Below, in pieces: positions 1-64,000 of a stretch of DNA of 64,000 bases. Below the pieces are notes generated by a model. That model was given only the letters and a program-made list of their open reading frames with translations. It was not told the origin of the DNA and did no database searches. The position numbers and the translations under genes are program-made. This DNA comes from Owenia fusiformis (lineage: Eukaryota; Annelida; Polychaeta; Sabellida; Oweniidae): contig CAIIXF020000007.1 of assembly GCA_903813345.2 (NCBI GenBank), positions 1,557,730 through 1,621,729 on the forward strand, in the 5' to 3' direction. Every line of letters starts with the position of its first letter. The first letter of the stretch is position 1.

Positions 1-368
1 GTCATGGATTTTGCACGCATGATTCACAAAAGGCTAGTCACGTGTGCAATAATTATGTAAACATCCCGAATTTGACAAATATTCATCTTTGCTTCTCTCT
101 CTTTACACATTACGTTTTGGTATAACATCTATCTCTTATATTCACCTCATATATAGTCTATAAAAGAACATGTAATGATTGTAAGATATATTAATAAAAT
201 GACAATAAAAATAGTTATTATTATCAATATTGTGCTATATTATTCTAAAAAAACATTTATGACAATTGCGGGCATAAGTATGTGCATATCTACTGTTCTC
301 CATTTTCTTAAAATAGCTCTTTGCAATAGACGACTCAAAAAGGGATGATTGTCTCATCACAATCTTAC
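1..368. other. Intron of the dynein heavy chain gene, left edge
   Basis: This AT-rich stretch lies downstream, in gene orientation, of the last dynein exon visible in the window (369-491). I see no further exon, RNA gene or repeat structure in it. The gene continues beyond the left edge. Confidence 0.6.
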
Positions 369-3300
369 CTCAAAAAGGGACTTGATGTACTCGACTGTTT
401 GTTGGAATTTGATTGTGTTCTGTTTATAGATAGTCACATGTTTGGCGTATTCTGCAAAGCCATCAATGCTCATCTTCTTATCTTTCATATTCTGAAAATA
501 TATTTCCATGATTCAGTGGTATGGTTAATCTAGAGTACACAATAATAATGTTAAGTATCATATCTAATTTGGGGAGTCTATAAATGAAACACTAAGTAAA
601 CACATCTTTATATATTGTTACTCCAATAATATTTATAGCATCATATGATAATAGGGAATATAAAACCAGACTTTTTCCATGTCAAACTCCTACAATCAGA
701 TATCCCCCATCACCTATAGCCAGTATATGCCATAATGTACTTCAATCTCAAGCCCATAATGTCAGAAGGTGATTGGAAAGCTTTTATATGGTACATGTAC
801 AATTAACTATTCATTATCAAACACTAAAAATGACTAGACTTTCTCCAGTGTGACTCACAGCAAGGACTTCTTTCATTTCTTGGCAGAAATTTCTGGCCAG
901 AGACCTTCCCTCTTCTGCCACAAAGTTCACCAACTCCTTAAATATCTCATTTAGTCTCGGGACAAGGCTTTCGTGTACACCAGCACAATCTATGTAGAAG
1001 ATTCCATTCTCTGTCACAAAGTTGCGGTCAAAGTTTTTCACTTGTTCTGTCCATGTCCGGATTTCTGTCAATTTTTGCTGCAATTCAAAATGTTTATTTA
1101 TTAGACTAAGTGTCAAATATGTTCTCACCCATGGCTTCCTTATTGATAAAAAAGATTAATTGGCTTTGTGATTTTATTATTCCTTTTTCTACACTTAATT
1201 TCATCATAAAATTAATGATATTGGATTACATGTAAACATTTCAAATAACTTTGAAGGACATTTAAAAATCTTAATTTGACATGACACCAAATACAAGATA
1301 GGTAAATGTAGTCATGTCTCAAAAGGAAATGAATTTGGTGGCCATGATACAGCAAAGACTCCAAGTAATTACCTCTATTTGGAATGCCACTGCTCCCTTC
1401 CATTGTTGTACCGACTGTTCATTCCATTCTTTACAGAAGTTTTGGATCTCACTCAGCCATTTATTTTCCTCACAGTATGCCTGTATCTCCTTTATAGCAG
1501 AATCCATCAACTCTACCTCCCTATAGATGGCCCTGCGGTAGGTCTCACTGAAATGACAGCCATTTTGAATATTTGAATCCCCGAAATTTCAAAAATATTT
1601 TTCAAATTGTTTCTTTTACCGCAGTCTGATTGTTTAAAATGGTTTAGCATAATGTGTCCCTCACTGGATTTACAGTAAGCTCCACCAGGTCTACACCAAC
1701 ATAAAATGATGACAGGAAATTAGTGCAAATTAGTCCAAGGCAAGGGATATAAAAGGGATATCATGCAGTAAATACATTACTGATCTCCATGTAGTACATG
1801 TATATATGAACAATTCCAAATCAATGGTTTCATACATTAATGCTGTTAACTTACTCATTTGACAGTTTCTCCTCAAGATTACCCCTAGTGAGAGGTACAT
1901 ACTGTCCCATGAACCCCTGTCCTTCTACACAGACTTGGTCTTCTTGAGGTACAACTAGTAATGGAGTTGCAACTGCCACACTATCATCTTCCTTGGTTAG
2001 CAGAGCTATAAACACAGAGTATAATATTAGGTCAGAAGATTTCTTTGTTTCTGGTCACCAATTTTAGATCTACCTACAAAAACGAATGGGCTTAAAAGGT
2101 TTCTATATTCCCAAAATAAATTAAACAAAAAAAAAAATATATATATGTTCTACGTATAATGAATTAAATTAATAGTTATTGTTTCCAATGTTGTCAAAAA
2201 CAAAATGATTTGCATTACCTTGTTCATGTAAGCTTGGTGTATGTATCATCTTATCAGGCTCCAGATTCAAGTCCACTCCCTCATCCTCACTCTCCCCTGC
2301 AGCTGCACTCTCCAATGTTATTGTGGTGTTCCCCCTGGTTGACAGCCCTGGCCTTGACAAGGCACCCCGTCTTTCCATATCATGGTGGGCAGTCATTACG
2401 ATGCTCTTCCTGGGGGAGATGCTGCTGGGGGGTAAAGACTTGCGGGGACTGGATGGAGCATGTGAGCCTGGCCCAAGGGAATCTCTGAAATATATGCAAA
2501 AGCTATGTTAAGATTTTGAAAATATCACCATTTTACCTATTGTTCGAAAATATTCATAATTATCTATGAAGAGAGAAAACATATGATTGCAGTTTAATCT
2601 AATAATATTATTATTATTTTCATAATGAGTTATTTTTTAAGTATGAATTTTCTTTGAATGATACTGTTATGCAACATCTTAGTATAAAATCTGAAATATA
2701 TTTTGACTTACCCACTTTTCTCTGGCCTGAAGCTAGAGAGAATGGTGTTACTTTTAGAGTGGGTGCCTGCCTTCATACTTAGCATGCTGTGGAAATGCAA
2801 CACTCAATCAAACAAACAAACAAACAAACAAAATCTTAATAACAAAAAAGCAAGCTAAAAACAAAACGTCAAATACAAACAAAATGTGCTCATTTAAATA
2901 ATGTGTAAATCAAATGACAACTTGCGCCAACCTCCAAATTTAAAATTCCCAGAATGCCTTCCTCCTATACATGAATTCGAATTTTGTTTTTCTGTTTTTG
3001 GAGGATGACTTGAGCAACTCCTTACTACATAAATTTTCAATTGCTTTTCTGATGTGCAAAAATATCTGAGTATCTGTAGTTCTTTTGTGTAATAATCAAT
3101 AATACACATGTGCATTCAAACAACAACATTTTTATTGTGCAATCCAAAGCAAATATCAAGAGCAAAAAATGCAAACAAAATTTCAAAAACATACAGCAGG
3201 CATTCTGTTTATGACAATACAGCACAAAATTTGCATAGAGTAAGCAGAATACTCTCTGGAAAGCCTGTCAACTGTAATCAATCAGTAAAGCTAAAAAGCA

Positions 3301-6300
3301 ATCCACAAAATGTGCCACGGGTCACTATACCTTTATTGAGATATTTATTACAAATTTGAAGAGAAACTGTGATACCAAAGCAGTCACAGTTCAATGATTC
3401 CTTGGTTCTGTGAATGAATTTGCCATGGATTACAAAGCTTCTTTGAAACACACTTACTGTGAACTCATATTAGACACCACTATCACTAGTAATCAGGATT
3501 TGGTGTGAATGGGACATTTCTGGTGTTAATTGGTATGAAAAATAATTTTACTACCATCTAACACCAAGTCACACCATAAAACTGGTGTGACTTGGTATGA
3601 AAGGATTAAGAGATTAAACCCCTGCTGTTCAACACTGAGTCATGCTGTTTGGCTGGTGTGAGATGGTGTTAGAATAAATTTTAATCCCTTTGATCTCTAC
3701 AAATCAAAATCCACACCAAGTCACACTGAAAACTTGGTGTTACTTGGTACACTGGCATGTAGCGGCCCTGATATCGATAAATTCTACACGCAATATAACC
3801 CGATTTTAGATGCTTGGTTAAAACTTTACACGAAAAAGCCTTTATATCCGGGCATTTACTCTTACACTGAACTGAAAATAGCATCGTCTAAACGTGTATG
3901 TCTTGGCTTCCGGGTAAGTTTATCAACATTTATACTCAATTGAAAGAGCAGTCGTGCTTATATCGTGTACCAGTTTGATTGTTTTATATGTGTGTGTATT
4001 TATAATATGATAGCCTAGTAATACCGTGTCGTTAGAACAAGTGCTAGATATCGAACTGATGACCTGAAATTAGATTATTGGACTGATCGCGCATCTGATA
4101 TTAGATGATTAATTTGCATTAAATCTGATATTAACTTGCAACCCAATACCACAGTAAATACAATGACTTTACATTAGAATGATAACACGGCCTCATATTC
4201 TAATTCATTATACGTCCATTGCAGGCCAAAAATGTTTCAATGTGGATATTGTAATGCACACGATAATACATTCGATTCGTATATATTGATCATACATCAA
4301 TATCCTAGATGCGAGTAGAAATAATCTTGATTTACGTCATTAAAAATTCACAATTCTGTCAAACTGGTGTCATATTTGGAATCTACATATAAAATTTCAT
4401 CTAAAAATGTGGTTTTGAAAATAGTTTATCAACTTTGAAAATTTAATTTTCTTTGACAATGTGATTTCTAGGTCGGCGAGATTCCCCATAGACCCCATGT
4501 TGTAATACTACAAAAAGCGAAATATCGTTTCTTGTGTTGGGCAGATAATATTTTCTTTTACTGGACATATTTTAATTTGTATAACTATCACATACATAAG
4601 GGTAATTTCAAAAGTGAACCACTAAAACTGATGCATATTCAGGTTTAAGGGAATTTTGTAATACCCTGCCATGTTATTTCCCCCGAATCAGCCACCTGGT
4701 GGCGAAACTGGTAACTACCTACTCGCATCTGAGTAATTCAACATGGAGATTTTCCTGTACACCTTTCCCAAACATGTGGAATAGACTAGATGCGAGTAGA
4801 AATTATCTTGATTTATCCTATGCCAAGTAGGGTTTTAGGGAGATAAGTTGGTAAGATATATCCCGTATCCTGATTTTGAGGTTTCCATATCAAGAACCTC
4901 CATATCTCCCGTCATATCTCCCGCTTCGGTGCATATCTTCCCGCTTCGGGGCGTATCTTCCCGCTTCCAAAAAGTGGAAATGCAATAAAATGACTTTGCA
5001 TATGAATGATTTGTTTATTTTTTACACCTTATACTACTGAAAACTCTACTTGGTATAGGATAAAGCAGTTATGTACGGTCGGTTTGGATATTGGGTTCAT
5101 CCCTCGTGAGATATGCACATCTACTTTCTGTCCCTACGGTCCCTCAGGTAGATATGCATATCTCACTCTGGAAAAACCCCATATTCAAAACCTCTCAGTA
5201 CATAACCCTTATTTATCCCATACTTGGACGTGTTACAGGTACATAAAGCCGGTTTGTAAAAACTTATATTTTCATCAGCGGGCAGATATAGCTTTACGTC
5301 CCGCTCCGAGCGGGCAGATATAGTATATCTGCCCGCTACGTCATAATCCCTGTTCCTGTATTGGTTCGTTTTTGTAATGTTCGACCCGGGCGTTCGCATA
5401 CTGTAAACTACAATGAAGAAAAACGCAGACAATCACGATCTGTTTGATGCTTAAAAGAAGAATACAAAACTGGACATGAATATTTTAAAATAATTCCACG
5501 GTAGGTTGCAAAGTTTCTGAACTGTGGCCAATTGGACAATGTGATTGGTATGGGATAAACAGATCATCCTATAGTCGGTTCAGGATATTTGGATTATCCC
5601 TTGGCCAATATAATATATCTACCCTCGGGACCTACGGCCCTCGGGCAGATATATTATATTGGCCTCGGGATAATCCCAATATCCTGAACCTCATATAGGA
5701 TAATCTCTATTTATCCCATGGTTACAAGGATATAGATCGAATATCACGTGAAGATATAATTGATACGTGGATGAAGATATAATATTTTAGCAAACAATTC
5801 CCAAATCATCGAATATCACTTTTGAAACCATCGAATATCACTTTTTGAAAGGTGATATTCGATGGTTTCAAAAGTGATATTCGATGGTTTTGATTTTTTC
5901 AATTTTTTTTATTAATTCAGCAAAACGATTGTTTATATATTTATTATATATTTTTATTTTTTGGGATCTTGTTTTTACGGCGTTCGCATTAAATACAAAC
6001 CACTCTGTTACGTCACGTATATGATGTTCGTTGAATTATCGCAATCAAAATCTCAGACGAAATGGAATTTCCATTGCAATTTATCTGACTATTCAATGTT
6101 CGCTGGATAATAATTCCCAATGGGATAAACGGACAATCCTATGGTTTTTCAAAAATATCACTTATATCCACTCATGGATATCAATATCTTCACTCATACG
6201 CTGCGCTCACTCGCGAAGATATCAATATCCACTCATGGATATGAGTGATATTTTTCAGAGCCATAGGATATTCCTATATTATTCCATAGTTAGCATGATA

Positions 6301-9300
6301 TCCATAGGATAACATGTCAAAATAAAAACGGTATTTTTGAAATCAGTGGTAAAATATGATATTTTTGGCAAAGGAGGAGGGAAGTTAGTGCAACAGATTT
6401 TGGACAGTCATGTTTGATTTTGGCCATTTCCTGGAGATTTAAACAGGTGCATATGTTAGGCGAGTGCATTAGCTCCAAGAAAATCACTTCTAGAGATGAT
6501 AAAATAATTTTGACTTTGAGACAGGGTAGATGCAAACAACCCACCCACATGTTTTTTCTGAAACGTTTTCCTGGTTTTCAACCCCTTCCATCCCTGCTTT
6601 TTTAATTTTTCTTGCATTAATATGTAGCATTTTGACACACAGATAATCCCTTAAAAGGAATAAATGATTCCTTTTAGATAAAGTGGAAAACAATATTTCC
6701 CATGTTATTTTCCCATAGGAAAAACCATTGCTTTCAGCTAAGTTTGGTCACCCATAATGGGTATCTTTAAAACCCCTGATGGAATCACGTATTCCTTTAA
6801 AGTGGTTAACTATGTGTCAAAATGCAACATATTGATGCAAGAAAAATTGAAAAAGCAGGGGTGGAAGGGGTCGAAAATTAGGAAAACATTTCAGAAAAAA
6901 CATGTGGGTGGGTTGTTTGCATCTACCCTGTCTCAAAGTCGAAATTATTTTATAATCTCTAGAAGTTATTTTCCTGGGGGTAATGCATTGACCTAACATA
7001 TAATGCAATTGTTTAAATCCTCAGAAAATGGCCAAAATCCAAAATATGACTGTCCAAAATCTGTTGCACTAATTTCCCTCCTTCTTTTCACTTAACCATA
7101 GCATACGGTGTTTTAGCCATGACATACATAGGGGTTATGCACTGGGAGGTTTTGGATACAGGGAATATCCCGAGGGATATACAATATATCTTCCCGAGGG
7201 ACCGAAGGGATCAAGGGAAGATATATTGTATATCCCAAGGGTTTTTTCCTGTATCCAAACCGACCATGCATAACTGAACTGTAGGTATTCCATACCTGAA
7301 GAGGTTTGAAATAATAAGCATGTATCCCATATGCTCTGGTGTGTTTACTTGCAAAATATGTTATCATTTTCAAAAAAAATTCAAATTGTTTCCATATTTG
7401 TTTTCAATTTTTTTCAAAAATGAAAAAAAAAATCTTTCACATTTTTTACATAATTTTTTTCAGAATTATCAAGATTTTTTCAAAATCTTTTTACACAATT
7501 TTTTTCAAATTTTTATTTTCAAATTTTTTTTCCCGAATTTTTTTTTTTCAACATTTTTTTTTTGAGCGGGACATACGATTTATATGTCCCGGAGCTCCGT
7601 TGGAGCGGGACATACGAAAAATATTTGCCCGGATATGGAATATATTGCCGGTTGATATGTCCCTGAAACCTCATCAGGTATGGAATACGGCGTCAAATGC
7701 CATGGTTTATGGATTTTTGCTACTTCAGACTCAAAACGAGGCTAAGTGTCAATATCGCCGTATCGTTTGGAAAAATCGTTTTAAATCACTTAATTCCCGA
7801 CGATTCTGATGATGACTTTAACTATGGAATATAAAGAACATCCTATGATTTACTCGTGATATGATTTTAATCCACTCTCTCGCTACGCTCACTCGTGCAG
7901 ATATCATATCCATTCGTGGATAAAAATCATATCACTCATAAATCATAGGATATCCTCTATTTAAGATGTGATATTCGATAGTTTAAAAGTGATATTCGAT
8001 GGTTTGTAAATTGTTTGCTAAAATATGACATCTTGATCCACATATCAAATATATCATCATGTGATATTCGATCTATATCCTCCTTGCAACCATGGGATGA
8101 AGCTTTACGTCCCGCTCCAAGCGGGCAGATATAGTATATCTGCCCGCTACGTCATAATCGCCGCTTGCATATTTGTTCATAATTTGTAACGTTCGCGGAA
8201 TGACTGTAAACAGCAATGGAGAAAACACAGACAATCAGGGTCTGTTTGATAGTTAAAAAAGGGAAAGAGCATCCACTTAATCAATAAAAAATTCGAGAAA
8301 ATAAATATGGGAATATTTGAGAGAACATGAAAATCCGCCCACGGCCAAGAAAACAAAACTGGACATGAATATTCTAAAATGTTTCCACGATTTAACAATG
8401 TGAACCAGATGACCAATATTGGTATGGGATAAACATATTATCCTATAGTCGGTTCAGGATATTGGGATTATCCCTTGGCCAATATATAGGGGTTATGCAA
8501 TTGGAGGTTTTGGATACAGGGAATATCCCGAGGGATATACAATATAATCTTCCCGAGGGACCAAGGGAAGATATATTATATATCCCTCGGGATATTCCCT
8601 GTATCCAAAACCTCCAAGTGCATAACTGTTGTATATAGTTTAGCATGATATGTACTTCTTTCTGTAACTGGAATACGATTCTAATATACAAGCAGCACAT
8701 ACGTATTCCAGGGGAACCATAAATATTTTGTGTAGGGTGTGGACATTTTTCTTTTCATTTCTCTAAAATCAGATTATTCTCATAAAATTCATACAAAGTT
8801 GGGCCTAAGCCTCTATTTTCGTATTCTGCATGTTAAGATATTTATAATGTAAAACCTAAGAGATAAATTCAATGTCTTCAGTTGAGAATAAGTATAAGGT
8901 AAATGTGTGAATTCTGCTTGTTGTTGCACTATTTTTATAATAAACAAGGTTCGATACGCAACACTGAATAGACTGCAGTCATAGCTTAGTTGTAAAGGAA
9001 ACAAAAGAAGTTGGGACGTGGTCATGCTTGAATACGATTTTGAATATATCGCCGTTTACATTTGTTGAAATCGGCCTGTATTAATTTCAACAGGTGATCG
9101 GTGTACAAGGGCATATATTTGAGTTATTGGTTTAACGATAAGTATGACCTATGAGTGGGTAATGTTTTACAAATGCATGAAACAAATACTCCAATGGCCT
9201 AATCTCAATTTTCCTGCATAAACTATTACATTGAAATGATGGTCATTTGCTCTCTAACTTCCGCACCGCATACGTAACTTCGTAACAATTCAATAAGCCA

Positions 9301-12300
9301 AGACAGGACCGCTATAATCGCTACATGCCAGTGTTGGTAGTAAAATTTGAAACTTGATTTTCATAGTTCTTGATTGCAATTTATAATTCCTTTAATCTTT
9401 TGATCTGCTTATTATTGTGTTTTTTCTAAGGGATTTGTCAACATGTCTAGAATGGAAACTAAACTTGTATTTTTTATTTAAGAACATGTTTATTTATCAT
9501 TATTTATTACTTGATTTTAGTATATATTTAAAACTTTAATAGTATTCTTATAGGTTTAGTTTGAGTCTAATTCATTTTTTCCAAATAACTAGAGAAAAAA
9601 CTTAATCGTCAAACATTCTAATTATTATTAATTGTTTTAAACCTTGAAGACTAAAACTTGATTTGTCAAGTTATTAAAATAGCATTATTAAAATAGCATT
9701 AACGGATGAGTGTCGCAAACAGGATTAATGTCAACCCAAAAGCAATTGAGCAACTGAGTATAATAAACAAAAAAATATCAAACATTGATGTCATGTTTTT
9801 TTGTTATTGCTACATTGTTTAAATAGATTTGACTTAACATCTAATGAGCCTCATTTTGCACAAACAGATAAACAAGCATAGTAAAAAATGTAAGGTAATA
9901 TGTAATGAACTACCCATCACTGCCATGTTATTAACACATTTAAATGAAAATTGACAAGGATGGGCAAATGTGCCCATACTGTAAACATAATGGAATGACC
10001 TGCTCAGAGTGTCACTGAAGTGTGGGCAGATGACAATTTGACTACTCATAAATGTCAGGTTTAGAGTCAATAATAGGATTAGTATGCCCATAGATAATTC
10101 CTAATTGCCCATAGATAGTCCAAATGTGTCCATACAGTACTGTAGACATAATGGAATGACCTGCTCAGAGTGTCACTGAAGTGTAGGCAGATGACAATTT
10201 GACTACTCATAAATGTCAGGTTTAGAGTCAATAATGGGATTACTATGCTCATAGATAATTCCTAATTGCCCATAGATAGTCAAAATGTACCCATACAGTC
10301 ATGTAGACATAATGGAATGACCTGCTCAGAGTGTCACTGAAGTCTGGGCAGATGACTATTTGACTACTCATAAATGTCAGGTTTAGAGTCAATAATGGGA
10401 TTACTATGCTCATAGATAATTCCTAATTGCCCATAGATAGTCCAAATGTACCCATACAGTCATGTAGACATAATGGAATGACCTGCTCAGAGTGTCACTG
10501 AAGTCTGGGCAGATGACTATTTGACTACTCATAAATGTCAGGTTTAGAGTCAATAATGGGATTACTATGCTCATAGATAATTCCTAATTGCCCATAGATA
10601 GTCCAAATGTACCCATACAGTACTGTAGACATAATGGAATGACCTGCTCAGAGTGTCACTGAAGTGTGGGCAGATGACAATTTGACTACTCATAAATGCT
10701 ACCCATATATTCCATCATATGGTAATGGACGTTTTGGCCCCATGTATGCTCGATAAATGCTCGGAAAATATGATATTGACCTTGGGCTATATCATATTGA
10801 CACTCGGTCGCTGCGCTTCCTCGGTCAATATCATATTACCCTTCGGTCATTATCATATTGTCCCTCGGAATAAAATACATCGACGAATTACTTTGTCTAC
10901 TTGAAAGATCAAACTTCGGATCAATGATAAGCTGCATTTCTTGCAGCGCCCCCACGTACGCAGACGATGTCTCCCTTCTTGCCAATAACAGGGACAGTCT
11001 TAATAACTTGATTTCAATTGCCATTAATTACTCCCAAAAGTGGAGGTTCAAGATAAATGTTTCAAAATCAAGCGTGATAACATTTGGCGAGTCGAAACCT
11101 GTAAATGAGAAACTACGGAAAACACGCGAGTGGTCTATTCAAAACGATGTGTTAGTTGAGGTTGATCGATGTAAACATCTCGGAAACATATACCAAGCTT
11201 CGATGAAAAACACTGATGCAGTCTCCAGCGCGTGTCATAAGTTAAAAGGCAGTTTCGCATCGCTGGCAGGAATTGGTGTACATCCGAAGGGTCTCACCCC
11301 TTTAACTGGCATACATCTAATTAAGACCATTTGTATTCCCACTGCACTTTACGGATGCGAGCTGTGGTTTAATATCACAAAATCGGAAATTCTTAAGTTA
11401 GAAATTGCTCAACGTTTCATCCTCAAAAGTCTATTTGAATTATTCAAATCTACCAGAACTGATATTGTATACGCTTTAACGGATCTGTTACCAGTCCAGT
11501 TCACACTTGACCTACGAAAGCTGTCGTTTCTCGGTCTGCTTTGCAACATGCAACAGCTGACGTTGACAAAGGACATCTTTCTGTTTAGAGCAAATTTGCT
11601 TTACGGCGGAAATCACCGGCAGGCAGGATTTGTCGCCGACATTTCAAACATTCTGAAAACCTACGAATTAGAACAATACCTGATTCAATATCTAGACAAC
11701 GGGTATTTTCCAAATAACATCTTGTGGAAACGCATTTGTAAATATGTAGTCAGACAACGCTTCCTAGTTCAAAGTGAATCTCAACGCAATGACATCAGAA
11801 TTTCCGTTTCTGTTTTGAGAGCTCATAATCTTTGGAACTTAGCCAGAAAACGGAATTATCTACTTCCGTATATTCTCACAGCAGTCAAAGTTTTAGCCAT
11901 GCCCGTCATTGACTCTAACCTTCTTTGCGATAGATGTGGCAATTTCTATAAGGATGCTATAAATCACATGCTAATCGACTGTAATGAGTACAATCACATG
12001 AGGAATAAACTCATTATTGACATTGCGTTACCCAACAACCACCCAGCGTTCGATCCAAGAAAAATCTGTGCTTCTGTATGCGGCCCTGCCTCGGAGTCAT
12101 TTGAGATACATAATTTAGAGCTCATCCTGAGATACATTCATAAAGTCATATCAGACTCAGGGATTAGTCTCGTACCCTTATTTGCATAAACTTGCAGAAG
12201 ATCTTGTAATCTGAAATTTTTATACTACTTTTAAAGATTGTAAATATGTTGTCACCTTGTTTATGTTTATGTTTTATGTTTATTGTATTAATCAAACAGT

Positions 12301-15300
12301 GTAATTAGTTTATATGAAATCCGATTTAAAATCGGGAATAAAAGATACATACATACATATATATCTCCCAAAAGTATGCAAACATATTCAATAAATATAA
12401 AAGTGATTTTAGAATTAATTTATTTTAATAAATCATAGTGGATTTAATTATGAAATTACTTTATTGCTGTATTGGAACACTGTACTAATAATCTATAAAA
12501 ACAATAAGTATAAGGCAATCAAGGGATCAAATACATGTTAAAATGCAATCAAGGATTAAGAAAATTAAGTTTTATGTTTTACTACCGATTCACACCAAAC
12601 TTTCAGTGTGCATTGGTATGAATTTTTGTTTGTAGAGATCAAAGGGATTAAATTTGATTTTCATACCATCTCACACCATCAGTATGGTGTGACTCAGTGT
12701 GAGGCAGCAGGGGTTTAATCTCTTAATCCTTTCATACCAAGTCACACCAGTTTTATGGTGTGACTTGGTGTTAGATGGTAGTAAAATTATTTTTCATACC
12801 AATTAACACCAGAAATGTCCCATTCACACCAAACCCTGATTACTAGTGTATATGTCTGTTAAATGGTTGTTTAACCCACCTGTGTTCATGTGAGGTCATA
12901 GGGTCAGGGTCAGCCATAGTGCCATCTAGGGGGACTGCAGCCTCACACAGAACATTAGGGATCTCACTAAGTGTCTTGGCTAGTGTGCGGATGAACTTTT
13001 CCCTAGCAGGTGATATAGTAAGTTTATCTGGAATGATACATACATGGAGTATATAATATTGCTAAACCATTCTAGTCACAATGACTGAGTACATAATTAT
13101 CATACTCGATGTGTATCATCAGTGTGGGTAAGCTCAATCTCTGTGTCAGAAATCCATGGGTCCATGGTTTGAGTAATGACAGTCAATCAATAGGAAAGTT
13201 AACTATTAGTAAGTCCAGAATCAATTCAATCATTTCATTTTACAAAAATAATTTTCCACTAATTTGGATTTTTTAAAGGCAGAATCAGATCTATAGGGGG
13301 TGACAAAATTACAAGCAACGTGCATAATTGACCTACCAATCTATTCCTTACAATATCAAATACAATATCTCCAAAAAGATTCACAATATGTTATAAATTG
13401 GTGAAGTTATTAATGATTCAAAGTGCAAAAAATGGGTGAAAAATGTTTAAATTCTCCCAAATAATAAGAATGGTAACCATTCTTATAGAAAAATAATACA
13501 TTATTGTAAAAATCTTTAGTTTTCCTTGAATAAAGTATGCACTTTTGTGATTTTTAGAAAATAGACATGACAAGGAATGACATGAGCCAAAAATATTCTA
13601 AAATTGAAACAATTTTTTGTTTAGCCTGCTCGCTATCTCTGATTCTCTCTTTAAAGAGAAATAAGTAATATATCAAGGGCACTGACCATGTCTATCGAAG
13701 ACTAGCTTAGCAGTGAATAGTGCTTCTCTGGGTGCTTCCCGGCCCTGGTCCATGCTGTCATTAACAAATGCAAGCACATTGACGCGTGCAATCTTCACCA
13801 AGGTTGCCAAGGTCATCTGATCGACAAGTTTCACAAAGTTACCAAGCCTCCTGTAATGCATAAAATGTAGGATATATCCCAAGATATATGTGCATGAACC
13901 ACTGGATCAGTTTTGACAAGTATCATTTGGAAACTTGAGGGTTATGGCCTAGTCACATAGCCCGGCCGATGTCCGGCATCGGTAGAGCTCGGTGGATTTT
14001 TTTGGTGCCACCGAGCTCTCCTCATCGGAAGCAGAGCTCGGTGACGTGAACGGACTCTGTCCGGACATCTTCAGGCGACCGACCGAACACCGGCCGGTGA
14101 CCGTACGGAGTCTGTCTCAAAATGGTAGTTTTTTCTGCCGATGTGGCAGCAACTACCGGCCGGAGGTCGGCCGGACATCGGAAGGAATACGACCGGTACC
14201 CAAGCAGGTAACAGGACACCGTGCGATCGCCGGCCGGGTTGTTAACGGGCTTTGAACAGTGACCGGCCGATGCTCTGTCCCACATCGGCCGGAGCTCGGT
14301 CGGAGCTCGGCCGCTGTCCGTTAAAAAACCTCGTCCTCTGGTTGTCTCAGATGCACGGGACACCCGCCGATACTCGGCCGTGCAACGGCTGACATGTTTT
14401 CCGATGTGGTTACGATGGGGCTGCGATGACATGATGAGGGAGCTCGGTGAGAGCCCGGTGAAATTTAACTCCGAAGTTAAAATTTCACCGAGCTACCACC
14501 GATGCGGTTTTAAGCAACAAATGCCACGGATGTCCGGCCGGTGTTCGGCCGAGTTCGGTGAAAATTGAATCGCTGGCTCATCGTAACCTCATCGGCCGGG
14601 CTATGTGACTAGGCCATTAGTCACTGAAAAGTTTAAATCACTCTGTTAAGTTTAAAAAAGTTTGGGGGCAGTTTTACTCAATCAATATTTGATATAATAT
14701 CAAATTAATTTAAACCACAAAATTTGGAGATCCATTCATCCGGTAATGGAAATTCATTTGCCAAAGTGTTTCTCTTAATTATTTTCAAGTAATACACACA
14801 ATGATGTAGCTTACCCTGCCTCATGTTTGGCCTTCTGAAGATTTGCTTCCCTTTGTTCACGCTTTATTCTCTGAAGATGTAGAGAATCCTTTGTGCTGAA
14901 AGGAAAGAAACTTCATCAACTTTATGTGCTTGGAAATATAGATATACACCCCCCTCCAAAAGTTTGGCAATCCTAACTCCCCATTAGATACAATGCTGAA
15001 CCCTGTGTTGAATCTTTCCCCAATTGCAACAACAGGCTTGAAGACATGCTCTAATGTGACAAAGGAGTTGGTGTACCATACTTTTGAGTGTAGTGTACAA
15101 TGTGCATACCTTGGATGGTAACATTACACGAGCTATCTCTGAATAATCATCTACAACACTGTAATAAATAAAAAAAATAAATAAAAAAAAATAAAAATTT
15201 CAATCTACATTGTACAATAAAATAAGGTCAATAAGACATATGTTTTGCCAGAAATATGTGTTCTGTTGTACAAAATGAGCAAAATTTTTATATGAAGAAA

Positions 15301-18300
15301 ATTTCTTCAGCCTAAAACCCAACTAAGGAGTACAATTTATAAATGTTTTTGCAAACCAATTTTTCCTTAATTGACTTATATTATTTGTTTGGTAAGGTTC
15401 AGACAACATTAACCTATCACTGGTAGATAGCTTCTGGTAGAGTGACCTGATTTGTAAAATGAATTCCTGATGTTGATAACCCAATATTAAAGATAAAACA
15501 TAAATAATACATGGATTTTACATGTGGTGCAGTGCCAGTGTAGTGTCCCATGCACATGTAAATATAGAGTGAATGTGTGCCTAGAATCATAAGGTGCAAA
15601 TAGCAACATTCTAACGCTGCAATTTTAACTCCCCCACCATCTCACACTACCTCCTTGTCAAAGGTACAACAATTAGTGCAGGGGGGCCATTCAACGATTA
15701 TCGACCAGTGTCAAAATATATCTAAGTTTGGATATTTCATCAAGACTGACATATATTTTTACTATCTACAAAGAAACCCCCTGGATGAACATTATTTCAG
15801 CTGATATTCCTCTTGAAACGTGATGAATCTTAAAAATCTATAAGTGGGACTCCCTTTATAGAAGCTTTGAACTGAATTTACACTACTTAATGCTGAAATT
15901 GATAGTTTATCCATACATTTTAAGAAAATAGGTATGTCAAGGAAGTTGTTAAGCCAAATATTGACCTGATAGCTCAGAAAAAATAAAAAATTTCGAATTT
16001 TCTTTCTACAGTCTTTGTTGCCCCTTTAAATCATTCCACAAAAAAATCCAAATTAAGTTTTTCAATTCATTATAGGCAGCTATCATTCCTTTATTTTGAT
16101 ATGATATTCGATCTAGGAAATCAAAATTAAGTTTTTCAAATCATTATATGCAGCTATTATTTCTTAATTTTGAATCAGCATTAAAATTGATTTAATTTAT
16201 AAAAAAAAGTCAATCAAAAAATGAAGGTAAACAGAGCATAAAAATATAGACTGTCAAATGAGCCAACACCATTCAGAACATAATACAAGATGAAAATGCA
16301 ATCTAAAATGATAATAACTGGCAAATATCAATCTCACACAATACAGTTTCAAATAAGAGAATAACATAAACCAGAACAATTCAGGATACTTAGGATAATA
16401 TAGATGGATGCTACATAGAATCAGTAATGTATAGAGAAAAATATCGCAAATCATGGGATTTGGGGGTGAACATTGTATGCTTACAGTCCTTCCTTTACTA
16501 ATCGCATCACACATGCCAGTGATCTCCCCAATAAGTGATGCACCTACCTGAGATTTTGAAGAGGGTTAAAATCATTTAAATCTATTTGCACCCAATCAAA
16601 AAAATCTGTTCCTTAATAAAAAGGGGGGGTGTCGATCAGGTTTAAGGGTAAACTTACAATGACTATCATAACAGGTGGGTTGGGTCAAGGACAGGTCGAT
16701 TTGGCTAGGGTTTTTTAAGTCAGATACATATATGTCAAGAAATGGCAGTCAATCAGTGAGAGACCTATATAACCAGATTGCTCCAGCTATTATTGAAGAC
16801 ATTGTCCCGTTTGAGACTCTGGTCAATAAAAAGAACTCTGCCTTTAAGATTTACTACAGTTGCCTATAGAAAGATATGGGTCAGTGATCACCTGGCCCAT
16901 AAAGAGTTAACACTAGTCCCATGTAAGAGTCCAACTAAGAAGGAAGGCCATATCAGAATATCTGATCAGTAGACACATGCAAATACATGCAAAGGTGCAG
17001 AAATCTTATATTGTGTCATATTATTTTTCATTCATGGACTGAATTGAAATAATGTGCTTTATAACACAGAGTGTATCACTATACAGTATAGAAATGGATA
17101 ACATATAATGTATGACTTATATGTACTCTGCTTGATGTAACACAATAGCTATGAAGCAATTCGATTACAGATATACATAAGAAATACACTAAAATATCCA
17201 TTTTTGTATCACGAGAACTCTCATATTGAAACATAACAAAATCATGCAGTGCAGAAAATCCATGAAACTTACCCCTTAGCTGTAGTTCTACACAATACAT
17301 AAAAACATGTAAGATAATGATTTATGAAATGATATTTTCTGAACAAATCAACTAACTTACTAGAGAAAGAACACTTTGAAAGCCACATCCTATGTCACTA
17401 ATGTACAGCAGTTATAATCTTAAATGATCAAATCAACAGCTATAAAAACTGGTCTATTCTAAACTGTTTTCTAAAATAACTTCACTATGTACACAAAGTT
17501 GTTAGTTTAGGTAATATCAAACTTACAAAACAGTTTTCATCTTGGTTTGTTCTTCAGCATACTTGAGTTTCCTAAATGCCTCATCACTAGCTGCATCCAC
17601 TACCATTTTGCAATACCTAAAATATTATGTATTTCTATTTAGTGCTCCTGTCACAATACATCTGGGTTCGGGTTTATTTTGTTAGTCAAAACTATTGTTG
17701 AAGGTTGATGTGAATTTCTCGATCTGGAATTTCATCAGTAACTATAACTCAGAAATCTGAACAACCTCATTGGTTCCTTACAAAAATCAAAGAAATCTGA
17801 TTCATTATTTTTTGCAGAATTTGATCGACCCTTAGATGTAGAAAGGAATCTGAGAATGCTCCTCACAAAATCTGAACAATCTGATTGGTTCCTCACAAAA
17901 TCTGAGTAAGCTGATTGGTTCCTCACAAAATCTGAGTAATCTGATTGGCTCCTCACAAAATCTGAGTAATCTGATTGGACACTCACCTGAAGAATTTCTC
18001 CAGCACTTTCTCAGCCTGTAGATTCTCATAATTGACAATGTTCTCAAATGCATTCAGGGTGTAGCATTTACTGAAATAAAACAAAATGTTAGGATATAAA
18101 ATGGATGGATATAAAATAAACAAGAATTTCATTTATATTAGTTGCATTTTTGATTTCTTTAACAATTACAATCTAAGAGAATATAATCCATTGTGAAATG
18201 TGTTAAAATCATACTGTTTCAAATACAACTATAAACAAAATCATATAACAAGATATTTTCAAATGATACATAGTATGCATCATTAAGTATTAAGCTTTAT

Positions 18301-21300
18301 TATATTATGTAAAATCACTCATCATAATTTATTTCTTTTTATAGGCTCAAAACTTACTCTGTATCATCTGGCAGAAACTTGATAGTGGAGAGTTCATGTA
18401 AGAGACGAGAGATCTGGAGTAAAGCTGACTCAAAGTTTGGTACAGCCAGCAAGAGATTTTGTTGAACAGCATCCCGGCGACGACAGAACTCAATGTAGCT
18501 GCGATTGTTTTTCCATCTATAAAGTTATTAGAATCCACAATACAATTCAAGTTGTAAAGAAAATATGTTTTTTATGTACTTACACAGTACTTTATTTGCA
18601 CTTTTTACATTTTCTATATGTACTTTAGGTTGGTGATTTCACTTTTGGATAGACTACCAATTTCAAAGAACATCAATATTATTTGTTGATTTAGTTGGCT
18701 GAAATAATTTATCTGTAAACACAATACAAAGTTATAATACATGTAGACAATGTGGACTTTTTTCAACATTAGAGTATTTACTCAAGAATTTATCTGAACT
18801 CTAAGATCCTACCTCATGAACATTTTCATTTTCAGATAATTCTTGAAGAACGCAATATTGGAGACTGCCTTGAAGAGGACGGCTTCTCTCTGCCAGTCTG
18901 ATAGAGACTGGTTGTCTGAGGGAGCATCAGGGAAGACATGGAGAACTCCAAATGTAGAAAACACATAATGCTCCTTGTTAACCTGAAACAGATGTGATGA
19001 GTGTTCAACAAAAACCAGATGAGATGAGGGTTCAATGGAATAACCAGATGGGGAGTTCAACAGAAACAAAAAGAATCTTTGACCCAATAACAAATCTTAA
19101 TTTTGGGGACCCTGACTTATTTTGAGAAATATAGCTCTCCCAAAGTTTCTGTATTTTAAATCTTATTATATAAAAGCAATGTTTACCTCTCATTATAACA
19201 TTGAACTGTTTTGGAGCTAATCTGTACCTTTGTTATTCTTTGGTAAGGAAAACAAACATTTGAGATTTTTTGGAGCTAATCTGTACATACCTTATTCTTT
19301 GGCACAGAAACCAGGTCATATGGACTGAAGTGCCTACTTGGGGCCTTGTTGAAGTAGAGAAACTTAATCTTCCCAGTGTGATAACATTTACTGAAGTATT
19401 CAACTGCTTCCCGGCCATTCATCACAGGTAATTCTGACATCTTAAGAAAACGGAATCTTTCAGAATGATGTAAAAAATTCATAAAAACAAGACAATATTT
19501 GATTTTCTAATGAGCTCAATGGTCATATTTATTGTTCTATAGGTGACGTCTAATTAATTTTCATTAAAATAAAATAAATTTTTAATCAAAATAAACTATT
19601 TTCAAAATTGAAAATGCAAGATTATAGAATAAATATTATTAATGAGATTTCAACATACAACTACATACTATACCATACTACAATGTTAACTTTGTTTTTA
19701 CTTACAGAAAGGGATGTTTCACTGGCTGTTACACTGGGGGTCTCTGGTGATTGAAACTGCACACTTCTGTCCTCTACAATACCACTCTCCATTGACTCTC
19801 TTTCACTAAGCTCCTCTTCAGGGTACTAAATAAAAAAAAATTTATCAAAGAGGCAACAAAGACTTAAGATGACTAGGAAGTAAAAGTTCTCATAATTTTC
19901 AATATTTTTTGGACTTGTAGGTGCTTGTTTTGTAGGTGGGTCTAGTAGAATCTTTTTTGTGACATTTATTCATTCACTTCAACAGCAATTGTTTACACAA
20001 TTTACCTATTCCAAAAACTGACTCCATATTACCAGTAATGTAACTTTATTCAATTCGAATTGAATTAGATGATTTTCAATTTTCATGGTCATTGAAATAG
20101 GGTTTATATTTTTGGTCAAGTAGTCCAACATTGACCGAGGAGAGTAGAATATGACAGCTAAGCTATATATAAATAAACAAATATATTTACTGCAAGAGTA
20201 ATTACCTCTGTTTTGGGCAAATCAATATTGAGAGCTTGAGCAATGCGACCTGGAGTCTTAGCCCAAACAGCTTCCCCTGTAAAAAGAAAGAATGCATAAT
20301 TCCTACTTTAATTTTCAAATAACTCATGTTTCTCTATTCTCATTGTAGAGAAGAACAGAACAGTATTTCTAATCTTAGCTTTTTTATTATTCAGGTTGAG
20401 GCAAAAAATGTCCATATTTTTTTTATTTCAACAATACTTCTGTAGCTAATGCAATACTAACCAGCTCATCCTGTATATGTATAACAAAAAGTATTTACAC
20501 ACATCCTCAAGTATGGTCAAATGAGACACTTACGTGCTGCCATTTCTTGAGCTACGCCACCTATACTTTTGTTGAGATCACCAATGGTGAGCTGTTGATG
20601 TCTGACGTACGTTTCATTAACCTGCAAAATCATATTAATACTTACATGTATATCTATTACTTACTTCAAGCCCAGGAGAGATATTATTTTTTTAAATTAA
20701 TCTTTTATACAGTTGTGCACAAAATTTAAGGAGGAATTTGGAATGACTTTTTCAATCAACAATGAAAGTAACATAATATTGTGTCTGTAAGTACTGTTTT
20801 CAGACGCACGGTATCAAAACATACTTGAAATAAATTTAAAGGTTGTGAAGAACAATATAAGAAATAGTGTGTAAAAAATGATGTACAGAATATCACTTAC
20901 ATCTGGCATATCCTTGGAGTATATATCTCTGCCATTCGGGAGTGAGAAATGTACAGCAGCTGCTCTCTTTATGGATGGGCCTTCGGATTTCCTTGGGGTT
21001 AGGGAAGGGGTTGGGTGAGTGAAATTTCTTACAGGATCTGCCCCATCTCGTTTCAACTTTTGAATCTCCTGAAAATAACAAAATGGCGAGAAATGTAAAA
21101 TTGTGATAATTAAGACTTTAAACGTTATTAAATAAAAATTGTGAAAAATATTTAACCTTTGTTTATTAAATCACTACTGATTTCAGATTTCAGATGGGGA
21201 AATCGTCTCCTTAAGTAGAGAGATGGGTCATGTTTTCAATGTACTTTGTGCCGACATCCGTCCAACGCCTCCATTATGTACTATGTATTAAATGATTTTA

Positions 21301-23128
21301 TATATTTTTTATCAAATATTATTAATTATCTCCAAGAATGGAGGGAAAATAAACATAATAATAATAATAATCACAATGGGTTTTGATGGATTTACCTGTG
21401 GGAATACTTTCTTCATTGCACTGATGACATGTATGTCAAAGAGTCTCTCCTTGTGAATCTCTGTATGGTGGTAGATTCTCTCAAGATAATGGTAGATCTA
21501 AAATATCATACAGAACAACTAAATCAATGTACATCATAATTTTAAGGTAATGCAAATTTTTTCTTTTTTGTTTTGTCATTTAATTTCCAATACAAATATA
21601 ATAAGCTAATACGTTTTATAACATAAATGGCAAGTTTATGTTTCTTTTCTATAAGTAATGCTAATGGAAGTTTGAATTTTCTTTTTTTTAATTGCATTGA
21701 TTTGTTCGTTTTTAATGCAGATTAAAATCTCATATCACAATCTGTTATATTTTTTAATAAGGCAGTACATAGTAGAGCATGGATAATTACAATAGTAGTC
21801 TACAGTACCTCTTGTTTAGCATGTAGATGTTCCCTGTAAGGCACAACCAGTGTGAGAATTTCATTGAGGAATAACCATGACTGGCGTCTGCAAATACAGT
21901 ACAACAACCATTCAATGAATGTTTACTCATGGTTTTTGTAAAGACAATGGGTGATAAAATGACAGACATGTGTGTCATGTAGACCGTATAACTTAAAAAT
22001 GAATTGATGGAAGAAAAAAACAAGAAAAGTGGATTGTTTAGCACAGACTGTCAAGAATGGATTTCCTGAATAGACTCCCAAAAATATCATGCTACCTGTA
22101 TGTAGAATACAGCATAAAACTTGGATGCATGTTATAATATAAATATAAAATCATGTGTACATAACTTTCGTAGTGTTATTGACACATCCTCCTAAGCAGG
22201 TGTCCAGAATCCATACCTCCTTCTTCCCCCCTGCTATAACCAATTTGGAAGTGCCCGATTAAACAGAATCATGTGATCTTATTATTGGCAATGACAAATA
22301 CATGATTTCTGTTGCAGTGTTGCAACAGCCAATCAGATTGCGAGTTCTTAATCGGGGAAATGCTAACTGCTTATCGCAGGGGGTAAAAAGAAAGAATGTA
22401 TTCTGGATTTTGAAGCCCTGTGATCGGAGGTTGTATTGACATAAACAGAAAATAGCTTCCTGGATATTGACATGTCTTCTATAGAAATAGAAAGACATAA
22501 ATAGAAAAATATCTGACTTACGTGTCTTGCTGAAGAGCATTTATCATTACTGATATAAGCTCTTGTTTTAGTTCATTAAGATCATCTTCTACTGGCTCAT
22601 TCTCTGTCGCAATACTCTCACCCAGTCTACAAATACAATATGTGTCAATAAATTGTATAGATATGGTGCATAAGTATCAAATTTTTCTATTTGCCACAAA
22701 AAAACAAGAAGCAAATTGCTATATTCAGGTTGCAAATAATTAAATGATGAGGCAATTCTGCTACTGCTAAAATTGCAAACCTGAAATATTTATTCTTTCA
22801 GGAGAAATCAGCACCCCTCCTGAAGAAAAGTGTCGGTCAGGCCGGCAAGAAGTGATGGTTGTGGACATTGCCTAATCTCAATCAGTCCAACAATGACAGC
22901 AGAACCCAGAACCCCAGGAGTAACTTAAACAACTTAAAAACTAGAAACTGTCGATCTCAAGTAAAAATACAAAATATACCTTTGACGTATTTCAGCAGTC
23001 CATTCAGCAGCTTGGTCCTTCAATGAGCTTGGCCTTGACTGTACTGGTGAGACAATATTCCTGCCATCCCCAATATCAGGCAGTCTGGAGGTGAACTGCT
23101 CTATAGGAGTCTCTGGCTTGGTTGACAT
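369..23128 (-). CDS. Axonemal dynein heavy chain, N-terminal tail (partial, 22 exons)
   Basis: Coding exons in gene order: 23128-22980, 22626-22522, 21887-21809, 21497-21396, 21068-20901, 20621-20534, 20276-20206, 19825-19706, 19440-19291, 18982-18813, 18516-18358, 18070-17987, 17616-17527, 14895-14815, 13850-13687, 13027-12880, 2786-2712, 2484-2219, 2005-1855, 1547-1373, 1077-859, 491-369. They sum to 2937 nt (979 codons) and every junction keeps frame with GT/AG sites. The start ATG at 23128 has an in-frame TAG just upstream. Family evidence is the tail segment near residues 300-455 (YFNKAPSRHFSPYDLV, HYVFSTFGVLHVFPD, FFKNYLKMKMFMRWK), then IFYIDCAGVHESLVP near 890, and SIDGFAEYAKHVTIYKQ near 945, the usual approach to the linker. 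Residues about 668-756 are Ser/Pro-rich with repeated SPRKS and look lineage-specific. Linker, AAA+ ring and stalk would lie left of the window. The tail resembles single-headed inner-arm chains (DNAH6/DNAH14-like), but I cannot fix the paralogue. Confidence 0.85.
2787..3483 (-). other. Dynein intron segment left of the large transposon
   Basis: Intron sequence between the exon at 2712-2786 and the CACTA-like element. It holds an (AAAC)n microsatellite at about 2808-2832. I see no exon or RNA gene in it. Confidence 0.6.
3484..3757 (+). repeat. Left terminal inverted arm of the CACTA-like element
   Basis: This inverted copy of 12582-12848 has an outer part of about 145 bp that is almost perfectly conserved. 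The inner part is more diverged but keeps the GGTGTGA/TCACACC motif array. One internal block (ACCAAGTCACACC ... GGTGTGACTTGGT) can fold into a hairpin. Confidence 0.8.
4307..4740 (+). mobile_element. 434-bp MITE-like element with AGATGCGAGTAG ends, copy A
   Basis: It begins AGATGCGAGTAG and ends CTACTCGCATCT, an inverted pair. A diverged reverse-complement copy lies at 38164-38583 inside the CCDC148 intron, which shows it is a dispersed repeat. A second left-end-like sequence follows at about 4787-4812. No coding capacity. Confidence 0.6.
5053..5222. repeat. Fold-back palindrome (about 170 bp)
   Basis: The arms flank a GC-richer centre containing CCCTACGGTCCCTCAGG. The left arm (GGATATTGGGTTCATCCC region) is imperfectly complementary to the right arm (AACCCCATATTCAAAACC region). 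It is one of several palindromes of this architecture between 5.0 and 8.7 kb. Confidence 0.5.
5270..5620 (+). repeat. Direct repeat block, copy 1 (second copy 8097-8490)
   Basis: Starts with AGCTTTACGTCCCGCTCC and runs through ACAAAACTGGACATGAATAT to the CCTATAGTCGGTTCAGG boundary of a fold-back palindrome. The same order of segments recurs about 2.8 kb to the right, with an extra segment inserted in copy 2. No coding function seen. Confidence 0.6.
5549..5722. repeat. Fold-back palindrome with CTCGGG/CCCGAG-type centre
   Basis: The left arm (TGGGATAAAC, CCTATAGTCGGTTCAGG, GGGATTATCC-like, CCAATATAATATATCT) is complementary to the right arm ending CATATAGGATAATC and TTTATCCCATGG. The centre is CCCTCGGGACCTACGGCC. 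The whole block can form one long cruciform or hairpin. Confidence 0.65.
5803..5891. repeat. Near-perfect hairpin built from GATATTCGATGG units
   Basis: Two copies of CCATCGAATATCACTTTT are followed, after a short loop, by two inverted copies (AAAAGTGATATTCGATGG). The flank at 5715-5803 plus this hairpin reappears in inverted orientation at about 7970-8097. Confidence 0.7.
6118..6285. repeat. Fold-back palindrome with GCTGCGCTCACTCGC loop
   Basis: Arms containing ATCCACTCATGGATATCA and ATCCTATGG are repeated inverted on the right (GATATCAATATCCACTCA, GCCATAGGAT). The loop is ACGCTGCGCTCACTCGCG, GC-rich against AT-rich arms. Confidence 0.65.
6371..7086. mobile_element. MITE with roughly 270-300 bp inverted repeats
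   Basis: The left half (GGAGGGAAGTTAGTGCAACAG onward) is the reverse complement of the right half (GTTGCACTAATTTCCCTCC end) over most of its length, leaving a spacer of about 130-150 bp. Short ORFs in both halves are mirror images of each other and are not genes. It lies inside the CACTA-like element. Confidence 0.7.
7136..7275. repeat. Fold-back palindrome, TATCCCGAGGGATATA type, copy 1
   Basis: The arms (TGGATACAGGGAATATCCC and its inverted partner near CCTGTATCC) flank a centre with CCCGAGGGACCGAAGGG. A closely related copy lies at 8485-8632. Confidence 0.65.
7359..7565. repeat. Low-complexity T/A tract
   Basis: About 200 bp of long T runs interrupted by CAAAA or CAAATT. The open frames across it translate to Phe/Lys/Ile runs and are artefacts of composition. 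Confidence 0.8.
7828..7955. repeat. Fold-back palindrome with CTCGCTACGCTCACTCG loop
   Basis: The arms ATCCTATGATTTACTCGTG and the inverted ATCATAGGAT flank a GC-rich loop very like the one at 6201-6218. The arm sequences differ from those of the other palindromes, so the architecture is conserved more than the sequence. Confidence 0.6.
8097..8490 (+). repeat. Direct repeat block, copy 2
   Basis: This second copy of the 5270-5620 block starts AGCTTTACGTCCCGCTCCAAG and ends in the CCTATAGTCGGTTCAGG segment. It carries additional sequence (about 8270-8340) absent from copy 1. Confidence 0.6.
8485..8632. repeat. Fold-back palindrome, TATCCCGAGGGATATA type, copy 2
   Basis: Near-identical to 7136-7275, beginning AGGGGTTATGCA and ending TGCATAACTG. 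Arms of about 60 bp flank CCCGAGGGACCAAGGG. Confidence 0.7.
9930..10698 (+). repeat. 161-bp satellite, about 4.7 copies
   Basis: The segment CATAATGGAATGACCTGC starts at 9985, 10147, 10308, 10469 and 10630, a period of 161-162 bp. The copies differ by a few substitutions, and the first is the most diverged. The array lies inside the CACTA-like element, next to the LINE fragment. Uninterrupted, spacer-free repetition rules out a CRISPR. Confidence 0.9.
10770..10867. repeat. Fold-back palindrome interrupted by LINE insertion
   Basis: Arms of the type ATATGATATTGACC / GGTCAATATCATATT surround CGGTCGCTGCGCTTCC. The right side stops at TCCCTCGGA, where LINE coding sequence begins, so the LINE 5' truncation point abuts or cuts this palindrome. 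Confidence 0.55.
10868..12189 (+). pseudogene. 5'-truncated LINE reverse transcriptase, C-terminal part
   Basis: This open frame of about 440 codons begins inside the reverse transcriptase domain, without the endonuclease and N-terminal RT motifs. Visible RT features are IDELL (from the LYINDLL-type region), the catalytic YADD box (APTYADDVSLLAN), W(R)FKINVSKS and HLG. The C-terminal region carries a zinc-knuckle-like CDRCG...H...C motif (LLCDRCGNFYKDAINHMLIDC split as C-x2-C, H-x4-C). This arrangement is typical of non-LTR retrotransposons. The frame is intact from truncation to stop, implying a fairly recent insertion, but the copy cannot retrotranspose itself. The exact clade is not assigned. 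Confidence 0.85.
12190..12360 (+). mobile_element. LINE 3' UTR and microsatellite tail
   Basis: The noncoding 3' part of the LINE ends with CCGATTTAAAATCGGG, a short hairpin, then AATAAAAG and a (ACAT)n tail at about 12345-12360. Simple-repeat tails in place of poly(A) are common in several LINE clades. Confidence 0.7.
12582..12848 (-). repeat. Right terminal inverted arm of the CACTA-like element
   Basis: Reverse-complement partner of 3484-3757, ending in ACTAGTG next to the TAT target copy. The arm stops about 30 bp before the dynein exon at 12880, so the splice donor side of that intron lies almost at the transposon edge. Confidence 0.8.
13945..14616. mobile_element. GC-rich Harbinger-like MITE, 672 bp
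   Basis: Perfect terminal inverted repeats of about 27 bp (TGGCCTAGTCACATAGCC at the left, mirrored at the right) are flanked by the 3-bp duplication TTA (942-944 and 617-619 of their kilobases). TTA/TAA duplications are typical of PIF/Harbinger. The interior is strikingly GC-rich compared with the surrounding intron and is full of CGGCCG, GCTCGGT and GGACATCGG motifs. ORFs of up to 136 codons on both strands result from this composition and are not supported as genes. It lies in the dynein intron between exons 14815-14895 and 13687-13850. Confidence 0.8.
14896..17526 (-). other. 2.6-kb dynein intron
   Basis: Splice phases of the flanking exons (17527-17616 and 14815-14895) join directly, so no exon is required here. 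I see only AT-rich unique sequence, including a duplicated AATTAAGTTTTTCAATTCAT segment near 16050 and 16125. No RNA gene or transposon boundary was recognised. Confidence 0.55.
17747..17980 (+). repeat. 30-bp minisatellite abutting a dynein splice donor
   Basis: Exact 30-bp steps (CTGATTGGTTCCTCACAAAA followed by TCTGAGTAAG) run from 17881 to 17970, with degenerate copies back to about 17747. A truncated copy runs directly into the donor of the exon at 17987 (CTGATTGGACACTCACCTG). On the minus strand it translates to a 10-residue repeat, but it lies in the intron beyond a stop codon. Confidence 0.85.
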
Positions 23129-23890
23129 GACTAGAGGATCTTTGGAAGATATACTCTCCTTTGAAATACTCTAGTTCTTCATCATTGAATTCTAAACCTA
23201 AAAATATTTTGTTTTAGAGACAGGTCAATTTATCGAATTCATCGAACCTGCATTTATCAAATCATTTGAGGGAAGTTTTGAAGAGTGGTCGTTTTTTCCA
23301 GTGATTTTTTCAATTAGGTGTCTCATCTTGAAGTTTATTTATTGATCCTAGCAACCTACTACATACGATCTGGCTGGCATCTGTGACCCTGCTAGGAACG
23401 TAAAGTACACAGTCACCTGGTTACCCAGTTTTTTACACAAACCCCTGCTCGCATTTATACACAAACCCCTGCTCGCAGTTCTACAGGACCAGAACCATTG
23501 CATAAGTAATATAGTGGTCACTCTGAGTATCTGTCTAGCTAAAAGTGACTGAACTCATACATAGAATAAGTAATTCTACAGTAGGTCCTAGGTCGAGGCC
23601 TAAGCTTGGTCGAGTAGACCTTAAGCTAGTTGGAAAAAAAGAAAAAAAGATAGGCCTAGCCTAAAATCAAATGAAAATTTCAATATTATTGTTTTGTTGG
23701 GAGAAGATTAGAAAACGGAGGATTTATGAACGTTGCTTTTTAGATAAGGATAAACGCTAATATCTTATAACAAACGTGCATAGTATAAAAATACATAAAA
23801 ATTGGTGCATACCTATCTTATGGTCATTTAGTTGGAAATAATCTGTGTTGCCAAGTCGCCATTTGTAATCGGTAAAATTTTATCGGACTG
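23129..23890 (-). other. Dynein 5' UTR and leader intron
   Basis: The exon carrying the start codon extends to an acceptor (TTTTTAG) at about 23198. A donor-like TAG|GTATGC occurs at 23812, suggesting a noncoding first exon at about 23813-23890. Between them lies an intron with a short duplicated segment (ACAAACCCCTGCTCGCA at about 23440 and 23465). No coding potential seen. Confidence 0.5.
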
Positions 23891-24973
23891 AATCAAATAA
23901 AAATCAAAATCTATATATTACTCAGTTGTATAATACTCATTTGTAATCATATTTATTTAAATAAAATAATTGAAGTTATAATGCACCAAAAGACACTCAA
24001 AACTGTTATTTTACTGTTTGGTGTATTGAACCATTAAACTACGAGCCAATGAAAAGGCAAGCCTAACTTCACTTAATTTGGCGCGAGATTCAAAAATGAT
24101 TTTCCCGGGGCATTAAATTTAATTTAGTTTTTACATTTAAAATAATTCGAAATTTCTGCAGATGTTTAGACAAAGAAATCGAAAATATATAATATGTGTG
24201 ATCTTTTCTCTGATAATAAAAGTATATAAGAGATATAAGTCCCGAAAGGACTGTACGAAATATCAATATTTTGCTAAAGCGAAATAAATTGCAATTCGTG
24301 TTTAAGTTCTTGATCAGAAAGGCGAAATATTTTTTCTGAATTTACTGAGATTGCACTGTAATTGCCTTTATAATTATTCGTGGTGATATTACATGGATGG
24401 AGATGTATAGAAATAATGAACAATCGAATGGTAATGTAATGTGTGGTTAAAGATTCTTACTAGACCACCAATGGTGAAATTATTTGAAGAAATTCAAAAC
24501 ATTCAAATTTCAATCAATTCAAATCATAAAATGCTCAGTAACAAATAAATCAATGATATTGCTATTGCTTTGATTTTTATCATCCATGAATGAACTATAA
24601 CATGGGGTTTGAAAACCAATGTTCAGCAGTATCTGAGACCATGCTGAGACTATGAGATTTTTTCAATGCATAACATGATACAGCTCTTATTTGATTTCAA
24701 ATCTAATAATATCAACAAATTCAGAGTCGTATACAGGGCTACTTTTTAGCCTTTATGTCACACAATAGTATTGATATGTATGTTAATAGCATCATGACAT
24801 GTATGATTGTGTATTGGGCTGCATTTGTTTGCAGTAGAATAAAAATGGAATACCCAGCTAGTACCACATGCCTTGATAGATCAGATCACAAATCAATCAA
24901 TACTCACGGAAGAAGTATATATAGAGTACATACATGTATACTGTAGTTCTGAATTGAACATCAAATATTGAAG
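23847..24973. promoter_or_regulatory. Divergent promoter region between dynein and CCDC148
   Basis: The two genes are head to head, with starts 1.85 kb apart. Candidate elements are a CCAAT box (GAGCCAATGA, about 24042), an E2F-like TTTGGCGCG at about 24077-24085, and GTTGCCAAGTCGCC at 23847-23860, which contains one good half (GTTGCC, or GGCAAC on the other strand) of an RFX X-box but a poor second half. X-boxes mark ciliary gene promoters, so this would fit the dynein. The assignment rests on motif reading only. Confidence 0.45.
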
Positions 24974-27900
24974 ATGAGTGGAAGAGACTTGAAGACATTC
25001 ATGAACACCCACCGAGGGACCTCGGCAGAAGCAGGTATGGTTATATTGGTGAATTTACTTTCATGGTAAAATCATGTACTTTCTAGCCTAAAAATTATGA
25101 CAGGGAAGTGATCAAACAACCAAGTTAGAAATGCACAAAAAATCAGGTCATTCAAAAGCATACTTTATCCCATATTATTGATTTAAGTATATCTGTGGAC
25201 CAATGCATAATTGTGAGGATAATGCATGTTAATACTGTGTGTCAATTTCTGATTGTTGTTTGCAGCAAAATTGGTTACCAGAATTACAGATGGCATCCAT
25301 AGTAACAAATATAAAGCAGTGGATTATGATCAACTGAAGGCATTTGCCGCTGAAAAAAAGTTTGAAGGTCAAATGAAACTTTCGAAACTTCGAAAATTTG
25401 AGCAAATCTCAAAGCACAATAAAGAACAGAATCTCCTGAAGCAGCATCACCTTATATGGAAAAAGGAATTTATGAAATTGAATAATCAACGTAAAAAACT
25501 GCAAGCTGAGATTGAGAATTTGGTGTTAAACAATTCAGATGAATACATATTCCAAAGTCTTGGTGACTATGAAGTTGATCTCATGGATAGTTTTAACAAG
25601 TTTAAAATTCAAACTGCTGAACCCATATGGACTTTAAGGTATGACTTCAATGTGACATCATCTCAATATAAATCTTTTAAATGTAAATCACTGCTTTCCT
25701 CTGTTATCAACCAGTGAAAATGTCATGCCATCATCATCATTAGAGATATAAATTGTTATCTGGTTTCATTAACCCCACCCTAATTTTGTCCCCCCCAAAA
25801 AAAATTGTGACCTCATAATTAATTTCTAGTGGACATATGAGACCAGTGGTAAAAATTAAATTCTGGGTTTGCTGAGTGACTTGCTGTGTGGCAAAGTGAT
25901 ACATCTTTTTGGATAAAGCTTTTTCTGAATTTGTTTTCTAAATAAGATGTCATGTTTTCACCCCCAGAAGTGGTGACAATGCTGTGACATATTGTTGTAA
26001 TCTCCAACTTTTTTGTGGATAGGGTTTGGCAGTTGGTGTTTAGTGGAAGGCATCTGTAACAAATGGCAGGTGTTAAAATTTTGCATGTTATTATCTTGTC
26101 ATTATTGCTTTTTAATCATATCATCACTCCCTAGGAGATTACCCCTTGATTGATTTCCCCATTTTATTTTACCTCTAGGGAAGATCTCCAGTATTGGGTG
26201 GCAGCTCACAATAACAAGCTTGAAGATGATGCATCACAAAGTCAGCACTCTGAGATCTCTGTCATGGTAGAGAATGTGAAGGAACAGCAGCAGAGAGTTC
26301 TTGAACAGCTAGAGAATGAGGAGGCATCATTGGAGGGGGAACTACTAGCAGGTAAAGGACTTAACTGTTTAAGTTCCAGCCTCATCAACGCTTTTTCAAG
26401 ACTACTAGGAGTTCACCTTTTTTCCATTTTATATGTAGTTTAAACTTTTAGAGTAAAAAAGGAAAAAATTATTACTTTGTCATTAAAGACAGCTATCCAT
26501 TTGAGACATTTATCTAAGAGGAAGGGAATTATACTAGAACTAGAAGAGATAATCTCAAATGTAATTTTGTAAGATCTTGGCTCAAAATACTGAAAGTTCA
26601 ATGCCACAATTGTTAAACAGTAACCTCATGAAAAAGGAGAAATCCAATTGGAAAATGTTTATCTTTAAAAAGTTCTGTTAATTAACATAACAATGAAAAT
26701 TGTTCCCTTTGTAAGATTTTCCACTCAACATATTTTACTGTATATTTGATTTTTCTGTATATATGAACTCCACCCTTCAAAAATAAACATAAGGTAGGAG
26801 CCAACTTGGTTTAAACTTTACATAGGACCTTTAATTTTAGCATTTCCAGATCTAGTCCAACCAAATGATAAAGATGTAGAGACAGGTATTCCTACTGAGG
26901 CATTTGAGCTTGAATGCCCACATGATGACCTCAAGGTGAAGGTTCTGCAAGAGTTTATAGCACTGGATGAGAGGCACCAGGACAGACTCATTGACCTAGC
27001 AACACAACATCCAGATGTTGTCATGTAAGATTACATTTACATTTATTTTCATAAAAGAACATAGGTTCTTTAACCATGTGTCTTTTCAAAACAATATTGA
27101 ATTAATGATTCACTATTTGAATGCGGTACAATGCATTCAGTCCAGTACAATTTAATATTCAGTCCAAGTCATGTTGAACTGAATTTAGAAAGTCAAAATA
27201 GATTTCCCATGGAAATAAAATAATTGAATAAAACCAACAAAAAGTATAAATCTAAAGGAATTTCTGATATATAGTTTATAGGTATAACATTTGAATTTCA
27301 GAAATGATGTGCCACATGGAAGCTGGAGCCCAGAGGATCATTTTGTGTATGCTGCAATATCAGAGCAATACCCAAGTGGCATGACCAACAGACGTCTATA
27401 TTTCCTGGATAGAATGAAGATGCATCTTCCACATAAAACTAAAGCGAGTGTTGTAAGTTGTTCCTTGATGTTCCTTTGAATCGGTGCAAATAGATTTTAA
27501 GTGCAAATGGATTTTAAACTGGATGCAAGGTTCTGTTCAAATTATGAATAACAGCAGATTTGCTACGCTTTGGCGTTGCTGTTGTGTAGTTTAGTCTAGA
27601 CTATTTCTTTTCTATTTCCATTAGATATGTACTGATCAATTTCTACATTTAACATTGCAGATATCTCATGACCAATGGTGGCTGCAGTATAAATATTACC
27701 ATGACAGGAGGAAGGCTATTATACACGACTGGCTTAGAGGTAAATAATTCACAAATCACAAAACAATAACATTGTAGCCTAGGGTTGCACACTGTTGACA
27801 TTTTGAAAATTACATTACACCCTGTTAAAATTCTGTTTACACCCTGTCAAATGGAGAGATCATTGGGTTTAGCCAGGATCCAAAATAGGCAAAGGTCAAA

Positions 27901-30900
27901 TCCTAAACCAAATATTATATTACTATTTCACAAAAATATATTACTATGCGACATAATTTTCACAGTTCAGCAGACTAAAGATATTTTTTGGTAAAATTCG
28001 GTAAGGTGATTGCCTTCTACTTACACCTACCTGTACAATCTAGTACATGGACTTTTTCACTTTAAGATCGCAAGGAGCTCTTACAGAAGACAAGGGCTGT
28101 ATTTGCTGAGGCGTGTATAGAACAAGAGATGTTGGAAGTGAAGAACAAACACAAAGCAATGCAGCAGCAACTCTGTTCCTTGCTTTATGATCAGGTACAT
28201 TTTAGAGTAGTTACTTTATTGTTATTACAAGAAAGTCATGAAGTTTCAGAGCTTGACAGTCTGATGGCAAGTTGGCTTCTAGAGCAGTTGTGAGTACCAT
28301 GTTTGAATTAAATAAATCTTCCTTTCAATTCAACGATTTAGGGTCCTAACTACTGTATGTGTAGTCAGATAGTTCAGAAGAGAAACTTTGCTTTTTATGA
28401 CACCTCCAAAAAGTGGTGACATATTGTTATGGTCTCCGTTTTTTGATGGCGGTTGGTGGTTGGCGATCGGCGTTTGTAACAAATTCTTACAACTTCCAAT
28501 AACTTAAAAATCATCTACAACTATTCAGAAGTTCAAATCTGACTTCATATTTAAGGTTTCACCTTCAATGACACTTTCAAGGTCAAAAAAAGGTTAAAAA
28601 GGTCAAAAGATCCAGGGCTCTCGCTACGCTTTTAGAGTGTGGCGCCCCGCCACACTCTAATTGAGTGCCGCCACAACCTATCCAAAATAGAAGGTAGTAA
28701 CCACAGTCTAAACTGTAGTAACCACAGCCTAAATTGTTGAAAATTCATGCTAATATCGTGTTAAATCACGATTTATAAACAAATTTCTTTTACCTGACAG
28801 CCATATTTGTATTGAACGTGAGGTACTGCTTCTGCGCCAAAATAATTGCGCAAGGAGCTTCAGAGTCACTTGGACGCACTTTTCCCACGGCAGATCACGG
28901 CCCAAGGCCAAGATCAAAAAAAAATTGAAAAAAATTCAACCTATCTCTTCTATAAAACTAATTGTAAATTCTACTCAAAACGTAATCAGAATAAAAGAAC
29001 AAGAACCCACCTACCTTAGAGAAGACAAATCTTAAGTGAAATTGACAGATAATCATCAGTATTTGAGAAATACTGAGTGAATTATACTTGCCGGTAAACA
29101 GGAAGTCAAAAAGTATGGCCTGCCAATCCAGCAGATTATAATTCAGCAAGTAAACAGGAAGTCAAAATGTATGGCCTGCCAATCCAGCAGGTTATAATTC
29201 AGAATCAGAAAGTTTGCAGTGATTCAATAGAAGAAGGTATAATGTATATTTCTAATATTGTACACAAATTATGGATAAATTAAGAACTTTTGCAAGTGAA
29301 TATAGTTACAAAATATTTTTAATAGCTTAGGCTCGCTCCGCTCGCGCGTTCGCTTTACTCACGCTTCGAATCGCGTATTCGCAGTAACAAGCACCACACC
29401 CTAATTTTTTTCTGGTGAGAGCCCTGAGATCTTTTTTCAACTTGCTTCAAATTGACCAATTTTTTTTCAAAATCATCTTCAAGTTATCAGAAGTTCAAAT
29501 CTGACTTAAAATTTGAGACTTGACCTTCAATGACCTTTTCAAGGTCAAAAAAGGTCAAAAAGGTACTTGCTTCAAATTGGCCAATTTTTTCAAAACCATC
29601 AACAAGTTCTCAAAAGCTCTAATCTGATTAAAAATTTGATCTTCAATGACGTTCTCAAGGTAAAAAAAGATTTGACCTTCAATGACCTTCTCAAGTTCAA
29701 AAAGGTCTTTTTTCATCTTGCTTTAAATTGACCAATTCTTTTTCAAAATCATCTTACAAGTTCTTAAAAGTTCAAAGCTGACTTTATATTTGAGATTTCA
29801 CCTTCAACGACCTTCTCAGGGTCAAAAAAGTTCTTTTTTTAACTTGCTTCAAATTGAACAATTTATTTTCTCAAAATCATCTACAAGTTCTCAGAAATTC
29901 AAATCTTACACAAGATTGAACTCATAATATTGTGAGCAACTAGGTGGTGACATTTTATCATGTTAATGCCCTGTTTATTAAGTTGTCTTTCATGTAAAAT
30001 ATGCCTAAGACAAATATTAAGGAATGTTTTAATAGATTTTATTTTGTTTCATTCATTTATTTCTAATCATATGATAAATGTCGTTCTGGGATGGATGAAG
30101 CATCATTTGGCATTTCCTCAGTATTTGAAACACAACATGTATTATGAATGTTAACATGTAGGTTTCACAATGGAAGGACCAAAAGTTGGAGGCCCAACAG
30201 TTGGAAGAAGAGCTGTTGGCACGGCAACTAGAAGATGAGCAAGAACAGCAGAAAGTAGTTAGTGAACGGGAGAAAAAACGAAGAGACAAAGAAAAACAAG
30301 AGGTAAACACTTATATTATTTTTATGCCAATTTGCTTCCAAAATAACATATAAAATGATTCAAAAAATGTTGATGAGTATGCAAAACGTTCCTCCCAAAT
30401 TGTGAATTTGAAAACTAAAAGCCTTTCTCTTCAAGAAATCCATGCCCAAATTAATGTTTTGATCTTTTTTTAATGTATATCCAACCCCTTCTCTGTCTTC
30501 AAGTGAAATATGAAAAAAGTTGATATTTGTGTTCACTTGATTTCACAAATGAGATTAACATTTACACCTTTCCCGAAACAAAATTAATCAAGTTTTTCCA
30601 CAGCTATTTGAAGATCATCAGTATCTTATGAATATCTTCTTCCAGGTGCTGCAGTTTAACAAGAAGCGTGCTGAGGAACGCGAGAAAGCAGAGGCATACT
30701 CACGACAGCGTCTAGAGGAATTAAAGGCCTTAATGGCGGAACAGGCTGAATATGATAAGGAAAGGTATGTGCCCGAGGCTGTTCATTACGTTTTAAATGG
30801 ACTTATAATATTATACCAATTATTGTTGTTCACAGCATTGTCATGATATTAGAAAATTAATATTTGATATTCACTCCTAAATACGGTTAAAATACACTTA

Positions 30901-33900
30901 TTTGATTTGATGTTGAAAAGTGATATACATGTATCATTGTCTGATGGACTTTTGTCTGTCTGTGCAGGTAGGTGCTACAAAAATGTTGCGATCAGAATTC
31001 CAGGAAACCGCTTATCTGTTTTTCTTTATCATAGGGCTAATTCGTAGGATAATGGTACAATAGGTTTTCATTTTGTGTGGTATTTTTCAATCTTGTTCCT
31101 GTGGCTCCCCTCTATGTGTGTTTTTTGATTTTTCACACTCTTTCTTCTTGTGGCTCCTCTTTAATGTTGTATTTTACAATCCTGTTTCTGTTGATACCCT
31201 ATGTGTCATATCTTTCAATCTATTCTCTTGTTCTAGAGTTAAATTCCGAGAAGATCAAATACAGAAGAAACAGGAGGAGATCCAGGAACTAAAGGAGCAA
31301 GCTGAGGGAGAAAAGAAACTACAGGAGGCAAGACTAGAGGCTCTTAGGGAGCAAGTTAGACCCAATGTGGAAGCTGATCCAGCCAGGGTAGCTCAACAAA
31401 CTCAGGTAATATATATTATCTATCTATCTGTCTTGAATATGGCTTGTGTACCCAAATGAGTGTTTTCCCATTTTGCAACAAAATTAGTTTTCAATTCATA
31501 TTCATAAAATAAACTGCATTATTAGTATTATTACTCAGTATTGACCCTATGCATCAGTGTGACGTCATGCCTTTGTCCGGCCAGAAAATATTGCTGGCCG
31601 TCTAGAAAACGTCATAAGCAACAAGTGCTCAAAATGGCGACGAAGTGATGAGAAAAAGTTAGAAGAGTATGCCTAAATGCTGCGTTGCTGTTGAATGTTC
31701 GAATAGAGAACAAGTCGGCATTACGTTTTATCGCTTTCCGAGTGACAAGAAGTCACCTGTAAAAAGAAACCTATGGATAAATGCTGTAAAAAGGCAAAAT
31801 TGGGAACCAAAAGAACATTATCGACTTTGCAGCGCTCATTTCTTGTCAGGTACAGTGTAGTAATCGAAATAGACCTGGTTTTCTAAATAATAAATAAAAT
31901 AAAATTTTATTAATTATAAAGTTATCAGTAAATAATGCACATCCAAATACCACGCATTGTGTTAATAACGCTATCATTAAACACGAGGGAAGTAGGCCTA
32001 TGTATTAAGTAATATAATGTGACTGTCGGTGAGCCACGTTCACGGGTTACTAGAGTATCCGCGTATATTGAGTATGACCGGTTCTAAGCTTACGAGTGTG
32101 ACCGTATTTCTGTTCCTATAAACAGACGAGGTGAGTACTTGCTTTTTATGAACACTTTCGAACTTTTTCTTTTTATCCTACTTGGTCAATGAATGATACT
32201 TGGTATACTTATAATGCCAGGCATATCACAAGGGGCCTTAATCAAGAGAAAACGTATTAATATTAGATCGAAGCCGTAAAATCCTAGTTTCCAGCATCTT
32301 TGATCAGTTTTTCTGTAACACAACGCAACTCGGAAGAGGATGACACATCTTATGTATAATATATAGCTAGATCTACGAATTAGTCATGAATATTTTAAAT
32401 AATTTAGCCTGCTCTGTCCAAATATGATACATCTTTGAATTTTTGAGAATACGAATGTCACTGGTGCCCCATTATTGGAGAATACGGTTGTGAAATGTCT
32501 TCCATGACATTTCACAAGCGTATCCTCTGGGAAAAAACAAATCCTTCTCTTGCTCACTCTACGGGGGATCATATAAACTGAGATTTGGAGATCTTGTTCA
32601 GGTTAGCCATAAAAAGGTTTGGGATTAGTTTTTTTCTACTGTGATATTAATGATTTGGCTCTAAGGCGAGAAATCTGTACTTTCTGATTGATATTCCATT
32701 ATGAACAGTTACATTGCTAAAATAGCTCATGTTTAACATTTTTTTGTTACATTACTATTAAATACAGCATAAATTATATTCAACAAACACAATTTCAAAA
32801 AGGATAATATAGAAGTTAACCTTTATTTTCCATTTGTAAGCAGCTGTGCCTCTCATGACTTTCCAAAACAGGTCATATTCGTAGCCTAAGAACCGGTCAT
32901 ACTCCATATACGTGGAAACTCTAGTAGCCCGTGACGTTGATTTTCACGGGTATTTATGCATGTACTTTTTATGGAGAAAACTAAGAACTTAAAATAAACC
33001 TTTGTAATATTTGTTTGGATATTGATGTGCGCTTCACTCGAATATTGTTTATTGTTTACTCTTTTAAGAAGTGAAGTTTAACGAATGCAAAGGGTAGCGT
33101 AGACCAAATCATCTCATTAAAGTTTTCTATTATAAGCATATAGACCAAAACTGCGCTTAAAACTTAACAATTATATATTGTATATAGTCAAAATGACCAA
33201 ATCTAAACCTGATAAAGTGAGACAATTTTAGAATGTACCTCAATGACAGGCCTATAGACCAAAAGTGCGCATTAAAAACTCTAATATTTACACAAGTGAC
33301 CATAAGTATGCCTCAAAAACTCAAAAAATTGCAAGCAACATCTGAGACTATAATGGAATATTGTCCCTTATTTAAGTTTCAATAAATAATGTAGCTTGAT
33401 CATTTGATTTCACTTGCTGTTGGATAGGATATGAAATGATTCAAAATACTAGTCCATGTCCGTGCGATTGGTATCAATTCATATAGTTTTGATTACAATC
33501 AGAATTCTCAACTTTCAAGTCACCTTTCCTTTAATCTATCTGTAATCACTAATTAACTAGATCAATACGTACTCGATTTCCTTTGCCCACCAACAACACT
33601 GTTATGTAAGGGCGGAAATTTCCTCTATGTCCATGGTAAGAGCCAAGGGTAGATGGGGGGGGGGCTGGAACTCTTACAGGCCAAAATTTCAATAACATGC
33701 AGTTTTCATCATTTTTGGACACTTTCAAAGAGCTCTTTGAATCTCAGGGCCGTTAGATGGGGGAGGGGGTGTCCAGATATCACTATATCTAGGATGTTGC
33801 ACCCCCATCCCCCGGCCCCATCCCTAGCCTTTTCCAAGTCGGCATTTTTTACTTATCTGATCTTGAATAATAGAAATCAAGATAGGAAAAAGATACCGAC

Positions 33901-36900
33901 TTGGGCAAGGCTACCCCATCCACCCTATTCTAATCTTTCTGGAAACTACTCCCGATGTGATGCGATCCCATTCTGATACTCATAGCGTCTTTCTGTTTCA
34001 CCTGAAACATCATCTCAGGACTGAGAAGAAATGAGATGTCATGGTTTATCATGATGTGCGATCGTGGCATAACTTAAGCGAGCCCAAAAAATTCTTCAAA
34101 AATGAGATTGAAACTTCAAATGAAAAAAATTGAAAGCTCTTTTCTTCTATCTATCTATCGCACTCGCAACTCCCCCCCCCCTCTGCCGTCCAGAGAGAGA
34201 GAGAGAGAGAGAGAGAGAGTCCAGAGATAGTTTGCAAAGCGTGCTCACGGCTTTCCATGGAAAACATCACCAGTTGCAACTAGTCTCTTTTTTCTTTTTA
34301 ATTTTTTTTCTTTTTAAAGTTGCAACTAGTCTCTTCAACTGTCACTGACTGAAGATCACCTAGACACAGTTACATTATGTCAAGGTGAATACAAAATGTG
34401 CCCTTTTTGGAATGTTCAGGATTCACGATGGTCAGAACGAGATTGTATTTTTGATAAAACAAATGTATTACCTGTAAGCAGGTTTCAACGGATTTTGATA
34501 CACATTTTTTGCCGTGTGTCCTGAACCAGCAGTTTCCTAGATAAACATGACAACCGGGAGATAGTCTTCGGGCTGACATCTCGAAGCTGTTGTTTATGAC
34601 TTCAATACGGTATATCAATATTGATTTCCTCGCAAAGTATTAAAAAACAATTCGTCTTTTGATAGGCTTTTTTCAAAAATTTTACACTTAGCTTACGTCA
34701 TTTTAATTCATTCAAACCTAAGACTCGTGCAGATTATGTATGATTCAAATGATTTGATATGGTGATCAGAAACAAAATAGAAGTTCAAACAATACACATC
34801 TGAAATTGCTAGAAGGCATCGTGTGCCTCCCAAGGCCAGTAACATATCTATGCAAATAAATAAACAGTGTTGACCCACATGATAAATGGCTATAGGTCCT
34901 AAGCTTGAAAAACTATTTCTAGACTACTCCACGGTATATCTTCTGTAATCAAGGTGGTTCAGCAGTTAAAAAACAAGGAAGTATTTGGATTATAAGGAAT
35001 TAATATTTTGTTTTCATTTGATAATATTCATAAATGGTTCATGGGCATTCCATGCTTTGTTTAACAAATTTGAGACCTTTGTCTCTGATTGTCAAAAGTG
35101 AGACCTCCCAAATTGATTTTTAAAAATGAACTAAATGAAGTAAATTGTATATGATAATCAGAGCCGGGATTCAGAGATATTTCACCATTTTGAGTAGTTT
35201 TCGTGTAATTTTTGAGCAAATGAAAAATGTGACCTCGCCCCTGGAATAATTCAAGTCATCCCCTTAGCAAATGCTGGATTCGGCCCTGGTACTTGTCAAT
35301 GCGAAATAATGGGTGTTGATTAGTGGAAATACCCATTTAAACAGACCCTCTTAATTTAGAACAAGTTAACAATTAAGAAGCCATATTGCGATGTACTTTT
35401 CGTGACTCAAGTCGGATAAAAAGTGAAAACATACTCTTTTTGATTTGATATCCCGTATTTAGCTAAAGCAAAACATGAAATATTAACACGTGCGGTAAAT
35501 TATAATTTAAATGTTTTCATATACAGCGCAAAATCTCACATGGCAATTTAATAACGACTAATTTTGTCGTGTGTCTAACCACGGCGTGCTTAGAGATTTC
35601 TAGACTCTAGTCACGCTCTGTCCACGCCAGCTCTAAGCACGCCTAAGCACGCCTAGAAATCTCTAGATACACGGAGTTCCTAGACCGACTAAGCACGTCT
35701 AGAAATTACTAGAAATTCCACATTTGATGCAGTGTTAGCGCGTAGCGCGTGTTTTCATTATAACTATATATAATGAAATATTATATAGTTTCGAAAGAAA
35801 ATATGACTCTTGCGTGGTCTGAGATCGGCAAAAATAGCTTCAATAATATTTTCTTTTTGGACACCCTGTAGGTCGAAGGTGCAGGTCGAAGGGAGTTTTT
35901 ATAACATTCCTGATCTAACTTAGATATTTCAGATGATTTCCTAGTAGAAGAAACAGTTGTTTTGATTTCCGTCAAATTTGATTTTTTGATTTTCCCGGGC
36001 TTTTCTAGACGGCCAGCTGAACTGAGCTGGAAAAATGTGTATTTGTGACGTCACTCGTGCATAGGGTCAATAGCATCACTTGCTCAAAATTATAAACACA
36101 TAAATAGTTTCTTTGAAAACATGATCAAATCCTATCACTCCACCTCAATGGGAATTGAACCCATGACCTCCCAATTAGATCTCGAATGCTTCCACCGAGG
36201 TGGAGTGACTTTTTCACATCGGCCCTAAGCATAGGATTTGATCCTATATTTTCAAAGAAATTATAAACACATATACAGGTAAATAATACCATAAATTGAT
36301 TTTGAATTTTGGATCCAACTTGTTTAAAGAATATCCCAAAAAGTGTTTTAACGCCACTCAAGAACACTTTTAGTGCTAAATTGGAAAGTCAGATTTATTT
36401 TTATTGAGATGAAATAAAAAAAAGACTTGATACTTTATTATTGTGTTGTCAATAAAAATCACTTCATTAAACAAAATACGATAAATTAGTTTTCATTTTT
36501 ATTTTCAACAAATAATTTTACACTAAATTAAAATGTTTAATGCTGTATCCAAGTGTTAAATGGCCTAGTCTTCTCTTGTGTCTGAGGATTGTAAAATATG
36601 ATTTGAAGTATGTATTGTTGGGAAAAAGTGGTATCACATGGAGGGTCTGAAATGCAAAGAAAATGCATTTAGAAGTAGAACTGTAAATCAAAATATATAA
36701 ATTAAATTATCATATAATCCCCAAGAACTCTGATGGAATTAAATAATGTGTCCCTATTTCTCATGAATATTTTTCAATGCTTGAACAGAGTATAAACAAT
36801 GGATGTTTAACTTGTGAATTCAATTTTGATAAAAAGTGTTGAAATTATCATTAGAAAATTAGGATTGAAGCAGTTCAGTTCAGAGTTAAACAAAAACTCA

Positions 36901-39900
36901 CTTTAATATCCATATCCGTATCCCTGGGGTGCCACGTATCCATTGGGTCCAACAACCTTTCCGGTCTGGGCATTAATGTAACCACCATTGTCTCCAACAA
37001 TCAGACCGGATGGGGACTTGACAACAGCTTTGTTGGGTCCAACATTGGCATATGGATAGCCATCTCCATATGGGACGTATCCATAACCACGAGCCTGGTA
37101 TCCATAGCTTCTGTATCCATAGCCATTTCTGGGATATCCATATCCATAGTCTACTTTGCCATCACGGTTGGCATCAAGGGAATCTGGGACACCATCACGG
37201 TTCTCATCATCTCCGTATCCGTAGCTACGGGGAGCAGCACAGGCAATGGCCACAAGGGCAAAGAGGCACACAAACTTAAGCATTTTGAGAGAGATTCTGA
37301 AACATAGCCATATCAACAATAAATCAACATTGTCCTTGAATGCCATTTCTTTTTAAAAGACAATATATGACTTCTATGGGGATCAAGCTTTTCTCAAAAA
37401 ATAAGAACAATTTTATTTTTAACTAATGTTTCATTAAATAACTTACTCCATGCAATGGGTATATAATTTTTGAGTAACCTTCACTTCTGTTTGAAGTTCA
37501 ATAATCGTACCATACTCCAAAATATAGATCTTCCCTTTATAACTTTTTAATGTCTAACAAAAATAAAGGTTACTACCCCATATTTATAATCGAAAAAAAA
37601 ATGAGAAATTTTTTTATCTTTTAGAAGTTGATTGATGAGCCACATACTTATTTCTTAAATAGCCTCATTGTATTGTATTATATTGTATATTAATTGCTTA
37701 CCTTGGTATCTGTCTGACCTGATAAAGTGAATGATTTTCAAGTGAAACATTGAGCTTTTATACAAGTCACACCAGACACCCCAAGCAAGACACCCAACCT
37801 TACAATCCCAAATGCTCCTTCAGGCCTATGTTTATTAATTAAACAGCATAGATTAATTAAAAATAATTTTTAATTTGACTTACGTGTGGAAGGATTTGTT
37901 GTTATCCACTTGATGTAATGAAATATAATGAAGCTTTTAGGATTGGTCATTCAACTCTAAGGTTTACTAGCACATGTACATGAATTTCATTTTAATTAAA
38001 ATTTTTGAGGAGGATTTCTGAATATTTAGAATACATACTTTACATGTATTATTTCATATTTTATATACAGAGGATTAACAAGTACATTATGTCTTTCAAC
38101 TGATATAGGAAAGCTCACTTGGTAAAAGAAATTGGCAATACAAATTTAAGGGCAATAACTCAAATATGAGTAGGTAGTTATCAGTTTCACCATCAGGTGG
38201 CTCATTCGGGTCAGATAGCATGGGGGTATAGTAGAACGTTCCCTCTAACTTTAATATTCATCAGTTTTAGTGGTTCAATTTTGATATCACCCTTATGTAT
38301 CCAAAAGTTATGCAAATTAAAATATGTCAAGTAGAAGAAAATATTATCTGTCCAATACAAGAAAAGATATTTCACTTTTTGTAATTTTATAACGTTGGGT
38401 CTCTGGGGAATCTCCCCAAACTAGTCACATTTTCAAAGAAATTAAATTTTCAAAGTTGATAAGCAATTTTTGAAGCCATATTTCTAGATGTACTTTTACA
38501 TATTAATTTCAAATATGATATCACTTTGACTGAATTTTGAATATTTAATGACCTAAATCTAAATTATTTCTACTCAGATCTAGTCTATTTCCAATGAGAA
38601 AAGTTTCATTTTGTAACTACATAATGCTTATATTTAGATGACTATGCATGAAATCATACACCTGATTTATTAATACTAAGTAGAATGGATAGAGAGTAAA
38701 GTTTTGGAAGCAATCTTTTCAAAAAGATGCTAATGTTTCCCTAACAATTCTAATTTTAATTTCAGAATAAAGAATGAAGATCTCTGATCAAATATGGAAA
38801 TTATTGAAAATTTAAGGTGCAGAAATGTTCAAATTCATGAGAAAAAAGGAAGTGTCCAATATGATTTACAAGATGACTAAAAATCAGAGGATTATCTTGA
38901 AATAAAGTCAAAACTGTTTGACCTTTTAGGAAATATGCATGCCATGGTTAGTGCTCAGAATGGTGAAAACTTTGAAAGAATTTTTGGTTAGGGGGGGGGG
39001 GATTAGCTCGAACCTATCGAACCCCCTCAGTAAAATCTCAGTAAAATTAAGAATTGATTTACCAGCAAACCAGATTTTACACTTTTTCCAGCAGGTCTTT
39101 TTAATATACCTTTGATTACAATATCATTTGCTGCAGAGAATGTGATATGGAGGGAGGAAATAGAGTATCTATCGAGTAATGATGATGACTAAAAAGAAGT
39201 TGAAACAAATTGATTTGTATTGATTTCCATTTATTGGCAATAAGTTTTTATTAGTGTGGTCTTTAGAATTTCTCAATATTTCAATATTTTCCAGGTTAAT
39301 TTTGGTAACTCATTGTGTGCTTTTTAGAGAGAATTCGGTAATCATATTCTGTATGCTTATGTCTTGTCTTATACATCCTTAGCATAGTACAGCTGCTTAA
39401 TTGGCAGAATAGTTGCTAAGTTCAAAGGTGCAGTGCGTTTCTGCAATTTTGCTATCCTGAAGATTTAGCTAGAATAGCTAGTTAAGTTGAATATTTAGAA
39501 TTACCATTTAAAGTCTGAACTTCACCAAAAAGGTGGCTTATTAAAGCAGATATGAAATGGTATTTTTAACCTTAAGGAATCAATATAATTTTTTGATAGA
39601 TGTATTTGGACATGTTTTCTCATCAGTAGTGTGAAAATTTTTTCACTCTAACGATCGTTATAGCTGCTTAATAAGCAATATTCGAATTGGTTGTGACGTT
39701 ATTGGCCTCCACATGATCTCTCACTGGTCCCCACGTGGCCCATTTTGGTCCATTAAATCATGACGTCATAATACCAAGATGTTTTGTTATTTGATTACAC
39801 AACAATCCTATGGTTGCCGTGACGTTGTGATTACTAAGGGACCAATAAACCAAAGCTATATTTTGTATATGACGTTACTAATCACGTGGGGGCCAATCTG

Positions 39901-42900
39901 ATTGATCAGTTAGTTTTATTTCGGTATCTATGACCGTTAGCAGTTATCTTACATTTATTTTTAAATGGCTATTGCAAGAACTCCACGTTGGGCTTACAAT
40001 GGAGAAAACTGCATTTTTGTAGCTGCAAGTTGATAAAAGCTATTTCAGTTGTCCTTTAATGCATTTCAATCCCTCTTGGCATATACCCAGGGAGATATGC
40101 CGAGTACTAAAATAGTACTCATGGCATTTTAGCGCTAATTGAGTACTCATTTTTGTAAATATTAGTACTAAATGAGAATAAGTGACTCATAGAATAAGTA
40201 CTAAATTAGCACTCGTAGCATGAGTGCTCATGAGTGTGCTTTTAACAGAGTGCTAATTTAGTCCATATCTCCCTGTGTAGCCGATCTGGAGACCTAAGAA
40301 ATAATAATTTGCAGCGTTTTCCACAGGATTTTTTTCTCAAGTGGGTGGATACCAAATCTCAGGTGGGTGCTGCACCCAATTGCTTTAATGCTGGGGAGAT
40401 ACTGAATTTGTATTGTAATTTTACATCAAAATTTTCATGTTTAAGCAGAAAAGTTGGTGTTTTTTACTTAGTTAGAAAACAATTTGATTCCATATATATT
40501 GGAGTATGAGAGAGGGATTAATTCATTGCTGACCAAAGCTATTTTGGAGGTTTTCTGCTGGTGACTGGCTATATTGATTAAGAATTGAGCAAAATTGCAT
40601 GTTTTAATACTTGCATTAAATGGACAGTATCAACACTCTCTGTGCTGTTTTATGCAATTGTGAAGCCAATAAAATATTTTAAGGTCTCCAACATTTTTGT
40701 GGATGGTGGTTGGTGATGGTTGTCTGTAACAAATGGCAGGTCGTGACATTTTGCTTGTTAATGCATTGTTTTTGTTGAGATAAAAGACGTGGTTCTCTAT
40801 ATTACTGTATACATTTGTAATTGTGTTGTTATTAAAAATCACTTTATTGAACAAAATGCGATAAGTTAGTTTTCATTTTTATTTCAACAAATAATTTTAC
40901 ACTAAATTTAAATGTTTAATTTTGTATGCAAGTGGTAATCGGCGAAGTCTTCTGTGGTGTCTGAGGATTTTGAAATATGATGTTATATGAAGTATGAAAT
41001 TATGGGATAGGCCTGTAGCTATATCACGTGGAGCAAGTCTGAAATGCAAAGAAAATGCATTTAGAAGTAGAACAGTAAAATCAAAATATGTACAGTTAGA
41101 TTTATATGTAATCACCGAGATTAGAATTATTAGAAAGTTAGAATTGAAGTACTTGACATTTTTCAAAGATGCTTTCAAACAATATTTCAGTAAAATGTTA
41201 AAACAGAAACTAACTTTAATATCCATATTCATATCCCTGGGGTGCCACATATCCATTGGGTCCAACAACCTTTCCGGTCTGGGCATCAATGTAACCACCA
41301 TTGTCTCCAACAACTAGACCAGATGGGGACTTGACAACAGCTTTGTTGGGTCCAACATTGGCATATGGATAGCCATCTCCATATGGGACGTATCCGTAAC
41401 CACGGGCCTGGTATCCATAGCTTTTGTATCCATAGCCATTTCTGGGATATCCATATCCGTAGTCTACTTTGCCATCACGGTTGGCATCAAGGGAATCTGG
41501 GACACCATCACGGTTCTCATCATCTCCGTATCCGTAGCTACGGGGAGCAGCACAGGCAATGGCCACAAGGGCGAAGAGGCACACAAATTTAAGCATTTTG
41601 AGAGAGATTCTGAAACATGGTCATATTAAGAAATTTAAATCAGGAAATCTTTATATTTGATTATATTTTGATTATTTTCAAAAACTTAAATAATAAGGCA
41701 CATATTTATTTCTTAAATAGCCTAATTGTATTGTATTGTATATTAATTGCTTACCTTGGTATCTGTCTGACCTGATAAAGTGAATGATTTTCAAGTGAAA
41801 CTTTGAGCTTTTATACAAGTCACACCGGGCACTCCAAGCAAGAAACCCAACCTAACAATCCCAAATGCTCCTTCAGGCCTATTTTTATTAATAAAACAGC
41901 ATAGATTAATTTATATTAATTTCTCTTAAACAAGGATTTATGTTTTCCCATTGTATGTAATGAAATGTAATTAAGCCTTTAGGAGTAGTCATTTAATTAA
42001 AGTTTTGGATGTGAGGATTGAAAATTTAGTTTACTTGACCTTTCATATTACGCAAGATGTGTATTTTTTATTTTAGAGGTGCAATAAAGGATGCAGGCAA
42101 GCTAATGTTTAAGGATTTAAGCCTTGGACTCGGTGCATTGTGTGCTGAACCATTCCATGAAGATGTTGTTTCCAAATCTTTGCATGAGCCTTCAGGGGGA
42201 ATAAAAAGTTTAGGAAACAACATCTGAGTGGAATGAAACAGCCACAATGCATTGAGTCCTGGGCTTAAATTCTTTTCACACATTGCAAAATATTTTCTAT
42301 AAAATCACCTAAAAGATACAAAACCACTAAAAGAACATATTATCAATGAAACTTTTTGCAATGGTCAAGTATTGGAAATCTCAATCTCAATCGTTTAGCA
42401 CCTGTACACAACAAATGCGTTATTGATATTTCACACACTGTTCATTATGTGAATACTCTGTTCGGATTGGCTGGAATCGGACACACCTTGCCTAGCTATG
42501 TGTGAATACTTTTTATTGCACCTTTTATATTTGTGATCAATTTGGCAGGTGGGCTTCCCAGGTTTATATTGTATTCACAATTCCAGGCAAATCTTTTGAG
42601 GTATTGATTTTAAATGTTCAGACATGTTTCTTGTTGATTACCCGTTGAGCTACTTGTTAATGTTTTGAGGTGGTCATTTTGAATTTTTCAATTCATTTCA
42701 AATTTTCACTGGAATGTTTCTTGGTATGAACATCAAGAACTGAGAGACTTGTTCTTGGACAGACTTAGTTTTAAACTGTAGAATTTACTAACTGTAGAAT
42801 TCATTTCAAATTTTCAGGAATTTTTCGGAATGACACTAATATTGGTAGCCTTATTCACATTTAATTTGTCAGAACTGCAGAAGCAGTGGTATTTTAAAAA

Positions 42901-43893
42901 CTGCCACAGTCTTTGTATTTATACAGAGTGTTTATAATTGTGTATTTGTGAACTGGTGTATTGATTACATTATGTATTCACAGGCATGGTTCAACAGACA
43001 AGTTGCAGAGGACAATATTGTGATAAAGAAGCCTCTCTTTGAAGTTAACAGCTTCACAGCTAAGCAGGTAGGTTTGCATACAGCGTTTGATTTGATTTGA
43101 AAATTTGAAATATTTATTTTGGGTAGCTCTATCAGTTAGTTCACTAATCATGTGCAAGTCATTAAAACACACTCTGGAAGTTCACTATCAGCATGCTTGG
43201 AAAGTATCCCTGTGATGAGTGGTAAATGCACTCAATGAAATGAGGAATTAATTCATCTGTGTTTGGTTTGCATACAGCCAAAGATTGCTCATTCTCAAGC
43301 CCAATGTCCTGTTTAAGAACCCCTATTCTAGCTTTCGAAAATGGATTCTAGCAATACTATCCCACATGAATTTACTTGTTGAGACTTGATCCACTTGAGT
43401 TCTTCTGAGAAAATGAGGATTTTAGCAAGGGTGCATTGACTCAAAATGGCGACATACACCATTGACTATTGACTTAGCGTGGGGATGCCATCAAGTATAT
43501 CAACATGTAAAGTCAGCGCACCCTTGCTGAAATCCCCATTTTCCCAGAAGAACTCAAGTTGATCGAATCTCAACAAATAGATTCCTGTTCGATAGTATTG
43601 CCAGAATCCATTTTCGAAAGTTAGAATAGGGGTTCTTAAACAGGACATTAAAGCTGATTTAAGGCATTTTTGAAATTATTGTTTAGTACTATAAGTTTCT
43701 AATTGATATTGTTGAATTTGTTTAGATTGGATCTGATGCCAGGGTGAGGCTTGAGTCAAAGTTAAGAGAGGCAGGGTTACATAACACAGACTATGCCAGG
43801 AGTATGCTGAAACAAATGCAACCACCTCAGGCACCTAGGAGAGATATGGAGTCTACTGTCTTCAAACTGCCGAAACCCCAAGATAACACATAG
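24974..43893 (+). CDS. CCDC148: Coiled-coil domain-containing protein 148
   Basis: Coding exons: 24974-25034, 25266-25638, 26179-26351, 26841-27024, 27302-27452, 27661-27739, 28067-28194, 30162-30302, 30646-30764, 31237-31405, 42984-43067, 43726-43893. They total 1830 nt (609 residues plus stop, close to the vertebrate protein at about 590), and all phases agree. Family signatures are the N-terminal KYKAVDYDQLKAF, the central EDHFVYAAISEQYP...RRLYFLDRM...PHK (about 285-310), a long charged coiled coil over residues 385-525 (exons at 28067-31405), and a C-terminal LREAGLHNTDYAR...RRDMESTVFK that is nearly diagnostic. Its molecular role is poorly known; sharing a promoter region with an axonemal dynein is compatible with a ciliary role, which is inference. 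The tenth intron (31406-42983) is 11.6 kb and hosts two genes on the opposite strand. Confidence 0.93.
25965..26106 (+). repeat. Dispersed repeat family R1, copy 1
   Basis: Core segments are TTGTTGTAATCTCCAAC, TTTTTGTGGAT, TTTGGCAGTTGGTGT, CTGTAACAAATGGCAGGTG and GCATGTTATTA. Related copies occur at 28399-28491, 40680-40773 and 61276-61367, all in the same orientation, with a 3' fragment at about 29943. Confidence 0.65.
28399..28491 (+). repeat. Dispersed repeat family R1, copy 2
   Basis: Contains GTGGTGACATATTGTTATGG, TCTCCGTTTTTTGATGG, GGTTGGTGGTTGG and GTTTGTAACAAATTCTTAC, a diverged match to the other R1 copies. Confidence 0.55.
28613..29426. mobile_element. hAT-like MITE, 814 bp
   Basis: The ends are CAGGGCTCTC and GAGAGCCCTG, inverted. 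They are flanked by AGATC at 28608-28612 and 29427-29431, which reconstructs the uninterrupted tandem-repeat sequence AAAAGATCTTTTTT when the insert is removed. The CAGGG ends suggest hAT, though the readable duplication is 5 rather than 8 bp. The interior has a GTGTGGCG/CGCCACAC hairpin near 28640-28670 and no transposase. Confidence 0.65.
29094..29205 (+). repeat. 56-bp tandem duplication
   Basis: GTAAACAGGAAGTCAAAA...TATGGCCTGCC...CCAGCA occurs twice with a 56-bp step (29094 and 29150) inside the hAT-like element. The two copies differ at a few positions. Confidence 0.75.
31669..31849 (+). pseudogene. THAP-type zinc finger exon (transposase N-terminus)
   Basis: ATG at 31669 opens MPKCCVAVECSN, then GITFYRFPSD, RNLWINAVKR and LCSAHFLS. 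This matches the THAP C2CH pattern: C-x4-C near the N-terminus, the FYRFP motif, the invariant Trp (LWINAV), and C-x2-H (CSAH). The exon ends at a TCAG|GTACAG donor exactly where THAP first exons commonly end, before the C-terminal AVPTIF-type segment. No second exon was identified downstream. Either a decayed transposase or the captured first exon of a THAP gene. Confidence 0.75.
32034..32942. mobile_element. Nested inverted-repeat element, about 0.9 kb
   Basis: The left arm (CACGGGTTACTAGAGTATCC ... GAGTATGACCGGTTCTAAG) and right arm (CTAAGAACCGGTCATACTCC ... ACTCTAGTAGCCCGTG) are inverted, about 75 bp with a few mismatches. Boundaries are approximate. It lies inside the THAP element. Confidence 0.6.
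34194..34220 (+). repeat. (GA)n microsatellite
   Basis: Uninterrupted GA dinucleotides follow CCGTCCA. A C-run precedes it at about 34171-34180. Confidence 0.95.
36138..36222 (-). repeat. tRNA-like sequence (tRNA-derived repeat or pseudogene)
   Basis: On the minus strand an 11-bp potential acceptor stem (CACTCCACCTC with GAGGTGGAGTG) encloses GGTGGAAGC, a variable anticodon-region segment, and GGTTCAATTCC, a perfect RNA polymerase III B-box/T-loop. The A-box is weak, and the flanks form an additional inverted repeat (ATCAAATCCTAT / ATAGGATTTGAT), both unlike a normal tRNA gene. A tRNA-derived SINE head or tRNA pseudogene fits best. Confidence 0.45.
36903..37283 (-). CDS. Secreted Tyr/Gly-rich protein with Asp-rich Ca-loop motifs, copy 1
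   Basis: 126 residues. Residues 1-17 (MLKFVCLFALVAIACAA) are a clear signal peptide. The start of the mature chain has DDENRDGVPDSLDANRDGKVD, two overlapping D-x-N-x-D-G-x-x-D loops as in thrombospondin type 3 or EF-hand-like calcium sites. The middle is YG-rich (YGYGYPRNGYGY, ARGYGYVPYGDGYPY), and the C-terminal half has PSGLIVGDNGGYINAQTGKVV and ends GYGYGY. A 5' UTR exon lies upstream at 37702 to about 37725, spliced to an acceptor at 37297. The start is MLKF rather than an upstream ATG at 37346, which lies in the UTR intron. Small secreted Y/G-rich proteins are frequent in invertebrate shell, tube or cuticle matrices; the exact role is unknown. Nested in a CCDC148 intron on the opposite strand. 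Confidence 0.9.
   Translation of the reverse strand: MLKFVCLFALVAIACAAPRSYGYGDDENRDGVPDSLDANRDGKVDYGYGYPRNGYGYRSYGYQARGYGYVPYGDGYPYANVGPNKAVVKSPSGLIVGDNGGYINAQTGKVVGPNGYVAPQGYGYGY
37755..37762 (-). promoter_or_regulatory. TATA box (TATAAAAG) of secreted-protein gene copy 1
   Basis: TATAAAAG on the minus strand lies about 30 bp upstream of the presumed first exon, which ends with AGATACCAAG|GTAAGC at 37702. The same box and spacing are conserved in copy 2. Confidence 0.75.
38164..38583 (-). mobile_element. MITE-like element with AGATGCGAGTAG ends, copy B
   Basis: Reverse-complement, diverged copy of 4307-4740: shared segments include AAAATATGTC, AGATAATATTTTCT-type and CCCTTATGTA. The ends are degraded (GAGTAGGTAGTTA at the left, TTTCTACTCAGATC at the right). 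Confidence 0.6.
40680..40773 (+). repeat. Dispersed repeat family R1, copy 3
   Basis: Contains GGTCTCCAACATTTTTGTGG, GGTTGGTGATGG, CTGTAACAAATGGCAGGTCG and TGACATTTTGCTTGTTAATG. It lies at the outer edge of the copy 2 duplication unit. Confidence 0.65.
41216..41596 (-). CDS. Secreted Tyr/Gly-rich protein with Asp-rich Ca-loop motifs, copy 2
   Basis: 126 residues, the same design as copy 1: signal peptide MLKFVCLFALVAIACAA, paired Asp loops, YG-rich centre and a C-terminal GYEYGY. I count 13 nucleotide and 4 amino-acid differences from copy 1 (Arg/Lys, Ile/Val, Asn/Asp, Gly/Glu). The 5' UTR exon starts near 41780 and ends at the donor at 41754; the acceptor is at 41610. Conserved TATA box, UTR intron and reading frame indicate that both copies are functional genes. 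The product is predicted to be secreted, calcium-binding by motif, with function unknown. Confidence 0.9.
   Translation of the reverse strand: MLKFVCLFALVAIACAAPRSYGYGDDENRDGVPDSLDANRDGKVDYGYGYPRNGYGYKSYGYQARGYGYVPYGDGYPYANVGPNKAVVKSPSGLVVGDNGGYIDAQTGKVVGPNGYVAPQGYEYGY
41808..41815 (-). promoter_or_regulatory. TATA box (TATAAAAG) of secreted-protein gene copy 2
   Basis: Same sequence and position relative to the first exon as in copy 1. TATA promoters are typical of strongly, tissue-specifically expressed genes. Confidence 0.75.
43303..43649. mobile_element. Fold-back MITE in CCDC148 intron 11
   Basis: The left arm (AATGTCCTGTTTAAGAACCC onward) is the reverse complement of the right arm (GGGTTCTTAAACAGGACATT end) for about 140 bp per arm, including ACTCAAGTTGATC-type segments. 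It fills most of the intron between exons 42984-43067 and 43726-43893. Confidence 0.75.
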
Positions 43894-45278
43894 GGCACCA
43901 ACAAAGACAGCTTGAAAGTATTCAGTCTCATTAACAGAACATTCTTAGCTACAAAAATGTCTATTCAAATCAATTGTTCTCACCATGAATATTAAGACAG
44001 CATGCTTCAAGGACAGTCATATCATTTCATATTAGATCATGGACGTTAATGAATGGATAGGAAGGAGTGGAATATTTTAGGAAACTGGTCTCACTCAATG
44101 TAGTTTCAGTCCAATAAGGTGGATATGCAATTTTTTTGTTCAAATATCACAATCACCTTATATCTAACCATCTCAGAAATAATGCCATATGTGAAGCTTA
44201 TTTGATTCTCTTTGGCTTGTGCTAGAGTTATTTTTTATTTTTTCGTAACTTAATTGTGAAAACTACAAATCAATTTGAAAAACAAAGGCCAAAAATCAAG
44301 CAGCACCATTCAAATATGACGAGTTTTACCTTATAACAGTAAGCGTAATCTCATGTATAAAGGTAACCATATAAATCCCATCTGAAATTTTCTCACCTTT
44401 TAAATGAAATTATTTTTGAGATGACTGAACAAATGATTGCTGAAATGCCCCTGGTGGATAAATAAGGGGCAAGACCATTGGGGTCAATGGGAGAACTATC
44501 CATTTGTCCATGTTCATAAGATGAATGAAAAGATAATCAGTTACCTTTTGTTTTAAGTAAAATAAGGTATTGATCTTTGGACAAACTTTTACCTTTATTC
44601 ACGAAGCATTAAAAAAATTAGGTCAATTGCAATTTCAATTTTAACGTTTACAAAAAGATGTCATTGAAACTGGAATTGAGTACAATGAACTCTGGTGATT
44701 TTTAAAGCAGTTTACAAATGCTGGCATTTCTGTAAACTTTTGAAACACATGTATGTTGATGTTAATGCTCAAAATGTAAATAAACACAATTAAATATTTA
44801 TAAACTGTTTCTATTTCTTATTTATACAATGCTATGTTATAGCTGTTTACAACACTGACTTCATTACACGACAAGGCATGACTAAATTGTGGTAGTATGC
44901 AGGTTGATTGAATCCTCTATTATTGAATTGTGTTTTCATGTAGATTCATTTTCCTTGCTTAAAAACTGACAAATGAAATAAAACTGTGCATGTAATATCA
45001 GATGTATATAAGTGTCACTCTTTGGAGAGGTTTATCAGCAATAACTTTGGCAAAATTCTGCTTTACTCTTGTAACTGCCAAATACAAGCAATTACTGCAA
45101 AAATTCTCACATTTTTCACATTTGAGGCTCTGTATTGAGTCAAATAATAAAGTCAATGTCTCCTCAATTTACAATTTATCCTTTTTAGGATCATTCAATA
45201 TTGCCTAGTGTCCACTTTAGATAAAAGTAAATATTCAGTGTGCACATTCTTTCTTGTTCCTATAGAGACATCTGAGAT
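43894..45278. other. Convergent intergenic region, CCDC148 and PSMC5 3' ends
   Basis: Holds the CCDC148 3' UTR. Candidate plus-strand AATAAA signals occur at about 44779 and 44977. The PSMC5 stop is at 45279 on the opposite strand, so the two transcripts probably end close together or overlap. No gene seen. Confidence 0.55.
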
Positions 45279-52801
<7,523 letters not shown>

Positions 52802-53103
52802 TTTGAAGATCTCGCGAGAATTACATGGGGACCTAAACATTTTGTTCACATTACAAGAAGATTCTATGATCAATTTCAAGCATGATATTCATTAAATAAA
52901 AACATTTATTCATAGATATATGAAATGAAATTTATATTAATAGTTGAATAGTTAGTTTTACGATATTTATCGACTTAAACAGATTTGATATTATAAGTAG
53001 GACCAAAATCCAAAATGATCAAACAAAAGTCCCCACTTGAAATCAGTGATGATGTGGGAACAGAAAATATAATATTCCGTTTCACAAAGTTCACTTGAAC
53101 ACC
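52802..53103. promoter_or_regulatory. Compact bidirectional promoter, PSMC5/CHPF
   Basis: Only about 300 bp separate the two divergent start codons. The palindrome TCTCGCGAGA sits at 52810-52819, just upstream of the PSMC5 start. No TATA box is obvious on either strand. TCTCGCGAGA is a known core element of TATA-less, often bidirectional housekeeping promoters in animals. Confidence 0.65.
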
Positions 53104-56100
53104 ATGAACCTGCGCATGATCATGGTCTACTCTAGACCCGTAACACCTATGATTGTCGGGCTATGTCTGGGCATAGCATTGAGTCTGATTTTAGCCCCCT
53201 TCATGGATGAAGATTGCCAAATGAATGTGTTGGACGTTGAAACAGGGAGAAATGTCAGAAAAACAAATTCAATCATTGAGAATGACAAACCAGTCGTTGA
53301 GGAATCTCAAGCTACTGATGACGACTTTGAGCCACATTTAATACAAGATAAACCAAAACATCCCAGTGGCTATAATAAAAAGTTTGTGCGTCCAAGATAT
53401 ACATCCACAGAACTCGGAATCAGAGAGAAGTTGTTCATCGGAGTTCTGACATCACGAGAAACGATAGGGACATTAGGCGTTGCAATTAACAAAACAGTTT
53501 CTCACTATGTGTCAAAACTTGTGTTCTTTATGGACAAGAGAGGTGCGAGTCTTCCATCAGGAATGTCTATCGTTAGTTTTTCAGATGACCGTCCAAATTT
53601 GAAACCGTTCCATATGCTAAAGTATATTGGCGATCATTATATCAATACATTTGATTGGTTCATGTTCATACCAGATACTACTTATATACGGGGAGAGAAA
53701 ATATTTGATATGATGAGCCACATAAGTATAACAAATGACTTACATTTTGGTCTCCCTGTAGCGAAAGAGGGATCTTTTATCTGTAACCTTGACTATGGAC
53801 TTATCGTCTCACAGGTAAATCACTTTTAAAATTCTGTCATACCATGTATGGGTTCCAAGTAACGTTTAGTCAAGAGGCAAAATTCTGAAAATGAGGGACA
53901 TAAAATTTATTGGAGCAATTATACTGTGAAATCATGGTCAATGGTCATAGGTGTTTGTTTTGCTAAAAACCATTAATAGACCACTGTGCAATTTTAAAAG
54001 AAAAGAACCAACATATTTTAGAGTCCAAACTTTTGTTTATTTCAGAGTCTTTTTATTTAGATATTGGCAATGAATCAGTGATCTCTTGAAAATCTTATGT
54101 GTTCCACCTATCCCTGCAATGGCCTGTATCCCTCACTTATACATGAACTACATGATGTACCTTCTAAGTGATGGACTAATAAGACAATTTGTATAATTCA
54201 TTGCCTTATCCTAGTACATAGATCATAAAACTATGAATCAACAGTGACAGATCAGTAGGAAGTAAACATATTAGTAGAAAGTTTGAAACAAGTTAATGTT
54301 AGAATTAACTGTACCTTGTCATGAAAATATTTGATATCGTGAATGAAACTTGTTTTTCTAAAAAATATATTGTTATGAATAAATTTGATTTATTGAAACT
54401 TGTCATGGGAGAAAACTGACATGTTTCATTTGTACATTTTCATTTTGCCAAGTTTTTATTTTCAAAATTCAACCCATACCTTAAAACCATTTTTATTTCC
54501 CGAGTTTGTACTCAGTATTTTGATACAAACATTAGTCTTGTCCTTGAAAGTGTAATTAACAAATGATAATTATTTATGAGATTTCAATTGCCACAATACT
54601 TTTAGCATCCTGTTTATAATCCTGATTATAGTCTGTGTTTATTTTTTTAGTATCTGATTTCTTTATCTTTCAGTCAATCTTATCCAAAGTTATCTCCAGT
54701 CTAGACTGGTGCAGTAAGAACACAGTGTCGGGTACCACCAGTGATAACATTGGCAAGTGTATCTTACATGCCTCTGGAAAGGCATGCACCAATCAACGAG
54801 GGGTAAGTCATATTAAAGATTGTGGAATTGTTTTGTCTTTATTGGATGCTTCTTGGATGATCAGATATCTGCTATATATTTCAGTAGATAATATGTGATT
54901 GGGGGGGAACAGAACTGCAACCTGTGAAATCACAAACCTGGGCAATATATCCTTGGTTTACCCATGGTTTAACCTTTATTTCAGGGTTTGTAAGGTTATT
55001 AAAAACAATTATTCTCTTCAGATAAGACTTATTCTGAGAAGTGAGACATTATGTATCATGATATCATGGACATTCAAGAAAAGGGTGTGCCACTTTCCAA
55101 ATTCTATTGAAAGCTCATATCAAATTGAATTCTTGTTTCAGAATAAGAAATTCACCATCTACAGTTCCCCAGGATTGGACAAATCTTTAGATATTTCCTT
55201 TCTGCAGAAGTCCCATGGTTTCAATGAAGCCATCACTGTTTACAGAATGAAAGATGAATTGGCTTCTTATAGACTCCACAGGTAAAGTGTATGCCCATTT
55301 CTATTAGTTCAACTTTAGTTGCTTAGAATCAATATTTCATAACAAAGAGTATTTCTAAAACTTAAATATCAAATAAGATAAGATTTCTGTCAAAATTAAA
55401 ATAATGTAATATCTAATCAGATTATCTTCAAAGCAATCAATGCCGAAAAAATGTTCACCGTTGATAGGTGTTCACGAGAGAGATGTGTTCACTAACCCAG
55501 GTTTTACTGTATATTTGTAGGAATATTACTTTTTGAATTAGAGACAAATAAATTATACATACATATATAGGTGTTGTCTATTATTTGTAAAAAAAATTTG
55601 GCATCCTCTATTACATGTTATCAGTTGAAAGATTTTTTGAAATATATGTTGTCAAGTATTTTATAATGTAATTTGTGGGTTTAAGTAGTGCATATATCTA
55701 TAAAAATACTGTATTTGACTATTTTGGCATAGTGTAAATAGTTATTCCAACAGTTAGGTGTGTATGTCACTGTACTAAGGTAGCATAATTTATGATTACA
55801 ACTTGTTCCTTTATATTTCAGACATTTCTGTGAGCTAGCTTTGAACGAGTCAAAAGTTGAGCTTGAGAAAACCAAGGATGATATTATCAGGATGAGTTAT
55901 TCTGCTCCTGGTGGCAGGGCAAGTGCTACATGGCCAATAGGTCAGTTAAATATATAAATGTGTATGAAATATAAACCTTGCTAGGTTTGTATTTGACTCA
56001 TGGGAATTTCCACCAAACAATATCATTAGTGCTTTATAATTAGGTTTATAATTTGGTTTGGAGAGTGAACAGTGTTCTCATGTTAAGGCCAACATGCCAC

Positions 56101-58362
56101 ATCACTTCAGAAATAGAAGTACAGGTGTAAAAAAAGAATGTGGACCGAACACAATTGTGATCATAACGAGCCTATAAGCTTGTATGTAATTACCCTAGAG
56201 TTCTCATACTTTTTACAATCATTAGTACCATTACTTCTAAATGCATGTTTACTTGGGGTATCTGAATGGCACACTAATTTTGCCTTAATTTTTGTGATTT
56301 TCAAAGTTTAGATGCAAAAAGAGGGAGTTATTGTCTAACAATCAACCAAATGCAATTATTTTAAAAAGTAAATGTTTGACCCTATAGCCCCCCCGGCCCT
56401 TGTCAAATATAATATTGTCTCTCCGAATAAAGCCCATATTCAATCCCTCCCAGTAAATAATATCAATTTCTGGCATAGAATTACATAATATCTGATTTTA
56501 TGGGAATCATTGCATATGTTTTATGTTTAGTGAAAATATAAGTATGAAATAACTGCAACTTCAATTTGCCTTTCATATTGCGATTCATCATGTGTCATAG
56601 ATATACAGCTTAGTAGAGCCTACCACCAGATGTTGCGTGAATTCCTGTGTTATCAGAAACACATCATGCAAATTTTATGCAATTCTCATGACTATGAATT
56701 ATTTTTCAGGTATTCCCCCACCATTTAAACCAAAGACAAGGTTTGATGTGATTCGTTGGGATTACTTTACAGAGACACAGATTTTCTTGGAGAATGACTT
56801 CAGCAATGTCAAGCCTCTCACTGGTATGTCATGCTGTATGTAACCATGGCAACACCCAATACATCTGTTGCATTATTGTCAATGCAATAATTATATCTCT
56901 TTATAAACAATGGCATATTTATCCATTGAACTTTTACTACACAACAATTGAATGAATTTTATATTTTTATCTGGTCGTAACTATTCTTTGTCCATGATAA
57001 TTTGTCAATATTAACCATATGGTAAAAATGATAGTATTGAAATTGTGTCAATACTTGCTTGTTCATTTATCTATTTTGTTTGTGTCGTGTTTATGTCAAC
57101 AAAAGGTCGTTGTGATATTATTAAAGCCACCCTTTTTGCGACCAGCATTAAATGATGCCATCTGCATCTGTAATCAATTACACTTTGTGGATATTGTTTG
57201 TTGTTTTACACCTTGTTAACTTTAATAGTACTTTTTAGGTGTACATAAACTTGACGTTGATGATGTAATTACAACCAGTCTAAAGAGACTCAATGAAAAA
57301 TATGGTGACATCTACAACTTTGGTCGTCTTGTGAATGGATACAGAAGATTTGATCCAACCAGAGGTATGGAGTACACCCTCGATCTTACCGTTAAAGAAA
57401 AGTTTGGCAAATCCACTGAGATTCATAAACGAGTCCACTTGGTGCGTCCTCTCAGTCAAGTGGAAATAGTCCCAATGCCTTATGTCACTGAGAACACCCG
57501 CGTGAACCTTATCCTCCCTGTGTCTGCAGAGGATCGTGATGGCGTCGTCAGTTTTTTGGATTCATATGCGCATACTTGTCTGGATTCGGGTGATAACACC
57601 AATCTGTTTATTGTTTTCATATACAATCCACAGGACCCTATAGATAAGGATGATATATTTGCGGTGTTAAAAAGTATGATTACATATTACGAGAACAAAT
57701 ACCAAAATGGTGCTAGGATTGCATGGACAAGCATCCACAGCAGCAGTCCTAATCCAGAATTTATCGTCATGGATGCAGTCTCGAAAAAATTCCCTCCACA
57801 ATCTTTGTTTTTGATCTGTAGTGTCGGGATGGAGCTTGCGATTGAATTTTTAAACAGAGTACGCATGAATACAATTTCTGGCTGGCAAGCTTTCTTCCCC
57901 ATTGGATTCTACCAGTATAAGCCCAATCTGATCTATGATGAGACCCCATACCCAACAACCATTGAAATAAATAAAAATGTTGGCCATTTTGATAACAATC
58001 TATATGAACAAGCTAGCTTCTATAACTCTGATTACCAATATGCTCGCAAAACAATCTCAGATTCAGTGATATCCAAAATTGAAATGTATGACATGTTTAT
58101 CAAGTATCATCACCTCCATGTTTTCCGGGCAATTGAACCAGCTCTGAAGCATCGATTTAGGGAACGTCATTGTAAGCCTACACTTACAGAAACAGCTTAT
58201 AAACGATGCCTGAAGAGTATTGCCACAGGTCTGGCCAGTCGATCACAGCTAGCTTTGTTGATATTTGAGGAGCAGCGAAAAGTCGACAAGCTGCAAATAG
58301 ATATAAAACACAGACAACATGATCCTAATGTTGAACTTATGAAACCTGATATGTTAAAATGA
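53104..58362 (+). CDS. CHPF: Chondroitin polymerizing factor (CHPF/CHPF2)
   Basis: Coding exons: 53104-53814, 54674-54802, 55142-55281, 55822-55940, 56710-56823, 57239-58362. They total 2337 nt (778 residues), in phase, close to the roughly 775 of vertebrate CHPF. A single membrane anchor (about residues 10-35, VTPMIVGLCLGIALSLIL) makes it a type II Golgi protein. Lumenal family landmarks are YTSTELGIREKLFIGVLTS, RFDVIRWDYFTE, the conserved NGYRRFDPTRGMEYTLDL, MPYVTE, and MNTISGWQAFFPIGFYQY. Together with chondroitin synthases it extends the GlcA-GalNAc chain. The acidic metal-binding motifs of active synthases are absent: IPDTTY replaces the first DxD region and LFLICSVGME the second, fitting a non-catalytic partner. 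The start is ATG at 53104 in a CACCATG context; an earlier in-frame TTG is not used. CHPF and CHPF2 cannot be separated here. Confidence 0.93.
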
Positions 58363-58805
58363 GAATTAGCGAGTAAATCCAATCAGGGGCCTGTTTTTTA
58401 AAAAGTATTGTCAATCATGATTCTCAAATTTCAGTTGCCTTTTAATTTCATGAAAAAGGTTTGACATAATTGCTGTCCCATGGAGCAGATCCTTTTGATC
58501 TGGGCCAGCTTATTTTTTAGCGCATGTGTGAATATAGAGTAACAACGGGTTTGTAAGTTTTGACCTGTACATGCACAATCCTAATGACAGTCTGTAACAT
58601 ATATTACACAGGGGGAGACCATTTAGTGTCCAAGCAATTTGCAAATCATGGAGATACAAAAATCATTTTGATTTCTTTGTGATGGCCGTGTCTCCTAAAG
58701 CCAACTCAACTGATAGAAAACCATTTACTTATATTCTAATTTACTAGATATGTTTTATAATATCAAAAAGTACAGTGATATTTAAGTTAGGCATTATGTG
58801 CCATG

Positions 58806-59391
58806 TAGTGGTGTCAATTAACCGCTTGAGCATTAACCGGTTAACCGGGGGTTTTTACCGGTTAAAGTCGGTTAACCGGCGGGAAATTTGAACTGATAAT
58901 TTCAAATGAAATCTTCATCTTCGATCTTGAAAGTTGAAACAAATTGGAAAAATGATATATCGGCGTTTATTTTTTACGTTCGTCAAGCTTTACTCTATTC
59001 TATGTAAGTAAGCGCGGGAAAGCAATGTGGCAGGGATTAAAGTTGCTGATTGGATGTTTGTAAGGAATTATCGGACCTATCACATGTATGAGTAGCTCAC
59101 ATGAAACTGACGCTTGAAAAACAAACAGATTAAAATGCAAAGTAAGCTCGGGAAAGCAATATGGCAGGGATTAAAGTTGCTGATTGGATGTTTGTAAGGA
59201 GTTATAGGACTTATGACATGTATGAGTAGCTTACGTGAAACTGACACCATAAAACCAAACGGATTAGCATGCAAAATAAGCGCGGGAAATCACAGAATTA
59301 TACACGGTCAACTAACCACCCATAAAAACACAGACCGGTTAAGGCATTATCGGCGGTTAACCGGTTAACCGGTTAATACTTGACACCTCTA
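58806..59391. mobile_element. hAT-family MITE, 586 bp, with perfect 8-bp target duplication
   Basis: The duplication GTGCCATG flanks both ends (58798-58805 and 59392-59399). Termini are TAGTGGTGTCAA and, inverted, TAGAGGTGTCAA, followed by GGTTAACCGG arrays near both ends. The interior has two 134-bp direct repeats starting AGCGCGGGAAAGCAAT (59011) and AGCTCGGGAAAGCAAT (59145), with a third start at 59279. No transposase. An 8-bp duplication with this terminus is standard for hAT. Confidence 0.85.
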
Positions 59392-60144
59392 GTGCCATGA
59401 CTTTCCTGCCTACATGGAGAACTTAATGAATTAGCCAGAATTCTCACTATTCTTGGCCTACCTTAATTGCAGACTTGCATCTATGCATCAAGCCCTTGTT
59501 TAATCCCTCATAAGGTTCTACACATGCTATTACAAATACCTAGGTGGCAGAGACTTTTTGCATATGCAAGAGACTCCCTATTAGTAACAAAATTTAGCAT
59601 CAGAGGCTTTCATATTATCCATTGTGAAACCTTAGTATATACATGTAGTAATACTCCAAAAACAGCAAAATGAACAATTGTATATATAGATTTTATTTAC
59701 TGGGAGGGATTGAATATGGAATTTATATAGAGGGCCTATATGATATTTCCAGAGGGACCACGGCAAAATGAACAATTGTATATTCTGTTACATTTTAGGT
59801 GTGAATTTGAACAAGCAACACTTCAAAATATATGGCTTTAGCTCTATCTAGTGTACTATCTAGTCTTTTTGTGCAACTTCACAACTTGGTATTTTGTCAA
59901 CAGTGACATCTTTACATGCTTTGTGTTTTTTGTGAGTGCTGCATGCATGCAGTGTATTATTCTATGGTATATACCCTTTAACTAATATTTACCCATTTAC
60001 CAGAAAATGTGACCTATTTTAAGTGAAAAATGTTCTTTTCAATGAAGATACAATGTATTATCATATGATCTGTAAAATGAAGCCTCCTGATAGGTCAGTT
60101 CTTGTGCTGTACCAATCTGTATTGCTACCGAGATTGTCTCCATT

Positions 60145-60210
60145 GATCATCTCGATATTCTGTATTGGCACTCGACTTCGTCTATCCAATACGGAATTTC
60201 TCGAGCAGAA
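60145..60210. repeat. Short fold-back palindrome with ACTCGACTTCGTC loop
   Basis: TCTCGATATTCTGTATTGG and CCAATACGGAATTTCTCGA are inverted around CACTCGACTTCGTCTAT. Small member of the architecture seen at 5-11 kb: AT-rich arms and a CG-containing loop. Confidence 0.55.
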
Positions 60211-60458
60211 TATATCCTGTATTGCACTTCAAATCATTAAATAACTTATACCTTTGTTTATAGAAAATTTTATCCAAATAAAACAGACTTCAATTTCTCG
60301 GACAGTAAAACTGGACGACAATCATTGTAGGCCTTATCCGATCGTATTGTATAATAATCATGTAATGTTTAATATATGTAATATGTTTGCGTAATATGTG
60401 TAAATGAAATAAACAATGTATTAGACACCAGTGCAATGAATTGTTTGATGCTTTTATT

Positions 60459-61114
60459 ATGTCCCCACCACATAGTGTGGGGCCATATTGTCTGCCTAGG
60501 CACGTCCGTCTGTACGTCCAGCAGTTTTCTCCAAAACCGCTACAGATATCACCTTCAAATTTTCAGGAATAACTTATGAGTGCATACAGATGTGGATGAA
60601 ATTTTTTTAAACTCGATACGTACTTCCTGTCGGCCATTTTGAAGTCACATGCTAAAATACTCGTCTGCAAACTTTAAGAACAACCTCACAGTTGCTTGAA
60701 CATTTTGTTCAGCTCACTTCATTCTAGATCTGATTAGGTTTTGGACCTGTTAGCTCAGTCATGGCAGCCATTTTGAATGTCTTGAGAAAAGTTAGCACGC
60801 GATGATACTTTGTATCATATTAAATGGTGTTTTTGAGTTTTCATACTTTAACTATTTAGTAGCTTCATAAATAATTTCAGGTGTGCTTTATTGTAAAAGC
60901 CTATGTTATTGTTAACAGTAGTTATATGTGATAATTTTGTAAAAAGAAATCAGCAAAAACTCATAATCACATTTTAATTGTCGGCCATTTTGGATTTTCC
61001 GTCCTAAAATCTTGTCTGTGAAGTCTTGTCTACGCGTTTTCAGGTGAACCATTTTGTAGATCAATTTCATTTCAAAAATTTGCAGTATATAGGATCACCC
61101 ATTGGTGGGGACAT
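60459..61114. mobile_element. Dispersed element bounded by ATGTCCCCACCA / TGGTGGGGACAT
   Basis: 12-bp inverted ends enclose 656 bp with repeated GTCGGCCATTTTGAAG-like segments (about 60630, 60770, 60980) and a CCACATAGTGTGGGG hairpin at the left end. I recall similar sequence starts in molluscan genomes, but that is memory, not a search. No ORF. Confidence 0.55.
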
Positions 61115-61275
61115 GTTGTACACATTTGTGTTCTTGTTTTGTAAAGTGAATCTTAGGATATAAATCTTCAGATTTATTACAATTAGCAAGATGTCATGGT
61201 TGCTCCTCATAAGAATATCCACTGCATGATTTTGTTATGGAATTCCCTTGACATTTTCCAGCATTACTTTTATGT

Positions 61276-61367
61276 TGTTATAGTCTCAAACCTTTTTGTG
61301 AAGGTGTTTGGCAGTTGGTATCTGTAACAAATGGCAGGTGGTGACATTTTGCATGTTAATGCCTTAT
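61276..61367 (+). repeat. Dispersed repeat family R1, copy 4
   Basis: TTGTTATAGTCTCAAACC, TTTTTGTGAAGGTG, TTTGGCAGTTGGT, CTGTAACAAATGGCAGGTGG and TGACATTTTGCATGTTAATG. This is the best-preserved copy. Confidence 0.7.
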
Positions 61368-61812
61368 TTGAATTTGCAATTAAATGTACTTCATTGATTA
61401 TCATTACTTGAAACCACTATAAGGCACACTAGTTTTTAACTTGGGAGGAGGTTGATTCTCTAAAGTTAGGGAAAATTCACAATATTCGTTTTAAATTTGT
61501 TGCATCCCTTTTGCAATATCTTTATGAAATCAAGTGCACTGTCAGATCGTCAAAAGGATTATTCAGAACTTTTTGCCAATACACAATTGAAATGTTCAAC
61601 CAACTGGGAAATCAATAAACTGAAATCTAACATCAAGTAATATTTTTACAATTTATTCTTCTTCAATGAATATAGCATATAACATATATAGACATGATTG
61701 AAACCAGTAGTCTGGCTGTATTCACTATTCACCTATTTGAAGATTTGCCACCTGAATGAAGTAACATTCTTAAATACTCCATCTATTGATTATAAGACTG
61801 TTGTATCACCTC

Positions 61813-61926
61813 TTACTGTGGTATATACAATATATACACACACAAAAAATTACTGTGGTATATACAATACATACGCACCAACAATTACTGTGGTATATAC
61901 AATATATACACACAAACAATTACTGT
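61813..61926 (+). repeat. 35-37 bp minisatellite, three copies plus a fragment
   Basis: TTACTGTGGTATATACAATA starts at 61813, 61850 and 61885, with a final TTACTGTA at 61919. Units end in variable ACACACAA runs. Confidence 0.85.
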
Positions 61927-64000
61927 AAATCGAACAAACATGAATTCTCAATTTTATAAGAATAATTACTTGTATTACATGAAATCAAATACTATTACTA
62001 GGTGTTATATACCTTCTTATCAAACTGAAACGTCTATGATGCAACATTACCAAAACTCAGACTATCCTCAAGCCACTGTGACTTCCTCACACACATGTCA
62101 CCGCAACAAGCTTGAGAATAAAATGGGAGAAGGAAGGTCAAAATGCTTGATACAAGACTAAAACTTAACGTTTTTACTCATTGTAGATTGTACACAATTA
62201 TTGTGCCATGTGACAAACTGATTATGTGAGTGACACTCATATTCTGTGTCACATTAGTATTGGTGAAGTACAGGCAATGTGGTACACAAATCAACTGTTT
62301 TGAACATGAAATGTTATTTATTAACACAGAAACAATAATAATTTAATTATATATATCATATAAATAAAACACAGATTGTAAGATGGATTCCAAGAACACC
62401 TAATTAGAGTGAGAGACATTCATACAAAAAATAATAAAATATTTGCTCAAAGATTGTGCACATTGAGTACCATTATTCTACAGCTTTATTCGAATGTGCA
62501 TCTGCAAGAACATTATTGTTTCCCCGATAATATTTGAACTTTTTGAAAATGTGTGAACTCAGAAATCATACAACAGTACCATCCATAACATTATAATGGT
62601 ACTTAATGTAACCAGGGTAACATTGCAATGGTACCATTTGAACATATTGACACTTTATTCACAGCATATGTTTACATTATAGCGTTACTATGGTTACAGA
62701 TCCAAGATCCTACCATTTGCAACCATGGTAACATAAAAATAATCAACACCTAGGCAGGCAAAGTCCACGTTTATGTACAAGAGGCATTTCAGGCCTCGCC
62801 TAGTGAGTTACATAAATACTAGTTAGTGTCTATGTACAGACTCGACCACAGCATTCTCCAGGCTGCAACATGTATGTGCTAACACTGAATACTACTGTTC
62901 ACTGTACATCAGCATTTGAAGCATACTTTTGCACATCAATATAGGCTCCAAGTAGCATGGCAACCTATGATGCATTCATAAAACTACTGTATTGAGTAAC
63001 ATTAGCACCAATTCTCAAGCCTGTGTTTTAGTTTCTATGCATACTTGTACTGTTTTCATTTTCTTGTGTGTTAAAATTCAAATTTGTTCTGAACATCTTT
63101 AGAGTGGATAGGGTAAGTAAATTCTATGTTTAACATTATTTTGTGGAATCATAATTTGTGTTTAATTATGTAGTTGTAAATACATACCTTATTGAAATAG
63201 ATAAATAAAATATGATATAGTCAGTGGATTATTTTCGAAAATACCACATAGACCAAATTAAAGATGATGTAGTTCTAATAAAAATAAAGAGATGTCAGGG
63301 GGAACACTTAAAAATTTATTTGATCTAGGAATTCCTTAGTTATCAAAGGGATCATGTCGATTCCACCAAAAAATTCATAAGTAGATTGAAATACCAAAAA
63401 CCATGGATATATGGTTATGTACACAAGCAATGAAAGAACTGACATGGTATGAATGTGTCTTGCAACTGACAGACAGTGCGTAAACATGATAATGCAAAGT
63501 TGAACCATAGATAAAACAAATAAATAATCAATTACAAAACCAGGACTGGTGACATTTCTAATCACATCTTAAAAAAATAAAATCATTTTTAATACAAACA
63601 GATTTTTGTATGCATAAATCATTTTGGAACATATTTCACTAGGCTGTTAATTTACAAAGTATTGTGATTTATAAAATTAAGTATACCTTGTACGTACATC
63701 ATGCAAGTCATTGTAAGATCAGAACATTATCATTATGTCACAATGCTATATGTTATCATGTAATATTTCACTTATTTTCCATGTTTTGTTCTAGCTCTAT
63801 CCAAACCCTACATAGTGGTGATGTCAACATAAATCTTCACCACAATCTGACAAAACTAGCTACCCTAACCTGGCCTTATTCATTACTCAGCAAATGTACA
63901 TTTTATACAATAATATATTACAATTCTAAAATAAAACTAGATTACACAAGGATGGTGTCTCTTAAAATTAAATGAGCAAAATGAATTGAAGAAATACGAC
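61927..64000. other. No recognised gene
   Basis: AT-rich sequence with short ORFs on both strands that lack splice context, family motifs or codon bias. A hydrophobic minus-strand ORF at 63308-63565 was considered and not accepted. No RNA gene or transposon boundary identified. Confidence 0.5.

Follow-up and report, generated by a model that had tools for sequence, protein, structure and literature searches.

CACTA elements have been described as carrying inverted ends, a 3-bp target-site duplication and, over several hundred base pairs, subterminal repeats that lie close together in direct and inverted orientation (PMC8978399); CAC..GTG ends combined with 3-bp duplications have likewise been taken as consistent with EnSpm (PMC12730594). 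The ends alone do not settle the group of such an element, since a piggyBac family with CACTAGA ends has been published and Spongebob, an animal family of the CACTA group, is given CCC ends and 2-bp duplications (both in PMC4298943).

The locus analysed in the present study lies within a 64-kb stretch of Owenia fusiformis DNA, referred to as the window. It shares with CACTA/EnSpm elements the CACTA ends, the 3-bp duplication and the subterminal direct and inverted repeats, and differs from them in that no transposase was found in the 13 of 56 open reading frames (ORFs) scanned inside it. The 9.4 kb between its ends are, in all likelihood, made up of a non-autonomous CACTA/EnSpm-like transposon of about 3.8 kb and a 5584-bp transposon nested in its left arm, together with other repeats.

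Ends, flanks and arms of the outer element

The features that define the outer element are as follows (window coordinates; features without an orientation are marked as unstranded).

3481–3483, unstranded: left TAT, one copy of the 3-bp target-site duplication
3484–12848, unstranded: outer CACTA-like element, delimited by paired ends, arms and TAT flanks
3484–3749, plus strand: outer part of the left arm, with a 37-bp motif repeated three times (at 3561, 3632 and 3713)
9340–9422, plus strand: inner part of the left arm, displaced by the nested transposon and aligning to the right arm after joining to 3749
12497–12848, minus strand: right arm, full length of about 350 bp
12849–12851, unstranded: right TAT, the other copy of the 3-bp target-site duplication

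The left terminus, CACTAGTAATCAGG, begins at 3484, and its inverted copy forms the right terminus, the last base of which is 12848; both end motifs (CACTAGT at 3484–3490 and ACTAGTG at 12842–12848) and the TAT on either side are present where the first-pass annotation had placed them. Of the lengths from 2 to 9 bp, the flanks match at 3 bp only. The element is now 9365 bp long, and 3775 bp long when the nested transposon and one TTGGTA are subtracted. Its insertion site has ACCAC on the left and ATGTCTG on the right and, with a single TAT, would read ..ACCACTATATGTCTG..

The arms at 3484–3749 and 12583–12848 (266 nt) are 89% complementary, with one difference in the outermost 144 aligned columns, in agreement with the earlier description of a near-identical inverted arm of about 145 bp extending to about 270 bp. 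Arms that are near-identical over 144 bp and continue to about 350 bp are longer than is usual for CACTA inverted repeats. The inner 210 columns contain 49 differences (Fisher p = 1.5e-11 against 1 in 144 for the outer part); this step in divergence may reflect homogenisation of, or constraint on, the true ends, or inner parts that were different from the outset. Outside the element, the flanks have no arm-like similarity (local scores of 14 and 15), and the similarity of the arms is far beyond chance.

The crowding of GGTGTGA/TCACACC near the ends, also noticed at first pass, is borne out by the counts: 10 of the 14 GGTGTGA matches in the window fall inside the two arms, and a total of at least 14 was reached in 1 of 100 shuffles. 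The looser pattern GGTRTKA occurs 45 times, 22 of them in the arms, where about 0.1 per arm would be expected from the rest of the window. The 37-bp motif is present in six copies, three per arm, the others being 65–84% alike to the first, which served as the reference. By eye, this first copy (3561–3597) is itself an inverted repeat.

Several of the shorter signals carry little weight when taken singly: the 7-base end motif is not enriched (ACTAGTG occurs 4 times in the window, 6.2 being expected), the TAT pair by itself has a chance of about 2% of matching, and chance readily yields pairs that combine perfect ends of at least 12 bp with a 3-bp repeat, of which the window has 11 and 20 block shuffles gave 51. 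The weight of the evidence for the outer element therefore lies in the long arms, which start exactly at CACTA.

A second transposon in the left arm

The similarity of the left arm to the right arm stops at 3749/3750, 266 bp from the end, and the start of a second transposon coincides with this point.

3744–3749, unstranded: TTGGTA, left target-site duplication of the nested transposon
3750–9333, unstranded: nested DNA transposon of 5584 bp, with ends CACTGGCATGTAGCG / CGCTACATGCCAGTG
9334–9339, unstranded: TTGGTA, right target-site duplication of the nested transposon

The sequence CACTGGCATGTAGCG lies at 3750 and its exact inverse ends at 9333, which gives perfect inverted ends of 15 bp. When 3749 is joined to 9340, the left arm is restored along the right arm, gap-free at the junction (CTTGGTAGTAAAAT versus ATCGGTAGTAAAAC), which brings each arm to about 350 bp. 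As a control, 8500 positions were tried in turn as the continuation of the left arm and scored against the right arm; the best join fell exactly at 9340 (score 450), compared with 390 for the unjoined arm and 408 for the highest-scoring join at a distance of over 30 bases. Segment 9340–9460 alone scored 60 against the inner right arm, where 2000 dinucleotide shuffles gave a mean of 18.9 and a maximum of 33.

The interval 3750–9333 is the sole pair in the window that combines perfect ends of at least 12 bp with a 6-bp duplication; 20 block shuffles produced one such pair in total, and about 3e-5 chance partners of 15 bp are expected within the element. In an alternative reading, the nested ends start one base farther outward, as ACACTGG.., and the duplication is the 4-bp TGGT; the empty site is identical. 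Because the perfect ends and the duplication lie at the break and their removal restores the arm, 3750–9333 is read as a second DNA transposon, and it came after the outer arm existed, whether here or before the outer element reached this locus. The first-pass annotation had missed this nested transposon, which interrupts the left arm and accounts for 5.6 of the 9.4 kb.

Contents of the element

The first-pass annotation had reported a LINE, a satellite and many palindromes inside the element and no visible transposase. The LINE ORF, a 161-bp array and the palindromes are all present, distributed as listed below.

4299–4738, unstranded: repeat in the nested transposon, 82% alike to 38154–38589
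5050–8640, unstranded: palindrome cluster in the nested transposon, including 5550–5719, 6370–7087, 7124–7276 and 8482–8628
9977–10698, unstranded: 161-bp satellite-like array, 4.5 copies
10876–12355, plus strand: 5'-truncated LINE, start and end approximate, the end being taken from the tail

The ORF set consisted of 56 stop-to-stop ORFs of at least 50 aa, of which 13 lying inside the element, plus one flanking exon-like ORF, were scanned against Pfam. Neither a transposase domain nor a recognisable host gene was found among these 13 of the 56 ORFs, and no family reached its curated cut-off in any scanned ORF, the reverse transcriptase of the LINE included; the flanking exon-like ORF, which overlaps the edge of the element, had no Pfam match.

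The LINE frame aligns to positions 133–194 of the 205 in the reverse transcriptase profile (E = 1.8e-5, 25 bits; curated cut-off 29.6), and the LINE is taken as 5'-truncated, as the match starts only at profile position 133. The frame is stop-free over 437 codons from 10876 and, since it is still open, the LINE is probably not old. A search for a target-site duplication of the LINE found none that was convincing. In the viral_contigs collection, two stretches fitted a pattern made for LINE relatives, and tblastn confirmed neither.

Several further matches were attributed to chance. They comprise two matches of the minus-strand ORF 8816–9055, to bacterial VEG (E = 9.4e-4, 19.6 bits, cut-off 25) and to TMTC (E = 0.049), a Sterile match at 4618–4827 (E = 0.074), and five PDB matches (E = 0.33 to 0.64) of the open frame 3662–3940, which spans the left end of the nested element and had no Pfam match. 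A zinc-finger-like reading near 4231 was likewise dropped, having no Pfam match.

The 161-bp array may be a part of the outer element or a third insertion. Pearl/HINE non-autonomous Helentrons of bivalves are described with short arrays in which a unit of about 160 bp is repeated up to six times (PMC7492417), and the 4.5 copies of the 161-bp unit resemble these as an array.

Affinities of the nested element

The nested element has CA..TG ends, which we take to be hAT-like in appearance. Its 6-bp duplication, TTGGTA, corresponds to the feature for which the hAT6 group of hAT is named (PMC12730594). The likeness is limited by the 4-bp reading of the duplication and by the lack of a Pfam hAT match in the 12 scanned ORFs overlapping 3750–9333, although a non-autonomous copy would lack one. 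hAT6 is our best guess for this element, and no membership is claimed.

The other groups compared fit less well. The 6-bp duplication would suit IS3EU, but the nested ends are CACTGG..CCAGTG, as against the TAYGG..CCRTA given for IS3EU in fungal families (PMC12730594). The EnSpm-Mirage-Chapaev-Transib clade is assigned duplications of 2 to 5 bp in the same source, a range that would take in the 4-bp reading but not the 6-bp one. Dada-U1 and Dada-U6 have 6-bp duplications and do not fit because they are described, in the account given of them, as having no terminal inverted repeats (PMC3706591).

A possible host gene around the insertion

An exon-like minus-strand frame, bordered by AG and GT, ends 31 bp from the element, at 12880, which makes it plausible that the insertion lies in an intron. 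The first-pass annotation had placed the element in a dynein intron; the intron part of this statement is plausible, and the dynein part was not confirmed, as no match to dynein heavy chain was obtained with 12 different exon-like queries from the minus strand, two of which combined several pieces, in Pfam or, for those compared with them, in PDB sequences. Since such searches could miss a divergent dynein tail, the dynein label is unconfirmed rather than refuted. With the joined tail-like query, PDB gave two matches at a limit of E = 10; the better one (E = 0.083) was to a chain of the outer dynein arm docking complex rather than to a dynein heavy chain, and was attributed to chance. Among the genes lying further right is one for a chondroitin N-acetylgalactosaminyltransferase, in keeping with an animal source.

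Alternative readings of the locus

The outer element might belong to another CAC-ended group, namely Chapaev, Chapaev3, Transib or piggyBac; we consider this unlikely, even if a transposase that could decide the matter was absent from the ORFs scanned. Duplications are 4 bp long in Chapaev, 5 bp in Transib and 3 bp in Chapaev3, and consist of TTAA in piggyBac. The flanks match at 3 bp only and not at 2, 4 or 5 bp, which speaks against Chapaev and Transib, and the 4-bp flanks, CTAT and TATA, are not the TTAA of piggyBac; the duplication length of Chapaev3 would fit, while the combination of CAC..GTG ends and 3-bp duplications is the one treated in print as consistent with EnSpm (PMC12730594). 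It is far less probable that 3750–9333 is a rearrangement that broke the left arm: the inverted end is only 15 bp, the window contains no second end pair (no other match to the nested end sequence with up to three mismatches) and the 12 overlapping ORFs scanned lack a transposase, but against it stand the perfect 15-bp ends, the 6-bp duplication that sits right at the break, and the gap-free resumption of the arm. Comparably improbable is the idea that the two arms are independent small elements that face each other by chance, a reading to which the greater divergence of the inner arm columns lends something. The first-pass annotation had pointed to an inner terminus in each arm as the sign of such elements, and this was looked for and not found: within 3484–12848, CACTAGT occurs only at 3484 and ACTAGTG only at 12842, and the best internal ungapped inverted match to the first 30 bases is 18/30. 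As neither arm has an inner terminus, the arms are taken to bound one element; moreover, a single TAT pair flanks the whole and, after joining, both arms fade at the same inner point.

A further question is whether the entire 9.4 kb constitute one mobile unit, with the nested transposon, the array and the LINE already aboard as cargo when the outer element last moved. The near-identity of the outer arm columns, as after a recent move or conversion, the intact state of both ends and the open frame of a LINE that is probably not old are compatible with this, and the near-identical arms and the open LINE frame fit a recent outer insertion. The nested insertion, however, requires no later move by the outer element, its load includes no recognised host gene in the ORFs scanned, and no second copy is present in the window, so that we regard the single-unit reading as improbable. 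It is similarly doubtful that the composite is still mobile as a 9.4-kb unit which, with its arm split, spreads pieces of transposon, satellite and LINE as passengers.

Origin of the 9.4-kb structure

The reading preferred here is that of a short CACTA/EnSpm-like transposon interrupted by a second one. According to this scenario, the element of about 3.8 kb would have inserted in the apparent intron, duplicating TAT, and a transposase from an autonomous relative elsewhere would bind its long, motif-rich arms; the restored arm shows that the 5584-bp DNA transposon entered the left arm at a point 266 bp inside the terminus, with duplication of TTGGTA. The present size of 9.4 kb would then reflect repeats that accumulated rather than useful cargo that was captured. 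The evidence comes from one locus: the 64-kb window contains no further copies of the outer element, and exact end patterns gave no match in viral_contigs (patterns of 40 and 22 bases) or in genome_contigs (25 bases), collections that are not expected to include animal DNA.

Of the 9.4-kb non-autonomous CACTA element initially proposed, the paired CACTA-type ends remain and the size does not, since 5.6 kb of it are a second transposon. The accompanying suggestion of a cargo carrier is not supported, as these 5.6 kb have ends and a duplication of their own and much of the remainder consists of the satellite-like array and the 5'-truncated LINE; the whole is better read as mobile elements nested in an ordinary way. 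What looks like a giant non-autonomous element can thus be a nest, and one alignment across the internal break is enough to reveal the arm resuming. If copies of the whole composite existed, they would point to a CACTA-type element able to move with a split arm.

Repeats and Possible Coding Remnants within the Nested Transposon

The left end (3762–4300) of the nested transposon, a second DNA transposon (3750–9333) inside the left arm of the outer CACTA-like element (3484–12848), contains an open frame running up to GTAAGT, and a short zinc-finger-like reading is located near 4231, 3′ of a possible acceptor, and is interrupted by the repeat 4299–4738. A Pfam scan of the frame and the zinc-finger-like reading revealed no match; together, they are perhaps the remnant of a transposon gene. 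The nested transposon also holds a 718-bp foldback repeat (6370–7087), which aligns with its reverse complement at 81% similarity across 735 columns. Five palindromes in the window, each about 150 bp long, form one family; four of them are in the nested transposon. Two further palindromes lie outside the outer element.

Palindromes in the window
5066–5216, ~150-bp family, nested transposon
5550–5719, ~150-bp family, nested transposon
7124–7276, ~150-bp family, nested transposon
8482–8628, ~150-bp family, nested transposon
45664–45817, ~150-bp family, elsewhere in the window
42111–42274, further palindrome, outside the outer element
43303–43649, further palindrome, outside the outer element

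Other Coding Sequences in the Window

Two other exons were found, the first of which we take to belong to a proteasome subunit.

46314–46727, minus strand, AAA-ATPase exon (E 3.2e-5)
57229–58359, plus strand, chondroitin N-acetylgalactosaminyltransferase exon (E 6.3e-107)

A short minus-strand ORF is present in two copies (36874–37326 and 41186–41642; 94% alike), the first of which gave no Pfam match above the cut-off. The ORF reads as a glycine-tyrosine-rich, secreted protein that includes a DENRDGVPDSLDANRDGKVDYGYG stretch, and the pair looks like a recent duplication.
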